Source: Pseudomonas sp. PA15(2017) (GTDB taxonomy: Bacteria > Pseudomonadota > Gammaproteobacteria > Pseudomonadales > Pseudomonadaceae). From it: a stretch of DNA of 64,000 nucleotides. Numbering within the stretch: the first letter of the stretch is position 1; every line of letters starts with the position of its first letter. Below the pieces are notes generated by a model, which had not been told where the DNA came from, did no database searches, and saw nothing but the letters and a program-made list of their open reading frames with translations. Shown here in pieces: positions 1 to 64,000 of the stretch. Made by a program: the position numbers and the translations under genes. Location of the stretch: NCBI RefSeq assembly GCF_001945395.1, contig NZ_MSXV01000011.1, positions 62,001 through 126,000 of the forward strand, given 5' to 3'.

Positions 1-2046
1 GAGCACTTCATAGGCCAGGAACGGATAAACCGCCGACGCGCCGAAGCCGATCAGCACCGCGTAGTGGTGCGGGTCACGGGCGGTAGCGGTTTCCACCAGG
101 ATGTTGCAGTCGCAACGCAGGCCGGTCTCGGTCAGACGGTGATGCACGGCGCCAGTGACCAGTGCGGCGTGGGCTGGCAGCTTGCCAGGGGCGATATGGC
201 GGTCGCTCAATACCAGCAAGACCTTACCGGCACGCACGGCCTCTTCGGCCTGATCGGCCATGTTGCGCACGGCCGCTTCCAGACCGATCGACTCGTCGTA
301 GTTGAGGTCGATGATCTGCCGCTCGAAACCCGGACGGTCCAGGTTCATCAAGGTGCGCCACTTGGCCGGAGAGATCACCGGCGAGCTGAGAATGACGCGA
401 ATGGCGTGCTCGGGCGATTCCTCGAAGATGTTGCGCTCGGCCCCGAGGCAGATCTCCAGCGACATGACGATGGCTTCACGCAGCGGGTCGATCGGCGGGT
501 TGGTGACCTGGGCGAACTGCTGGCGGAAGTAGTCGTACGGCGAGCGCACGCGCTGGCTCAGCACGGCCATCGGCGTATCGTCGCCCATGGAGCCGACCGC
601 TTCCTGGCCCTGCTCGGCGAGCGGGCGCAGCACCTGGTCACGCTCCTCGAACGTGACCTGGAACATCTTCATGTACTGCTTGAGCTGATCGGCCTCGTAG
701 AAGGCCGAGCCATGGTCGTTGTCTTCCATGGTCGCGCGCACGCGCAGCGCACTCTTGCGCAGCCACTGCTTGTAGGGATGACGCGACTTCAGGCGGTTGT
801 CGATGTCGTCGGTGGTCAGCACCTGGCCGGTTTCGGTGTCCACGGCGAGGATCTGGCCCGGGCCGACACGGCCCTTGGCGACCACGTCTTCGGGCTGGTA
901 ATTCCACACGCCGATTTCCGAAGCCAGGGTGATGTAGCCATTGGTGGTAGTCACCCAGCGCGCCGGGCGCAGGCCGTTGCGGTCGAGCAGGCACACGGCA
1001 TGGCGACCATCGGTCAGCACCACGCCAGCCGGACCGTCCCAGGGTTCCATGTGCATGGAGTTGTATTCGTAGAACGCGCGCAGGTCGGCGTCCATGGTCT
1101 CGACGTTCTGCCAGGCCGGCGGAATGATCATACGCACGCCGCGGAACAGGTCGATACCGCCGGTGACCATCAGCTCGAGCATGTTGTCCATGCTCGAGGA
1201 GTCCGAACCGACGCGGTTGACCAGCGGGCCGAACTCGTCGAGGGCCGGGATCTGGCCATTCTCGAACTTGGTACGGCGCGCCTGGGCCCAGTTGCGGTTG
1301 CCGGTGATGGTGTTGATCTCGCCGTTGTGGGCGAGGAAACGGAACGGCTGAGCCAGCGGCCACTTCGGCAGGGTGTTGGTGGAGAAGCGCTGGTGGAACA
1401 CGCAGATCGCAGTCTGCAGGCGCTCGTCACCCAGGTCCGGGTAGAACTGCTGCAGGTCGGCCGGCATCATCAGGCCTTTGTAGATGATGGTCTTGTGCGA
1501 AAAGCTGCAGATGTAGTGCTCGGTGTCGGCGGCATTGGTCACCGAAGAGCGACGACGGGCGCAGAACAGCTTGATGGCGAATTCCTGGTCGCTCAGGCCT
1601 TCACCGCCGATGAACACCTGCTCGATCTGCGGCAGACGCTCGAGCGCCAGTTGGCCGAGCACGCTGGTATCCAGCGGCACCTTGCGCCAGCCGACCAGAT
1701 TCAGGCCAGCAGCCTGGATCTCGCGGTTCATGTTCTCGCGGGCAGCGCTGGCCTTGGCGTCATCCTGGTTGAGGAAGACCATGCCAACGGCATATTGCCT
1801 GGGCAGCTCGACGCCAAAGGTGTCCTTGGCGATGGCGCGCAGGAACAGATCGGGCTTTTGAATCAGCAAACCGCAACCATCACCGGTCTTGCCATCGGCG
1901 TTGATGCCACCACGGTGGGTCATGCAGGTCAGTGCTTCGATCGCCGTCTGCAACAGGTGATGGCTGGCCTCACCTTGCATGTGGGCGATCAGGCCGAAGC
2001 CGCAGTTATCCTTGAACTCATCAGGACGGTACAAACCTGCTTTCAT
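1..2046 (-). CDS. gltB: Glutamate synthase large subunit (GltB), N-terminal 682 codons, cut by window edge
   Basis: Large (alpha) subunit of NADPH glutamate synthase, which transfers the amide of glutamine to 2-oxoglutarate in cytoplasmic nitrogen assimilation. The minus frame is open from ATG at 2046 to base 1. The protein starts [18 protein letters not shown], so the class II amidotransferase nucleophile is Cys15, exposed after propeptide removal. The glutaminase-domain motifs HQRFSTNT and LAHNGEIN, followed by the GNRNW segment, can be read downstream. About 680 of the roughly 1480 residues usual for the family are visible; the FMN synthase domain and GXGXG helix lie outside. A spaced RBS (GGTGAGAG) precedes the ATG. 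A long plus-strand open frame over the same bases is an antisense shadow. Confidence 0.96.
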
Positions 2047-2135
2047 AAGGGACTCTCACCAGACAGCCTTTCTCAGGCGTTTTCTCTAATCCGCGCGCAG
2101 GTCTAGACGCCGCGTTGCGCAGGCAAACGGAGGGC

Positions 2136-2163
2136 ATTGTACATAGCGAGATAGACGTCACAA
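2136..2163 (-). promoter_or_regulatory. Candidate sigma70 promoter of gltB
   Basis: On the minus strand, TTGTGA (2163-2158) and TACAAT (2141-2136) are separated by 16 nt, about 90 nt upstream of the gltB ATG and just beyond the damX terminator. This is a consensus-like match judged by eye only. Confidence 0.45.
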
Positions 2164-2209
2164 AGAACAATGTGACGAAAAACAGGAATAAAATGTCGCA
2201 AAAACGAAA

Positions 2210-2241
2210 GAGCCCGTTACATCAATTTCTGCGTAACGGGC
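2210..2241 (-). terminator. Intrinsic terminator after damX
   Basis: Perfect 10-bp stem AGCCCGTTAC/GTAACGGGCT with a 12-nt loop. On the minus strand it is followed by CTTTCGTTTTTG. It lies 8 nt past the damX stop and separates the aro/damX unit from gltB. Confidence 0.8.
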
Positions 2242-2249
2242 TGTTTCGA

Positions 2250-3872
2250 TCAGTTGGCCATTTCCTGGGTGACGCTGGCGAAGGTCTTTGGCCACGGCTT
2301 GCCGGCCTGAACCTTGGCAGGCAGGGTCTTCACGGCAGCCTGGGCGGCATCGCGGCTGGCAAAGCTACCATAAGTGATGACGAAAAGCGGCTTACCCTGG
2401 TGCATCTTCTTGAAGTAGCGGTACTGCGCACCGTTCTGGCTGACGAAGGAACGCGCACTGGCTTCCGTGCTGGTGCCCAGCACCTGCAAGGTGTAGTGGC
2501 CCTTGTTCTGCGCCGCATACCAGGCATTGGCTTGCGAGCCGCCAGCCGTCGCTGGCGCCTGGGCCGCTGGTGCAGGCCGAGTTGCCTGGGCAGGTGGCGT
2601 CGCTGGCTTGGGTTGCTCTGCCGGTTTCGGCTGCTGCACGGGCTTCGGTTGTTCAACCGGTTTGGGCTGCGGCGTAGCCGGCGTGGCGACTTGCGGCGCC
2701 GGAGCAGGCGTCGGTGCAGGCACATTCTGCGAGGCGGTGGGCGGCACAGTGACCGGTGCGGTTGGCGTGGACTCCGGCAGCTCCACGCTTGCCTCACCGT
2801 CGGTCTCGCCCGCGGCCTGGGCCAGCGGCTGACGGATGACCGGCTGGGATTGGCCCACGAGGGGCAGCGGCAACGGCTGATTGCTGCCCGCGAACTCGAT
2901 CGGCGGCCGGCCATCAGCGCCCTGCTCGGCACCGGCCGGAGCGCTTGGCGCCGTTTGAGGCGGCGGCGCACTGTCCATTGGCAACTGAGCCTGGGTCGCA
3001 GCCGGCGTATCGGTAGACTCCGAGCGACCTTGCATCAACAGGGCTGCAGCCACGCCGACTACCACCACGCCAAGCGCAAGCAGGTGCTTCTTGGGCAGCT
3101 TGAAGGCGAAGCCGCCACCCTTCACCGCGCCGCGGCGGGCGGCCATGGCGTCGATCAGCACCTCGCGCGCGACCCGGTTGATCTCGCCAGGCCAGCCGCC
3201 GGAGCGCTCGTGGATCAGCTCGACCTGCTCATCGGACAGCAACTCGATGCCCTGAGCCGCACCATCCAGGCGCACAGCCAGGTATTCACGGGTTTCTTCT
3301 TCGCTGTACGGTTCGAGTTCGATGACGTGGAACGACTCTTCACCGTTGCTCAGGGCATCCAGGCGGGCGATCAGATCGGTATCGGAGAACAGGAAAACGT
3401 GAGGGCGTCCTTCGGCATTGCCCTGGGCCAGTATCAGCAGCTCGTCGATCGCCGCGTCGCTGAGTTCTTCGGCATCGTCGATCAGCAGGTAGACTTCCTG
3501 CCCGGTCAGCGACAGCTGGCCGACCTGGCCGAGCAGAGCGGCACGGTCGGTCTGCTGCGTATTCAAACCCTGGGCGATGTGGCGCATCAGGGTCGCAGGA
3601 TCGGCAGCGCCCTGGGCCGAAACCACCACATTGTGCACGGCCTGCTTGTTGGTGCTGGCGACCAGTGCCTGACGCAGCAGGGTCTTGCCGCTGCCCTCTG
3701 GGCCGGTGACCACCAGCAGCAACTGGCTATAGCGCGCCAGGTGATGCAACTGCCCGAGCACCGGCTTGCGTTGTGCCGGGAAGAACTTGAATCCAGGCAC
3801 CCGCGCCGCGAAAGGGTCGTGGGTGAACTGGTAATGATCGAGAAATGCTTCGTCGGCGTGCAAACTGGTCAT
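2250..3872 (-). CDS. damX: DamX-like AAA ATPase / SPOR-domain protein
   Basis: 540-residue inner-membrane protein linked to septal peptidoglycan. The cytoplasmic N-terminal part is an ExeA/GspA-like AAA domain with Walker A GPEGSGKT at 57-64 and Walker B VYLLIDDAEE near 128-137. One transmembrane helix spans about 263-280. A Pro/Ala/Gln/Lys-rich periplasmic linker (about 285-450) has repeated PKP motifs. A C-terminal SPOR domain covers about 455-535 and should bind denuded glycan strands at the septum. The start MTSLHADEAF was preferred over an upstream in-frame ATG at 3935, which lies inside aroB. It sits 7 nt downstream of aroB, the aroK-aroB-damX order seen in other gammaproteobacteria. 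The exact role in Pseudomonas is inferred from the domains. Confidence 0.88.
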   Translation of the reverse strand: MTSLHADEAFLDHYQFTHDPFAARVPGFKFFPAQRKPVLGQLHHLARYSQLLLVVTGPEGSGKTLLRQALVASTNKQAVHNVVVSAQGAADPATLMRHIAQGLNTQQTDRAALLGQVGQLSLTGQEVYLLIDDAEELSDAAIDELLILAQGNAEGRPHVFLFSDTDLIARLDALSNGEESFHVIELEPYSEEETREYLAVRLDGAAQGIELLSDEQVELIHERSGGWPGEINRVAREVLIDAMAARRGAVKGGGFAFKLPKKHLLALGVVVVGVAAALLMQGRSESTDTPAATQAQLPMDSAPPPQTAPSAPAGAEQGADGRPPIEFAGSNQPLPLPLVGQSQPVIRQPLAQAAGETDGEASVELPESTPTAPVTVPPTASQNVPAPTPAPAPQVATPATPQPKPVEQPKPVQQPKPAEQPKPATPPAQATRPAPAAQAPATAGGSQANAWYAAQNKGHYTLQVLGTSTEASARSFVSQNGAQYRYFKKMHQGKPLFVITYGSFASRDAAQAAVKTLPAKVQAGKPWPKTFASVTQEMAN

Positions 3873-3879
3873 TGAATAC

Positions 3880-4986
3880 TCACTGATTGTTAAGCCGGGC
3901 CACCAGCGCCGGGTAATCGGCGGCCAGGGTGGCACTCAATATGTCTGCCGGGTAATCGCTGGTCACCACCGCCTCGCCGAGCGAGCGCAGCAGCACCAGC
4001 CGCAATTGACCATCCAGCACCTTCTTGTCCACGGCCATGTGCGCCAGGAACTGCTCGGGCGTCATCGTCTGCGGCGGTACCACAGGCAGGCCAGCAGCCT
4101 GGAAAAGACGAATACCACGATCGCGCTCGTCGGCATCGATCCAGCCCAGGCGATGGGACATCTCCAGGGCCATCACCGTTCCTGCCGCCACGGCTTCGCC
4201 ATGTAACCAGACGCCGTAGCCCATCTGCGTCTCGATGGCGTGACCGAAGGTATGACCCAGATTCAGGGTGGCGCGCACGCCGGTTTCCTTCTCGTCGGCA
4301 CCGACCACCCGAGCCTTGGCCGCACAGGAGCGCTCGATGGCCTCGGTCAAAGCGGCCTGATCCAAGCTGCGCAAGGCAACCATGTTCTCCTCGAGCCAAC
4401 CGAGGAACGGCGCGTCGCAGATAAGCCCGTATTTGATCACCTCAGCCAGGCCCGCCGACAGCTCACGCGGCGGCAGCGTGTCCAGGCTGCGCGTATCGAT
4501 CAGCACCGCTTGCGGCTGGTAGAACGCACCGACCATGTTCTTGCCCAGCGGATGATTGATTCCGGTCTTGCCACCTACGGAGGAATCGACCTGAGACAGC
4601 AGCGTAGTCGGCAACTGGATGAAGTTCACGCCACGCTGATAGCAGGCTGCAGCGAAACCGGCCATATCGCCGATCACCCCGCCGCCCAGGGCCAGGACGG
4701 TCGTGCGCCGGTCATGGCGAGCGCCGAGCAAGCCATCGAAGATGGTCTGCAGGGTTTCCCAGTTCTTGAACGCTTCGCCATCGGGCAGCACGATCGAGGT
4801 GACGCGGTAATCGGCGAGCGTGCCCTGCAGGGCTTGCAGGTACAGCGGCGCGATGGTCTCGTTGGTGACGATGGCCACCTGGCGTCCGATGATGTGCGGC
4901 GCCAACAGATCCGCACGACTCAGCAGGCCAGCCCCGATATGAATGGGGTAGCTGCGCTCAGCGAGATCAACATGAAGTGTTTGCAT
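3880..4986 (-). CDS. aroB: 3-dehydroquinate synthase
   Basis: Converts DAHP to 3-dehydroquinate, the second shikimate-pathway step, in the cytoplasm using NAD+ and a divalent metal. The 368 residues match the family length. The NAD-binding GGGVIGD lies at 101-107, followed by the substrate-binding [10 protein letters not shown] segment (135-144). The predicted metal ligands Glu182, His245 and His262 have the family spacing. It is downstream of aroK (51-nt gap) and 7 nt upstream of damX, so it is probably co-transcribed with both. Confidence 0.97.
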
Positions 4987-5037
4987 GGAGCCCCCGATTG
5001 AAAAAGGGCTCTAGGATAGCGCAGTTCTGCCCTGTCA

Positions 5038-5556
5038 TTAACGGGGCGCCAGCGCTTCCAGCCGCTCGAGAATTTCCTGAACCACCATTCGCGGCGGACG
5101 CTCATCGGTCTCGATGATCACGTCAGCGATTTCCCGGTAAAGCGGATCACGAATGGCCAGCAGATCGGCCAGTACCTGCCCCGGATTGGGGGCACGCAGC
5201 AAAGGTCGGTTGCGATCACGGGCCGTGCGGTCGATCTGCTGCTCCACGGAAGCATGCAGATACACAACCCGGCCACTGTCGCGCAGCGCCTGGCGATTCT
5301 GCGTCCGCAAAACGGCACCACCGCCAGTAGCCAGTACCAGCCCATCAGCCTCGCACAGCGAGCAGATCACCGCCTGCTCGCGCTCACGAAAACCCTGTTC
5401 GCCCTCGACATCGAAAATCCAGGGTATATCGGCACCGGTACGCTGCTCGATCTCCTTGTCGGAGTCCTTGAATGGCAACCGCAGCTCTTTGGCAAGCAAA
5501 CGCCCGATGGTACTTTTTCCAGCACCCATCGGGCCGACAAGGATCAGATTACGCAC
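5038..5556 (-). CDS. aroK: Shikimate kinase I
   Basis: Phosphorylates the 3-hydroxyl of shikimate with ATP in the aromatic amino-acid pathway. The 172 residues show the P-loop GPMGAGKST at 8-16, the shikimate-binding DxD-type region (KDSDKEIE), the GGGAV segment and the flexible lid with RNRPLLR. It lies 3 nt downstream of the pilQ stop, at the distal end of the pilMNOPQ operon. This linkage of pilus and shikimate genes is conserved in Pseudomonas and implies read-through transcription. Confidence 0.97.
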
Positions 5557-5559
5557 AAA

Positions 5560-7770
5560 TTACCGACTCACGGCCACCGCAGAGGTGTTCATGATGCGCG
5601 GAGTGATGAAAACCAGCAACTCGGTCTTGTTGTCGGAGATCGTGTCGCGACGGAACAGGCGTCCAAGATAGGGCACATCACCGAGGAAAGGGACCTTTTC
5701 CGTAGATTTGGTTTGAGTATTTTCAAACACACCGCCGATCACGATCGTTTCACCATCTGCAACTAGAACTTTTGCATTGACTTCGTTTTTGTTAATCGGC
5801 GGAACGCCATTGAGCACCCGGCCGAAGTCCGGTGCATCCTTGGTCACCTTGACCTCCATAATAATTCGATTATCCGGCGTGATCTGAGGAGTGACCTCTA
5901 GAGACAGGGCTGCTTCTTTGAAGGATGTAGACGTTGCCCCACTGGAGCTAGCTTCCTGATAAGGAACCTCTTGGCCTTTCAAAATTTTTGCGGTCTCTTT
6001 ATCCGAGGTGACGACCTTAGGCTGAGAAACGATCTCACCGTTTCCTGAGCTCTCCATCGCAGAAAGCTGAAGATCAAGCACGACATTGTTACTCAGAAAT
6101 CCAATGCCGATACCAGATGTACTGTTGGCTACTCCCATGTCGACAAAGGGCAAACGCGCCAATCCATCTTGTAGGGCAGTGCCGCCACCAATTTGGTCAG
6201 TTCCTACAAAACCAAGTCGTTGCCCAGTATCAGAATCAAAAGCCTGGGCACCATCCTTGCCACTTACATCCCAACCACCTCGCCTTGCACTCCCGCCCCA
6301 ACGCACGCCCAGTGCCTTGTCATAGTTGACGTTAGCCTCGACGATACGTGCCTCGATCATCACCTGGCGTACAGCCACGTCCAGCTGGGCAACGATACGA
6401 CGCAGCTCATCCAACCGCTCCTGAGTCTGGTAAGCGATGATGCTGTTGGTACGCTCATCGACGGTGATCGAGCCACGATCATCGGCAACGCCACCATTCG
6501 CACTGGTCACCGACTGGAACAGCTTGGCCATATCGGCCGCCTTGGCGTAGTTGACCTGAATCAGCTCACGACGCAGTGGGGCCAGTTCGGCGATCTGTTT
6601 CTGCGACTCCAGTTCCTGACGCTCACGGGCAGCAATTTCCTCAGCCGGCGCCACCAACAACACGTTGCCGACCTGACGCTTGTCCAAACCCTTGGTTTTC
6701 AGCACCAGATCCAGCGCCTGGTCCCAAGGCACGTTCTGCAGACGCAGAGTGATGTTGCCCGCCACCGTGTCACTGGCGACCAGGTTCAGGTCGGTGAAGT
6801 CGGCGATCAGCTGCAGCACCGAGCGCACGTCGATATCCTGGAAGTTCAGCGACAGCTTCTCGCCGGTATAGGCGAAGCGCTCGGCCTGACGCTTGTCGGC
6901 ATCTTCCTGGGTCAGCGGCTTGACGCTGAGAGTCAGCTTGTTCTCGGTCTGGTAGGCCAGATAATCGAAGGCACCAACAGGCTCGATGACGATGCTGGCA
7001 TCGTCACCGGTGCCACTGGCACTGACGAACTGCACCGGGGTCGCGAAGTCCTTGACGTCCAGGCGCACACGCAGGGCTTCAGGCAGCTGGGTGCGATTGA
7101 AATTCAGGATGATCTTGCCGCCACGCTCCTGAATATCAGGGCTGACAGACGCATCGGACAGGTTGATGACGACGTTGCCCTCGCCCTGCTCGCCGCGCTG
7201 GAAGTCGATATTGCTGATCGACTTGTTGACCGCGCCGAACACCTTCGGTGCAGCCGGCGCCGCGACCGGCGTTGCCGCCTGAGCGGGGCGCGCCGCCGCT
7301 GGTGCGGGCGCGCTTACCGGCGCAGCCGCCGTGGTGGTTGCCGAGGTGGCTACACCGGCACCGACCTGCACGAACAGGTTATTGCCTTCGGTGCGGGTAT
7401 TGTAGGACGACAGGTTGGTCAGGTTGATGATCAGACGCGTGCGATCCTTGGCCTCGACCACGGTAACGCTGCGCGCGTTACCCATGCCCAGCTCACGGTT
7501 CTTCACGCCCAGCTTGTTGGACACCCCCGGCAGGTCCAGCGCGATACGCGCCGGCTGCTCGATGGTATAGCCGCGCGGCGCTGCCACCGGCTCGTCGAAG
7601 GACAGTTTCAGCTCGACACGGTCACCCGGCAGAGCCGCCACGTCCAGCGCCTGCAGGTTGGCAGCCAGAGCGGCAGGAGAGAGCATTGCCACCAGCAGCG
7701 AGATGCTTAGGCGAGAAAGAGAGCTGTTCATGCTTGGGTTCCGTTTGGCAGACCGGTTATTTCTGTTCAT
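5560..7770 (-). CDS. pilQ: Type IV pilus secretin PilQ
   Basis: Outer-membrane secretin through which the type IV pilus passes. The order is: signal peptide ending ...SPAALAA, two AMIN peptidoglycan-binding domains (about 38-140 and 185-290), an N0/STN-like domain (about 308-380), an N1 domain, then the C-terminal secretin domain including the VPFLGDVPYLGRLF segment. The 736-residue form starts at 7770 behind GAGGTGAACC. An internal ATG at 7731 (MNSSLSRLSISLL, 723 aa) matches the P. aeruginosa N-terminus as I recall it and may be the true start. Bases about 5690-6340, coding the secretin domain, are visibly AT-richer than the rest (26 of 60 G+C at 5941-6000), suggesting mosaic ancestry. Confidence 0.95.
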   Translation of the reverse strand: MNRNNRSAKRNPSMNSSLSRLSISLLVAMLSPAALAANLQALDVAALPGDRVELKLSFDEPVAAPRGYTIEQPARIALDLPGVSNKLGVKNRELGMGNARSVTVVEAKDRTRLIINLTNLSSYNTRTEGNNLFVQVGAGVATSATTTAAAPVSAPAPAAARPAQAATPVAAPAAPKVFGAVNKSISNIDFQRGEQGEGNVVINLSDASVSPDIQERGGKIILNFNRTQLPEALRVRLDVKDFATPVQFVSASGTGDDASIVIEPVGAFDYLAYQTENKLTLSVKPLTQEDADKRQAERFAYTGEKLSLNFQDIDVRSVLQLIADFTDLNLVASDTVAGNITLRLQNVPWDQALDLVLKTKGLDKRQVGNVLLVAPAEEIAARERQELESQKQIAELAPLRRELIQVNYAKAADMAKLFQSVTSANGGVADDRGSITVDERTNSIIAYQTQERLDELRRIVAQLDVAVRQVMIEARIVEANVNYDKALGVRWGGSARRGGWDVSGKDGAQAFDSDTGQRLGFVGTDQIGGGTALQDGLARLPFVDMGVANSTSGIGIGFLSNNVVLDLQLSAMESSGNGEIVSQPKVVTSDKETAKILKGQEVPYQEASSSGATSTSFKEAALSLEVTPQITPDNRIIMEVKVTKDAPDFGRVLNGVPPINKNEVNAKVLVADGETIVIGGVFENTQTKSTEKVPFLGDVPYLGRLFRRDTISDNKTELLVFITPRIMNTSAVAVSR

Positions 7771-7785
7771 GGTTCACCTCGCTCC

Positions 7786-8304
7786 TCAGGAGCGTTCCTT
7801 CAGAGTGAGGGTACGAGGACGCTCGAGCCAGCCGCCATCACCGTCCGGGACGATCTCGACCACATCGATCTTGGCGCTGTCGATGGCGACGATGCGGCCT
7901 TCATTGCGTCCCAGGTAATCCCCGACCTTGACGCGATGGACCCCGCCCGCACCGCTCACCAGAGCGAACGAACCATTGTCATTGGCCAGCGTGCCGACCA
8001 TCTCGAACAGCTCGATATTGAACCCTTCGAGGAACTGCTTCACGCGCGTCTCGTCAGGTTTGATTTCCTTGCTGCCTTTCGCCCGAGCGACCATATCGAT
8101 CTTCACTGGCGGCTGGAATGGGCTGCGCAAGGCGGCAGCACTGTAGGTGAAGCTTTCGTAGGGTTCAGGCTGCGGCAGGGGCTCGATCTGGCCCCTTGGC
8201 CGCGCCCGCACTTCATCCATATACGCTTGCAGGTCGCTGAAGTCGCCGCCGCCGCAACCGCTCAGGGTCAGCAGCAGCAGACCAGGTACGAGGACACGTT
8301 TCAT
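7786..8304 (-). CDS. pilP: Type IV pilus lipoprotein PilP
   Basis: Inner-membrane lipoprotein linking the PilN/PilO dimer to PilQ. The 172 residues begin with a lipoprotein signal, lipobox LSGC with Cys17. A flexible Pro-rich region follows, with RSPFQPP near the middle, and then a C-terminal beta-rich HR-type domain (VGTLANDNGSFALV...VKVGDYLG) that contacts the secretin N0 domain. It overlaps pilO by 4 nt and precedes pilQ by 15 nt, so translation is probably coupled. Confidence 0.95.
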   Translation of the reverse strand: MKRVLVPGLLLLTLSGCGGGDFSDLQAYMDEVRARPRGQIEPLPQPEPYESFTYSAAALRSPFQPPVKIDMVARAKGSKEIKPDETRVKQFLEGFNIELFEMVGTLANDNGSFALVSGAGGVHRVKVGDYLGRNEGRIVAIDSAKIDVVEIVPDGDGGWLERPRTLTLKERS

Positions 8305-8924
8305 TGGTGTGCCCCCTTGTCGTTGTACCGATAGGTCTTGGCCAGAACCTTCATGCGCAGCTTGGAGGTACTGCCCTGCTCGGCCGGCACCAACTCGAAA
8401 TCGTGCAACGTGACGATGCGCGGCTGGCTGGCGACGCCACTGACGAAGGTCGCCAGGTCATGATAGCCGCCGACCACCTGAATCTGGATAGGTAGCTCGA
8501 TATAGAAAGGCTGCGTGACTTCCGGTAGCAACTTGATCTCCTCGAACTCCAGGCCGCTGTCCAGGCCGATACGGGTGATATCTTCGAGCAGACCCGGCAC
8601 TTCGGTGTCACTGGGCAACTGCTTGAGCAGAGCGCCGAAGGACGTTTCAGCCTCCTTCATCTGCTCACGGTAAGCCTCGAGATTGGCGGCCTGGAACGCC
8701 TTGGTAGAGAACTGCTCCTTGAGCGTTTCCTCATCCATACGCTGCTGATCCAGCGTGGCCTGCAGATCCTTCAGGTGGAAGTTATAGCCCAGCACCAGAA
8801 CCAACACGACGGCCAGAATGCCGGCGATCACCTTGACCGCGGCAGGCCAGGAACCGATGTTGTTCAGATCGAGATCATTGATATCGACCTTGCGTAGGCT
8901 GGCCAGAGAATCATTCAGGCTCAT
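8301..8924 (-). CDS. pilO: Type IV pilus inner-membrane protein PilO
   Basis: Bitopic alignment-subcomplex protein that dimerises with PilN. The 207 residues have a short cytoplasmic N-terminus (LRKVDINDLDLNNIGSWP), one transmembrane helix at about 32-48, a periplasmic coiled coil (about 52-95) and a ferredoxin-like fold containing the PFYIELPIQIQVVGGYHDLATF segment split around residue 140. The start overlaps the pilN stop by 4 nt and the end overlaps pilP by 4 nt. Confidence 0.95.
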   Translation of the reverse strand: MSLNDSLASLRKVDINDLDLNNIGSWPAAVKVIAGILAVVLVLVLGYNFHLKDLQATLDQQRMDEETLKEQFSTKAFQAANLEAYREQMKEAETSFGALLKQLPSDTEVPGLLEDITRIGLDSGLEFEEIKLLPEVTQPFYIELPIQIQVVGGYHDLATFVSGVASQPRIVTLHDFELVPAEQGSTSKLRMKVLAKTYRYNDKGAHQ

Positions 8925-9492
8925 GGCTTGACCTCCGCTTCTTCCTTGACGGGCTTGGCTTGCTGCACGGTCAGCTGGAAGGTGTTGGCCTGATCCACTG
9001 CGCCAGCGGTGACGGCCTTGACCTCGGTCAGGTTTGGCGCAGTCAGCCAGTCGGAAGCATCCATATCACGCATCAGCTTGGAAACCCGGCTATTCGACTC
9101 GGCCGCGCCAACGATGGCGATGGTCTTGTCGGTCATTTTCACCCCGGTGAAGTACACACCGTCAGGCAGCGTTCTCACCAACTGGTCGAACACATGGCCA
9201 ATGATCGGGCGGTTGCCCTGTAGATCCTGAATGATCTTCATCCGCTCCAACAGTTGCTGGCGGCGCGTGCGCAGCTCACTGATTTCCGCGATGCGGGTAT
9301 CGAGCACAGCAATTTCCTTGCGCACGAAGTCGTTACGGGCCTGTTGATTCTCGATCTCACCGTTGAGGTACTGGTCGCCCAGGAAAATCAGTGCTGCAGC
9401 GGCGACCAGAAGGCCGCCCAGCGACACCAGAAAACGCTGCTTGCGCTCTTCGCGAAGCTGCTCGCGCCAGGGAAGGAGGTTAATCCGCGCCA

Positions 9493-9493
<1 letters not shown>
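8921..9493 (-). CDS. pilN: Type IV pilus inner-membrane protein PilN
   Basis: 190-residue bitopic partner of PilO. Its cytoplasmic tail carries the conserved PilM-docking motif INLLPWR at residues 4-10. A transmembrane helix follows at about 22-42, then a periplasmic coiled coil and a ferredoxin-like domain. The ATG overlaps the last base of the pilM stop codon (shared base 9493). It is the second gene of the pilMNOPQ operon. Confidence 0.95.
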
Positions 9494-10741
<1,248 letters not shown>

Positions 10742-13177
10742 ATGCGTTTGCTGAAGTTTTTCTGCTGGTCCGTCATCGCCGTTTTTTGTGCGCTGGTACT
10801 CGCCGTCAGTGGTGCCTTCCTCTACCTGAGCCCGACCCTACCCTCTGTCGATGCCTTGCGCAGTATAGAGCTGCAGATCCCGCTTCGCGTGTACAGCAGC
10901 GACGGAAAACTCATCGCCGAATTCGGGGAGATGCGCCGCTCGCCCATCGCCTTCGCCGACATACCGCCCGACTTCACCAGCGCGCTGCTGGCTGCCGAAG
11001 ACGATAACTTCGCAAATCATTATGGCGTTGATCTTACGAGCCTGATGCGCGCTGCCACGCAATTATTGAAAACAGGTCAAATTCAGTCCGGCGGCAGCAC
11101 GATCACCATGCAGGTGGCGAAGAATTTCTTCCTCACCAGCGAGCGCAGCTTCTCGCGCAAGATCACCGAGATTCTGCTCGCCCTGCAGATCGAGCGCGAG
11201 CTGAGCAAGAACGAAATCCTCGAGCTGTACGTCAACAAAATCTATCTGGGTCACCGCGCCTACGGCATCGAAGCCGCTGCCCAAGTCTATTACGGCAAAT
11301 CCATCCGAGACTTGAGCCTCTCGCAGCTTGCGACGATAGCCGGTCTTCCCAAGGCACCTTCGGCCTTCAACCCGCTGACCAACCCGACCCGGGCCAAGGA
11401 GCGCCGCGACTGGATCCTCGGTCGCATGCATCGCCTGGGCCGTATCGACCAGGCGCGCTACGAAACCGCCCTGGCCGAGCCGGTGGACGCCAGCTATCAC
11501 GTGCCCACGCCCGAAGTACCGGCGCCCTACGTGGCCGAGATGGCCCGCGCCGAAATGGTCGGTCGCTACGGCAGCGATGCCTACACCCAGGGTTTCAACG
11601 TAACCACCACGGTACCCAGCGACCTGCAGGTGATGGCCAACAAGGCCCTGCGCGACGGCCTGATCGAATACGACCAGCGCCACGGTTATCGCGGCCCGGA
11701 AAGCCGCCTGCCCGGCATGACCCGGGAAACCTGGCAGACCGAACTGAGCAAGCAAGGCCTGCGCGGCGGTCTGGAGCCGGCGATCGTCACCCAGGTCGAA
11801 AAGAGCGGCATCCTGGTACTGACCCGGCGCGGCGACGAGGAAGCGGTGTCATGGGACAGCATGAAATGGGCCCGCCCGTTCCTCAATACCAACAGCCTGG
11901 GGCCGCGTCCGCAGCAGCCGGCGGACGTGGCGCAGATCGGTGACCTGATCCGCGTGCAGCGCCAGGACGATGGCAACTTGCGCTTCGCGCAACTGCCCAG
12001 CGCGCAGAGTGCTTTAGTCTCGCTCGACCCGCAGAACGGTGCTATTCGCGCCCTGGTCGGTGGTTTCTCCTTCGAACAAAGCAACTACAACCGCGCCGTG
12101 CAAGCCAAGCGCCAGCCCGGCTCAAGCTTCAAGCCGTTCATCTACAGTGCCGCGCTCGATAATGGCTACACCGCTTCCAGCCTGGTCAACGACGCGCCGA
12201 TCGTGTTCGTCGATGACTACATGGATCAGGTCTGGCGACCGAAGAACGACACCAATACCTTCCTCGGCCCCATCCGCCTGCGCGAGGCGCTCTACAAGTC
12301 GCGCAACCTGGTGTCGATCCGCCTGCTGCAGGCCATGGGCATCGAGAAAACGCTGAACTACATCGAGCGCTTCGGCTTCAACCGCCAGGACCTGCCGCGC
12401 AACCTGTCCCTGGCGCTCGGCACGGCCAACCTGACGCCGATGGAAATCGCCATCGGCTGGACGGCCTTCGCCAATGGCGGCCACAAGGTTCAGCCCTACC
12501 TGATCCAGCGCATCGACAACCGCCATGGCGACCCGCTGTTCATCGCCAACCCGCCGACCGTGCCCAATGCAGCCAAGGCCGACGTGCCGCCGCCGGTCAA
12601 CGAGGAAGGCGTGATGAGCACTGCCGAAGCAGCGCCCGAGCAGTTGCCGGAGGCGCCGGAACCGGCCGCCGCCGAGCGCATCCTCGATGAGCGTACTGCC
12701 TACATCATGACCAGCATGCTGCAGGACGTGATCAAGCGCGGTACCGGGCGCCGGGCCATGGCCCTGGGCCGCACCGATCTGGCTGGCAAGACCGGTACCA
12801 CCAACGATTCCAAGGACAGCTGGTTCTCCGGCTACAACGCCGACTACGTGACCACCGTGTGGGCCGGCTTCGATCAGCCGGAAAGCCTGGGCCGCCATGA
12901 ATACGGTGGCACCGTTGCCCTGCCGATCTGGATGAGCTACATGGGCGCCGCGCTCAAGGACAAGCCCGCCCACGCACCCGCCGAACCGGATGGCATTCTC
13001 ACCCTGCGCGTCGACCCGCACAGTGGTCGTGCCGCAGCCCCAGGAACGCCGGACGCGTACTTCGAGCTGTTCAAGAGCGAAGACTCACCGCCGCCGATGA
13101 ACGAGTTCGACCCAGGCATGGGCGCACCGAACAGCCCACTGCCGGCAGACGAGAGCGCGCCGATCGACCTGTTCTAG
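10742..13177 (+). CDS. ponA: Penicillin-binding protein 1A
   Basis: Bifunctional peptidoglycan glycosyltransferase/transpeptidase (mrcA-type), 811 residues, anchored by an N-terminal transmembrane helix (about 5-27). The GT51 domain includes EDDNFANHYGVD with the catalytic Glu, followed by GGSTITMQVAKNFF and the ELYVNKIYLG segment. An OB-like insertion follows. The transpeptidase domain has SSFK with nucleophile Ser461, KSRN and KTGTTND. The start is the ATG at 10742; an adjacent TTG is less likely. It diverges from pilM, as in other pseudomonads, and ends before a heptad repeat and a bidirectional terminator. Confidence 0.97.
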   Translation: MRLLKFFCWSVIAVFCALVLAVSGAFLYLSPTLPSVDALRSIELQIPLRVYSSDGKLIAEFGEMRRSPIAFADIPPDFTSALLAAEDDNFANHYGVDLTSLMRAATQLLKTGQIQSGGSTITMQVAKNFFLTSERSFSRKITEILLALQIERELSKNEILELYVNKIYLGHRAYGIEAAAQVYYGKSIRDLSLSQLATIAGLPKAPSAFNPLTNPTRAKERRDWILGRMHRLGRIDQARYETALAEPVDASYHVPTPEVPAPYVAEMARAEMVGRYGSDAYTQGFNVTTTVPSDLQVMANKALRDGLIEYDQRHGYRGPESRLPGMTRETWQTELSKQGLRGGLEPAIVTQVEKSGILVLTRRGDEEAVSWDSMKWARPFLNTNSLGPRPQQPADVAQIGDLIRVQRQDDGNLRFAQLPSAQSALVSLDPQNGAIRALVGGFSFEQSNYNRAVQAKRQPGSSFKPFIYSAALDNGYTASSLVNDAPIVFVDDYMDQVWRPKNDTNTFLGPIRLREALYKSRNLVSIRLLQAMGIEKTLNYIERFGFNRQDLPRNLSLALGTANLTPMEIAIGWTAFANGGHKVQPYLIQRIDNRHGDPLFIANPPTVPNAAKADVPPPVNEEGVMSTAEAAPEQLPEAPEPAAAERILDERTAYIMTSMLQDVIKRGTGRRAMALGRTDLAGKTGTTNDSKDSWFSGYNADYVTTVWAGFDQPESLGRHEYGGTVALPIWMSYMGAALKDKPAHAPAEPDGILTLRVDPHSGRAAAPGTPDAYFELFKSEDSPPPMNEFDPGMGAPNSPLPADESAPIDLF

Positions 13178-13183
13178 AAACAG

Positions 13184-13266
13184 CTACAGGCTGCAAGCTG
13201 CAAGCGACAGGCGAGAGCCTGTAGCCTGTAGCCTGTAGCCTGTAGCCTGTAGCCTGTAGCCTGTAG
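13184..13266. repeat. Heptad inverted repeat element A
   Basis: The left arm reads CTACAGG-CTGCAAG-CTGCAAG-CGACAGG (13184-13211). After a GAGA loop, the right arm has seven exact tandem CCTGTAG copies (13218-13266). The reverse complement of the left arm matches the right arm in the same 7-bp phase with regular mismatches. It lies between convergent ponA and maeB, immediately before an intrinsic terminator. Three related elements occur at about 19549, 24143 and 60844. Confidence 0.85.
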
Positions 13267-13282
13267 CCAACCAGAAGCCCAT

Positions 13283-13309
13283 AAAAAAACCCGCCGAAGC
13301 GGGTTTTTT
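13283..13309. terminator. Bidirectional terminator ponA/maeB
   Basis: AAAAAAACCCGC CGAA GCGGGTTTTTT hairpin with A- and T-tracts on both sides, between convergent ponA (+) and maeB (-). It can act on either strand. Confidence 0.9.
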
Positions 13310-13325
13310 GTTACCGGCTGACGAC

Positions 13326-14594
13326 TCAGCCCTTGAACACGTCGTTGACCGACTGCAGCGGGTAGTGCTTCGGATACGGCAGGGTCGCCACGCCGCTCTC
13401 GATGGCCGCCTTGGCAACGGCATCGCACACCACGTTGATCAGGCGAGCGTCCATCGGCTTCGGAATGATGTACTCGCGGCCGAACTCCAGCTTGATACCG
13501 CCGTAGGCGTCGCACACGTCCTGGGGAACCGGCAGCTTGGCCAGGTCGCGCAGAGCGTTGGCCGCCGCGATCTTCATCTCTTCGTTGATGCGAGTCGCGC
13601 GAACATCCAGCGCACCGCGGAAGATGAACGGGAAGCCCAGTACGTTGTTGACCTGGTTCGGGTAGTCGGAACGACCGGTGGCCATGATCACGTCATTGCG
13701 GGTGGCGTGGGCCAGCTCCGGCTTGATTTCCGGATCAGGGTTCGAGCAGGCGAAGACGATCGGGTTCGGCGCCATCAGCTTGAGCCCTTCGGCGCTCAGC
13801 AGGTCCGGACCGGACAGACCGACGAATACGTCGGCACCGGTCAGCGCGTCATCCAGGGTGCGCTTGTCGGTTTCGGTGGCGAACACCGCCTTGTACTGGT
13901 TCAGGTCGTCGCGGCCGGCGTGGATCACGCCCTTGCGGTCGATCATGTAGATGTTCTCGACCTTGGCACCCATGCTCACCAGCAGCTTCATGCAGGAGAT
14001 GGCTGCAGCGCCGGCACCCAGGCAGACGATCTTGGCTTCTGGCAGGGTCTTGCCGGCGATCTCCAGGGCGTTGAGCATGCCGGCTGCGGTGACGATCGCG
14101 GTGCCGTGCTGGTCATCGTGGAAAACCGGGATGTCACACTGCTCGATCAGCGCGCGCTCGATTTCGAAGCACTCGGGCGCCTTGATGTCTTCCAGGTTGA
14201 TGCCACCGAAGGTGATGGAGATGCGCTTGACGGTGTCGATGAAGGCCTGCGGGCTTTCGGCATCGACTTCGATGTCGAACACGTCGACGCCGGCGAAGCG
14301 CTTGAACAGCACGCCCTTGCCTTCCATGACCGGCTTGGAGGCCAGCGGGCCGAGATCGCCCAGACCGAGGATCGCGGTGCCGTCGGAAATAACTGCCACC
14401 AGGTTACCTTTACCGGTGTAGCGGTAGGCCAGCTCCGGATCGCGAGCGATCTCGCGCACTGGCTCGGCAACACCCGGGCTGTAGGCCAGCGACAGGTCAC
14501 GGGCAGTGGCGGTGGGCTTGGTGAGCTCGACGCTCAACTTACCCGGACGGGGCTTCTCATGGTATTCGAGAGCGGCAGTTTTCAGATCAGACAT
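13326..14594 (-). CDS. maeB: Malic enzyme (short form)
   Basis: Oxidatively decarboxylates malate to pyruvate, yielding NAD(P)H. The 422 residues correspond to the single-domain-pair form without the C-terminal phosphotransacetylase-like extension of E. coli MaeB. The catalytic Tyr38 lies in AYSPGVAEP and Lys93 near GKGVLFK. The metal ligands sit in INLEDIKAP (Glu136/Asp137) and FHDDQHGTA (Asp160/Asp161). The dinucleotide-binding GAGAAA is at 193-198. The start at 14594 (MSDLKTAALEY) was chosen over an upstream ATG at 14666. Cofactor preference cannot be read with confidence. Confidence 0.93.
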   Translation of the reverse strand: MSDLKTAALEYHEKPRPGKLSVELTKPTATARDLSLAYSPGVAEPVREIARDPELAYRYTGKGNLVAVISDGTAILGLGDLGPLASKPVMEGKGVLFKRFAGVDVFDIEVDAESPQAFIDTVKRISITFGGINLEDIKAPECFEIERALIEQCDIPVFHDDQHGTAIVTAAGMLNALEIAGKTLPEAKIVCLGAGAAAISCMKLLVSMGAKVENIYMIDRKGVIHAGRDDLNQYKAVFATETDKRTLDDALTGADVFVGLSGPDLLSAEGLKLMAPNPIVFACSNPDPEIKPELAHATRNDVIMATGRSDYPNQVNNVLGFPFIFRGALDVRATRINEEMKIAAANALRDLAKLPVPQDVCDAYGGIKLEFGREYIIPKPMDARLINVVCDAVAKAAIESGVATLPYPKHYPLQSVNDVFKG

Positions 14595-14696
14595 AGTGGC
14601 ATTTCCGCTTTTTTGGGCTGTTGACTGGCAGGCGGCCGAGGATACGCAATCTGCGGGGGCCTGCACAAGACTATGCAGTCAGCCTGCAAACGTGCC

Positions 14697-16130
14697 TCAG
14701 CGAACCGTCTTGAACCAATCACCAGGGCGAGGCTCGCCCTGTGGATAAAGATTGTTGAGCAGCCGCAGCGTCGCCTCGGCATCACTCGGCAAACCACTGG
14801 CGGCCGCCAGTGACCGGACACTCTGCCCTGCCGCCACGCGCACCAGTTGCAACCTCAATGGCTCGGCCAGCTTGCGCTCGGCAGCCTGCAATGGCCGGAA
14901 ACTGCCGATCGTCGCGAGCATCTGGGCATCCTCCGTTGCGCTGGCGGCGCGACCCCTGGCCGCACCAACGAACAGGTAGGCTTTGTCGCCCTTGAGAATC
15001 GCCGCCGCCCGGCGCGGCACGTCGCCCTCGATCAGGCCGGTATAACCCTGCAACCCGGCCTGCTGCAGCGGCTCGCCACCAAGCAGGCGGCGGCCACCGA
15101 TGCGTTGCCTGAGCAGGGTCGCGGCGTCGAGGCGCCGGGGGTTGTCTTCCAGGGTCATGGCGACGAGCACCTGTTTGTCCGGCGATTGGCCGACCAGTTG
15201 CTGCGGCCCGTTGATGATGCTCCAGCCCTTGGCGAAGGCCAGGGTGAAATCGAGATCACGGTGATAGAAGCGCTCGCCGCGGCGAATGCCGCTCTCGGCC
15301 GAATCGCCGAACGGCAGGCCCTGCAACCGCTGTAGAAATGCGTCGCGGTTGACCACCTGCTGCCCGGCGACCAAGGCTCGAGCCGGACCGATCACCTGCT
15401 GCAGGCGCCGGTCGTTATCCGGATGGGTGTCGAAAAGGCCGTGGTAGCTGCCGACCGGCTGCTGCTCACCGCGCGCCGCGGCCTGGTCGCGGGCGAAGTC
15501 CTCCTGCAGCTTGAGCACCTTGACCACCTCGATCATCGCCTGCGGGTCATAACCACCGCGGGCGAGGTATTGGGCACCCAGGCCGTCGGCCTCCAGTTCC
15601 ATGTCACGGCCATAACCGCGTACCACGGCATTACCCAACACCCCGGTCACGTCGGCGGCGGCGCCCACACCGGTGCCCATGGCCACCGCCTGGCCGAGAA
15701 GGCCCCAGGCGGTCGACTGGCTTTGCTGGCGCACGCCGTGGCGGGCGGTCACGTGGCCGACTTCGTGACCAAGCACGGCCGCCAGTTCGGCCTCGGAACT
15801 CAGGTAAGCCATCAGCCCACGATGGATATAGATGTAGCCGCCCGGAAGGGCGAAGGCATTGATATCCGGGCTGTCGATCACGGTGAAGTGGTAATCCAGC
15901 TGACCGCGATGACTGTGCCGCGCGACGCGCTCACCGACTTGCTGCACATAGGCCTGCAGGGCTTCATCGGGGTAGCGCGGGTATTGCTTGAGTATCTGCT
16001 GATGGGCATCACGACCGATGGACAGCTCCTGGGCCTCGCTCATCATCACGAAGTCGGTGCGCCCGGTAGCCGGATTCACCGCGCAGCCTGCCAGGGTCGC
16101 CAGCATCAGAACCACCAGAAACAACTTCAT
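14697..16130 (-). CDS. M48-family zinc metalloprotease lipoprotein (BepA/LoiP-like)
   Basis: 477-residue envelope protease. A lipoprotein signal ends in LAGC (Cys16). The catalytic HEVGH motif is at residues 122-126, and the downstream third-ligand region reads ELEADGLGAQYL, typical of M48 (Ste24/HtpX-like) proteases. The C-terminal half contains a further region of about 200 residues; I did not identify TPR repeats there. A role in outer-membrane protein quality control is inferred from the family. Its start overlaps the stop of the upstream nuclease gene by 4 nt, so the two are probably one transcript. Confidence 0.9.
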   Translation of the reverse strand: MKLFLVVLMLATLAGCAVNPATGRTDFVMMSEAQELSIGRDAHQQILKQYPRYPDEALQAYVQQVGERVARHSHRGQLDYHFTVIDSPDINAFALPGGYIYIHRGLMAYLSSEAELAAVLGHEVGHVTARHGVRQQSQSTAWGLLGQAVAMGTGVGAAADVTGVLGNAVVRGYGRDMELEADGLGAQYLARGGYDPQAMIEVVKVLKLQEDFARDQAAARGEQQPVGSYHGLFDTHPDNDRRLQQVIGPARALVAGQQVVNRDAFLQRLQGLPFGDSAESGIRRGERFYHRDLDFTLAFAKGWSIINGPQQLVGQSPDKQVLVAMTLEDNPRRLDAATLLRQRIGGRRLLGGEPLQQAGLQGYTGLIEGDVPRRAAAILKGDKAYLFVGAARGRAASATEDAQMLATIGSFRPLQAAERKLAEPLRLQLVRVAAGQSVRSLAAASGLPSDAEATLRLLNNLYPQGEPRPGDWFKTVR

Positions 16131-16924
16131 CGCAGCACCTCCAGCATGGCGCCATGGGTCAGGGGCAACATCCAGCGCGCCTGGCCAACCCTGAGTCCAC
16201 CGCCGCGGGAGCGGTCGATCATCCAGCCCCGCGCCTCGATCCGCTTGCCTTGCAGATCGCGCAGATCCGCTGCGGCGAAGGTATCCAGCACCTGCGGCGC
16301 AATGCGCAGCACCACCGAATTACCCAGCTCGATCCAGACGCCGCCACGATTGCGCTCGACGCGCTGCACCTGCCCTTCGAGCAGCACGAAACCACTGCTG
16401 CGTACCGCGCGGGCCGGCAATGGTCGCAATTGCGCCCAGAGCCCGGCCCGGGCGCCACGCGCCTGACGCTCGGCCTCGCGATGACAGGCGACCAGCGCCA
16501 CATTCGGTGCGATTGCGACCAACTGCCCAAGCCCTTCGGAGAGCAGCTGCGCCTCCAGATTGCTGCCGGCGCTGTCATAGAGATGGGCCAGAGTCCGGCC
16601 GTAGCGATCCTTTTTCTGCTCGCCCACCTGTACGCCCACCCGCCCGCCATTGGCAGCCACCAGTTCGGCAAGGCGCTTACCAGCGGCCTCGGCGAACGGC
16701 TCGGCCGGCCGGCCCTTGCGCGCCAGCTCGGGGGCATTGAGGCCGATCAGGCGGACGTTGCGGCCGTCGGCCAGGCGCACCGTATCGCCATCGACCACAC
16801 GCTGAACCTTGGCCAGAGGCAATTTGCCGGGCGTCGGGCACAGCGCGTGGGCAGGCAGGCAAAAGACAGAAACGAAAAAGGCGCCCACCAGGGACGCCTT
16901 TTTCAATGATGCGAAAACAGCCAT
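16127..16924 (-). CDS. Secreted staphylococcal-nuclease-like protein
   Basis: 265 residues with an N-terminal Sec signal peptide (MAVFASLKKASLVGAFFVSV, cleavage near AHA). A SNase (TNase) domain follows: VVDGDTVRL at 43-51, VRLIGLNAPE at 57-66 and KDRYGRTLAHLY supplying the catalytic Arg-type residues. The C-terminal third (about 175-265) carries an additional OB-like beta region of unknown role. The start ATG at 16924 follows GAGGCCCAC. It lies 26 nt downstream of rpmE and overlaps the protease gene. Likely a periplasmic or extracellular nuclease. Confidence 0.88.
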   Translation of the reverse strand: MAVFASLKKASLVGAFFVSVFCLPAHALCPTPGKLPLAKVQRVVDGDTVRLADGRNVRLIGLNAPELARKGRPAEPFAEAAGKRLAELVAANGGRVGVQVGEQKKDRYGRTLAHLYDSAGSNLEAQLLSEGLGQLVAIAPNVALVACHREAERQARGARAGLWAQLRPLPARAVRSSGFVLLEGQVQRVERNRGGVWIELGNSVVLRIAPQVLDTFAAADLRDLQGKRIEARGWMIDRSRGGGLRVGQARWMLPLTHGAMLEVLR

Positions 16925-16950
16925 GTGGGCCTCTTTCGCTGCTCGGTCGC

Positions 16951-17163
16951 TTACTTGGCGCCGAACACACCGAAGCGCTGCTTGAAGCGATCGATACGGC
17001 CGCCGGTGTCCAGCACCTTCTGCTTGCCGGTGTAGAACGGGTGGCACTCGGAGCAGACGTCCAGGCTCAGCGGCTTGCCCAGCGTGGAGCGGGTCTTGAT
17101 GACGTTACCGCAGCTGCAGGTGGCGTCGATGGCGACGTATTCCGGATGGATATCGGCTTTCAT
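16951..17163 (-). CDS. rpmE: 50S ribosomal protein L31 (zinc-binding form)
   Basis: 70-residue large-subunit protein. The zinc ligands Cys16, Cys18, Cys37 and Cys40 are all present (CSC and CSEC), identifying the zinc-containing C+ type rather than the zinc-independent paralogue used in zinc starvation. It is divergent from priA across a 165-nt spacer. Confidence 0.97.
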
Positions 17164-17328
17164 GATTCTTCCTCAGGTTTTGTGCCGCCACCCGACACTA
17201 TTGTCAGGTACCGCACTTAGGTTGGCCGCGGATCATACCAGAGCCGGCCCATGATGCAACCAACTCGCTGTTACCGGCCGTCGCACATGGCCTGTTACTA
17301 TTGCGCCTCGCCTGCCTGGAGCCTCTGC

Positions 17329-19548
<2,220 letters not shown>

Positions 19549-19618
19549 GCCGCAGGCCACAAGCTGCAAGTCACAGGCAGATACGCTTTGCCTGAAGCCT
19601 GTGGCCTGCAACCTGCCG
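19549..19618. repeat. Heptad inverted repeat element C
   Basis: Directly after the priA stop, the left arm (19549-19579; GCCGCAGGCCACAAGCTGC and onward) and right arm (19590-19617; GCCTGAAGCCTGTGGCCTGC and onward) are imperfect reverse complements in 7-bp phase. The copies are more diverged than in elements A and B. It fills most of the priA-argS spacer. Confidence 0.65.
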
Positions 19619-19673
19619 CTACTCCTATAATGTGCAGTTTTCGATCAAAGCCCCAAGGCAACCCGAGCCGAGT

Positions 19674-21437
19674 ATGAAAGACAGCATTCGCCACCTGATC
19701 CAGCAAGCCCTGACCCGCCTGACCGCCGAAGGCGTGCTGCCCGACGGCCTGAGCCCGACGATCCAGGTGGAGAACACCCGGGACAAGACCCACGGTGACT
19801 TTGCCAGCAACATCGCCATGATGCTGGCAAAGCCGGCCGGCATGAAGCCCCGCGACCTGGCCCAGAAGCTGATCGACGCGCTGCCTGCCGACGCGCAGAT
19901 CAGCAAGGTCGAGATCGCCGGCCCCGGCTTTCTGAATTTCTTCCAGAACAGCGACGCCCTGGCCGAGCGCCTGGAAGCGGCCCTGGCCGACGAGCGCCTC
20001 GGCGTGCGCAAGAACGGCGCGACGCAGCGCGTGGTCGTCGACCTGTCCTCGCCGAACCTGGCCAAGGAAATGCACGTCGGCCACCTGCGCTCGACCATCA
20101 TCGGCGACGCCGTGGCGCGGGTGCTGGAGTTCCTTGGTGACGAGGTGATCCGCCAGAACCACGTCGGCGACTGGGGCACCCAGTTCGGCATGCTGCTGGC
20201 TTTCATGGAAGAGAATCCGGCCGCCGCGGAAAGCGAGCTGGCCGACCTTGAAGGCTTTTATCGCGCCGCCAAGAAGCGCTTCGACGAGTCCCCGGAATTC
20301 GCCGAACGGGCGCGCGCCCTGGTCGTCGAGCTGCAGGCCGGCGAGCCGCAATGCATGCGCCTGTGGAACCGCTTCAACGCCATTTCCCTGAGCCATTGCC
20401 AGAAGGCCTACGACCGCCTGGGCGTCAAACTGACCCCGGCCGACGTCAAGGGCGAAAGCGCCTATAACGCGGATCTCGCCAACGTGGTCGCCGACCTGCG
20501 CAGCAAGGGCCTGCTCACCGAGGACAACGGCGCTCAGTGCGTCTTCCTCGACGAGTACCAGAACGCCGAGGGCAACCCGCTGCCGGTGATCGTGCAGAAG
20601 GCCGGCGGCGGCTACCTGTACTCGACCACCGACCTGGCAGCCATGCGTTACCGCAGCCAGGTGCTCAAGGCCGACCGCGCACTGTACTTCGTCGACCAGC
20701 GCCAGGCCCTGCACTTCCAGATGGCTTTCGAAGTCGCCCGCCGCGCCGGTTTCGTGCACGAGGGCATGGACCTGGAGCACATGGGCTTCGGCACCATGAA
20801 CGGCGCCGATGGCCGCCCGTTCAAGACCCGCGACGGCGGCACCGTGAAGCTGATCGACCTGCTCGACGAAGCCGAATCGCGTGCCTACGAGCTGGTCAAG
20901 GAGCGCAACGACCAACGTGCGGCGAAGGGTGAAACACCATTCGAAGAAGCTGAGCTACGCCAGATCGGGCGAGTTGTGGGCATCGCGTCGGTGAAGTACG
21001 CCGACCTGTCCAAGCACCGCACCAGCGACTACAGCTTCAACTTCGAACTGATGCTGAGTTTCGAGGGCAACACCGCGCCCTACCTGCTGTACGCCTACAC
21101 GCGCACCGCGAGCATCTTCCGCAAGCTGGGCAAGGGCATCGAGGACATTGGCGGCCACATCGAACTTCACGCGCCCCAGGAAATCGAACTGGCCGGCAAG
21201 CTGGCGCAGTTCGGTGAAGTGCTGAGCAGTGTCGCCGACAAGGGCACGCCGCACCTGCTGTGCGCTTATCTCTACGACGTGGCCGGGCTGTTCTCCAGCT
21301 TCTACGAGCATTGCCCGGTGCTTGGCGCCGAACACGAAGGCACCCGCCAGAGCCGCCTGCGCCTCGCCGCCCTGACTCGCCGCACCCTCAAGCAAGGCCT
21401 GCAATTGCTGGGCCTGGAAACCCTGGAGCGCATGTAA
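19674..21437 (+). CDS. argS: Arginyl-tRNA synthetase
   Basis: Class I synthetase charging tRNA-Arg, 587 residues when started at ATG 19674 ([13 protein letters not shown]); upstream in-frame ATG 19632 adds an unrelated 14 residues. It has the N-terminal Add1 domain, the HIGH-equivalent HVGHLRS at 134-140, the DWGTQFG segment and a C-terminal DALR anticodon-binding domain ending in [17 protein letters not shown] at 19626-19631 without a good -35 box lies just upstream. It is followed without a gap by the SPOR-protein gene. Confidence 0.97.
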
Positions 21438-22139
21438 GTGGCAGCCCGCAAGAAGCCAGCACCCAAGCGCGGCGCCAGCCGCTACAAGGCCCCGAGCAAG
21501 CGCCCGGTACCCGGCTGGATTTGGCTCGCCTGTGGCCTGGCCGTAGGCGTGTTCGTCACCCTGCTGCTCAACCTCAAACCGGGTGACGAGGCGGTCAAGC
21601 GCGACAAGCCACAGCCGGAGCGCGCCAGTACCACGCCCAAACCGACCCCCTCGGCCACCAGCCAGGAGCCGGGCAAGCCCAAGTACGATTTCTACACCCT
21701 GCTTCCCGAATCGGAAGTGATCGTGCCGCCCGATGCCCTGCCTACCCCACTAACACCCACGCCCGAGCAGAAGCCAGTCACCCCGGAGGAGGCGGCCAAG
21801 ATCGATGCCGCCCGCGCCCAGGCCGCGCTCAATGGCGAAACCCCGCCGCCCGCACCGCCCGTGAGCAAACCAGCCGAAGCCGCTCAAGCGCCGCTGACCA
21901 CGCAGTTCTTCCTGCAGGCCGGCTCGTTCCCCAGCAAGGACAAGGCCGAAAGCATGCGCGCGCAGATCATTCTGCTCGGCCAGAACGTGCGTGTGGAATC
22001 CGGCACCGTGCAGGACAAGACCTGGCACCGCGTACTGGTCGGCCCCTTCGCCAATCGCGAGCAACTGGCCAGCGCCCAGAAGACCCTGGCAGCCGGCGGG
22101 TTCGGCAACCTACTTTTACAACAGCGCCAGCTACGCTGA
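21438..22139 (+). CDS. SPOR-domain membrane protein (FtsN-like architecture)
   Basis: 233 residues, starting with GTG immediately after the argS stop; GGAG lies 12 nt upstream within the end of argS. A basic N-terminus (KKPAPKRGASRYKAPSKRP) precedes one transmembrane helix at about 29-50 (WIWLACGLAVGVFVTLLLNL). A Pro/Thr/Lys-rich periplasmic linker follows, then a C-terminal SPOR domain (about 155-230, FFLQAGSFPSKDKAESMRAQ). The topology resembles FtsN, suggesting septal peptidoglycan binding. Identity with FtsN itself is an inference from architecture and the priA-argS-SPOR-hslVU context, which parallels priA/ftsN/hslVU order in enterobacteria. Confidence 0.85.
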   Translation: MAARKKPAPKRGASRYKAPSKRPVPGWIWLACGLAVGVFVTLLLNLKPGDEAVKRDKPQPERASTTPKPTPSATSQEPGKPKYDFYTLLPESEVIVPPDALPTPLTPTPEQKPVTPEEAAKIDAARAQAALNGETPPPAPPVSKPAEAAQAPLTTQFFLQAGSFPSKDKAESMRAQIILLGQNVRVESGTVQDKTWHRVLVGPFANREQLASAQKTLAAGGFGNLLLQQRQLR

Positions 22140-22148
22140 TTCCCTTTC

Positions 22149-22179
22149 GCCCGCCGCCGGTTGAAAAACCGCGGCGGGC
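22149..22179 (+). terminator. Hairpin between SPOR gene and hslV
   Basis: GC-rich stem GCCCGCCGC(C)GG / CCGCGGCGGGC around TTGAAAAA, 10 nt past the SPOR-gene stop. No T-run follows, so it may be a weak terminator or an mRNA end-protecting hairpin. Confidence 0.5.
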
Positions 22180-22187
22180 CCCCATCT

Positions 22188-22230
22188 GAGAGTCATCAGG
22201 GCCATTTCGCCCCGCAGCGTGGAGACTCTC
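22188..22230 (+). promoter_or_regulatory. Hairpin in the hslV leader abutting the RBS
   Basis: GAGAGTC (22188-22194) is complementary to GACTCTC (22224-22230). The right arm overlaps the last G of the hslV Shine-Dalgarno GGAG (22221-22224) and ends 2 nt before the TTG start. A leader hairpin is known to affect E. coli hslVU mRNA; whether this one is equivalent is inference. Confidence 0.4.
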
Positions 22231-22232
22231 CC

Positions 22233-22769
22233 TTGACCACCATCGTTTCAGTCCGCCGCCATGGCAAAGTCGTCATGGGTGGCGACGGCCAGGTTTCCCT
22301 CGGCAATACCGTGATGAAAGGCAACGCCAAGAAGGTTCGTCGCCTTTACCACGGCCAGGTGATCGCCGGCTTCGCCGGTGCCACCGCCGACGCCTTCACC
22401 CTGTTCGAGCGCTTCGAAGCCCAGCTCGAGAAGCACCAGGGCCATCTGGTGCGCGCCGCCGTCGAACTGGCCAAGGACTGGCGTACCGATCGTTCCCTGA
22501 GCCGCCTGGAAGCCATGCTCGCCGTAGCCAACAAGGATGCCTCGCTGATCATCACCGGCAACGGCGACGTGGTCGAACCCGAGCACGGCCTGATCGCCAT
22601 GGGCTCCGGTGGTGGCTTTGCCCAGGCCGCGGCCCTGGCACTGCTGCAGAAAGGCGGCGACGAACTCGGCGCCCGCGAGATCGCCGAAACCGCGCTGAAC
22701 ATCGCCGGCTCGATCTGCGTGTTCACCAACCAGAACCTGACCATCGAGGAGCTGGACTCGGCCCTTTGA
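22233..22769 (+). CDS. hslV: ATP-dependent protease peptidase subunit HslV
   Basis: Threonine-protease subunit of the HslVU (ClpQY) complex. The start is TTG 22233, behind GTGGAG, giving 178 residues. Removal of the initiator exposes Thr2 of TTIVSVRR as the catalytic N-terminal threonine. The conserved [19 protein letters not shown] and [12 protein letters not shown] segments are intact. The hslU ATG follows 25 nt downstream, so the two form an operon. An upstream ATG at 22161 would bury the catalytic Thr and is rejected. Confidence 0.97.
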
Positions 22770-22794
22770 GGCCAGTCCGGATCGGAGCCCGCTC

Positions 22795-24135
22795 ATGTCC
22801 ATGACACCCCGCGAGATCGTTCACGAACTCAACCGCCACATCATTGGCCAGGACGACGCCAAACGCGCCGTGGCCATCGCTCTGCGCAACCGCTGGCGGC
22901 GCATGCAACTGCCGGCCGAGCTGCGCGCCGAGGTCACGCCAAAGAACATCCTGATGATCGGCCCCACCGGTGTCGGCAAGACCGAAATCGCCCGTCGCCT
23001 GGCCAAGCTGGCCAACGCGCCGTTCCTCAAGGTCGAAGCCACCAAGTTCACCGAGGTCGGCTACGTCGGCCGTGACGTCGAGTCGATCATCCGCGACCTC
23101 GCCGATGCCGCCTTGAAGATGTTGCGCGAGCAGGAAATCATCCGCGTACGTCACCGCGCCGAAGACGCCGCCGAAGACCGCATCCTCGATGCCTTGCTGC
23201 CTCCAGCACGCAGCGGCTTCGCCGAGGAAGCGGCGTCGGGCAGCGACTCGAACACCCGTCAGCTGTTCCGCAAGCGCCTGCGCGAAGGCCAGCTGGACGA
23301 CAAGGAAATCGACATCGAAGTGGCTGAAAACCCGGCCGGCATCGAGATCATGACCCCGCCCGGCATGGAAGAAATGACCAGCCAGTTGCAGAACCTGTTC
23401 TCTAACATGGGTAAAGGCAAGAAGAAGAGCCGCAAGCTCAAGGTCAAGGACGCCCTGAAACTGGTGCGTGACGAGGAAGCCGGTCGCCTGGTCAACGAAG
23501 AAGAACTCAAGGCCAAGGCCCTGGAAGCCGTCGAACAGCACGGCATCGTGTTCATCGACGAGATCGACAAGGTGGCCAAGCGCGCCAATGCGGGTGGCGC
23601 TGACGTGTCCCGAGAAGGCGTGCAGCGCGACCTGCTGCCGCTGATCGAAGGCTGCACCGTGAATACCAAGCTGGGCATGGTCAAGACCGACCATATCCTG
23701 TTCATCGCCTCGGGCGCCTTCCACCTCAGCAAGCCGAGCGACCTGGTGCCGGAGCTGCAGGGCCGCCTGCCGATTCGTGTCGAGCTCAAGGCGCTGAGCC
23801 CGCAGGATTTCGAGCGTATCCTCAGCGAGCCCCACGCGTCGCTTACCGAGCAGTACGTGGCACTGCTGCAGACCGAGGGCCTAGGCGTCGAGTTCGTCGA
23901 CGAGGGCATCAAGCGTATCGCCGAGATCGCCTGGCAGGTCAACGAGAAGACCGAGAACATCGGTGCTCGTCGCCTGCATACCCTGCTCGAGCGCCTGCTC
24001 GAAGAAGTATCGTTCAGCGCTGGCGATCTGGCCGGTCAACAGGGCGGCGAAACCATTCGCATCGACGCGGCTTACGTGAACAGCCACCTGGGTGAGCTGG
24101 CGCAGGACGAAGACCTGTCGCGCTACATTCTCTAG
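22795..24135 (+). CDS. hslU: ATP-dependent protease ATPase subunit HslU
   Basis: AAA+ unfoldase partner of HslV (446 residues). Walker A GPTGVGKT is at 56-63, Walker B reads [10 protein letters not shown] in the second half, and the pore motif GYVGRD follows the first beta-strand ([12 protein letters not shown]). The I-domain (about 110-245) and the C-terminal tail LSRYIL, which docks into HslV, are both present. Confidence 0.98.
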
Positions 24136-24142
24136 TTACGTT

Positions 24143-24207
24143 GTAGGCGGCAGGCGGCAGGCCAAAGCAAGGCCTGTAGCCTGTAGCCTGTAGCCTGTAG
24201 CCTGTAG
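24143..24207. repeat. Heptad inverted repeat element B
   Basis: The left arm GTAGGCGGCAGGCGGCAGGCC runs 24143-24163. An AAAGCAA-type loop follows, then five exact tandem CCTGTAG copies (24173-24207). Arms pair in 7-bp phase with CC/TA mismatches once per heptad. The right end lies 12 nt before the DUF971 start. Confidence 0.85.
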
Positions 24208-24219
24208 CAGGAATTTCCC

Positions 24220-24591
24220 ATGCTCATCCCCACCGCGATCAAGCTGCACAAGGTCTCGCGTATTCTGGAGCTGCACTACGGCAGCACCAGTTACCGCTTG
24301 CCTGCCGAATTCCTGCGCGTGCATTCGCCCTCCGCCGAAGTGCAGGGTCACGGCAAACCGATCCTGCAAACCGGCAAACTCAACGTCGCCCTGGTCGGTA
24401 TCGAGCCGGCGGGTAACTACGCCCTCAAGCTGACCTTCGACGACGGCCACGACAGTGGGCTGTTCAGCTGGGATTATCTGCAACAACTGGCCCTGCGCCA
24501 GGATGAGCTGTGGCGTGATTACCTGGACGCCCTGGCCGCCGCCGGCCAATCGCGCGACCCCGACGAGTCGGTCGTGCGCCTGATACTCTGA
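24220..24591 (+). CDS. DUF971 / gamma-butyrobetaine hydroxylase-like N-terminal domain protein
   Basis: 123 residues forming a stand-alone DUF971 domain (IKLHKVSRILELHYGSTSYR ... LTFDDGHDSGLFSWDYL). This domain resembles the zinc-binding N-terminal part of gamma-butyrobetaine hydroxylase; here the oxygenase part is absent. Its function is not established. AGGA lies 9 nt before the ATG. It occupies the conserved Pseudomonas position between hslU and phaC1, separated from hslU by heptad repeat B. Confidence 0.9.
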   Translation: MLIPTAIKLHKVSRILELHYGSTSYRLPAEFLRVHSPSAEVQGHGKPILQTGKLNVALVGIEPAGNYALKLTFDDGHDSGLFSWDYLQQLALRQDELWRDYLDALAAAGQSRDPDESVVRLIL

Positions 24592-24787
24592 TACGCCATC
24601 GACCGCCGCTCCCGCCTGGCCGATCCTGCGCTAACGTCTAAACTCGGGTAACCAGAGCACTTCAGGTTCACCCGCCATCTCTGGATGCCGCAAGCGCCAC
24701 TACCACTGCCAATCGCAAGCCTCGACAGGATCAGCGCCATTGCCCGCGATCAATGGCCGCCTGCCGCTGGCAAAGGGAGCGTTGTCG

Positions 24788-26466
24788 ATGAGTGAAAAGC
24801 AGAACGATGACCTGAAATACAACCCCACCAAGAGCACCATGGGGGTCAACCCGGTCATCGGTATACGTGGCAGGGATCTGCTGAATTCCGCCCGCCTGGT
24901 AATGACCCAGGCCATTCGCCAGCCGCTGCACAGCGCCCGGCACGTCGCCCACTTGGGGCTGGAAATGAAGAACGTGCTGCTCGGCCAGTCCAGGTTGCAG
25001 CCGAGGACAACGACCGCCGCTTCAGCGACCCGGCCTGGAGCCAGAACCCGCTCTACCGCCGCTACCTGCAAACCTACCTGGCCTGGCGCAAGGAGTTGCA
25101 CGACTGGGTCGAGCACAGCTCGCTGTCCGAGCAGGACGTCAGCCGCGGCCATTTCATCATCAACCTGATGACCGAGGCGATGGCGCCGAGCAACAGCCTG
25201 GCCAACCCGGCGGCGCTCAAGCGCATCTTCGACACTGGCGGCAAGAGCGTGCTCGACGGTCTGTCGCACATGGCCAAGGATCTGCTGAACAACGGCGGCA
25301 TGCCCAGCCAGGTGGACATGAAAGCCTTCGAGGTGGGCCGCAGCGTCGCTACCACCGAAGGCGCCGTGGTGTTTCGCAACGAGGTGCTGGAGCTGATCCA
25401 GTACACCCCGGTCACCGAGCAGGTATTCAAGCGCCCGCTGCTGGTGGTGCCCCCGCAGATCAACAAGTACTACGTATTCGACCTGTCCCCGGAAAAGAGC
25501 CTGGCACGCTTTCTGTTGCGCAGCCAGGTGCAGACCTTCATCGTCAGCTGGCGCAACCCGACCAAGGCCCAGCGCGAATGGGGCCTGTCGACCTATATCG
25601 AAGCGCTCAAGGAAGCCGTCGAGGTGGTTTGCGCGATCACCGGCAGCAGCGATGTCAACGTGCTGGGCGCCTGCTCCGGCGGCGCGACCACCGCCTCGTT
25701 GCTCGGTCACTACGCAGCCATCGACGAACAGAAGGTGCACGCCCAGACGCTGCTGGTCAGCGTGCTGGACACTCAACTGGACAGCCAATACGCGCTGTTC
25801 GCCGACGAGCAGACCCTGGAAGCGGCCAAGCGCCGCTCCTACCAGGCCGGCGTACTGGAAGGCAGCGACATGGCCAAGGTGTTCGCCTGGATGCGCCCCA
25901 ACGACCTGATCTGGAATTACTGGGTCAACAACTACCTGCTCGGCAACGAGCCGCCGGTGTTCGACATCCTCTACTGGAACAACGACACCACCCGCCTGCC
26001 CGCTGCCCTGCACGGCGAATTCATCGAGATGTTCCAGACCAACCCGCTGACCCGCGCCGGCGCGCTGGAAGTCTGCGGTACACCCATCGACCTCAGGCAG
26101 GTTACCTGCGACCACTACGTGGTGGCCGGCAGCAACGACCACATCACGCCCTGGACGTCCTGCTACAAGTCGGCGCGCCTGTTCGGCGGGCAGTGCGAGT
26201 TCGTGCTGTCCAGCAGCGGGCACATCCAGAGCATCCTCAACCCGCCGGGCAACCCCAAGGCGCGCTACATGACCAACCCCGAGATGCCGGCCGACCCGAA
26301 GGCCTGGCAGGAGGACGCCACCAAGCACGCCGATTCCTGGTGGCTGCACTGGCAGAAATGGCTGACCGCGCGCTCCGGGGAGAGCAAGAAGGCGCCCGCC
26401 AAGCTGGGCAACAAGCGCTACCCGGCAGCCCAGGCGGCGCCGGGCACCTACGTGCACGAGCGCTAA
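24788..26466 (+). pseudogene. phaC1: Class II PHA synthase PhaC1 with a one-base frameshift
   Basis: Polymerises (R)-3-hydroxyacyl-CoA into medium-chain polyhydroxyalkanoate on granules. Starting at ATG 24788 behind AGGGAG, the frame reads normally to ...GQSRLQP (about codon 72). It then leaves the family sequence and stops at 25168. The continuation EDNDRRFSDPAWSQNP lies in the -1 frame from 25003 and runs to 26466. Restoring one G in CAGCC(G)GAGGAC at about 25002 gives a complete 559-residue protein with catalytic Cys296 in GACSGG and the C-terminal ASPGTYVHER-type end. As read, the product is 126 residues without an active site. A sequencing error is possible. It is the first gene of phaC1-phaZ-phaD. 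Confidence 0.88.
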
Positions 26467-26496
26467 GCGCGCGACGACCACCGACAGGGGCGCCAC

Positions 26497-27360
26497 ATGT
26501 CATCAGCCTTCGTGTTTCGCACCATCGTCCTGGATCAACAGACGATCCGCACCGCCGTACGCCCCGGCAGCCCGGACAAGGTGCCGCTGCTGATCTTCAA
26601 CGGCATCGGCGCCAACCTGGAACTGGTGATGCCGTTCGTCAACGCTCTGGACAAGGATCAGGAAATTATCGCTTTCGATGTGCCGGGCGTCGGCGGCTCC
26701 TCCACGCCGAGCATCCCCTATCGCTTTCCCGGCCTGGCCAAGCTGGCGGCGCGCATGCTCGATTACCTCGACTACGGCCAGGTCAACGCCATCGGCGTGT
26801 CCTGGGGCGGCGCCCTGGCGCAGCAGTTCGCCCGTGATTACCCCGAGCGTTGCAAGAAGCTGGTGCTGGCCGCGACCTCGGCAGGCGCGGTGATGATTCC
26901 GGGCAAGCCCAAGGTACTTTGGCGCATGGCCAGCCCGCGCCGTTACCTGCAACCCTCCTACGGCGTGCATATCGCCGCCGACATCTACGGCGGGGCCTTT
27001 CGCCGTGATCCCAAGCTCGCCCTGTCTCACGTCAGCAAGGTGCGCTCGGGCGGCAAGCTCGGCTACTACTGGCAGCTGTTCGCCGGCATGGGCTGGACGA
27101 GCATCCACTGGCTGCACAAGATCCGCCAGCCGACCCTGGTGCTGGCCGGCGACGACGACCCGATCATCCCGCTGCTCAACATGCGCCTGCTGGCCTGGCG
27201 CATCCCCAACTCCGAATTGCACGTGATCGACGACGGCCACCTGTTCCTGGTAACCCGTGCCGAGGTGGTGGCGCCCATCATCATGAAGTTCCTCGCCGAA
27301 GAGCGGCAGCCGGCGGTCATGCATCCGCACAACGTGACGGCGAGCCGTGGACAACCGTGA
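26497..27360 (+). CDS. phaZ: Intracellular mcl-PHA depolymerase
   Basis: 287-residue alpha/beta-hydrolase that mobilises stored PHA on the granule. The oxyanion region is FNGIGANLEL and the lipase box GVSWGG carries the nucleophile Ser near residue 102. The later Asp lies in LAGDDDPIIP and the His in DDGHLFLV. It lies 30 nt downstream of phaC1. In most Pseudomonas loci phaC2 follows, but here only 40 nt separate it from phaD. The last 15 or so residues (HPHNVTASRGQP) vary in this family. Confidence 0.95.
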   Translation: MSSAFVFRTIVLDQQTIRTAVRPGSPDKVPLLIFNGIGANLELVMPFVNALDKDQEIIAFDVPGVGGSSTPSIPYRFPGLAKLAARMLDYLDYGQVNAIGVSWGGALAQQFARDYPERCKKLVLAATSAGAVMIPGKPKVLWRMASPRRYLQPSYGVHIAADIYGGAFRRDPKLALSHVSKVRSGGKLGYYWQLFAGMGWTSIHWLHKIRQPTLVLAGDDDPIIPLLNMRLLAWRIPNSELHVIDDGHLFLVTRAEVVAPIIMKFLAEERQPAVMHPHNVTASRGQP

Positions 27361-27400
27361 CGGCCAGACACATGGCAATGAGTGAGGACGCACCGAACCG

Positions 27401-28024
27401 ATGAAGACCCGCGAGCGCATTCTCAACGCCACACTGGCGCTGTTCAACGAACGCGGGGAACCCAACGTCTCGACCCTGGAAATCGCCAACAGCCTGGACA
27501 TCAGCCCGGGCAATCTCTACTACCATTTCCATGGCAAGGAGCCGTTGACCCTGGTGCTCTTCGAGCAGTTCCAGGCGACCCTGGCACCACTGCTCACACC
27601 GCCCGACAACGCCGAACTCGACGCTCAGGACTACTGGCTGTTCCTGCACCTGATCGCCGAAGGCATGTCGGCGTACCGCTTCCTGTTCCAGGACCTTTCC
27701 AACCTCAGCGGGCGCCTGCCCAAGCTGGCCACCGGCATGCGCCACTGGCTCGCCAGGCTGCGACATACGCTCACGGCTCTACTGGCGAACCTGAAGGGCC
27801 GGCGGGTACTGATCAGCGAGGACAACGTGTTGCAGCAACTGGTCGAGCAAATCGTGCTGACCCTGCTGTTCGCCCAGGATTACCAGCGCATCGTCGCCCA
27901 GCCGGCCGACAGCCGCCTGGTGGTCTACCACGTGATGATGCTGGTCGCCCCGCACCTGCAGGATGAAGCACGCCACACAACAGAACTGTTGGCCCACAGT
28001 TACCTGCACGAAAATGCCGGCTGA
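27401..28024 (+). CDS. phaD: TetR-family regulator PhaD
   Basis: 207 residues with an N-terminal TetR helix-turn-helix (STLEIANSLDISPGNLYYHF, about 24-43) and a long helical ligand domain. In P. putida PhaD activates the pha genes, probably responding to a fatty-acid-derived CoA. It lies 40 nt after phaZ and converges on phaIF across a shared terminator. The ATG is preceded by the purine stretch GGACG, a weak RBS. Confidence 0.93.
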   Translation: MKTRERILNATLALFNERGEPNVSTLEIANSLDISPGNLYYHFHGKEPLTLVLFEQFQATLAPLLTPPDNAELDAQDYWLFLHLIAEGMSAYRFLFQDLSNLSGRLPKLATGMRHWLARLRHTLTALLANLKGRRVLISEDNVLQQLVEQIVLTLLFAQDYQRIVAQPADSRLVVYHVMMLVAPHLQDEARHTTELLAHSYLHENAG

Positions 28025-28031
28025 AAATAAA

Positions 28032-28056
28032 AACGCCCGATACGGGATCGGGCGTT
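28032..28056. terminator. Bidirectional terminator phaD/phaF
   Basis: AACGCCCGA / TCGGGCGTT hairpin 8 nt past the phaD stop. On the minus strand it is followed by TTTTATTTT, so it fits best as the phaIF terminator and also serves phaD. Confidence 0.8.
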
Positions 28057-28075
28057 CTCCAGGCGACTTACCGAC

Positions 28076-28882
28076 TCACGATTGCGTGCCGGAAGAGGTC
28101 GAAGGGGCCTCGGCCGGCGTCGTCGAGGCCGCTGGCGTGGCTACCTGTGCCGCCGCTGCCTTTGCCGTAGTTGCCCTGCGGGCTGCTGGCTTCTTCGCCG
28201 CTGGTTTACTGACGGCTTTGGCAGCCGGCTTGGCAGCTGGTTTAGCTGCGGCTTTTGCCGGGGCTTTCGCGGTGGAGGCTGGCTTACTCGCCGCCTTGCT
28301 CGCCGGCGTCTTCTTGGCTGCTGCCGGTTTAGCCGTAGCGGGCTTGGCGGCTGGCTTCGCTGCTGCCGTGCTGGCTGCCTTGTTGACCGGCGCCTTGCTC
28401 GCGGCCGCCGACTTGGTAGCGGCCTTTTTCGCCGCTGGCTTGGCGGTCGGTTTGCTGGACGCGCCCGTTAGCGTCTCCAGTTGCCGGGTCAGCAGATCGA
28501 CCTTGTCATTGAGCGACTTGACCTCGTTGCGACTGGGCACGCCCAGCCGCGAGATCGCATTGTTGAGACGCTTGTCGAACGCTTCCTCGAGTTCGCTCCA
28601 CTTGCCGATCGCCCTGCCCTTCACCTCGTCGACACGCGAGCGCGCACTGCTGACGGACGAATCGACCGACGACTTCACCGCATCGGCCTGCTTATCGACG
28701 TTGCTCTTGGCGGCCTTCTCGGCCTTTTCGCCATCCTTGACCAGCGTGTCGAACAGCTTGGTGCCGTCCTTGCTGACCTTGGAGTAAGCGCCCAGGCCTG
28801 CCAACCAGATCTGCCGCGAGTACTTTTCAACCTCGCCGATCCACGAGCTGGTCTGTTTCTCGGTTTTCTTTTTGACAGCCAT
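28076..28882 (-). CDS. phaF: PHA granule-associated phasin/regulator PhaF
   Basis: 268 residues: an N-terminal phasin domain (about 1-130, SRQIWLAGLGAYSKV then a long amphipathic coiled coil) that coats PHA granules, and a C-terminal histone H1-like tail rich in KPAAK and AAKPA motifs that binds DNA and helps segregate granules. The start ATG 28882 sits behind AAGGAGAGCAGG. Ten nt separate it from phaI, so the two are co-transcribed. Its sequence is intact although the synthase gene is frameshifted. Confidence 0.95.
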   Translation of the reverse strand: MAVKKKTEKQTSSWIGEVEKYSRQIWLAGLGAYSKVSKDGTKLFDTLVKDGEKAEKAAKSNVDKQADAVKSSVDSSVSSARSRVDEVKGRAIGKWSELEEAFDKRLNNAISRLGVPSRNEVKSLNDKVDLLTRQLETLTGASSKPTAKPAAKKAATKSAAASKAPVNKAASTAAAKPAAKPATAKPAAAKKTPASKAASKPASTAKAPAKAAAKPAAKPAAKAVSKPAAKKPAARRATTAKAAAAQVATPAASTTPAEAPSTSSGTQS

Positions 28883-28892
28883 CCTGCTCTCC

Positions 28893-29321
28893 TTATTGAG
28901 TACGCGCGACACGCTCGAGCAACGCGCTCAGCTCATCCAGCTTAGCAGACAGGGCTTCGATATCCTGTCGGGCGGGAATACCAAGACGGTTCAGTGCGCC
29001 AGCCACGCGTGAATCGAAGGCCCGCTCGATCTTTTCGATGCGCGCGGCGACCTGGTTCTTCACAACGGACACTCTGCTTCTGGCTTCGTCGATCTGGCCA
29101 TTGGCCGCCTCGACTTGTTCATTGACCTGTTTCCTGCCGCGCTGTTCCGCTTGCTCCCCCAGGTTCACCAGCGTCTGGAAATATTCCAGGCCTTCCTGGC
29201 CAACCTTGGCATAAGCACCCAGGCCGGCGAGCCACAACTTTCTGATTCGCGACGGTTGATCGCCCAGGGCAGAGCGGCGAGCGGAGATGAGCGGTTGCCT
29301 GCTGACGGTAACGTTCGACAT
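28893..29321 (-). CDS. phaI: PHA granule-associated phasin PhaI
   Basis: 142-residue phasin without the DNA-binding tail. It contains RIRKLWLAGLGAYAKVGQEG near 26-45, the same motif as PhaF, then a helical coiled-coil region. The start ATG 29321 (MSNVTVSRQPL) follows GTGAGGTGCACC; an upstream in-frame ATG at 29357 lacks an RBS. It is the first gene of phaIF, normally activated by PhaD. Confidence 0.94.
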   Translation of the reverse strand: MSNVTVSRQPLISARRSALGDQPSRIRKLWLAGLGAYAKVGQEGLEYFQTLVNLGEQAEQRGRKQVNEQVEAANGQIDEARSRVSVVKNQVAARIEKIERAFDSRVAGALNRLGIPARQDIEALSAKLDELSALLERVARTQ

Positions 29322-29460
29322 GGTGCACCTCACAGTGGGTTGGCAGATGGCCTGCACGACACAGGCTTACCAGACACCGTAAAGGGCAAAACTAGAAAGC
29401 GCATACTAATCGGCGCAGGGATCGCGCGAGCATGCGGACATCGAAGGGCGTGCGGGTCAA

Positions 29461-29485
29461 GCCTGCGAGCGCGAGGCTCGCAGGC
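29461..29485 (-). terminator. Hairpin downstream of algP
   Basis: Perfect 10-bp stem GCCTGCGAGC/GCTCGCAGGC with a 5-nt loop, 11 nt past the algP stop on the minus strand. No real T-run follows, so it may be a factor-assisted terminator or an mRNA-stabilising hairpin at the algP/phaI junction. Confidence 0.55.
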
Positions 29486-29496
29486 TCAAGAGCCAA

Positions 29497-30636
29497 TCAG
29501 TTGCTGGCTGGCGGCGTTGCGCCGTTGGCAGCATTGGTGGCAGGCGCGGATGCAGCTGGCTCGCTCGCCGGTGCAGCGGCAGCCTTGCTGGCTTCAGGCT
29601 TGGCTACCGGCTTTGCAGCCGTGGCTTTGGCAGCAGGCTTGGCCGCGGCTTTGGCAGTTGCCGGTTTGGCGGCAGCCTTGGTCGCCGACTTGGCAGCAGC
29701 CGGTTTCGCCGCAGCCTGGGTGGCAGGCTTCGCGGCCGCTTTGGCGGCTGGCTTGGCAGCCGGTTTAGCTGCGGGCTTGACTGCAGGCTTGGCTGCGGCC
29801 GACTTGGCAGTGGCCTGGCTAGCGGGCTTGGTAGCCGGCTTCGCAACGGCCTTGGCCGCTGGCTTGGCAGCGGTGGGTTTCGCAGCCGCTTTGGCAGCGG
29901 ACTTGGCTACCGTTGGCTTGGCCGCAGCGTTGCTAGCTGCAGATTTGGCAGCTGGCTTGGCACTGGCCGGTTTCGCGGCGGCTTGAGCAGCGGGTTTGGT
30001 AACAGGCTTAGCGGCTGCCTTGGGAGCCGGCTTGGCTGCGGCCTTGGCCACCGGTTTGGCAGCAGCGCGGGCCGCTGGTTTCACTGCGGCTTTGACCACC
30101 GCTTTGCTGGCAGCAGGTTTTGCAGCAGCCTTGGCAGCCGGTTTGACGGCAGCCTTGGCGGCTGGCTTGGCAACCGCTGGCTTGGCTGCAGCCTTGCTGG
30201 CAGCCGGCTTGGCCTGGGCCTTGTCACGGCTGGTCAGAGCCTTGCCGGCAGCCTCACGCACCTTGCCGACGCCCTGGGCCAGTTTCAGGCTTTCCTGGGC
30301 ATCACGCTTGAGCTGCACGATGTACTGGCGGGTTTCGGTCTGGCGGGCCTGCAGCGCATCAAGCGCGCCCTCCAGCTCATCCACTGCGGCCTTGGCCTTG
30401 GACTGCGCCTTGGCCTTGCCATCGGCGACTGCCGATTGCAGCTTGCCACGGGCCTTGTGCAGCTTTTCCTGCGCACTACCGCGCTGCTTTTCCAGTTTGG
30501 CGAGAATCTTTTCAGCGTCTACCAGCGCTTGCGAGCAGGCATTCTCGAGGTGCTCGAGCAAGCTTCCGGACAGTTGCTGCAGCAGATGCAAAGGGGTGGT
30601 GACCGATTTCTTCTTCAGGTTTTTTGTGGCCGGCAT
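29497..30636 (-). CDS. algP: AlgP, histone H1-like transcriptional regulator with KPAA repeats
   Basis: 379 residues. The N-terminal domain (about 1-130, TTPLHLLQQLSGSLLEHLE ... RQYIVQLKRDAQESLKLAQG) is followed by about 240 residues of low-complexity KPAAK/AAKPA tandem repeats resembling eukaryotic H1 tails. In P. aeruginosa AlgP (AlgR3) influences algD transcription. The start ATG 30636 has GGAGG 7 nt upstream. The repeats are encoded by near-identical short DNA units, hence prone to slippage. It lies next to phaI, whereas in P. aeruginosa these genes are far apart. Confidence 0.93.
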   Translation of the reverse strand: MPATKNLKKKSVTTPLHLLQQLSGSLLEHLENACSQALVDAEKILAKLEKQRGSAQEKLHKARGKLQSAVADGKAKAQSKAKAAVDELEGALDALQARQTETRQYIVQLKRDAQESLKLAQGVGKVREAAGKALTSRDKAQAKPAASKAAAKPAVAKPAAKAAVKPAAKAAAKPAASKAVVKAAVKPAARAAAKPVAKAAAKPAPKAAAKPVTKPAAQAAAKPASAKPAAKSAASNAAAKPTVAKSAAKAAAKPTAAKPAAKAVAKPATKPASQATAKSAAAKPAVKPAAKPAAKPAAKAAAKPATQAAAKPAAAKSATKAAAKPATAKAAAKPAAKATAAKPVAKPEASKAAAAPASEPAASAPATNAANGATPPASN

Positions 30637-30744
30637 GACGCGCCTCCAGGCGGATGGGATAAAGCCATACATAGGTGGGTGAAATTTGCGCCCGCCAGAG
30701 GCGCTTTGCAAGCACCTGCATATGCTTGGCGGGGGCCTGAAACG

Positions 30745-30772
30745 ACGACGCCGCGGTTGATCGCGGCGTCGT
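30745..30772 (-). terminator. Hairpin after algQ
   Basis: Perfect 11-bp stem ACGACGCCGCG/CGCGGCGTCGT with a 6-nt loop, 3 nt past the algQ stop. It is followed on the minus strand by only a short CGTTTC, so termination efficiency is doubtful. Confidence 0.6.
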
Positions 30773-30775
30773 GGC

Positions 30776-31237
30776 TCATACAGCGGCGGCGGTGGCCTGC
30801 TGTTTATGGGCGGTGTGCAGAACCTCGATCAGGCAGTCCTCGAGTTCGAAGCGCTCGTGCAGCATCTGCCCCAGGCGCTTGAGCTCGGCGCTCACCGAGT
30901 CGACATCGCCACAATCGCCTTCATCACAACGATCGTTGAAGGCCAGGGCCGCTTCGGTGATCACCTCGATACGCGAATAAATCTGCTTGGCCAGCTCAAG
31001 GCCACGCTGATCGCCAAACGCCCGGGCCTCTTCGGTGAGCTGCTGGTAAACCTCGAAATGGCCGGCGGAGACGTAGTCGACGAGGTATTCGCAGAAGCGC
31101 TGCATAACCGCCTTGTCGCTGACGTCGTCGATGGCCGCATAGGCCTTGATCAGTTCGGCACGTTCCTGCAGCCAACGGTCGATCATCAGGTGTACGCCGC
31201 CCCACCGCTCCTGCGCATTCTGGCAACTTTCGAGCAT
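30776..31237 (-). CDS. algQ: AlgQ, Rsd-family anti-sigma70 regulator
   Basis: 153-residue all-helical Rsd/AlgQ protein that binds the primary sigma factor and modulates alginate and siderophore genes in P. aeruginosa. It starts [21 protein letters not shown] after GGGAG. Conserved segments are [13 protein letters not shown], the FNDRCD region and [16 protein letters not shown], which contribute to sigma-region-4 contact. It is separated from hemY by 313 nt. Confidence 0.95.
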
Positions 31238-31550
31238 GGTGATCCGCTCCCTTATGAGTTAAGTCCTGTAGGCATCCGGGCTCAGATCATCGTTCAACCT
31301 GTCTTCGCCGGGAATCGGAAGTTGGCTGGTCACCTGGCAGTATCCCACTGGCCGGAAGTCGCTGCGGCCCATGGAGGGCAGCGACGGCAACGCACCACGA
31401 GTCGATCCTTGAACGTGCAGCCGAGTCCGGACACTAGCATGATTCTGTTTGCAGTCCGACCTCTCATTTCGTCTGAGGTTATGCCTGCTCTGATCACCCT
31501 TCAAGGGGGCAACGCGTCGCCGGCCTAGAGCCGGCGCAAACGGATGCAGC
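31238..31550. other. 313-nt gene-free stretch between hemY and algQ
   Basis: I see no credible gene here; the open minus frame 31259-31582 has atypical composition and no RBS or family. It should hold the algQ promoter (best guess an extended -10-like TGCTAGTGT on the minus strand near 31430) and, at its hemY end, the hairpin at 31517-31535. In P. aeruginosa a dsbH gene lies in this position, as I recall. Confidence 0.5.
31517..31535 (-). terminator. Hairpin after hemY
   Basis: CGCCGGC-CTAGA-GCCGGCG 7-bp perfect stem about 15 nt past the hemY stop on the minus strand, at the end of the hemC-D-X-Y operon. No T-run. Confidence 0.5.
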
Positions 31551-32816
31551 TCAGCCCAGCGGCGGCGTGCGCGCAGGCTCAACGGGAGTGGCTACGACTG
31601 CCCGGCCACTCAGGCGACGGTCGAGCAGACCCAGGCCTTCCTGAAACAAGCGGTTACTGCGTTCCACTTCGCCCAGTTGCGCCAGCAGGCGCGCCAACTC
31701 CGCGCAGGTTTCAGGGTGGCGCTCGAGCGTCAGGCTGGCCTCGAAGTAATCTCGGGCCTTGCCCCATAGCTGGTTGTGCAGGCTCAGACGGCCCAGGGTG
31801 AGCAACAGCCCGGCATCATCGGGATGCTGCTTGAGCCAGCCTTCGGCAGCCTGCAATTGTTTGGCTGGATGACGGCCACGCAGCAGACCGTAAAGGCGCG
31901 CCAGGCGGCTGTCGTACTCGCGGTTCAAAGCCTTGTTGAGCAGCTCCTCGGCGCCTGGCTCGGCACCCAGTGCACGCAGACGATCGGCATACACCGCCAG
32001 CAGCTCGGGCTCGCCACGCAGGTTGGGAGACAGGCGCTCCCAGGCCTGGGCCAACGACGGCAGCGCGCCGTCGCCCGCTTCATTGAAATCCAGACCGAGC
32101 AGGTATTCACGCCAGGCGCGTCGCTCCAGCGCCATCAGCTCGGCCGGCGCCATGGCCTTTTCCTTGCGCAGCACCGGTAGCAGCTTGAGCAGCGCCTGCC
32201 AGTCACCACGGGTCACGTAGAGCTGCTGCAGCTGGCGCAGCACCTGCGGGTTATGCGGATGGCGTTCGTGCATCACCTGCAGGGTTTGTTGGGCGTCGTC
32301 GGTTTCACCACGCGCCAGCTGCAGCTCGGCGTGGGTCAGGGCGATCGCCAGTTCGGCGTTGGGCTGGCGCTGCAGCGCCTCCTCGAGCAGGGCATCGCTT
32401 TGCTGATAGTGTTCGAGGTTATGAGCGGCACGGGCGGCGCCCAGGTAATGGATCAGGGGCCGCGGCTCGTTGCGCGCGATGCGGCTCAAGTGCGTCTGCG
32501 CCTTGCGCCAGCGCCCCTCGATCAGCTCCTGAAAGCCGTGTTCGGAGGCACTGCGCACCCGGCGCTCGCGGTGCAGGCTTGACCAGGGGTTGATCAGCCC
32601 GACCGAGGTGAGTAGTGCGCGAGCCAGCAGGCGCATCAACCACAGCGCCAGGCAGACCGCCACGATCAGCAGCACGAACGCCCACAGGGTCGACTCGTAA
32701 CGGAACCCCTTGTAGGCGAACAGCACATAGCCCTGATGTTCGGAGATGGCCAGGCCCAGCAGCGCCAGCCCGCCGATCACCAGTACGGTGAGCAACAGCA
32801 GGTAACCGCGCTTCAT
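31551..32816 (-). CDS. hemY: HemY-like membrane protein with TPR domain
   Basis: 421 residues. Two N-terminal transmembrane helices (about 5-25 and 42-62) carry the HemY_N domain between and after them (LFAYKGFRYESTLWAF). A helical TPR-containing C-terminal region (about 100-400) follows. Despite its name this family is not the protoporphyrinogen oxidase HemY; it is a protein of unclear function encoded in hem operons. Its start overlaps the hemX stop by 4 nt. Last gene of hemC-hemD-hemX-hemY. Confidence 0.9.
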   Translation of the reverse strand: MKRGYLLLLTVLVIGGLALLGLAISEHQGYVLFAYKGFRYESTLWAFVLLIVAVCLALWLMRLLARALLTSVGLINPWSSLHRERRVRSASEHGFQELIEGRWRKAQTHLSRIARNEPRPLIHYLGAARAAHNLEHYQQSDALLEEALQRQPNAELAIALTHAELQLARGETDDAQQTLQVMHERHPHNPQVLRQLQQLYVTRGDWQALLKLLPVLRKEKAMAPAELMALERRAWREYLLGLDFNEAGDGALPSLAQAWERLSPNLRGEPELLAVYADRLRALGAEPGAEELLNKALNREYDSRLARLYGLLRGRHPAKQLQAAEGWLKQHPDDAGLLLTLGRLSLHNQLWGKARDYFEASLTLERHPETCAELARLLAQLGEVERSNRLFQEGLGLLDRRLSGRAVVATPVEPARTPPLG

Positions 32817-33949
32817 GGGCGCTCCTCCGCGCTGTCCTCGCCGGGTGCATCCTTGAGCCGTTCGCGCGCTGACTGCTTGTGCTCGATATAGGCCTGCACG
32901 GCGTTGAGTGATTCGCCGAGTTCGGGCGCCTTGATCTCGATAGGCTGGTCGACCAGTTCGCCGACGCGGGTGCGCAGGGCGCGGCTGTCGGGGTTGTCAC
33001 GATTGAAGTTGGCGTCCAGCACCTCAGCCGCCTGCTGCAGTGCCTGCCGATAGACCTGGGTCTGGCCATGCAGTGCAGCCCATTGTGCCTGCTCGAGCGC
33101 CAGGCTCAGGGCAAGGCGCACTTGCGTCAGGCTCTGCCCGGCCAGTAGCGGACGCACGTTCTGATCGGCGTTGAAATCGAGACGGAAATACTGGGAGAGC
33201 TTGTGCAGGCTCTGCCCCCACCAGGTGCCCGGCTCACTTTCGGCCGCCAGCTCGCCAAGCACGCCACCGTCAGCGACGAACTTGGGATTCAGCGAGTTGA
33301 GCTGCGAAGCCTGCTCACGCAGCGCGCCGAGCTGCAGGAACAGGCCGGTGCGATCGGGGTTGTCGGTGGCGCGCAAGGCTTCCAGGCTCTTGGCCAGTTG
33401 CTCGCGGGCGGCAAAGGCTGCCGGATCGTCCTGGTCACGGAGAATTTCATCGGCCGCCTGAACCAGCGCAGTGGCGCTGTTGATGTCCTGCAACGCCGAC
33501 AGACGCAGGCTGGCCAGGCGCAGCAGGTGCTCGGCCTCGGCCAGGCGCCAGTCCTGGCGGCTGGCACCCAGGACGGTTTCCAGGCGGCGATTGAGCAGTT
33601 GTTGGTCACCCTGCAGTTGCGCCACCAGTTGGCGACGCTCCTCGAGCGCCTGCACGCTGGGCAGTTGCTCAAAACGGCCATTCAGGCTTTCGGTGCGCTG
33701 CGTCAACGCCTGGGCCTGGCTGCGCGCCTGCTCTAGCTGAGCGGACTGCTGCTTCGCTTCGCTCTGCAACGCGCGCAATTGCCAGGCACTCCAGCCGCCG
33801 ACGCCAACACCGACGGCGGCGACCAGCAAGGCCACGGCAGCAATCGCCGAGCCGCGCGCAGCCGGCTTGGCCTCGGCAGCGGCTGGGGACGATTCGGGGG
33901 CGGCCAGCACAGGCTGTTCCTGCTCTTTGGGGGGAGTCGCTTCGCTCAC
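32813..33949 (-). CDS. hemX: HemX-like membrane protein (uroporphyrinogen-III C-methyltransferase-like family)
   Basis: 378 residues from GTG 33949 (VSEATPPKEQEQ), behind AAGGATGGATAC. The longer ATG frame would overlap hemD. A Pro/Glu/Ala-rich cytoplasmic segment precedes a transmembrane helix at about 36-57 (AIAAVALLVAAVGVGVGGW), then a coiled coil (about 62-120) and a conserved periplasmic domain (WRLAEAEHLLRLASLRL). No SAM-binding methyltransferase motifs are seen, so the annotated enzymatic name used for this family is doubtful. Located 16 nt after hemD. Confidence 0.87.
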   Translation of the reverse strand: MSEATPPKEQEQPVLAAPESSPAAAEAKPAARGSAIAAVALLVAAVGVGVGGWSAWQLRALQSEAKQQSAQLEQARSQAQALTQRTESLNGRFEQLPSVQALEERRQLVAQLQGDQQLLNRRLETVLGASRQDWRLAEAEHLLRLASLRLSALQDINSATALVQAADEILRDQDDPAAFAAREQLAKSLEALRATDNPDRTGLFLQLGALREQASQLNSLNPKFVADGGVLGELAAESEPGTWWGQSLHKLSQYFRLDFNADQNVRPLLAGQSLTQVRLALSLALEQAQWAALHGQTQVYRQALQQAAEVLDANFNRDNPDSRALRTRVGELVDQPIEIKAPELGESLNAVQAYIEHKQSARERLKDAPGEDSAEERP

Positions 33950-33965
33950 GTATCCATCCTTTGCT

Positions 33966-34739
33966 TCAAGAGTCGGGCGAAGCCTGCGCACGCAAGGCCG
34001 CCAACAACGCCGTGGTGTCGGCACCACGGCAATCCACAACATCAACCGCACCCAGCTCGCGGGCCATTTCGGCGACGCGCGGGCTGGGCACGAACAAGGG
34101 TAGCTGCGCCAGCGTGGGCCAGTCATCCGCCGCCAGTTGCTGCAGATGCGTCAGGCCCTGCCCACTGCTGACCACCAGGCCATTCAAGCGTTCCACCTGT
34201 ATCAGTTGCTGCAGCGCACCGGCGGGGTAGGCTGGCAGTACGCGGCGGTAGACCGGCAGATAGTCCACCTCGACGCCTTGCGCCTGCAAGCGCTCGGCCA
34301 GCAGAGTGCGGCCATCCTCGCCACGGATGATCAGCACCCGCGGGAACATCGCGTTCTTGAGCGGCGCCTGCAGCTCGGGCAGATCCAGCAGGGCCTCGCT
34401 GTCGTCGCCGTGTTTCGGCCAGAACACCGTCAGGCCATAGTCAGCAAGAATCTGTCCGGTGCCGGCGCCGACGCTGAACCAGGGCTGCTCGGCGAGCGGC
34501 TGTGGCCAGTAGCGATCGAGCAGCTCGAGGCCGAAGCGGGCCGCAGGTTTACTCACCACGATCACTGCCGTGTAGCGGTGCAGGTCACAGATGGTCGCGC
34601 CGTGCTGGGGCGTTTCCAGCAGTTGCTCGATGCCCAGCAGGGGCAGGCAGGCGCCGTGGATGCCTTTGCCGGCGAGCATCTGGGCCAGCGCCTGGCACTC
34701 CTGCTCGGGGCGGGTCAGCAGCAGGCGCCAGGCACTCAC
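33966..34739 (-). CDS. hemD: Uroporphyrinogen-III synthase
   Basis: Cyclises hydroxymethylbilane with D-ring inversion in tetrapyrrole synthesis. The 257 residues form the two-lobed HemD fold; [10 protein letters not shown] near the N-terminus, [11 protein letters not shown] and [10 protein letters not shown] mark the conserved regions at the domain interface. Its start overlaps the hemC stop by 4 nt. Confidence 0.94.
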
Positions 34740-35674
34740 TCGGCAATGGCCTCGCTGTAGATGGCTTTGAGGATTTCACCCGCGCCCTGGGCCAGCAGTG
34801 TTTCGGCGACGTCGATGCCGAGGCGCTCGGCGTCCTCAGCCGAACCGCGTTGTTCGGCGCGCAACAGGCGGCTGCCATCCGGCTCACCGACAAGGCCACG
34901 CAGCCACAGCTGCTCGCCCTCGAGAATGGCGTAGCAGGCAATCGGCACCTGGCAGCCGCCGTTGAGGCGTTTGTTCATGGCGCGCTCGGCCGTCACGCGC
35001 AATGCGGTCTCGGTGTGGTTGAGCGGCACCAGCAGTTGCTGCAGCTCGGCATCGCCAACCCGGCATTCGATGCCGACGGCGCCCTGGCCGCCAGCCGGCA
35101 GGCTGTGCTCGACACCGATGGAGGCGCGGATACGATCTTCGAAACCGAGACGAATCAGGCCCGCGGCAGCCAGGATGATGGCGTCGTATTCACCGGCATC
35201 CAGTTTGGCCAGACGGGTGTTGACGTTGCCACGCAGGAAATGGATTTTCAGGTCGGGCCGGCGCGCCAGCAGCTGAGCCTGGCGACGCAGGCTGGAGGTG
35301 CCGACCACGCTGCCGGCCGGCAACACGTCGAGGCTATCGTAGGTATTGGAGACGAACGCATCACGCGGGTCTTCACGCTCGCAGATGCAGAACAGGCCCA
35401 GGCCTTCGGGGAAATCCATCGGCACGTCTTTCATCGAGTGGACGGCGATGTCAGCCTGGTCGTCCAGCAACGCGGTTTCCAGCTCCTTGACGAACAGGCC
35501 CTTGCCACCGATCTTGGCCAGCGGTGCATCGAGCAGCTTGTCGCCACGGCTGACCATCGGCACCAGGCTCACCCGCAAGCCTGGGTGGGCCTGTTCGAGG
35601 CGGGCCTTGACGTATTCGGCCTGCCACAGGGCCAGGGCACTCTTGCGGGTGGCGATGCGAATTTCGCGGGGCAT
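34736..35674 (-). CDS. hemC: Porphobilinogen deaminase (hydroxymethylbilane synthase)
   Basis: Polymerises four porphobilinogens. The 312 residues start at ATG 35674 ([20 protein letters not shown]). The dipyrromethane cofactor is attached to Cys241 in NGGCQVPIA, and [11 protein letters not shown] contains the catalytic Asp. It follows algR in the same orientation, 89 nt downstream, across a GC-rich hairpin. First gene of hemC-D-X-Y. Confidence 0.97.
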
Positions 35675-35716
35675 TTGCACGTTCCAGAAAACCAGTTGCC
35701 GCGGATGATAACAGGC

Positions 35717-35747
35717 TCGCAGGCCGCCGGCCCGAAGCCGGCTGCGA
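35717..35747. repeat. GC-rich hairpin between algR and hemC
   Basis: TCGCAG(GCC)GCCGGC-CCGAA-GCCGGCTGCGA forms an 11-bp stem with a 3-nt bulge, 17 nt past the algR stop. No T-run follows. It may be a terminator-like or single REP-like hairpin. Confidence 0.5.
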
Positions 35748-35763
35748 CGCGGCAACGGACTTG

Positions 35764-36510
35764 CTAGATCTGGTTCATCAGCTTGCGCACACCCGCGACA
35801 TGACGGCGGCTGACTACCAGCGCGTCACCATTGAGCCCCTTGAGGAAGAGCTGGAAGTGGCCCAGCGGAGTGCGCTGCAGGCGCTCGATACGTTCGCGCG
35901 CCACCAGGGCGTTGCGATGGATGCGCACGAAACGATCACCGAATTCGTCTTCGAGCGCCTTGAGCGGCTCGTCGAGCAGTACTTCACCACCGTCATGACG
36001 CAGCGTCACGTACTTGTGATCGGCGATGAAATAGATCACATCGTCCAGGGGAATGAGTTCGATACCTTTGCGAGTCCGCGCACTGATATGGCTGCGCGGG
36101 CCGACCCCGCTTTCGGCGGCAGGACGGGTCAGCGCGGCCAGTTGCACACGGTTGAGGCGCTCGGCTTTCTTCAGTGCATCTTCAAGGTGCTCAGGACGCA
36201 CGGGCTTGACCAGATAGCCCACCGCACTGACCTGAAAGGCCTCCACGGCAAACTCATCATGGGCGGTGCAGAAGATCACCGCCGGCGGCGCTTCGCGCTC
36301 GCAAAGTCTGGCGGCGGCCTGCAGGCCGTCGAGGCCCGGCATGCGGATGTCGAGCAGCACTACGTCGGGCTTGAGGCTCTCCACAAGCGCCAACGCCTCT
36401 TCGCCATTGCTCGCAGAGGGCTCGACCACACGATAGCCATCGAGCGCGGCCACCATTCGGCTCAGGCGCTCACGGGCAAGGGGTTCGTCATCAACGATCA
36501 AGACATTCAT
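35764..36510 (-). CDS. algR: LytTR response regulator AlgR
   Basis: 248-residue two-component regulator controlling alginate, twitching and virulence genes in P. aeruginosa. The N-terminal receiver has the phosphoacceptor Asp54 ([10 protein letters not shown]), acidic Asp7/Asp8 and conserved Lys in [12 protein letters not shown]-terminal LytTR DNA-binding domain covers about 143-245 ([19 protein letters not shown]). The start ATG 36510 overlaps the algZ stop by 4 nt, so the pair is translationally coupled. Confidence 0.97.
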
Positions 36511-37583
36511 AATGATCTGGCTTCCTGCATGGGTCTTGCACATGGATAGCGGAGACGGGTGTAGTGAAGGCCATCGCGGCGTTCCACACTCAGATTGGCC
36601 TGCGAGCCGAAAAGTGCCGCAAGCCGCGCATCGATATTGGCCAGCGCCTGGTGCGTGCCGCGCGAGACCATGGGTGCGCCGCCCTCCTCATAGGGATTGC
36701 AGACGCTGAGATGGAATACACCATCGTTGTATGTGGCTGATATCTGCACCAGTCCCCCCTCGATACGTGGCTGGATTCCATAGATCAGAGCGTTCTCCAG
36801 CAGCGGCTGAAGGGTCAGCTGGGGAATCGGCAGGTCAGCGGGAACATCGTCGACATCCCACTGCAACTGTAGTCGTTCACCAAGCCGATATTGCTCGATC
36901 GACAGGTACCGCCGTGCCAGTTCCAGTTCCTCGCTCCAACTGACGAGGCTACCGGGCTTGGCCAGGCTTGCCCGGAACAGGTCGGAAAGATCCAGCACCG
37001 CCTGTTCCGCCCTGGCAGAATCTGTGACAACCAGGCTCGCGATGCTGTTCAAACTGTTGAACAGGAAGTGCGGGCGGATACGCGCCTGCAGCGATTCGAT
37101 GCGCGCGCGCAGCTCGGCCTGCTCCTGACGCCGCCACTGGCTCTGCAGATAGAAATAGCGCAGCAACAAGGCCGACATGATCAGGCTGATCAGCGCATGG
37201 CGCAGGTACAGGTTGACCTCGCCGTCGTGGGGCAGCGGCCCGCCCAGATCGTAGTAATCGGCCACCGCCGTGCAGCCCAGCGTCAGCCCGACCACCAGGG
37301 CGCAGCAGGCCGCCCCCGCCCACATCGCGCGCAACCTGGCGAGCAGCGGCCGCAGCCGGCACAGCAGCGCCGAGGACAGCAGCACGATCCACTGCACGAA
37401 CAGCGAGGTCAGCGCCAGGCGCACCCAGTCGAAACCGGGCAACATCGGTTCGGCGAGCACCAGTACCAGCACCAGTAATTCGGCGAGCAGCACGGTGCTG
37501 AGCAGCGCTTCGGGCTGGCACAGTTCGGGCACGAAGAAATCGTTCGGCGCCTGGGGGGGCGAGGTCTTGCGTTTATCGTTCAT
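36507..37583 (-). CDS. algZ: Sensor histidine kinase AlgZ/FimS
   Basis: 358-residue membrane kinase of the LytS/YehU type, partner of AlgR. Four hydrophobic segments lie at about 27-45, 52-75, 88-107 and 127-147. The His_kinase domain has RPHFLFNSLNSI with the predicted phosphorylated His172, and the ATP lid includes PLLENALIYGIQP. A canonical G-box is weak, as in this family. The start ATG 37583 gives the length known in P. aeruginosa; no strong RBS is visible. Confidence 0.95.
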   Translation of the reverse strand: MNDKRKTSPPQAPNDFFVPELCQPEALLSTVLLAELLVLVLVLAEPMLPGFDWVRLALTSLFVQWIVLLSSALLCRLRPLLARLRAMWAGAACCALVVGLTLGCTAVADYYDLGGPLPHDGEVNLYLRHALISLIMSALLLRYFYLQSQWRRQEQAELRARIESLQARIRPHFLFNSLNSIASLVVTDSARAEQAVLDLSDLFRASLAKPGSLVSWSEELELARRYLSIEQYRLGERLQLQWDVDDVPADLPIPQLTLQPLLENALIYGIQPRIEGGLVQISATYNDGVFHLSVCNPYEEGGAPMVSRGTHQALANIDARLAALFGSQANLSVERRDGLHYTRLRYPCARPMQEARSL

Positions 37584-37802
37584 CACGGCAGTGTCGGCGG
37601 GCGCTGCGCAACGGGCAAGAGAGGCCAGCGCAGGCGAGCGAAATAAGCCGCGTAAACCCATGGCGAAGGGATGAAACTGTGACCCAGGCGACACTCGCAC
37701 CGGCCACTGCGCGGGGTGCCGGGTCTGTTATCATCGGTACACTTTTCCGCCATGACGGGCAGCCTTGATCCGTCCGAACACGCCTACAGCCGAGCCACAC
37801 TC

Positions 37803-39197
37803 ATGAGCCAAGAAAAAACCAATCAGTCCTGGGGCGGTCGCTTCAGCGAGCCCGTCGACGCCTTCGTCGCCCGCTTCACCGCCTCGGTGGAATTCGACAA
37901 GCGCCTGTACCGTCACGACATCATGGGTTCCATCGCCCACGCCACCATGCTGGCCAAGGTCGGCGTGCTGACCGACGCCGAACGCGATGCGATCATCGAT
38001 GGCCTCGAGCAAATCCAGGGCGAGATCGAAGCTGGCAGCTTCGACTGGCGCGTCGACCTGGAAGACGTGCACATGAACATCGAAGCACGCCTGACCGACC
38101 GCATCGGCGTGACCGGCAAGAAGCTGCATACCGGCCGCTCGCGCAACGATCAGGTGGCCACCGACATCCGTCTGTGGCTGCGTGACGAGATCGACCTGAT
38201 CCTGGCCGAAATCACCCGCCTGCAGCAGGGCCTGCTGGAACAGGCCGAGCGCGAAGCCGAGACCATCATGCCCGGCTTCACCCACCTGCAGACTGCCCAG
38301 CCGGTGACCTTCGGCCACCATCTGCTGGCCTGGTTCGAAATGCTTTCGCGTGACCACGAGCGCCTGGTCGACTGTCGCAAGCGCACCAACCGCATGCCGT
38401 TGGGTAGCGCTGCACTGGCCGGCACCACCTACCCGATCCAGCGCGAGATCACCGCCGAGCTGCTGGGCTTCGACGCCGTGGGCGGCAACTCCCTGGACGG
38501 TGTGTCGGATCGCGACTTCGCCATCGAATTCTGCGCCGCCGCGTCGCTGGCGATGATGCACCTGTCGCGCTTCTCCGAAGAGCTGGTGCTGTGGACCAGC
38601 GCGCAGTTCCAGTTCATCGATCTGCCGGATCGTTTCTGCACCGGCTCCTCGATCATGCCGCAGAAGAAGAACCCCGACGTGCCCGAGCTGGTACGCGGCA
38701 AGACCGGCCGCGTGTTCGGCGCTCTGACCGGCCTGTTGACCCTGATGAAAGGCCAACCGCTGGCCTACAACAAGGACAACCAGGAAGACAAGGAACCGCT
38801 GTTCGACGCCGCCGACACCCTGCGTGATTCGTTGCGCGCTTTCGCCGACATGATCCCGGCGATCAAGCCCAAGCACGCCATCATGCGTGAAGCGGCGCTG
38901 CGCGGTTTCTCCACCGCCACCGACCTGGCCGACTATCTGGTGCGCAAGGGCCTGCCGTTTCGCGACTGCCACGAAATCGTCGGCCATGCCGTGAAGTACG
39001 GCGTCGACAGCGGCAAGGACCTGGCCGAAATGAGCCTCGACGAGCTGCGCCAGTTCAGCGACCAGATCGAGCAGGACGTATTCGCCGTGCTGACTCTGGA
39101 AGGCTCGGTGAATGCTCGTAACCACATCGGCGGCACCGCACCGGCCCAGGTGCGTGCGGCGGTGGCACGCGGCCAGAACCTGCTGGCCACACGATGA
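37803..39197 (+). CDS. argH: Argininosuccinate lyase
   Basis: Final step of arginine synthesis, splitting argininosuccinate to arginine and fumarate. The 464 residues start at ATG 37803 ([15 protein letters not shown]). The fumarase-superfamily signature [11 protein letters not shown] starts at residue 281 with the catalytic Ser in the flexible loop; the HTGRSRNDQ and HLQTAQPVT segments are conserved. Divergent from algZ across 219 nt, and its stop overlaps the next gene by 4 nt. Confidence 0.98.
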
Positions 39198-39739
39198 GCG
39201 TTCCCGGCCGCCGGATTTCGGTGGTCGGCTGCTCCGGGGCGGGCAAGAGCACACTGTCGCGCCAACTGGCACGGCAGCTGGGCTACCGGCATATCGAGCT
39301 CGATGCGCTGTTCCATCAGCCCAACTGGCAACCGTTGCCCACCGAGCAATTCCAGCAGGCAACGCGTGACGCGCTGCACGGTGACGGCTGGATCGCCGAA
39401 GGCAACTATTCGGCGGTGCGTCCTCTGGTACGCGAGCGCTCGGACATGGTCATCTGGCTCGATCTGCCGCGCCACGAAGTCATGCGCCAGGTGATCTGGC
39501 GCACCTTGCGCCGGCTCGCGACGCGCGAGGAGCTGTGGAACGGCAATCGCGAGCGCTGGGGCAATCTCTTCAAACTCAACCCGAGCCAATCCATTCTGGC
39601 CTGGGCCTGGACGCGACACCCGGTGTACCGGCAGCGCTACAGCGAAGAAATGCGCAACGCGCCACCGTCCTGCACCTACCTGCGCCTGGACTCACGCCAC
39701 GCCGTCGAGAATTTTCTGGCCAGCTTGCCGCACCGTTAA
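39194..39739 (+). CDS. P-loop adenylate-kinase-like protein
   Basis: 181 residues with Walker [10 protein letters not shown] at 12-20 and the downstream DALFHQPNW segment. This resembles the small AAA_17/AAA_18 kinase-like proteins sometimes annotated as DNA-topology-modulation (FlaR-like) proteins. The substrate is unknown. The ATG overlaps the argH stop (ATGA), implying coupled translation, but no functional link to arginine synthesis is evident. Confidence 0.8.
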
Positions 39740-39761
39740 ATTTCTATATCGGAAGACTTTC

Positions 39762-40241
39762 ATGACCCTGAACATCCGCCCTGCCGTACGCGAAGACGCC
39801 GCGCTGATCCTGCGTTTCATCACTGACCTGGCCATCTACGAGAAGGCCGAGCACGAGGTGAAAACCGATGTCGCCGGCATCGAGAACAGCCTGTTCGGCG
39901 AGGGCAGCACCGCCCACGGTCTGATCGGCGAACTGAACGGCGAGCCGATCGGCTACGCCGTGTATTTCTTCAACTACTCGACCTGGCTGGGCAAGCACGG
40001 CCTGTACCTGGAAGACCTGTACGTCACCCCGCAGCAGCGCGGCGTCGGTGCCGGCAAGGCGCTGCTGCGCCACCTGGCCACGCTCGCGGTGGCCCGCGGT
40101 TGCGGCCGCTTCGAATGGTCCGTGCTGGACTGGAACACGCCCGCCATCGAGTTCTACGAATCGATCGGCGCCAGGCCGCAGAACGAGTGGATCGGCTATC
40201 GCCTGACCGGCGAAGCCCTGACGAGCTTCGCCGCTGGCTGA
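39762..40241 (+). CDS. GNAT-family N-acetyltransferase
   Basis: 159 residues. The acetyl-CoA-binding motif A reads EDLYVTPQQRGVGAGKALL (QxxGxG variant QQRGVGAG), preceded by the beta-strand YAVYFFNYSTW and followed by SVLDWNTPAIEFYESIGA (motif B). It resembles diamine/thialysine-type acetyltransferases (SAT-like), but the substrate cannot be assigned. It converges with the GST gene, 1 nt between stops. Confidence 0.87.
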   Translation: MTLNIRPAVREDAALILRFITDLAIYEKAEHEVKTDVAGIENSLFGEGSTAHGLIGELNGEPIGYAVYFFNYSTWLGKHGLYLEDLYVTPQQRGVGAGKALLRHLATLAVARGCGRFEWSVLDWNTPAIEFYESIGARPQNEWIGYRLTGEALTSFAAG

Positions 40242-40242
40242 C

Positions 40243-40908
40243 TCAACCGCCGAAACGCGCCTTCATGTGAGCCAGGAACGGCCCCATCAACGCGTCCTTA
40301 TCGGCCGCGATGCGCTGCACGTGGGGGTTGCCTGCGAAGCGTTCGAGCAGCGCCCTGGCCTCGGGGAAATCACTCAAGAGGTCGATGGCGAACATCTTGT
40401 GAGCCACGGCGGCAGCCAGGTCGACGCTGTACAGGAGATACAGGTCGGCCAGGCTCAGGCGGTCGCCCGCCACATAGGGCGAGAAGGTGCCGAGACGCTT
40501 CAGCGAGTCGATACCGGCCAGCAGTTCTTCACGGGTCTTGGCCTGGATCGCCGGGTCGACCTGCAGACCGAAGAATGCCTGGGCATAGCAGGCACGGGCC
40601 GGCAGTTCAATGTACAGCTCGATGTGCCTGGCCAGCTCGCGTACCCGCGCCTGCTCGTAAGCATCGCTAGGTAGCAGCGATGAGCCCTGGCCCAGCGCCT
40701 CGAGGTATTCGAGGATCGCGGAAGTCTCGCTGATGTAGCCGTGCTCGCATTGCAGCACCGGCACCTTGCCGCGCGGGCTGATCGCCAGGAAGGCCTCGTC
40801 ACGGGATGCGAAGACCTGCACTTCCTCGAACGGCAGACCCTTTTCCAGCAGGGCGAGCTTGACCATGTTGTAGTAGTTGCTGACGGCGAAACCATGGAGC
40901 CTGAGCAT
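40243..40908 (-). CDS. Glutathione S-transferase family protein
   Basis: 221 residues. The thioredoxin-like N-terminal domain starts MLRLHGFAVSNYYNMVKLAL, with VPVLQCEHG and the glutathione-contact ISETSAILEYLE (cis-Pro and Ser/Glu). The all-alpha C-terminal domain has the N-capping-box region GDRLSLADLYLL. Substrate unknown; probably a detoxification or stress GST. Confidence 0.9.
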   Translation of the reverse strand: MLRLHGFAVSNYYNMVKLALLEKGLPFEEVQVFASRDEAFLAISPRGKVPVLQCEHGYISETSAILEYLEALGQGSSLLPSDAYEQARVRELARHIELYIELPARACYAQAFFGLQVDPAIQAKTREELLAGIDSLKRLGTFSPYVAGDRLSLADLYLLYSVDLAAAVAHKMFAIDLLSDFPEARALLERFAGNPHVQRIAADKDALMGPFLAHMKARFGG

Positions 40909-41109
40909 GGATACGTTTCCTCTGGTAGGCAGACCGGGCTCGGTCAGGGTTACACGCTAGCGGCATTGTCCACAGGCCGCCAGGGGCATTTTCGGACAAC
41001 TGGCCGCCACCCATTACGACTGCTACCCTGCGCCCGCCCGACGTCGCCGACGATGCGTGGCGACGCCTGCGACCCGGCCTTTACCAACCCATGGACTGGA
41101 GTTTCTCCC

Positions 41110-41352
41110 ATGAAGAATCTGTTCTTCTTCGACGCAATGCTCACCCCGAAAATCATCACGTTCGTTTACTGGCTGATGCTGCTCAGCGTGGCCGTGAGCA
41201 GCCTGACGATGATGTTCGGCGCCTACGGCAGCTTTCTCGGCGGCCTGGGCACCCTGATCGGCGGGGTGATCGGCGCACGGATCGGCTGCGAGCTGATGAT
41301 CGTGCTGTTCAAGATCCACGAGAATCTGCAAAAGATCGCCAACCGTCCCTGA
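41110..41352 (+). CDS. DUF4282 small membrane protein
   Basis: 80 residues, MKNLFFFDAMLTPKIITFVY at the start, with two hydrophobic segments (about 15-37 and 43-68) and a Gly-rich turn (GGLGTLIGGVIGARIG). It matches the DUF4282 pattern of two-helix membrane proteins of unknown function. The ATG is 243 nt before the stop; a longer open frame from 40741 lacks support because it overlaps the GST gene antisense. Confidence 0.82.
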   Translation: MKNLFFFDAMLTPKIITFVYWLMLLSVAVSSLTMMFGAYGSFLGGLGTLIGGVIGARIGCELMIVLFKIHENLQKIANRP

Positions 41353-41379
41353 CTTCAGGTGCAAGGCAGGCGACTCGGC

Positions 41380-42003
41380 TCAGCGCTGGATCGCCTGCCA
41401 GGCTGCGACGAATGCGCCGGCATTGTCAGCCACTTCGCCAACGCTCATGCCGGGCTTGTACAGCGCCGAGCCCAGCCCGAAGCCGCTGGCCCCCGCCGCT
41501 ACGTAGTCGGCCATGTTCGCTGGCGTGATACCCCCCACCGGCAACAACGCGACGTCCTTGGCGAACACCGCGCGCCATGCCTTGACGATCTGCGGGCTGA
41601 ACTGCTCGGCCGGGAACAACTTGAGCACATCGGCGCCTGCCTCCAGCGCGGCGAATCCCTCACTGGGCGTGGCCACGCCCGGCGCACTGAACAGCCCGGC
41701 ACGCCGGCTCGCCTGGATCACCTGCGCATTGCAGTTCGGCGACACCACCAGCCGACCGCCCGCCTGCGCCACCGCCGCGACCTGCTCTGTGCTGAGCACG
41801 GTGCCGGCGCCGATCAACGCGCGATCGCCCAGCTCGGCGGCTAGCAGGGCGATGCTGTGCAGCGGCTCGGGCGAGTTCAGCGGGATCTCGATCACCCGGA
41901 AGCCGGCCTCGTGGAGCGCCAGCCCCACGGGGACGATTTCCTGGGGCGTCACGCCGCGCAGGATGGCGATCAGGGGCAGTTGCTGCAGGTACGCATCGGA
42001 CAT
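41380..42003 (-). CDS. dgoA: 2-dehydro-3-deoxy-6-phosphogalactonate aldolase
   Basis: 207-residue class I aldolase of the KDPG/KDPGal family, splitting KDPGal into pyruvate and glyceraldehyde-3-phosphate in the DeLey-Doudoroff galactonate route. The Schiff-base Lys128 lies in VLKLFPAE and the catalytic Glu39 in VIEIPLNSP, both with the spacing of E. coli DgoA. The start ATG 42003 has GAGGAGGG upstream. It lies 59 nt downstream of an IclR regulator. No dgoK, dgoD or transporter is present nearby, so the pathway must be completed elsewhere or the enzyme used differently. Confidence 0.9.
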   Translation of the reverse strand: MSDAYLQQLPLIAILRGVTPQEIVPVGLALHEAGFRVIEIPLNSPEPLHSIALLAAELGDRALIGAGTVLSTEQVAAVAQAGGRLVVSPNCNAQVIQASRRAGLFSAPGVATPSEGFAALEAGADVLKLFPAEQFSPQIVKAWRAVFAKDVALLPVGGITPANMADYVAAGASGFGLGSALYKPGMSVGEVADNAGAFVAAWQAIQR

Positions 42004-42062
42004 TGCAGACCCTCCTCGGGGCGTGATGGCGCCTGGGCGATGATGACCGCCAGACGCATTGT

Positions 42063-42836
42063 TCATGGCGATCGCCAACCCAGCTCGGCCGAGATGGCCT
42101 GGGCGCAGGTGATCACCTCTGGGCGCAAGGCCTGCAACCGAACCTCGGGCATGTAGGGCACGGCACTGGCAACGCTCAGGGCAGCGACGATCTGCCCGCC
42201 GGCTTCGCGTATGGGTGCAGCGACGCAGCGAATCCCCAGCTCGTTCTCTTCGAGATCGAAACTGAAACCACCGCTGGCGTAGTCGCACATCTGCTCGCGG
42301 AAGGTCGCCCAAGGCAGCGCATCGTCAGGCTGCGGTCGCTGCTTGTAGAGCATCAGCCACTCGCTCTCCGGCAGGTCGAGCATCAGCGACTTGCCGATGC
42401 CGGTCAGCGCCAACGGCATGCGCAGGCCGATGCGCGAGCGCATTTCCAGGCCACGGCTGCCCGGCAGTTTATCGATGTACAGCACCTCGGCGCCGTCACG
42501 CACGCCCAGGTGCACGGTGTCCTGGGTATGGCGCGCCAATCGCTCCAGGTGTGGCTGCGCGCGCTTGGCCAGCGGCATTTGCCCACGTGCCTTGTAGCCC
42601 AGCTCAATGAGCCGGGAACCGAGCTGATAGCCGCCGCTGCTGCCGCCCAGGGCGCGCAGGTAACCGGCCTGCACCAGGGCGGCGATCAGGCGATGAGTGG
42701 TACTGCGCGTACAGCCGATGGTCGCACCGATGTCGGCCAGGCTACTGGCGCCCTGGGCGACCGCATCAATGACGGCGAGACCGCGGAACAGCGCCTGGGC
42801 GCCTGCTGGCGCCTGTTTATCGTAGTGATCGGGCAT
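42063..42836 (-). CDS. IclR-family transcriptional regulator
   Basis: 257 residues with an N-terminal winged helix (SLADIGATIGCTRSTTHRLI, about 37-56) and a C-terminal IclR effector domain (VHLGVRDGAEVLYIDKLPG ... GIRCVAAPIREAGGQIVAAL). The start ATG 42836 has CTGGAGAACCTC upstream. It probably controls dgoA and itself through the palindrome at 42878-42892. The likely effector is a sugar acid, by analogy with neighbours. Confidence 0.9.
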   Translation of the reverse strand: MPDHYDKQAPAGAQALFRGLAVIDAVAQGASSLADIGATIGCTRSTTHRLIAALVQAGYLRALGGSSGGYQLGSRLIELGYKARGQMPLAKRAQPHLERLARHTQDTVHLGVRDGAEVLYIDKLPGSRGLEMRSRIGLRMPLALTGIGKSLMLDLPESEWLMLYKQRPQPDDALPWATFREQMCDYASGGFSFDLEENELGIRCVAAPIREAGGQIVAALSVASAVPYMPEVRLQALRPEVITCAQAISAELGWRSP

Positions 42837-42877
42837 GAGGTTCTCCAGACGGCCGACTGTAGCCGCGTCGAACTCAA

Positions 42878-42892
42878 TTCTCAATATGAGAA
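42878..42892. promoter_or_regulatory. Palindromic candidate IclR operator
   Basis: TTCTCA-ATA-TGAGAA, a perfect 6-bp dyad with 3-nt centre, 42 nt upstream of the IclR start in the divergent spacer with the 91-aa gene. Size and symmetry fit an IclR-family site; autoregulation is inferred. Confidence 0.5.
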
Positions 42893-42997
42893 ACACACTC
42901 CCATATATCAGGACAAACTGGTGCAACGCGATTGTCGTGGTCAGCAGCCGACCGGCCTGTCTACACTGGCGCTTTATCCCGATATCTGGAACGTCCC

Positions 42998-43273
42998 ATG
43001 AGCAGCGCCGACGAGCACGACGACGACACCTTCACCGAGAACACGCTGGTTCAGGCCATCGAGAATCAGCTGGAATCCGGCGAGCCGGCTTTCGCCCAGG
43101 CGGTGCTGAACAAGCTGACCCTGGTCGGCCACGAGCGTGAGGAAAGCGTGCAGATGATGGCCATGGTGCTGGCCCACGAAGTGGACGCCATGCTGCGCGA
43201 CGACCGCCCCTTCGATGCCGAGAACTACGAGCGCCTGCTGCGCGCCCTGCCGACCTTGCCAGACGAAGCCTGA
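42998..43273 (+). CDS. Conserved hypothetical small acidic protein
   Basis: 91 residues, MSSADEHDDDTFTENTLVQA at the start, strongly acidic and predicted helical, without signal peptide or membrane segment. The ATG 42998 was chosen over a further upstream ATG (42932), whose extension overlaps the regulatory spacer. No family name recognised. It is divergent from the IclR gene and followed by a solute-binding protein gene. Confidence 0.7.
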   Translation: MSSADEHDDDTFTENTLVQAIENQLESGEPAFAQAVLNKLTLVGHEREESVQMMAMVLAHEVDAMLRDDRPFDAENYERLLRALPTLPDEA

Positions 43274-43352
43274 CGCGCCGCGACAGCCAACCGTCTTCTT
43301 TCCTGCCCAGGGCGCTGCTATGGTTGCTCGAAGCCCCTGGGGATCAGCCTGG

Positions 43353-44201
43353 ATGCGCGCTTCCACCCGCCTGCTCCTGCTCCTGTTGTTCGCCCTCAGC
43401 GCCATGACGCGGGCCGAGCAGGTGCTGCGCATTGGCGCCGAGGACGACTGGTATCCGTACACCGCCTACCGCGACGGCAGGATCCAGGGCCTGTCGGTGG
43501 ATATCGTCGAGGCGGCCTTCGCGGCCAGCAATACGCCGGTGGAACTGGTGCCCTACCCGTATTCACGCTGCATGCGGATGACCCACGAGGGCTCTCTGGC
43601 AGCCTGTTTCAACACCGCACCGGATGAGCGCATCAGCGCCGATTATCTGATTCCCGACGAGCCGCTGTTCAGTGACGACATCCTGCTCTGGACCCGCCGC
43701 GATACGGCGCCGCCCGACGGCGAACCGCAAAATCTTGCCGGCCGCAAGGTGGCCGTGACCATCGGCTACGAATACGGCGCTCGCCTGGACAACGACCAGC
43801 AGGTGATCCGCATTCCCGTGCGACGCGACCTCAGCGGCTTTCTCATGCTGCAGCGCGGTCGGGTGGACTTCGTGGCCGCTTACCGCGGCACCGCCCAGGC
43901 GCTGTTCCGCGAGAACCCGCAATTGGAAGGACAGTTCGTGGCGTTGGAAACCCTCCACAGCCCGACGCTCTACCTGAGCTTCTCGCGGCGCGACCCGGCG
44001 GCCGCCGACCTGCTGAAGCGCTTCGACCAGGGCATGCGCAGCCTGCGCAAGGATGGTCGCTACCAGAAGATTCTCGAGCGCTGGCAGCACGCTCCGGCGA
44101 ACTGTCGCCAGCTTGACTACACTTCGCCTGCGGGCCAGCCCCGCGACCCACGGCCAACGCCGTGCACGACAACAACAGGCAGGAGTCACCATGGTCTTTA
44201 A
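43353..44201 (+). CDS. Periplasmic solute-binding protein, family 3 (amino-acid type)
   Basis: 282 residues from ATG 43353 with a clear Sec signal peptide (MRASTRLLLLLLFALSAMTRA). An alternative ATG at 43320 adds 11 residues. An SBP_bac_3 domain covers most of the rest: LRIGAEDDWYPYTAYRDG, LSVDIVEAAF and AGRKVAVTIGYEYG. No permease or ATPase genes are adjacent, so it is an orphan binding protein or a sensor-type protein. Its last 11 nt overlap the next gene in another frame. Confidence 0.85.
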   Translation: MRASTRLLLLLLFALSAMTRAEQVLRIGAEDDWYPYTAYRDGRIQGLSVDIVEAAFAASNTPVELVPYPYSRCMRMTHEGSLAACFNTAPDERISADYLIPDEPLFSDDILLWTRRDTAPPDGEPQNLAGRKVAVTIGYEYGARLDNDQQVIRIPVRRDLSGFLMLQRGRVDFVAAYRGTAQALFRENPQLEGQFVALETLHSPTLYLSFSRRDPAAADLLKRFDQGMRSLRKDGRYQKILERWQHAPANCRQLDYTSPAGQPRDPRPTPCTTTTGRSHHGL

Positions 44202-44436
44202 CGCCGATCTGGTCGCCGAACTGGAAATTCTTTTGCTGTTCAATCTAGATAACGGCCAGGAGGGCCTGAAGATTCACCATGACGCCGCATCCTCCGCGGT
44301 CGCCGCTGCCGGGCGCCTGCACGACAAAGGTCTGATCACCCTCCCCGACGGCGGCTATCTCACCCGACTGGGCCACGAAGCTGCCGAACACGCGCAAAGC
44401 CTGCGAACCATCCTCACCACCGCCAAAGCGCTCTGA
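44191..44436 (+). CDS. TIGR02647 family protein
   Basis: 81 residues, MVFNADLVAELEILLLFNLD then KIHHDAASSAVAAAGRL and LPDGGYLTRLGHEAAEHAQ, a small winged-helix-like protein conserved in Pseudomonas directly before cyaA. AGGAG lies 5 nt upstream of ATG 44191. Function unknown; DNA binding is suggested only by the family name. Confidence 0.82.
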   Translation: MVFNADLVAELEILLLFNLDNGQEGLKIHHDAASSAVAAAGRLHDKGLITLPDGGYLTRLGHEAAEHAQSLRTILTTAKAL

Positions 44437-44543
44437 CCGTTTGACCACGCCTGCCGCATGACGCGGCAGGTCCTTTCCCGACGGCCATTGCGAGCAGACA
44501 CCACGCGCCTGTAGGCTTGCCTATCACCCGGCCGAGCCCGAGC

Positions 44544-47393
44544 ATGACGCGCCACCTTCCCCTGCGACCCGATATCGATGACGGCATCGACCGCAAGGTG
44601 CTGACGCAGCTGCGCGCGCGCTTCATGCGCGTCAACCACGGTCGCCAGCAGCGCGCCATGCAAGCCCTGTCGACCCGCCAGCAACGGGTGCTGACGCTGT
44701 TGCCGCTGCTGTTTCACGTCAATCATCCGTTGCTGCCCGGCTACGTCTCGGCGCAGACGCCGGCCGGGCTGGCCGGCTTCGAACCCTCGGCCGAGCTGCT
44801 GGCCGAAGCCCAGCGCCTGACCCGCTCCTTCGCCTACAAGCCGTCGCGCGCTCCGGCGCCCACGCCCATCCATGGCCTGTTCCTGATGGGCAGCCTGGGT
44901 ACCGTGGCCCAGGCCGAGCAGAGCGACATGGACCTGTGGGTCTGCCACGCCGACGATCTCGACGCGGGCGCCCGCGCAGCACTGCAACGCAAATGCGACC
45001 TGCTGAAGCGCTGGGCGGCCAGCCAGGGCGCCGAAGCGCACTTCTTCCTGATAGACCCCGAGCGCTTTCGCAGCGGCGCCCGTGAAGCACGACTGACCTC
45101 GGACGACTGCGGCACCACCCAGCATTTCCTGCTCCTCGACGAGTTCTACCGCACGGCGATCTGGCTGGGCGGGCGCATGCCGCTGTGGTGGCTGGTTCCG
45201 CCCAGCGACGAGCATCGCTACACCCATGTGACCGAAGCCTTGCTGAGCAAGCGCTTCATCCGCGCCGAGGACGTGCTCGACCTCGGCCACCTGGCCCAGG
45301 TACCGGCCGGTGAGTTTCTCGGCGCCGGCATGTGGCAGCTGTTCAAGGGCATCGAGTCGCCCTACAAATCGGCACTCAAGTTACTGCTCACCGAGGTGTA
45401 CGCCAGTGAGCATCCCCAGGTGCGCTGCCTGTCGCTGCGCTTCAAGCAGTCGGTCTACGACGGTCTGCTCGACCTCGACAAGCTGGACCCCTACGTGCTG
45501 ATCTACCGCCGCCTGGAGGAATACCTGCAGGCGCGCGGCGAAACCGAGCGCCTGGAACTGGTCAGGCGCTGCCTGTACCTGAAGGTGAACAAGAAGATCA
45601 GCAAGCCGCCGCGCCGCCGCGAAAAGAGCTGGCAGCGCCTGCTGCTCGAGCGGCTGACCGGCGAGTGGGGCTGGGGCGAACGCCAGCTGATCCTGCTCGA
45701 CAGCCGCAGCCAATGGAAAGTCCGCCAGGTCGTCGCCGAACGCCAGGCGCTGGTCAACGAACTCAACTACAGCTATCGCTTTCTGTCGATGTTCGCGCGC
45801 AATCGCCCCAAGGGCGTGGCCGCCGATAGCCGCGACCTGGCCGTGCTGGGTCGGCGCCTGTACGCCGCCTTCGAACGCCGGGCCGGCAAGGTGGAATTCA
45901 TCAACCCGGGCATCGCCCCGGAACTGGGCGAAGACACCCTGACCCTGGTGCATAACCCTACGCCCAAGGGCGAGCGCTGGGCGCTCTACAACGGCAGCCT
46001 GGGCGCCCAGGAATGGCACGATTTCGCACCATTGCGCCAGGCCCGCAGCCTGATCGAACTGCTTGCCTGGAGCCATCGCAACGGTGTGATCGACAGCGGT
46101 ACGCACCTGTCGCTGTATCCGGGCGACAGCGACCTTACCGAGTTCGAACTCAGCCAGCTGCTCGGCTGCCTGGCCCAGGCCCTGCCGATGCCGCTGACCA
46201 GTGCGAGCGAGGTGGCCCTGGCGCGACCGCGCCGGCCTGTCGAGGAACTGCTGCTGGTCAACGTCGGCCTCGACCCGCTCAAGCAGCACAGCCAGATGAA
46301 CGTGCACATGACCAGCGAGCGCACCGATCCGCTGGGCTATTCGGGCGTGCGTGACAACCTGGTGCTGACCCTAGACCGGATCACCCTAAACAGCTGGAAC
46401 GAGTTGCTGGTCGAGCGTTACGAAGGCGCCACCGCCCTGCTCGACTGTCTGAGCGACGTGCTCAACGCACGCCCCGCTCGCGGTGAGCGCGCGGGCCCGC
46501 GTGTGTTCTGCTATTGCCGCAACCGCGCCGCGACCATCGTCGAGCGCGTCGAAGGCCTGCTGGACGAGCTGATCGACTGCCTCGACAGCGGCGAGCGGTC
46601 GCGCTACCTGCTGCAGATCGCCCGTCGCTACCACCTGCTCGACCTGTCACCCGGCAACGTCCGGCACAGCGTGCTGGAGGATATGCCCGCGCTGTTCGAG
46701 CACCTCGCCCAGGATCGCGCCGAGTACAGCGCACTGCGCCTGGACCACAATACGCTGGAAGGCGACGACCTGGCGTTGATCCTTGAAGCCGGACGCCCGG
46801 CGTGCATCCAGGTGTTCTACCGCCTGCATGAAACGGAAGGCCTGGCGCAGATCAGCGTGCTCGACGAGTGCGGCGCGCTATGGCGCAGCCAGGCGCCGTT
46901 CCATAACGAAACCAGCCTGCTCACGCCGCTGCACCGCTTCCTGCAATCGCTGCTGTACCGGCGCGGCACCGCCCAGGCCCTCGAAGGCCCGCAGCAACCG
47001 CTGGAGATCCTCTACCACCAACTGCTGCCGGCCGCCCCACTGCGTGCGCAGCGTCTGGAGCCCAGGCCGGCGCCGTTGAGCGAAGCCAGCCTGCCGTTCT
47101 ATGACGTTCAGGCCATCGTCGAGCCGGGCAACGGCCAGCGTGCCTACATCAGCCTGTTCTGCAACCATCGGGAGTTTTCCGAGCTCGAACACGGTGAGCA
47201 GCTGTTCGCCAACGTGGCCCGACACATCCTCGCCCAGCGCAGCGAGCAGCAACCGTATCCGTGTTACATCACTGACCTCGATCTTTCCGCACTACTCGGC
47301 GACCGGCAGCCGTCGGTGGTTCATTACCTGCGCTACAAGGCCAGCCTCGAGGACGCGCTGAACGGCACACTGAGCGCGCCCAGACCTTATTGA
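44544..47393 (+). CDS. cyaA: Class I adenylate cyclase
   Basis: Makes cAMP from ATP in the cytoplasm. The 949 residues fit the enterobacterial-type class I family. The N-terminal catalytic domain has GSLGT followed by the metal-binding Asp128/Asp130 in QSDMDLWVC, as in nucleotidyltransferases; the long C-terminal regulatory region has FVARHIL-type conserved segments. The start ATG 44544 lacks a strong RBS. The stop TGA lies within a Fur-box-like sequence upstream of the ECF sigma gene. Confidence 0.95.
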   Translation: MTRHLPLRPDIDDGIDRKVLTQLRARFMRVNHGRQQRAMQALSTRQQRVLTLLPLLFHVNHPLLPGYVSAQTPAGLAGFEPSAELLAEAQRLTRSFAYKPSRAPAPTPIHGLFLMGSLGTVAQAEQSDMDLWVCHADDLDAGARAALQRKCDLLKRWAASQGAEAHFFLIDPERFRSGAREARLTSDDCGTTQHFLLLDEFYRTAIWLGGRMPLWWLVPPSDEHRYTHVTEALLSKRFIRAEDVLDLGHLAQVPAGEFLGAGMWQLFKGIESPYKSALKLLLTEVYASEHPQVRCLSLRFKQSVYDGLLDLDKLDPYVLIYRRLEEYLQARGETERLELVRRCLYLKVNKKISKPPRRREKSWQRLLLERLTGEWGWGERQLILLDSRSQWKVRQVVAERQALVNELNYSYRFLSMFARNRPKGVAADSRDLAVLGRRLYAAFERRAGKVEFINPGIAPELGEDTLTLVHNPTPKGERWALYNGSLGAQEWHDFAPLRQARSLIELLAWSHRNGVIDSGTHLSLYPGDSDLTEFELSQLLGCLAQALPMPLTSASEVALARPRRPVEELLLVNVGLDPLKQHSQMNVHMTSERTDPLGYSGVRDNLVLTLDRITLNSWNELLVERYEGATALLDCLSDVLNARPARGERAGPRVFCYCRNRAATIVERVEGLLDELIDCLDSGERSRYLLQIARRYHLLDLSPGNVRHSVLEDMPALFEHLAQDRAEYSALRLDHNTLEGDDLALILEAGRPACIQVFYRLHETEGLAQISVLDECGALWRSQAPFHNETSLLTPLHRFLQSLLYRRGTAQALEGPQQPLEILYHQLLPAAPLRAQRLEPRPAPLSEASLPFYDVQAIVEPGNGQRAYISLFCNHREFSELEHGEQLFANVARHILAQRSEQQPYPCYITDLDLSALLGDRQPSVVHYLRYKASLEDALNGTLSAPRPY

Positions 47394-47410
47394 TAACAAT
47401 TCTCATAATG
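47392..47410. promoter_or_regulatory. Fur-box-like site upstream of the ECF sigma gene
   Basis: GATAACAATTCTCATAATG matches the 19-bp Fur consensus at 13 of 19 positions by hand count. It starts at the cyaA stop codon and lies 52 nt before the sigma-factor start, where Fur normally represses fecI-type genes. Confidence 0.6.
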
Positions 47411-47461
47411 AGCTAACATGCTCGCTCGCCGTAGCACGCCCGCTGTGCACGGCTTGCGGCA

Positions 47462-47986
47462 GTGCCAATCGTGCCTTCGACACCCAACCCCAAACTCGAC
47501 CTGTACCTCACCCATCGGCTCGCCTTGGTGGACTACGCCGCCTCGCTGCTCAGTTGCCGCGCCCAGGCTGAAGATGTCGTGCAGGAAGCCTGGCTGCGCT
47601 TCAGCAGCCGCGACAGCGTCGACGCCGTGATCGAGCAGCCAGTCGGCTATCTCTACCGGATCGTCCGTAATCTGGCTTTCGACCTGAGCCGCCGCGACGC
47701 CACCGAGCGGCGCCAACCCGACGGCGATGACCTACTCGAGACGCTCTCCGACGACAAGCCGGGGCCTGAGCAACAGGCCAGCACCAGCGCCGAACTGCGT
47801 ATCGTCAACGCCGCCCTGGCAGAGCTGGCACCTAGGGTGCAGCGTGCCTTCGAGATGCATCGGCTGGAAGGCCACACCCTGCAGCACATCGCCGCCGCCC
47901 TGAACATCTCCGTAGGCCTCGCCCACCAGTTGGTGCACCAGGCGTTGTGTCATTGCGCCGACCGGCTGGAGCAGGCCAATGGCTGA
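47462..47986 (+). CDS. FecI-type ECF sigma factor
   Basis: 174 residues with only sigma regions 2 and 4. Region 2 contains AEDVVQEAWLRF (about 36-47) and the DNA-contacting YLYRIVRNLAFDLSRR (about 64-79). Region 4 includes VQRAFEMHRLEGHTLQHIAAAL with its helix-turn-helix. The start is GTG at 47462 (or 47471); neither has a strong RBS. It should be released by the adjacent FecR protein on receptor occupancy and transcribe the receptor-protease-ABC operon. Confidence 0.9.
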   Translation: MPIVPSTPNPKLDLYLTHRLALVDYAASLLSCRAQAEDVVQEAWLRFSSRDSVDAVIEQPVGYLYRIVRNLAFDLSRRDATERRQPDGDDLLETLSDDKPGPEQQASTSAELRIVNAALAELAPRVQRAFEMHRLEGHTLQHIAAALNISVGLAHQLVHQALCHCADRLEQANG

Positions 47987-48076
47987 TCTGAAAATTCGCG
48001 CGGCTGAGCCGTCCTTTGCTCGTAGGGGCACGTGTGTGCGAACCTTGCCCACCTTTCAGGACGATCCGAAACGACC

Positions 48077-49057
48077 ATGACCGGCACCCTCACCCACACT
48101 GCACTGGACTGGCTGCTACGCATCCAGCAGAGCCCCGAGGATGCCGCGCTGCGTACCGAGCTGGCCGCCTGGCTGGCCATCGACAGCCGCCATGTGGAGG
48201 CCTACCGCAAGGCCCAGCGGGTCTGGCAGTTGACCGGCATGGCCCAGGCAGCGACAAGCCCGCCGGCCATCGAACACCCCCGCGCAACGACCGCCGACCT
48301 CGCGGCAGCAGCGGCTCCTGCTGCGCGCCCGCACCGCCCACGCCGACGTCGCTGGCCAGCCCTGTTGGCGGGTTCGCTGGCCGCCTGCCTGCTGGTGGTG
48401 ATGACCCCGGACGCCTATCTGCGCTACCAGAGCGACTACCGCACGGGCGCTGGTCAGCAGCGCAGCATCGAACTGGACGATGGCAGCCGCGTACAGCTCG
48501 ACAGCCAGTCGGCGATCGCCGTGGCATTCGACGGCAAGCGCCGCGAGGTACGCCTGCTCAGCGGCCAGGCGTTCTTCGAGGTAACCCCGGACAAAAGCCG
48601 TCCCTTCACGGTCGACGCGGACGACCTGCAGATCACCGTCACCGGCACCGCGTTCAACGTGGCCATGCGCCCCAGCCAATTGGCAATCGCCGTGCAGCAT
48701 GGTTCGGTGCGAGTGGCCGAGGGCAGCGAGACTTTGGCCGATGCGCTGCACCCAGGCGACCGGCTGCAATGGCGCGGCAGCGGCCAGGTACTGCGCGACA
48801 CGCTCCCAGTCAGCCAGATAGCCGCCTGGCAGCAAGGCCGACTGGTGGTGCGCGACGCTCGCATCGCCGAGGTGCTCGACGAATTGCGCCCCTACCTGCC
48901 TGGCAAGCTGGCGCTGCGTGACGCCGAGCTGGGCGACAAGCGCGTCACCGGTGTCTACGATCTGCGCAATCCGGATGCCGCCCTGCGCGCCGTCATCCAG
49001 CCCTATCAGGGGCGAGTCAGCACCTGGACGGCCTGGCTGCGAATCGTCGACCGCTAG
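48077..49057 (+). CDS. FecR-type anti-sigma / sigma regulator
   Basis: 326 residues. The cytoplasmic N-terminal domain has the conserved ALDWLLRIQQSP and WLAIDSRHVEAYRKAQRVW segments. One transmembrane helix covers about 105-122 (WPALLAGSLAACLLVVM), followed by a periplasmic FecR domain (DDGSRVQLDSQSAIAVAF ... GQAFFEVTPD) and a C-terminal STN-like region that contacts the receptor's signalling domain. The start ATG 48077 is 90 nt past the sigma stop. A terminator follows its stop. Confidence 0.92.
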   Translation: MTGTLTHTALDWLLRIQQSPEDAALRTELAAWLAIDSRHVEAYRKAQRVWQLTGMAQAATSPPAIEHPRATTADLAAAAAPAARPHRPRRRRWPALLAGSLAACLLVVMTPDAYLRYQSDYRTGAGQQRSIELDDGSRVQLDSQSAIAVAFDGKRREVRLLSGQAFFEVTPDKSRPFTVDADDLQITVTGTAFNVAMRPSQLAIAVQHGSVRVAEGSETLADALHPGDRLQWRGSGQVLRDTLPVSQIAAWQQGRLVVRDARIAEVLDELRPYLPGKLALRDAELGDKRVTGVYDLRNPDAALRAVIQPYQGRVSTWTAWLRIVDR

Positions 49058-49063
49058 GGTTTG

Positions 49064-49086
49064 AGCCGCTTGCGAGCGGCTTTTTC
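49064..49086 (+). terminator. Intrinsic terminator after fecR-type gene
   Basis: AGCCGCT-TGCG-AGCGGCT stem followed by TTTTC, 6 nt past the stop. It separates the sigma/anti-sigma unit from the receptor operon, which therefore needs its own promoter. Confidence 0.85.
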
Positions 49087-49212
49087 TAATCTCGAAAAAA
49101 TAATTCGAATTTCTCTGAAAATTTTCAGCGCGGGCACGTCATTGCCTCGAACACGAATCGATACGGATTCGTATTAGCTTTCAGCTGGGCCTCTGGCCCG
49201 TTCGGGGAAGGT
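49087..49212 (+). promoter_or_regulatory. Receptor-operon leader with two palindromes
   Basis: The spacer holds a perfect 14-bp palindrome CTGAAAATTTTCAG (49115-49128) and a dyad ACGAATC-GATACG-GATTCGT (49153-49172). GAAAAT (49117-49122) followed by CGTC (49137-49140) recalls FecI/PvdS-type promoters, though the 14-nt spacer is short. RBS GGGGAAGG precedes the receptor ATG. Function inferred only. Confidence 0.4.
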
Positions 49213-52098
49213 ATGAACAAGCAGTCGCATCCCGCCATACATGCCAGGACACTGGGTAGAGCCATCAGCCTGGGCCTGCTCGGCCTGTGCAGCGCGCTGC
49301 CAATCAGCGTCAGCACAGCCATGGCGCAAGACGCCGCCAGCGCGCTGTTGCAGCAACAGCATACCTTCAACGTGCCCGCCCAGCCCCTGGCCGACGCCTT
49401 GATTGCCTTCGCACAGCAGAGCGGCTTGCAGGTCAGCGCCGAGCAACAGCTGGTCGGCCACCTGCGCAGCAAGGCGATCAAAGGGCAGATGAGTAGCGAA
49501 CAGGCGCTTTCACGCCTGCTGGATGGCAGCAACGTGGGCTGGCAATACAGCCAGCAGGTGGTGATCTTTCATCAGTTGGCGAGCCAGAACGACGCTATCG
49601 AACTGAGCAACACGATAGTTCTGGGCAGGCCGGAGAACACCTTCCAGGGCGAGGCGGTGATTGACCGGCAAGCCATCGAAAACTTCGCGGGCGCCAATGG
49701 CGACCTGACCAGCATGCTCAAAATGCACCCTAGTGTACGTTTCGATACTAGCCAGCAGAGTTCCAACACTCCAGGTGAACTCAACCCGGCAGATATAAGC
49801 ATCAACGGCGCGAAATTCTACCAAAATAATTTCATGATCGATGGCATCAGTATAAACAATGACCTCGATCCGGCGGCGAGTAGCGGCTCCCGGAACAACG
49901 TGCATAATCAATACGGACTGCCCAGCAATGCCTTTGGTATCGCTATCGACGCAGACCTATTGGAAGAGGTACGTGTCTACGACAGTAACGTGCCTGCCGA
50001 ATACGGCAAGTTCAACGGCGGGGTAGTTGACGCCATTACCAGGCGCCCCAGCGAAGACTTCCACGGCAAAGTCTCGGCCAGCATGACCCGTTCGGAGTGG
50101 ACCAAATACCATATCAACGGTGAGGTCATTAGCGACGAGGAATTCAAATACTCCAGCACCTACGCCAACCAACCGGAATTCAAGAAACTCACCACCCGGG
50201 TAATGCTGGAAGGTCACCTGACGGAAAACTTCGGGCTTATCGGCAACTTCGTACGCAAGACCTCTGAGATACCGCTGTATACCTTCGAGGGGGGCTTCGC
50301 CAGTGCCAGCGAGCCCGTCAAACGAAACCAGACGCGAGAAATAGAGAACGCCATGATCAAGGGTTTCTGGACGCCCGATGATCGCCTGGATCTGAGTTTC
50401 ACGCTGATAAATGCCCCTGCAGAGAACGAATATTTCAGACAAAACACGCGAAATTCGGGCTTCCGCGTCGATCAGGGTGGGCGTACGGCACAACTCAAAA
50501 CTGTCTGGCGGGGTGACCAGGCGACCTACACCAACAAACTTTCCTACAGGATGGTACAGAGCTCCCGTGACGCGGACTCAGCCTTTTATGTGCCTTGGCG
50601 CTGGTCCGATGAAAAGAACTGGGGAAACCCGTTTCGTAACGGTGTGCGCGATGCCAGGGCGGTAAGTGCCGATGGGGGCATGGGCGATCTGGAACAGCAG
50701 CAAACTGGCTTCGAGTACGGGTTCAAGGCGGATCTGCACAAAATCGATCTATTTGGTACAGAACACAAACTGACATTCGGCGCGGATATCAGCCGACAAA
50801 AGGCATCCTACGAGGTTCTCGAGGATACCTATGCAGCAGGATTACTGGCGACCAGAGCGGCCAATGCCAGTAGCTCCTGCGTGACGGCAAGCGGTCGGCA
50901 GGATATCACCCTGTGCTCTATCGCCAACAATGCCGCTGGTGAGCGCACACGCCAGTTCTTTCGCCAGATCAACTATGTGCAGGCTGGCAAGATCGAAGCC
51001 ACGCAGACCGATTACAGCCTGTATGCGCAGGACGACATCCAGATAGGCCAGCTCAACCTGCGCCCTGGCTTGCGATTCGATGCCGACAACTATATGGACA
51101 AGAAAACCGTAGCGCCGCGTTTTGCAGCCAGCTACGACCTCTTTGGTGACAGCAGCAGCGTACTCAGCGGCGGTGCGAACCGTTACTACGGCCGCAACCT
51201 GTTCAAATATCGCCTTGCCGATGGCCGGGAGTCGCTGCGCTGGCGCATGAACAGGGCCGTGGCGACCGGAAATACCATCAGCGATTTCGGCGAAGCCATC
51301 AATTGGGGAGTCGATGAATCGGCGTTCCGCAAGATCGACATGCCCTACGACGACGAACTGATGCTGGGCTTCTCGCAACTGCTGGCTGGCGCACGCTTCG
51401 ATCTCAAGTACGTACACCGCGATGGCAAGGATCAAGTGGTTCGCAGTCGCGCCAGCCGTCTTGGCCTGATACCGGGCAATGGAGCCGATACGATCGCCGA
51501 TTACTACACCTACACCAATGCCGGAAAAAGCAACAACCAGACCATAACGCTGACGATTACGCCACAGGAGTTTCTGCGTGTGGCAGGCACCCTAACCAAC
51601 GCCCAACTGGGCTTCGACTGGAGCCGTACGAAAAGCCCTCAGTCCACCTATGAAGCGGTGCTCACGGTGGACCAGCTCGCCGACAACGATGTGTACTACG
51701 ACGGCAAGCTCATACCGTACAGCGAACTGCCAGCAGACAACTTCAACCGTCCCTGGACCGCACGTCTGAACACCGTTACCAACATCCCGGTGCTCAACCT
51801 TACGTGGAGCAACTTCTTCCGTTATCGGGGCGCTTACGAGCAGATCTACTCGACCAACAACATAACCATCGACGGTGACGTCTACGCCGCTTACACAAAT
51901 AAACGAGTAGCTGGCGCGCCCACCTGGGATACACGCGTCAAATGGGAAATACCTACCTATCGGGAGCAGTCGGCTTACGTCGCCTTAGACATCACCAACG
52001 TGGCAGACAAGGTCAACAGTATTGTCAGCGATACTAACGGCACTGTCAGTTACGAAGTCGGCCGCCAATACTGGCTCGAAGTCGGCTACCAATTCTAA
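49213..52098 (+). CDS. TonB-dependent receptor with STN signalling domain (Fus/YddB-like context)
   Basis: 961-residue outer-membrane receptor. Sec signal peptide (cleavage near STAMAQ), then an STN domain (about 46-125, FNVPAQPLADALIAFAQQSG) that signals to the FecR protein. A TonB-box-like NTIVL lies near 135. The plug domain contains ISINGAKFYQNNFMIDGISI, and a 22-strand-type barrel ends ...GRQYWLEVGYQF with terminal Phe. The adjacent M16 protease and YddA-type ABC gene make a protein or peptide ligand likely, perhaps an iron-sulphur protein; this is inference. Base use is unusual: 21 of 60 G+C at 49801-49860, against GC-rich neighbours. Confidence 0.9.
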   Translation: MNKQSHPAIHARTLGRAISLGLLGLCSALPISVSTAMAQDAASALLQQQHTFNVPAQPLADALIAFAQQSGLQVSAEQQLVGHLRSKAIKGQMSSEQALSRLLDGSNVGWQYSQQVVIFHQLASQNDAIELSNTIVLGRPENTFQGEAVIDRQAIENFAGANGDLTSMLKMHPSVRFDTSQQSSNTPGELNPADISINGAKFYQNNFMIDGISINNDLDPAASSGSRNNVHNQYGLPSNAFGIAIDADLLEEVRVYDSNVPAEYGKFNGGVVDAITRRPSEDFHGKVSASMTRSEWTKYHINGEVISDEEFKYSSTYANQPEFKKLTTRVMLEGHLTENFGLIGNFVRKTSEIPLYTFEGGFASASEPVKRNQTREIENAMIKGFWTPDDRLDLSFTLINAPAENEYFRQNTRNSGFRVDQGGRTAQLKTVWRGDQATYTNKLSYRMVQSSRDADSAFYVPWRWSDEKNWGNPFRNGVRDARAVSADGGMGDLEQQQTGFEYGFKADLHKIDLFGTEHKLTFGADISRQKASYEVLEDTYAAGLLATRAANASSSCVTASGRQDITLCSIANNAAGERTRQFFRQINYVQAGKIEATQTDYSLYAQDDIQIGQLNLRPGLRFDADNYMDKKTVAPRFAASYDLFGDSSSVLSGGANRYYGRNLFKYRLADGRESLRWRMNRAVATGNTISDFGEAINWGVDESAFRKIDMPYDDELMLGFSQLLAGARFDLKYVHRDGKDQVVRSRASRLGLIPGNGADTIADYYTYTNAGKSNNQTITLTITPQEFLRVAGTLTNAQLGFDWSRTKSPQSTYEAVLTVDQLADNDVYYDGKLIPYSELPADNFNRPWTARLNTVTNIPVLNLTWSNFFRYRGAYEQIYSTNNITIDGDVYAAYTNKRVAGAPTWDTRVKWEIPTYREQSAYVALDITNVADKVNSIVSDTNGTVSYEVGRQYWLEVGYQF

Positions 52099-52112
52099 GA
52101 AGGCTCGCGCCC

Positions 52113-54902
52113 ATGCATCCCGTGAAAACCCTTTTCACGGCACTGGCAGCGCTGCTGCTCGGTGCCTGTACGTCCCTGCCTGCTGGCGATACGCCGCTGC
52201 AGTGGCACCCCATGGTCATTCGTGGCGAGCTGCCCAACGGCCTGCGCTACAACCTGATCCCCGTCGACGAGCAAAGGGGCCGGCTGGATATGCGCCTGAC
52301 GGTGCACGCCGGCTCGGTGGACGAGGCCGACGATCAGGTTGGTGTCGCCCATTTGCTCGAGCACCTGGTCTTCTACAGCCATGGCGGTGAACCGCTCGAT
52401 GTACGCCAGCGCCTGCAGAAGGCCGGCTGGCAGCAGGGGCGCCACTTCAATGCGATGACCAGCTACGACCGTACCCAATACCTGCTCAGCCCGCCCGACG
52501 GCGTGCGCAGCAGCGAGCTGGCGCTGCAAACCTTGGCGAACATGGCCTTCGCTGCGGATTTCACCGCAGAGGACCTGCAACGCGAGCGTCCCATCGTCAT
52601 CGAGGAATGGCGCGGCGGCCTGGGTGTGGCGCAGCGCATGAACGCCAAGCGCACCGCCGCCCAGCGCACCGGCTCGCGCTACCCCGCGCACCGCACCATC
52701 GGCAACCGCAAGGCCATCGAGCAGGCGCAGCTGGAGGCGCTGCAGGCCTTTCAGCAGCGCTGGTACCTGCCGAACAACATGGTGCTGAACGTCGTTGGCG
52801 ACTTCGAGCCGCAGCAGCTGATCGCGCAGATCGAGCAGGCGCTCGCCAAGCCCCAACGCGGCGACGTGCCGAGTCGCGAGCACCTGGAGCTGCCACTGGA
52901 CGACAGGCTGAAGGTGTTTCGCGCACAGGACAGCCAGAGCGGCAGCAACCAGGTCGCCCTGCTGTTTCGCTTCAGCCAGCTCGACAGCCGCGAGCAAACC
53001 CGTGCTGGCAGTCGTGATCGACTGATCGACCGTCTCGCGCTCAGCGTACTGTCACGTCAGCTACGTCGCCAGCCGCTGGATCAAAACCAGACCAGCAGCC
53101 TTACCGCCGTGAAGACCCAGATCGGCCGGGGTACTGGCGTGTTGGCCATCGCCGCAGCGGTCAAGGGCCAGCACCATGAGCAATCGCTGCAGACCCTGCT
53201 GCGCGAGCTGCAGCGGATCGATCGCCACCCGTTGCACGCCGCCGACGTACAGGCCGTGAAGGACGATATCCGCCGCATCGCCGAGCGCATGCTGAGCGAT
53301 CCGGCGCCGCGGGATTTCGATGGCTGGGTACGCCAGCTCAATGACGCGACCATCGCCGAGCGCGTGCTGCAGGAACCCGAAGCCATCGCTCGTATTACCC
53401 TGGCCAACCTGGAAGTCATCGACGCGGACGATCTGCAGCGGCGCATCCATGGTTGGCTGGCCAGCCCGGATCGCGTGCTGCAGCTCAGTGCGCCAGGCGG
53501 AACGGCGCTGACGATGCCGACTGCCGCCAGCGTGCGCCAGCAGTGGTTGACCTTGTCTACCAGTGAACTGGCCGCGCCGCTGCCACCTGCCGCCCAGGCA
53601 GATGTCGTGATCCCCACGCTGACCAGCGCCCTGCCCCCGGGCCTGATCCTCGAACGGCGCCGCTTCGCCGCCGAGCGGGTCGAGCACTGGCAACTGAGCA
53701 ACGGTGACCGCCTGGTATGGCTGCGCCGCCCCGGCGCCGACGGCAAGGTGCAGCTGCGGGTCGACTCCAGTGCCGGCTTTCGTTACCAGGGCGGGCTGCC
53801 CTGGCGCGCCCAGATCGCCAGCCAGTTGGCCCTGCAGACCGCGCCGAGCGGCTGGAGCGATGAACAGCTGAGCGCCTGGAAGAAACGTGAAGGCGTGCAG
53901 CTGTCCTTCGACCAGCAGGCCAGCCGCCTGCAAGCCCAGGGCAGTACCGAGCCACAGCGACTGGCCAGCCTGCTGGCCCTCTACCAGGCACGACAGACGC
54001 GCACCACCCTGGACGAGCAGGCCTATCGCGACAGCGTCGAACAACTGCGCGATCAGTTGCAGCGCCAGCGCGACAATGTGCGCAGCGAGCAGGACGCCAC
54101 CTGGCGACGCCTCAAGCAGGGCCAGGACGACTGGCAGGCACCCACCGCCGAGGCGCTGAGCGCGTTGCGCCGCAGCCAGCTGGAGGCCGACTGGCAGCGC
54201 CAGGCCGCCGCCCCGGTGACCTACTACCTGATGGCCGACCTGCCCGCCGCCGAGCTGCAGGCGCTGGTCAGCCGCTACCTGGCCGCCATCCCGCGGGGCG
54301 ATGCCTTGAACGCCACGCCCCTGGCGCGCCAACCCGGTCAGCGCCAGGCCTCGCTGGCCATCGCCCTGGAGCCACGCGCCAGCCTGTATGCCAGCAGTTT
54401 CAAGCCCCACGCCTGGAACCCCGCCGATGCCGCACGCATTGCCGCCCTGCGTGAAATCGCCAACGCCGAACTCAAGCAACGCCTGCGCGGCGATGCCACC
54501 GGCATCTACCGCCTGCGCTTCGACAGCGAACTGAGCCCCGAGCAGCAGCGCATCGACAGCGAGCTGCATTTCAGCAGCGCCCCACAACGGGCCGACGAGC
54601 TCTGGCAGCTGGCTCGGGAAACCCTGGCGGCGTTGCCGGAGGCGGTCACCGAACAGCGCGTGATGGTCCTGCGCCAGGAACTGACGCGCAAGGAAACCCA
54701 GCGTCGCGAAGACCCGGGCACCCAACTGCACCGGCTGGTGCTCAGCGAGCGGGCCTGGGGCGACCCACGCTACCTCAGCGAGCAAGCGCAATTGCCTGCT
54801 GCGCTGGAAACAGCGGCGATGCAACGCCTGGCCCGGCAGATCTTCCCGCCGGCCAATGAAGTACGCATGCAGGTATTGCCCGCCGAGGGCGCCGGCTCGT
54901 GA
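52113..54902 (+). CDS. M16-family zinc protease lipoprotein (FusC/PqqL-like)
   Basis: 929 residues. A lipobox LGAC gives lipidated Cys19; the +2 Thr predicts outer-membrane retention. The inverted zinc motif HLLEH is at 80-84, the third ligand is probably Glu165 in ERPIVIEEW, and the length fits the two-half (M16B repeat) FusC/PqqL type. Second-half conserved segments include NPADAARIAALREIANAELK near 770-790. Predicted role: cleaving an imported protein in the periplasm. It lies 14 nt after the receptor gene and overlaps the ABC gene by 4 nt, so one transcript. Confidence 0.92.
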   Translation: MHPVKTLFTALAALLLGACTSLPAGDTPLQWHPMVIRGELPNGLRYNLIPVDEQRGRLDMRLTVHAGSVDEADDQVGVAHLLEHLVFYSHGGEPLDVRQRLQKAGWQQGRHFNAMTSYDRTQYLLSPPDGVRSSELALQTLANMAFAADFTAEDLQRERPIVIEEWRGGLGVAQRMNAKRTAAQRTGSRYPAHRTIGNRKAIEQAQLEALQAFQQRWYLPNNMVLNVVGDFEPQQLIAQIEQALAKPQRGDVPSREHLELPLDDRLKVFRAQDSQSGSNQVALLFRFSQLDSREQTRAGSRDRLIDRLALSVLSRQLRRQPLDQNQTSSLTAVKTQIGRGTGVLAIAAAVKGQHHEQSLQTLLRELQRIDRHPLHAADVQAVKDDIRRIAERMLSDPAPRDFDGWVRQLNDATIAERVLQEPEAIARITLANLEVIDADDLQRRIHGWLASPDRVLQLSAPGGTALTMPTAASVRQQWLTLSTSELAAPLPPAAQADVVIPTLTSALPPGLILERRRFAAERVEHWQLSNGDRLVWLRRPGADGKVQLRVDSSAGFRYQGGLPWRAQIASQLALQTAPSGWSDEQLSAWKKREGVQLSFDQQASRLQAQGSTEPQRLASLLALYQARQTRTTLDEQAYRDSVEQLRDQLQRQRDNVRSEQDATWRRLKQGQDDWQAPTAEALSALRRSQLEADWQRQAAAPVTYYLMADLPAAELQALVSRYLAAIPRGDALNATPLARQPGQRQASLAIALEPRASLYASSFKPHAWNPADAARIAALREIANAELKQRLRGDATGIYRLRFDSELSPEQQRIDSELHFSSAPQRADELWQLARETLAALPEAVTEQRVMVLRQELTRKETQRREDPGTQLHRLVLSERAWGDPRYLSEQAQLPAALETAAMQRLARQIFPPANEVRMQVLPAEGAGS

Positions 54903-56590
54903 ACACCTTGCGCCTGTTCTTCAAGCTGGCCAGGCCGTTCTGGGGCAGCCGCGCCGGCTGGCCGGGCTGGGCGTTATTGGCGCTGGCATTGGCCATGGGC
55001 GCCGGCCTGGTGCAGGTCAACGTGTACATCAACGAATGGAGCAAGACCTTCTACGACACCCTGGCGACCTTCGACGGCAAGGCCCTGATCGGCCTCATGG
55101 GCCAGTACGCGATCGCCATCGGCGTACTGATCGGCGCCATCGTCGCCAAGGACTGGTTCAACAAGGCGCTGATGCTGCGCTGGCGTCAGCACCTCAACGA
55201 TCACCTGCTGGAACGCTGGCTGGGCGAGCGCCGCTACTATCGCCTGGGCCTTGGCGGCGAACCGGATCACCCGGATCAACGCATCGCCGAGGACGCCTAC
55301 CTGCTGACCGAGAAGACCGTGGGCATTGTCGTCTCGCTGTTTATCAACAGCCTGCAGATCGGTGCCTTTGTCAGCATCCTCTGGCAATTGTCCGGCACCC
55401 AGACCTTCACCATCGCCGGCCATGAGCTGACCATGGACGGTTATCTGGTTTGGGCCGCGCTGCTATACACCGCCGTCGGTACCCTGCTCACCCACTGGCT
55501 GGGACATCCGCTGCACGGCCTGAACTACGAACGCCAGCGCAGCGAGGCGGCCTTTCGTACCGACCTGATGCGCAAGCGCGAACATGCCGAGCAAATTGCT
55601 TTGTATGCCGGCGAAAACGCCGAGCGGAAAAGTCTGGGGCTGCGCTTTGCGGCCATCGCCGACAACTGGCGCGGGCTGATGCGCCGGGAACTGAAGCTGG
55701 GGATCTTCACCGCGGGTTACAGCCGTGTCAGCAATATCGTGCCGGTCTTCATCGCCCTGCCGCTGTTTCTCGCCAAAACCATCACCCTCGGCGGGCTGAT
55801 GCAGATTCGCAGCGCTTTCACCGCCGTCCAGGGCTCGCTGAGCTGGTTCATCTTCTCCTACCGCGACCTGGCTGAATGGAGTGCCACGGTGCAGCGCCTC
55901 GGCCAGTTCCAGCAGGCCATGGAGCACCTGCAACCGATCGACCTCCAGCACGGCGAAACCCTCAGCACCTGCGGGCTTGACGTGCTGCGGCCCAACGGCG
56001 AGCCGCTGTTGTGCGGCCTGGCCCTGCAGGCGCGTCCCGGCGAATGGCTGCGCCTGGCCGGTGCCAGCGGCCTGGGCAAGACCACCCTGCTGCGTACCCT
56101 GATGGGCCTTTGGCCGCACCACCGTGGCAGCTGGCAACTGCCCGGCGGGCGCAGCCTGCTGCTGCCGCAAAAGCCCTACCTGGCCAGCGGCCGGCTGGAT
56201 GAAGCATTGGCCTACCCCGCGGCGCTGGTGCCGAACACCCTGGAATTGATTGGCGCCCTGCAGGATGTCGGCCTCGGCCATCTGACTAGCGAACTGGAAC
56301 GGGAAGCCGAGTGGGGGCGTGAACTTTCCGGCGGTGAGCAGCAGCGCCTGGCCGTGGCCCGCGCGCTGCTCTACCGGCCCGATACCCTGTACCTCGACGA
56401 GGCCACCAACCAGCTCGACGAGCAGGCCGCCTGCGGGCTCCTCACGCGACTACGCGAACGCCTGCCAGGCTGCACGCTGATCGGCGTCAGCCATCAGCCG
56501 GCGGTGCAACGCCTGTTCGAGCGCAGTATCGATTTGCAGAAGTGTGGGGCCGCATGCAAGCCATTGGTACGGGACGCGACCACGGCCTGA
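54899..56590 (+). CDS. SbmA/BacA/YddA-type ABC transporter (fused TMD-NBD)
   Basis: 563 residues beginning with GTG overlapping the protease stop (GTGA). The N-terminal membrane domain (about 20-320) has the SbmA/BacA-like pattern (YINEWSKTFYDTLATFD at about 43-59, WFNKALMLRWRQHLNDHLLERWL near 86-108). The nucleotide-binding domain has Walker A GASGLGKTT (388-396), Q-loop Gln424, signature LSGGE (476-480), Walker B TLYLDE (496-501) and switch His532. SbmA-like proteins import peptides; this NBD-bearing branch includes YddA and FusD. It probably takes up fragments released by the protease. Confidence 0.9.
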   Translation: MNTLRLFFKLARPFWGSRAGWPGWALLALALAMGAGLVQVNVYINEWSKTFYDTLATFDGKALIGLMGQYAIAIGVLIGAIVAKDWFNKALMLRWRQHLNDHLLERWLGERRYYRLGLGGEPDHPDQRIAEDAYLLTEKTVGIVVSLFINSLQIGAFVSILWQLSGTQTFTIAGHELTMDGYLVWAALLYTAVGTLLTHWLGHPLHGLNYERQRSEAAFRTDLMRKREHAEQIALYAGENAERKSLGLRFAAIADNWRGLMRRELKLGIFTAGYSRVSNIVPVFIALPLFLAKTITLGGLMQIRSAFTAVQGSLSWFIFSYRDLAEWSATVQRLGQFQQAMEHLQPIDLQHGETLSTCGLDVLRPNGEPLLCGLALQARPGEWLRLAGASGLGKTTLLRTLMGLWPHHRGSWQLPGGRSLLLPQKPYLASGRLDEALAYPAALVPNTLELIGALQDVGLGHLTSELEREAEWGRELSGGEQQRLAVARALLYRPDTLYLDEATNQLDEQAACGLLTRLRERLPGCTLIGVSHQPAVQRLFERSIDLQKCGAACKPLVRDATTA

Positions 56591-56671
56591 GCGGATTGCG
56601 GGCCTCGTTGTGCGAGGCCCGGTCAATCGAGAAGCGACTCGGCAGCGGAACCAGCGCCGAGTCGCGCCGCT

Positions 56672-57079
56672 TCAGCGAGCGTATTCGCCAGCGGCTTCGG
56701 GCTGGTATTCGACTGCCAGCAGGGTCAGCTTGAGTTCCTTGCCGCCAGGAACCGGCCAATCGATGTGCTGGCCGACGCTCAGGCCCAGCAGGGCTGCACC
56801 CACCGGCGCAAGGACCGATACCTTGCCCTCGCCACCAGCGTCCTGGGGATAGACCAGGGTCAGGTGGTAGTCCTTGCCACTTCCTTCCTCTCGGCAATGC
56901 ACGCGCGAATTCATGGTCACCACGCCGGCCGGAATCTGGTCGTGACCAACCACTTCGGCGCGATCCAGCTCGGTCTGCAGGGCCTCGGCGGTCGGACCGA
57001 AATCATCGAGGTCATCGAGCAGCTGCTCGAGGCGCTGCAGATCGAGACGGGTAATGGTGATGGACGGTGTGCTGGCCAT
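56672..57079 (-). CDS. rnk: Regulator of nucleoside diphosphate kinase
   Basis: 135 residues with the GreA/GreB-type C-terminal domain (LTLVYPQDAGGEGKVSVLAPVG) and a short N-terminal coiled coil (RLDLQRLEQLLDDLDDFG). Rnk binds RNA polymerase and in P. aeruginosa affects Ndk and alginate. ATG 57079 lies 12 nt after AGGAG. It faces the end of the ABC gene, marking the return to conserved backbone. Confidence 0.93.
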   Translation of the reverse strand: MASTPSITITRLDLQRLEQLLDDLDDFGPTAEALQTELDRAEVVGHDQIPAGVVTMNSRVHCREEGSGKDYHLTLVYPQDAGGEGKVSVLAPVGAALLGLSVGQHIDWPVPGGKELKLTLLAVEYQPEAAGEYAR

Positions 57080-57115
57080 GGTGCGGGCATATCTCCTTTG
57101 CTGGACGCCAAAAAA

Positions 57116-57146
57116 GCAAAACCCCATCGAGACGACGGGGTTTTGC
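57116..57146 (-). terminator. Intrinsic terminator of cyaY-DUF1289 unit
   Basis: GCAAAACCCC...GGGGTTTTGC hairpin; on the minus strand it is followed by TTTTTTGG. It lies between the DUF1289 stop and the rnk RBS. Confidence 0.85.
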
Positions 57147-57210
57147 AGAAACTGTTTTTGCAGAAGCCAAGCCGACCGTAACACAGCCACCCAAATAAAC
57201 AAGAGCCGGG

Positions 57211-57414
57211 TCAGTCGAGGGCCAGACGCTGCTCGGCCAGGGCGCGGATGGCACGCCGGCGCTCGTCGCTGGCGTTGCCCCATTCGAGGATTTCCGCCAA
57301 CAGCCGCCCGCAGCCCAGGCAGCGCTCGGCCTCGTTCAGGCAACAGCGCCGGCGGCAGGGCGAGGCCACCGCAACGGCGCCCGACGACGGCTCATCGCTA
57401 TCTTCAGATTTCAT
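57211..57414 (-). CDS. DUF1289 small Cys-rich protein
   Basis: 67 residues with the DUF1289 motif ASPCRRRCCLNEAERCLGCG followed by LLAEILEWGNASDERRRAI. The conserved cysteines (C20, C24, C25, C32, C35) suggest a metal site, often described for this iron-sulphur-linked family. It overlaps the cyaY end by 11 nt, in keeping with a link to iron-sulphur metabolism, but the function is unproven. Confidence 0.85.
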   Translation of the reverse strand: MKSEDSDEPSSGAVAVASPCRRRCCLNEAERCLGCGRLLAEILEWGNASDERRRAIRALAEQRLALD

Positions 57415-57736
57415 CGAACTCGAGTTCGGCGCCGGCCTGTTCAGCGACGATGCGCTCGAGCATCTCGCTCAGCAGTTCGTCGCTGCTGTCGCAGATCCAG
57501 CGCTGGTTGTCCTCGTCATAATCGAAATGGAACCCGCCGGAGCGGGCCGCCAGCCACAGCTGACGCAGCGCCGGCTGGCGGCTGAAGATCAGTTGCGAAC
57601 CATTGTCGAAACGCACCGTCAGCACGCCTGCGGAGTTCTCCAGATCGATGTCCAGGTCACTGTCGTCGAAGATGTCTTCCAGCGCCTGCTGCACGGCATC
57701 GACCAGGTCGTGAAAACGGGCTTCGCTCAAACTCAT
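57404..57736 (-). CDS. cyaY: Frataxin-like iron-sulphur assembly protein
   Basis: 110 residues, the CyaY/frataxin fold with an acidic first helix (ALEDIFDDSDLDIDLEN) for iron binding and the strands QLIFSRQPALRQLWLAAR and GFHFDYDEDNQRWICD. It delivers or gates iron to the IscS/IscU complex. Divergent from lptM across 181 nt. Confidence 0.95.
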   Translation of the reverse strand: MSLSEARFHDLVDAVQQALEDIFDDSDLDIDLENSAGVLTVRFDNGSQLIFSRQPALRQLWLAARSGGFHFDYDEDNQRWICDSSDELLSEMLERIVAEQAGAELEFDEI

Positions 57737-57917
57737 TGCACTTACCTCATGAAAAATTCAGTTGCATCGGAGCGACGCAAAGCATGGGCGCGTCGTTGCC
57801 AGCGCATGCCGGCAGGCCAGGGCAAAGGCCCGCCGGACGGGAACCCCGGCGCATAGGCAACATGCCGGGGGGTCGGTATACTCGGGGGCAATTATGCTTT
57901 ATTACAAGGATTTGACC

Positions 57918-58043
57918 ATGAAGCGGCTGTTCACTGCCCTCATCGCGCTCGTCGCCGTTACCACCCTGCTCGGCGGCTGCGGCCAGAAAGGCCCGCTGTA
58001 CCTGCCGGATGATAACCAGTCCGCCTCCTCGCAAGACAGATAA
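57918..58043 (+). CDS. lptM: Small lipoprotein LptM (YifL family)
   Basis: 41 residues. A signal peptide with lipobox LGGC (Cys21) is followed by GQKGPLYLP, the invariant LptM/YifL motif. In E. coli LptM stabilises the LptD/E LPS translocon. ATG 57918 has AAGGA upstream; an in-frame ATG at 57894 is possible but less well placed. It precedes lysA by 9 nt in the conserved lptM-lysA-dapF order. Confidence 0.9.
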   Translation: MKRLFTALIALVAVTTLLGGCGQKGPLYLPDDNQSASSQDR

Positions 58044-58052
58044 GGGCCGCCC

Positions 58053-59300
58053 ATGAACACCTTCGAATACCGCGACGGTTCGCTGTTCGCGGAAGGTGTG
58101 GCGCTGTCCGCCATTGCCCAGCGCTTCGGCACGCCCACCTACGTCTACTCGCGCGCTCATATCGAGGCGCAGTACCGCGCCTACGCCGATGCGCTGGCCG
58201 GCATGCCGCACCTGGTGTGTTTCGCGGTCAAGGCCAACTCCAACATTGGCGTGCTGAACGTGCTGGCGCGCCTTGGCGCCGGCTTCGACATCGTTTCCAG
58301 CGGTGAGCTGGAGCGCGTGCTGGCGGCCGGTGGCGAGCCGAGCCGGATCGTCTTCTCCGGTGTTGGCAAGAGCCGCGACGACATGCGCCGCGCCCTGGAA
58401 GTCGGCGTGCACTGCTTCAACGTCGAGTCCAGCGTCGAGCTGGAGCGTCTGCAGAAGGTTGCCGCGGAAATGGACGTCACGGCGCCCGTCTCGCTGCGCG
58501 TCAACCCGGACGTGGACGCCGGCACCCACCCGTACATCTCCACCGGTCTCAAGGAGAACAAATTCGGCATTGATATCGAGAAGGCCGAGGCGGTCTATGC
58601 TCGCGCCGCCGAACTGCCGAACCTTGAGGTGATCGGCGTCGACTGCCACATCGGCTCGCAGCTGACCACCCTCGAGCCGTTCCTCGATGCCCTGGATCGC
58701 CTGTTGCTGCTGGTCGACAAGCTGGCCGCGCGGGGCATTTTCATCAAGCACCTGGATCTGGGCGGCGGCCTCGGCGTGCAATACCGCGACGAGCAACCAC
58801 CGCAGGCTGGCGACTACATCGCCGCCGTGCGCCAGCGCCTGGCAGGCCGTGACCTGGCCCTGGTGTTCGAGCCGGGCCGTTTCATCGTCGCCAATGGCGG
58901 CGTGCTGCTGACCCAGGTGGAATACCTCAAGCATACCGAACACAAGGACTTCGCCATCATCGATGCGGCGATGAACGACCTGATCCGCCCGGCCCTCTAC
59001 CAGGCCTGGATGGAAGTCTCGGCGGTGCAGCCCCGTGAAGGCGAAGCGCGCCATTACGACCTGGTCGGGCCGATCTGCGAGACCGGCGATTTCCTGGCCA
59101 AGGAGCGTCAGCTGGTGCTCGAAGAGGGTGACCTGCTGGCCGTGCGTTCGGCCGGCGCCTACGGCTTCGTGATGAGTTCCAACTACAATACCCGCGGCCG
59201 CGCCGCCGAGGTGATGGTGGACGGCGAGCAGGCCTTTGAGGTGCGTCGCCGCGAAACTCTGGACGAGCTCTTCGCGGGCGAAAGCCGCCTGCCGGAGTGA
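58053..59300 (+). CDS. lysA: Diaminopimelate decarboxylase
   Basis: Decarboxylates meso-diaminopimelate to lysine with PLP. The 415 residues have the Schiff-base Lys60 in FAVKANSN, the phosphate-binding GGGLGVQY, and the dimer-active-site [11 protein letters not shown]. Its stop overlaps possible upstream starts of dapF. It is in an operon with lptM and dapF. Confidence 0.98.
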
Positions 59301-59305
59301 TGCCC

Positions 59306-60136
59306 ATGTTATTGCGCTTTACCAAGATGCATGGCCTGGGTAACGACTTCATGGTTCTCGACCTGGTCAGCCAGCATGCCCACATCCAGCCCAAGCACGC
59401 CAAGCAGTGGGGCGACCGCCACACCGGCATCGGCTTCGATCAGCTGTTGCTGGTCGAGCCGCCGCAGCGCCCGGACGTGGATTTCCGCTACCGCATCTTC
59501 AACGCCGACGGCAGCGAAGTGGAACAGTGCGGCAATGGCGCGCGCTGCTTCGCCCGCTTCGTGCTGGACAAGCGCCTGACGGTGAAGAAGAACATCCGCG
59601 TGGAAACCAAGGGCGGCATCATCGAGCTCAACGTGCGTGCCGACGGTTTGATCACCGTGGACATGGGCGCGCCGCGCCTGGTGCCCGAGCAGATCCCCTT
59701 CCAGGCCGATGGCGAAGCGCTGAGCTATGCCGTCGAGGTCGACGGCAAGAATCACCAGCTGGCCGCGGTATCCATGGGCAACCCCCATGCGGTGCTGCGC
59801 GTCGATGATGTCGACAACGCGCCGGTGCACGAGCTGGGCGCGAAGCTGGAACACCATCCGCGCTTTACGCAACGGGTCAACGTCGGCTTTCTGCAGGTGA
59901 TCGACCTTCAGCGTGGCCGCCTGCGTGTATGGGAACGCGGCGCCGGGGAAACCCAGGCCTGCGGCACCGGTGCCTGCGCCGCCGCCGTCGCGGCGATCCG
60001 CCAAGGCTGGATGAACTCGCCCGTGCAGCTGGAGCTGCCCGGCGGCAAGCTGCACATCGAGTGGGCAGGCCCCGGCCAGCCCGTTATGATGACCGGCCCC
60101 GCCGTGCGCGTGTACGAAGGACAGGTTCGCCTATGA
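59306..60136 (+). CDS. dapF: Diaminopimelate epimerase
   Basis: Interconverts LL- and meso-diaminopimelate. The 276 residues start at ATG 59306 ([16 protein letters not shown]); GTG 59297 and ATG 59300 would overlap lysA. The two catalytic cysteines are Cys75 (QCGNGAR) and Cys219 (ACGTGACA). Its stop overlaps the DUF484 start (ATGA). Confidence 0.98.
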
Positions 60137-60828
60137 CTGACCAGCAGGATTCGCCCAAGCCCCTGGACTCGGAAACGGTCGCGGCCTACCTGCGCCTGCA
60201 CCCCGAGTTCTTCATCGACCATGACGAGCTGATTCCTGAACTGCGCATTCCGCACCAGCGCGGCGATACCGTGTCGCTGGTCGAGCGTCAGGTCAAACTG
60301 CTGCGCGAGCGCAACATCGAGATGCGCCAGCGCCTGTCGCACCTGATGGATGTGGCCCGCGACAACGACCGGCTATTCGACAAGACTCGCCGGCTGGTGC
60401 TCGACCTGATGGACGCCAGCAGCCTCGAGGAAGTGGTCAGCTGCGTGGAAGACAGCCTGCGCCGCGAGTTCCAGGTGCCGTTCGTGGGGCTGATCCTGTT
60501 CAGCGATACGCCGCTGCCGGTCGGCCGTAGCGTCAACAGCGCCGAGGCGCACCAGGCCATCGGCGGCCTGCTGGCCGGTGGCAAGACCATCTGCGGCGTG
60601 CTGCGCGAGCACGAGCTGAAATTCCTGTTCGGCGAAGCCGGTGCGGACGTCGGCTCCGCGGCGGTGGTTGGCCTGTCCCATCAGGGGCTGCACGGCGTGC
60701 TGGCGATTGGCAGCGCCGATGCGCAGCATTACAAGAGTTCCTTGGGCACGCTGTTCCTCGGCTACATCGCCGAAGTACTGTCGCGCGTGCTGCCACGCTT
60801 CTCTGCGCCGCTGCGCTCGGTACGCTAG
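60133..60828 (+). CDS. DUF484 (GAF-like) protein
   Basis: 231 residues. The N-terminal helical part is [20 protein letters not shown], with the coiled coil [21 protein letters not shown], followed by a GAF-like domain ([20 protein letters not shown]). The family lies between dapF and xerC throughout gammaproteobacteria; its function is unknown. The ATG overlaps the dapF stop. Confidence 0.93.
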
Positions 60829-60843
60829 AAGCAGCGGTGAGCC

Positions 60844-60924
60844 GCAGACTACAGGCGGCAGGCCCGAAACGATGAGGCATTGGAGATATGACGCTTGTGC
60901 CCAACGCCTGCAGCCTGCAGCTTG
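60844..60924. repeat. Heptad inverted repeat element D, spanning the xerC start
   Basis: The left arm GCAGACTACAGGCGGCAGGC (60844-60863) and right arm GCCTGCAGCCTGCAGCTTG (60906-60924) are reverse complements in 7-bp phase with few mismatches. The 42-nt loop holds GGAG and the xerC ATG, and the right arm encodes XerC residues ACSLQL. Confidence 0.7.
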
Positions 60925-61820
60925 AAACCGCTTTATCCGCCTACCTCGAACACCTGCGCAGCGAACGGCAGGTGTCGGCTCATACCCTGGATGGCTACCG
61001 CCGCGATCTTGCCAAGCTGCTCGCCTATTGTGAGCAGGAAGGGCTGGCCGACTGGGCGGCGCTCGACACCGCCCGCCTGCGCCGCCAGGTGGCCCGCCTG
61101 TACAAGGATGGCCAGTCGGCACGCAGCCTCGCACGCCTGCTCTCGGCCACCCGCGGCCTGTACCGTTACCTGATTCGCGAAGGCCATTGCCACCACGACC
61201 CGGCAACCGGCCTGACGCCGCCCAAGGGCGAGCGCAAGCTACCCAGGGTGCTGGACGTGGACCGCGCCACCCAATTGCTCGACGGCGCCCAGGAAGACGA
61301 CTTCATCGCCCGCCGCGATCACGCCATGCTCGAGTTGTTCTATTCATCCGGCTTGCGCCTCTCGGAGTTGGTCGCGCTGAACCTCGACTGGCTCGATCTG
61401 CCCGCCGGCCTGGTGCGCGTCACCGGCAAGGGCAGCAAGGTGCGCGAGCTGCCAGTGGGCAGCAAGGCCCGTGAAGCCCTGCAACAATGGCTGCCGCTGC
61501 GGGCATTGGCCAACCCGGCCGATGGCGCGGTATTCATCAGCCGCCAGGGCCGGCGCATCGGTGCCCGCGCCGTGCAGTTGCGGGTACGCCAGGCGGGCGT
61601 CAGCGAGCTCGGCCAGCACATTCATCCGCACATGCTGCGCCATTCGTTCGCCAGCCATATGCTCGAGTCGTCCCAGGATCTGCGTGCGGTACAGGAACTG
61701 CTCGGCCATGCCGACATCGCCACCACGCAGGTCTATACCCATCTGGACTTCCAGCACCTGAGCAAGGTCTACGACAGTGCTCACCCACGGGCCAAGCGCC
61801 GCAAGGAACAGGACTCATGA
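60888..61820 (+). CDS. xerC: Tyrosine recombinase XerC
   Basis: 310-residue recombinase that with XerD resolves chromosome dimers at dif. A core-binding N-terminal SAM-like domain ([20 protein letters not shown]) is followed by the catalytic domain: Arg in [26 protein letters not shown] supplying His-x-x-Arg, [10 protein letters not shown] and nucleophile Tyr283 in VYTHLDF. GGAG is only 2 nt from ATG 60888, so GTG 60897 is a possible start. The first 12 residues derive partly from heptad repeat D and are absent from the family core. It overlaps the HAD gene by 4 nt. Confidence 0.95.
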
Positions 61821-62521
61821 GCATTCGCCTGATCACCTTCGACCTCGACGATACGCTGTGGGACAACCGCCCGGTGATTCTCGCTGCCGAGGCCGCCATG
61901 CGTGACTGGATCAGCGCCCACGCACCGCGTCTGGCGAGCCAGCCGGTGGATCACCTGGGGCAGGTTCGCGGTCGCCTGCTGGAGGCCGAACCCAACCTGA
62001 AGTATCGCCTCAGCGAGCTGCGCCGACGCACCCTGCGCCACGCGCTGGAAGGCGTCGGCCATAGCCCAGACGATGCGGCGCAGCTGGCCGAAGGCGCCTT
62101 CCAGGTGATGCTCGAGGCACGCCACGCCATCACCTTCTTCAGCGATACCGTGACCACCCTGGAGCTGTTGGCCAACCAGTACAGCCTGGGCGTGATCACC
62201 AACGGCAACGCCGACGTGCGTCGCCTCGGCCTGGCGGACTACTTCAGCTTCATCCTCTGCGCCGAAGAACTGGGCGTTGGCAAACCTGACGCCAAACCAT
62301 TCCAGGAAGCACTCGCCCGCTCAGGCATGCGTGCCGAACAGGCAGTGCATATCGGCGACCACCCCGGCGACGATATTGCCGGCGCCCAGACTGCCGGCTG
62401 GCGTGCGGTGTGGTTCAACCCCGAGGGCAAGACCTGGGCCGGTGAGAAAGAAGCCGACGCGCAGATTCGCAGCCTGGGTGAGCTGCCGGCGCTGCTGCAG
62501 CGCTGGGCCTCGATGACTTGA
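61817..62521 (+). CDS. HAD-superfamily hydrolase
   Basis: 234 residues. HAD motif I is [10 protein letters not shown] (Asp9 nucleophile, Asp11 acid), motif II VITNGN, motif III Lys in [10 protein letters not shown], motif [15 protein letters not shown]. The cap domain lies between I and II. It resembles the YigB-type FMN/sugar phosphatases conserved downstream of xerC, consistent with the E. coli dapF-yigA-xerC-yigB order. Substrate inferred from context only. Confidence 0.92.
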
Positions 62522-62615
62522 GAAGGGTTGGGCAAAGCCCAATCGACTGATTTCGGCACTGATGTGCACCGGGTCGTCGAGCCTGCGTAAAGGTGCTGTG
62601 ACGGGAGACAAACTC

Positions 62616-62683
62616 GTGGGAGCGGCTTCAGCCGCGAGGCTTTCGGTCTCTTCAACATTGATCGCGGCTGAAGCCGCTCCCAC
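62616..62683. repeat. REP doublet (REPIN-like)
   Basis: GTGGGAGCGGCTTCAGCCGC (from 62616) and its exact 22-bp reverse complement (ending 62683) flank a 24-nt spacer. Each arm is itself a small palindrome. This is the classic Pseudomonas REP pair, in the spacer between convergent HAD and sutA genes. Needs a RAYT transposase elsewhere. Confidence 0.9.
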
Positions 62684-62741
62684 ATCGCCTGCTCGTTCAG
62701 CTCGTGTTTTCCCTGAACATGGCAGCCGCCACAAACGCAAA

Positions 62742-62774
62742 AGCCCGCCTGGAAGAGGCGGGCTTTTGCATTCA
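62742..62774. terminator. Bidirectional terminator HAD/sutA
   Basis: GCAAAAGCCCGCCT-GGAAG-AGGCGGGCTTTTGC perfect 14-bp hairpin, 15 nt past the sutA stop on the minus strand. A and T tracts within the stem allow function on either strand. Confidence 0.8.
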
Positions 62775-62789
62775 AATCCAGCGTTCGCG

Positions 62790-63110
62790 TCAGATGGGGC
62801 GACTGCCGTACTTGCTGTCAGGCTTCTTGGGCGGATCGGATACGACGTTGGGCTCCACTTCCTGAACCTTGCCACCACGGGACAAGAACTCTTCCATGGC
62901 GCGCGCCAGCGCATCGCGTTCCTTCTGCTTGGCTTCTACGCTCGGCAGCTCCTCGACTTCAACGGCCTTCTTGGCTTTGCCCTTGGCGGGCGCTGCGCTA
63001 TCGGACTCGCTGTCGTCATCGGCAACATCACCATCAGCGGCCGCCAGCTCCTCGCCATCGTCCTCGTCTGCGCCTTCCAGTTCGTCTTGTTCCAGTTCTT
63101 CGTCGCTCAT
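62790..63110 (-). CDS. sutA: RNA-polymerase-associated regulator SutA
   Basis: 106 residues: an acidic disordered N-terminus (EELEQDELEGADEDDGEELA), a Lys/Ala stretch (APAKGKAKKAVEVEELP), a helix (EAKQKERDALARAMEEFLSRG) and a C-terminal tail ending KKPDSKYGSRPI. SutA binds RNA polymerase and raises transcription of housekeeping genes in slow-growing P. aeruginosa. ATG 63110 has GAGGC upstream; the alternative ATG 63122 is poorly placed. Confidence 0.92.
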   Translation of the reverse strand: MSDEELEQDELEGADEDDGEELAAADGDVADDDSESDSAAPAKGKAKKAVEVEELPSVEAKQKERDALARAMEEFLSRGGKVQEVEPNVVSDPPKKPDSKYGSRPI

Positions 63111-63186
63111 GTTCAGCCTCATGACTTGCGAAAAGCAGGTTAGTTATAGCCCAGTCGTACGACGTTGCCGAACGCCTGGAAAAAAT

Positions 63187-63612
63187 TCAATTTGCCGTAC
63201 CTTGCAAGGTTGCTAGCACACGGCGGGCGCCACCGTGTTCGCGGTGTTCGCCCAGGTAAATCCCTTGCCAGGTGCCCAGCGCCAAGCGTCCGTTACTCAC
63301 GGGTAGCTGCAACTGAACGCCGAGCAGGCTCGACTTGAAATGCGCCGGCAGATCGTCCGGGCCTTCGTCACAGTGCTCGTAACCTGTCGCATCCTCGGGC
63401 ACGAGGCGGCGAAAGAAGCGCTCGAAGTCACGACGCACTGCCGGATCGGCATTCTCGTTGACGGTCAACGACGCCGACGTATGCTGCAGCCACAGGTGTA
63501 ACAGACCCACCCTGTAGCTCGCCAGTTCCGGTAATGCATCCAGCAGTTCATCGGTCACCAGGTGGAAGCCTCGTTCCCGCGGCCGCAGGGTGATCAGCCG
63601 TTGCTGCCACAT
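63187..63612 (-). CDS. yjbQ: YjbQ / UPF0047 family protein
   Basis: 141 residues with the conserved [20 protein letters not shown] and [20 protein letters not shown] ... [18 protein letters not shown] segments. The family has been reported to have weak thiamine-phosphate synthase activity; its main role is unclear. It stands alone between sutA and amtB. Confidence 0.93.
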
Positions 63613-63666
63613 GCTCGTCGCCCTCGTTTTTCAACGCGCGCATTCTAGCGTGCCGGACAAAAAAAC

Positions 63667-63688
63667 AAAGGGCGCCTGAGCGCCCTTT
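63667..63688 (-). terminator. Intrinsic terminator of amtB
   Basis: AAAGGGCGC-CTGA-GCGCCCTTT hairpin with GTTTTTTTG on the minus strand, about 57 nt past the amtB stop. A second small hairpin (CCATCA/TGATGG) lies at 63702-63723. Confidence 0.85.
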
Positions 63689-63744
63689 TGCCGGTGTTGA
63701 CCATCATTTTTACCGATGATGGTCGGCGCCCTGCGCCTTCCCTA

Positions 63745-64000
63745 TCATTTCTTGCCGGTGAACTCGGGGTAAGCCTCCATCCCGCACTCGACCAGATCGA
63801 CGCCGTCGTATTCTTCTTCCTCGGAAACCCGCAGGCCGACGGCTGCCTTGATGATGCTCCAGACGATCAGGCTGGCGATGAACACCCAGGCGAAGATGCA
63901 GGCGATACCCAGCAGCTGAGCGCCCAGGCTCGATTCCGGATTGGTCAGGCAGACCGCCAGGGTGCCCCAGATGCCTGCCGCACCATGCACGGAGATGGCA
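63745..64000 (-). CDS. amtB: Ammonium transporter AmtB, C-terminal part, cut by window edge
   Basis: The last 84 codons are visible (frame continues past 64000). They show the conserved AISVHGAAGIWGTL with the pore His, the last membrane helix (GIACIFAWVFIASLIVWSII) and the cytoplasmic tail RVSEEEEYDGVDLVECGMEA, whose DGxD-type segment binds GlnK. In Pseudomonas glnK lies upstream, outside the window. Confidence 0.95.
   Translation of the reverse strand, partial: AISVHGAAGIWGTLAVCLTNPESSLGAQLLGIACIFAWVFIASLIVWSIIKAAVGLRVSEEEEYDGVDLVECGMEAYPEFTGKK

Follow-up and report, generated by a model that had tools for sequence, protein, structure and literature searches.

The window, a stretch of 64,000 nucleotides from Pseudomonas sp. 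PA15(2017), carries on its forward strand, between 47462 and 56590, five genes that encode an ECF sigma factor, a FecR protein, an STN-bearing receptor of the FusA family, an M16 lipoprotein protease of the FusC type and an ABC transporter of the FusD/YddA type (Table 1). An earlier note had described this set from the sequence; open reading frames and Pfam domains bear the five genes out, and the observation is confirmed. The five same-strand frames do lie in the interval given there (47392–56590), but 47392 falls at the end of the upstream gene, and the cassette itself begins with the sigma factor gene at 47462. The cassette, of about 9.3 kb, is an insertion, its two flanking genes adjoining each other in relatives.

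Table 1. Genes and regulatory elements of the cassette (positions in the window)
Feature	Position	Strand	Basis or remark
Fur-box-like element upstream of fecI	47386..47404	+	13/19 matches to Fur consensus
FecI-type ECF sigma factor, 174 aa	47462..47986	+	Pfam Sigma70_r2, r4_2
Predicted FecI-dependent promoter before fecR	47988..48013	+	CTGAAAA-N15-CGTC
FecR-type sigma regulator	48077..49057	+	frame open from GTG 48032; DUF4880, FecR domain
Terminator-like hairpin after fecR	49063..49082	+	6 such matches in region vs 6.3 expected by chance
Predicted FecI-dependent promoter before receptor gene	49115..49140	+	CTGAAAA-N15-CGTC
FusA-family TonB-dependent receptor, N-terminal STN	49213..52098	+	Pfam Plug and STN, 4zgv match
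FusC-type M16 zinc protease	52113..54902	+	Peptidase_M16 and M16_C; lipobox LGAC Cys19; HxxEH 80-84
FusD/YddA-type ABC transporter	54899..56590	+	ABC_membrane_2, SbmA_BacA, ABC_tran

The M16 gene was found at E ≤ 1e-60 in 12 of 298 Pseudomonadaceae genomes, the source genome counted among them. The order sigma factor–FecR–receptor–M16 is kept in all 12, with the FecI gene upstream of the FecR gene, and the ABC gene is present in 11; the arrangement is therefore not due to chance. The earlier note had staked its proposal on the receptor, protease and transporter occurring together in other genomes, and they do so in 11 of these 12. In a class-wide sample the cassette was found in one of 369 genomes, that of the source. 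A phylum-wide sample gave 6/398 matches: the source genome and a second member of its genus, two loci resembling Pectobacterium Fus and having a TonB-like gene, one that is Pasteurellaceae-like, and a partial one at a contig edge, adjoining a distant receptor. FecI and FecR were absent by blastp from the stretches around the four phylum-wide matches outside the genus. For comparisons between loci, 80 of 107 M16 loci were kept and 30 distant ones (L079–L108, 21–31% identity) were left out; of 17 loci with cyaA, all were considered except the four that belong to further families of the order. Because ten genomes seem to be common to the 12 Pseudomonadaceae genomes and the 50 named loci, genome counts and locus counts are not independent.

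Kinship of the receptor, protease and transporter

The receptor consists of an STN domain (residues ~49–125), a TonB-box-like segment (~133–137), a plug (~140–280) and a barrel (281–961). The STN domain scores 27.6 bits with Pfam (E 2.5e-6), just below the curated cut-off of 28.4; when the receptors were aligned, at least 60 of the 77 STN columns were filled in 49 of 49. Compared by sequence with solved structures, the receptor matched FusA (4zgv, 331 bits) and YddB (6ofr, 251 bits), and the matches with HasR and FpvA were confined to its N-terminal part. FusA 4zgv was also the best Foldseek match (E 4.5e-65) of the receptor model (mean pLDDT 76.6), so that sequence and model fold both place it in the FusA family; the look-up barely covered residues before 131, and the absence of a family there is not evidence. 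An ordinary siderophore receptor was ruled out, as the matches with FpvA and with the CntO/FoxA entry extend over no more than the N-terminal third. The charge of the presumed outer loops, whose limits were guessed from model strands, singles out no ligand. One locus (L037) has lost the barrel and kept the other cassette genes, and two receptor frames are interrupted (L067 and L072); receptor counts exclude both of these, and protease counts exclude L072.

The product of the adjoining gene is an HxxEH-bearing M16 protein of the FusC subfamily, which matched FusC (6b03) with 668 bits and PqqL (6ofs) with 162 bits. It therefore groups with FusC and not with processing peptidases, whose kinship would have told against the earlier proposal; a PqqF-like or ordinary processing peptidase was ruled out, the PqqF model giving 67 bits for a cut-off of 320. 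Cys19 and H80/E83/H84 are kept in 50 of 50 proteases, and the lipid-anchored form, on which the note had put a question mark, is predicted from this invariant lipobox to be a fixed trait of the clade.

The ABC gene overlaps the M16 gene by 4 bases and encodes an SbmA/BacA-like membrane part joined to a nucleotide-binding domain. Its best solved relative by sequence is 6tqe (Rv1819c; 242 bits). By blastp, it shares 49% identity with the FusD of a Pectobacterium-like genome and 38% with YddA; FusD is thus the nearest of the proteins compared and YddA the next, where kinship with heavy-metal or peptide exporters would have been the adverse result. FusB, a TonB protein dedicated to Fus in Pectobacterium and marked by an RRxxYP motif, is not encoded in the operon, which in this respect is not a Pectobacterium-type Fus system proper. 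The genome has three TonB_C matches, none of them on the contig that carries the cassette, and RRxxYP was not found in the six frames of these three loci. The position at which FusB contacts an Asp of FusA holds this residue in just 9 of the 49 receptors.

A likeness to Fus and to YddAB-PqqL, as first proposed, is supported, and the cassette is nearer to Pectobacterium Fus (FusA, FusB, FusC and FusD), with which it shares the receptor, M16 and ABC families and the gene order A-C-D. It differs by the absence of FusB, by the presence of STN and FecI/FecR, by a receptor only 29% identical to FusA, and by a lipoprotein protease, whereas the FusC of L115 has a plain signal peptide (judged by eye). 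E. coli YddA-YddB-PqqL has the same three protein families in a different gene order and at lower identity (PqqL 23%, YddB 28%, YddA 38%); no STN precedes the YddB plug, no FecIR gene is among those of the 20 kb stretch compared, and PqqL, unlike the cassette protease, has no lipobox (by eye).

Regulation by FecI and FecR

The ECF sigma factor and FecR are encoded side by side. FecR has one apparent membrane span and, in its FecR domain, the site VTGTAF, found in 51 of 51 aligned FecR proteins; the Gly-Thr site of FecI/FecR signalling is thus present by sequence, Gly-Thr being the self-cleavage site of FecR proteins in the part of PMC9249621 available. The hairpin downstream is notable for its position directly after the fecR stop, not for the count of such matches.

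CTGAAAA-N15-CGTC has six matches in the whole genome, two of which are inside the cassette. The shorter GAAAA-N15-CGTC was observed upstream of the receptor gene in 43 of 45 loci, the remaining two having near variants (one analysis of this element took in 47/49 loci carrying it), and a sigma-specific promoter is predicted at this place. It also occurs in 33 of 45 fecI-fecR gaps; of the other 12, eight have no such predicted promoter before fecR and four have one with a shifted spacing (N14 or N16). Six loci have their fecIR pair elsewhere. Loss of signalling was ruled out for them, since an orthologous FecI-FecR pair is present in 6/6 genomes; all six displaced pairs have GAAAA-N15-CGTC before fecR, and all six loci have kept both this element before the receptor gene and the STN domain.

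Upstream of fecI, at least 13 of the 19 positions of a Fur consensus were matched in 34 of 44 related loci, against 0.7% of shuffled upstream regions of those loci. A sigma70-like promoter match (47390–47419) overlaps the Fur-box-like element, in a scan whose yield was near chance (2 found, 1.5 expected). A weaker Fur-like match (12/19) also precedes the receptor gene. This match, together with the six loci devoid of adjacent regulators, could be read as the sign of a vestigial STN-FecR-FecI arm and of a receptor simply regulated by Fur. We consider this very improbable, as those same loci keep the STN, the element and a displaced pair, VTGTAF is invariant, and FecI, FecR and STN move as one unit in exchanges (see below).

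The Fur-box-like elements before fecI also bear on the nature of the cargo. Together with FecI-type control and the kinship with FusA and FusC, they point to iron, and they argue against a peptide or iron-free protein taken up for nitrogen or peptide scavenging, with iron control as inherited context. Such a cargo is unlikely in our view, even though the membrane part of the ABC protein is of the SbmA/BacA type and related transporters have peptides and further hydrophilic molecules as substrates.

Exchange of the sensing arm and of the ligand module

In Pseudomonas cuatrocienegasensis (L034), FecI, FecR and STN have been exchanged together. The M16 tree groups L034 and L036 with the loci related to them by protease (SH-aLRT 100); this grouping is rejected by the FecI and FecR data (AU p 2.6e-5) and also by STN alone (p 0.0034), for a clade picked after identities had been seen. 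Trees were made with 24 of 51 loci, including L037 with only 16% of the plug and barrel columns and leaving aside the near-duplicate L060. Conversely, strain PA27 (L029) has kept the sensing arm of the window and has a different plug and barrel: at 4-fold sites, the two are 84–93% identical in FecI, in FecR and in the ABC gene and 65–100% identical in blocks of the protease gene, versus 32–45% in the receptor from residue 126 onward. The joint exchange, the promoter elements and the displaced-regulator loci that keep the element support the coupling to FecI/FecR put forward in the earlier note.

These observations are consistent with a conserved STN-FecR-FecI sensor to which recombination joins now one, now another plug-barrel ligand module, every strain thereby inducing the import of its own prey, with a sigma factor that also drives its anti-sigma gene and a lipid-anchored protease that cuts the cargo leaving the receptor; we would give this whole combination a little less than an even chance. 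Barrel replacement might instead serve to evade bacteriocins or phages that exploit the receptor, without a change of ligand, a reading compatible with inducible import and about equally plausible to us. The barrel deletion and the two interrupted receptor frames would fit it, and FusA is used by ferredoxin-domain bacteriocins in Pectobacterium; however, the part of PMC5821083 that describes these reports the ferredoxin module from no bacteria other than Pectobacterium and related genera.

Proposed mechanism and relation to known systems

We consider it likely that the cassette is a substrate-inducible Fus-type protein-import system. It looks like a system that imports and cuts a whole iron-carrying protein, and a surface sensor probably switches it on at prey binding. 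We infer the following course. Upon iron shortage Fur would release fecI; the FusA-like receptor would bind a small extracellular protein that carries iron, and STN would pass the signal to FecR, a protein with the Gly-Thr self-cleavage site of the FecR family, so that FecI would be freed. FecI would then transcribe the receptor-protease-transporter operon from CTGAAAA-N15-CGTC, and fecR from the second copy of the element, a putative negative feedback like that of hasS (PMC9249621, in part). Entry would be powered by a housekeeping TonB, FusB being absent; the lipid-anchored M16 protease, probably at the outer membrane, would cleave the imported protein, a product of which would reach the cytoplasm through the FusD-like ABC protein. 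Against this reading weigh the STN score below its cut-off, the fecR promoters that are absent or mis-spaced, the lack of FusB and the rarity of its Asp contact, the loop charge that singles out no ligand, the L037 locus with its lost barrel, and the choice of the AU-tested clade after identities had been seen.

Within this substrate-inducible import, a plant- or alga-type [2Fe-2S] ferredoxin, pirated as in Pectobacterium with a sensor added, is only a candidate ligand, and one that we find rather doubtful. FusA and FusC are the nearest characterised receptor and protease, and the carriers include the plant-associated P. viridiflava, P. cichorii, P. fuscovaginae and P. capsici. However, the names of others (P. 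abyssi, P. cuatrocienegasensis) do not obviously point to plants, FusB is absent and identity to FusA is only 29%, and the great diversity of the barrels and their exchange hint at several ligands.

HasR, an STN-bearing receptor for a protein ligand as in the cassette, takes haem from HasA; the HasA protein is not known to be imported by HasR, and Has is not known to include an M16 protease or FusD. HasI-HasS-HasR also has an anti-sigma gene under its own sigma factor, as may be the case for fecR in the cassette; the HasI target sequence is unlike the cassette element (FEMS review PMC9249621, in part). FecI-FecR-FecA and Pseudomonas siderophore signalling share the domain set and the Gly-Thr site; the cassette differs by a receptor of the protein-binding FusA family and by the predicted promoter before fecR, a promoter that the same part of PMC9249621 describes as absent from iron-uptake systems other than Has.

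Fus-like clusters, Pseudomonas included, are already known: homologues of FusA and FusC, with a Pseudomonas cluster among them, were described as protease-associated import systems (Grinter 2019, PMC6793856, in part). Its main text mentions no FecI, FecR or lipoprotein; Fig. 2 and S1 Table may list such genes. A 'ferredoxin receptor fusA' of P. plecoglossicida is reported to be induced by iron chelation, in a paper that also cites studies of unrelated fusA genes and leaves the deleted gene ambiguous (PMC8981516). No FecIR-coupled Fus system was named among the matches listed in open-licence PMC literature, and the evidence on the sensing arm (promoters, exchange, conserved Gly-Thr site) and the lipobox is new.

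What most Fus-like importers take up is an open question according to the discussion of Grinter 2019 (PMC6793856, in part). A substrate-sensing version would offer a handle on the prey, as a reporter on 49115–49140 should respond to the right protein. If the proposal is true, this would be a cell-surface signalling system whose inducer is itself imported and digested and, judging from the part of PMC9249621 available, the second case after Has of a sigma factor predicted to drive its own anti-sigma gene.

Protein families, genomic setting and distribution

The earlier note had assigned a family to each of the five cassette genes, and Pfam returned the same assignments. By bit score the M16 protein is FusC-like (FusC, 6b03, 668; PqqL, 162) and the receptor FusA-like (FusA, 4zgv, 331; YddB, 251); the ABC protein shares 49% identity with FusD and 38% with YddA. 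The receptor was also modelled with AlphaFold (mean pLDDT 76.6, pTM 0.70; pLDDT <50 at residues 1-40, 123-141, 192-202 and 219-228). For this model, FusA was the nearest structure in Foldseek (E 4.5e-65, TM 0.71 by query), followed by YddB, and in VIA-align (Z 39.2, rmsd 4.4, 770 aligned), where FecA (1kmo) ranked second (Z 35.5 over 570) and YddB fourth (Z 32.6 over 731).

Genes of the import cassette (window positions)
Product	Position	Strand	Evidence
FecI-type sigma	47462-47986	+	open frame, Pfam
FecR	48077-49057	+	open frame, Pfam
Receptor	49213-52098	+	open frame, Pfam
M16 protease	52113-54902	+	open frame, Pfam
ABC transporter	54899-56590	+	open frame, Pfam

The cassette is flanked by what we take to be cyaA upstream (stop at 47393) and rnk downstream (from 56672, minus strand). 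Twelve relatives from the same genus were retrieved through their cyaA; all 12 have an rnk match after it, within about 110 bases in 10 and within about 1 kb in 2, and the fetched stretch holds no FecI or M16 match. The cassette has thus been inserted at a core locus.

The cassette is sporadic, its M16 gene being found in 12 of 298 Pseudomonadaceae genomes including that of the window (E <= 1e-60); the order sigma-FecR-receptor-M16 is present in all 12, and the ABC gene comes next in 11. A scan of named genomes, which has genomes in common with this survey, retained 80 of 107 loci; in 50 of these (L029-L078) the M16 protein is at least 46% identical, and FecI and FecR lie upstream in 44 of the 50. 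Three loci are labelled non-Pseudomonas (L037, Pseudothauera; L041, a Paucimonas MAG; L048, Pantoea sp.). Stutzerimonas kirkiae (L065/L028) has the other four genes and no ABC gene after the protease, and P. dryadis (L076 2-2023) carries, upstream of a five-gene cassette, an additional receptor fragment with 42% identity to the window receptor. The receptor frame is interrupted in P. flavescens (L067 5031-7923), as are the receptor and protease frames in P. putida GM4FR (L072 5100-10757), by real loss or sequencing error. In Pseudothauera nasutitermitis (L037 7002-7919) nearly the whole barrel is lost in frame, the STN and plug start running into the last strands; the FecI, FecR, protease and ABC genes remain.

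All 50 aligned M16 proteins have H80, E83 and H84, as well as a lipobox cysteine, so the lipid anchor is a fixed trait of this clade. By eye, FusC from a Pectobacterium-like genome, a Pasteurellaceae-like homologue and PqqL have plain signal peptides, whereas the window protease has a lipobox. Lipoproteins are sorted by the residue after this cysteine, those with no Asp there generally going to the outer membrane; the window protease has none (CTS), which suggests an outer-membrane location.

Predicted promoters and signalling

GAAAA-N15-CGTC, a predicted FecI-dependent promoter element, precedes the receptor gene in 43 of 45 regions (the window and 44 loci). The two exceptions are near variants (GAAGA-N15-CGTC in L065, N16 in L073), and ten other spacings (10 to 20) gave one match altogether. 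Conservation was scored after collapsing 47 element rows to 9 mutually diverged rows: the motif columns were selected and their 2 bits prove nothing, the spacer and flanks average 0.8-0.9 bits, and the CT 5' of the element, outside the selection pattern, is invariant. CTGAAAA-N15-CGTC has six copies in the 5.49-Mb genome (reversed control pattern, two), two of them within the cassette, one ahead of fecR and the other ahead of the receptor gene. The same genome has 19 FecR-domain matches, and so many parallel signalling systems, for only these six copies. The fecI-fecR gap contains an N15 element in 33 of 45 regions, N14 in three, N16 in one and none in eight. A Fur-box-like stretch (13/19 matches) lies upstream of the window fecI; 34 of 44 related loci score at least 13 there (shuffles, 0.7%), lower scores occurring in L034, L036, L037 and seven others. 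Downstream of fecR lies a terminator-like hairpin, from a scan with an overall yield at chance level. The predicted layout fits a sigma gene under Fur control and an operon driven by the sigma factor.

VTGTAF, the site of FecR self-cleavage, is present in 51 of 51 FecR proteins and, with the STN domain, fits the relay described in a review (PMC9249621). According to this review, iron-uptake sigma factors do not transcribe their own anti-sigma gene, with HasI as an exception; by its predicted fecR promoter, the cassette would belong with Has. Pectobacterium FusB is a dedicated TonB, the Arg241 of which contacts FusA Asp53 (PMC13253070). Among 49 receptors, the residue corresponding to this Asp is Asp in 9, Asn in 27 and Ser in 10. 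The window's genome has three TonB_C matches, all on contigs other than that of the cassette, with no RRxxYP in six frames around them. The motor of the receptor is likely to be a housekeeping TonB.

Six loci lack adjacent FecI-FecR (P. floridensis, P. viridiflava ICMP 2848, two P. cichorii, P. alliivorans and P. capsici), and all six retain the receptor promoter element and the STN domain. Each genome encodes an orthologous FecI elsewhere (64-68% identity to the FecI used as query, versus no more than 45% for the next paralogue), adjoined by FecR; the element follows fecI at a distance of about 30 bases. In five genomes this FecI is on a contig equal in length to that of the receptor, about 9-14 kb off as reckoned from coordinates, and in P. 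floridensis it is on another contig. At three loci (L119-L121) the genes beside the displaced pair, on the receptor-operon side, include one for a 644-aa protein and others that resemble genes for TonB, ExbB, ExbD and another TonB-dependent receptor.

Exchange of sensing and transport modules

In P. cuatrocienegasensis (L034) identity to the window is 53% for FecI, 40% for FecR and 44% for STN, versus 84% for the plug, 66% for the barrel, 74% for the protease and 83% for the ABC protein. The MAG locus L036 is within 1 point of these values; the related loci L033 and L035 are 84-86% (FecI), 69-71% (FecR) and 73-81% (STN) identical to the window in the sensing arm. Besides each other, the nearest to L034 and L036 is L037 (FecI 69%, STN 58%), for the FecR periplasmic part by just 49 versus 48%. 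The M16 tree unites all ten members, L034 and L036 included (SH-aLRT 100). The FecI+FecR data (AU p 2.6e-5) and the 77 STN columns (p 0.0034) both reject a forced placement of these two with their protease relatives, in a group picked after the identities had been seen. L033 and L076 are placed differently in the barrel and FecI+FecR trees.

Conversely, Pseudomonas sp. PA27 (L029) matches the window at 94-99% identity over FecI, FecR and the beginning of STN, and at 96% over the ABC protein; the receptor from residue 126 onward is 56-80% identical. Since identity at 4-fold sites is 32-45% in that part of the receptor versus 84-93% in the FecI, FecR and ABC genes, we conclude that this part was replaced in one of the two receptors, rather than diverging by selection alone, with a breakpoint somewhere within about residues 90-126. 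Protease blocks are 65-100% identical at 4-fold sites, two of ten being below 70%. The protease gene also shows a dip against L029 at 53000-53750 (81-87% DNA identity; protein 79-91% at residues 301-500), which may mark another exchanged stretch.

Across 47 loci, in pairs that are not independent, STN identity correlates most strongly with that of the FecR periplasmic part (r 0.85), ahead of FecI (0.80), protease (0.79), barrel (0.72) and plug (0.69); partial correlations are 0.54 for FecR, 0.35 for barrel and 0.23 for plug.

Relation to described Fus clusters

Coupling of Fus to cell-surface signalling is not named among the literature matches listed, and the word ferredoxin has 0 occurrences in the review PMC9249621. 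Pseudomonas FusA/FusC clusters have already been published, in an article whose main text does not mention this coupling (PMC6793856).
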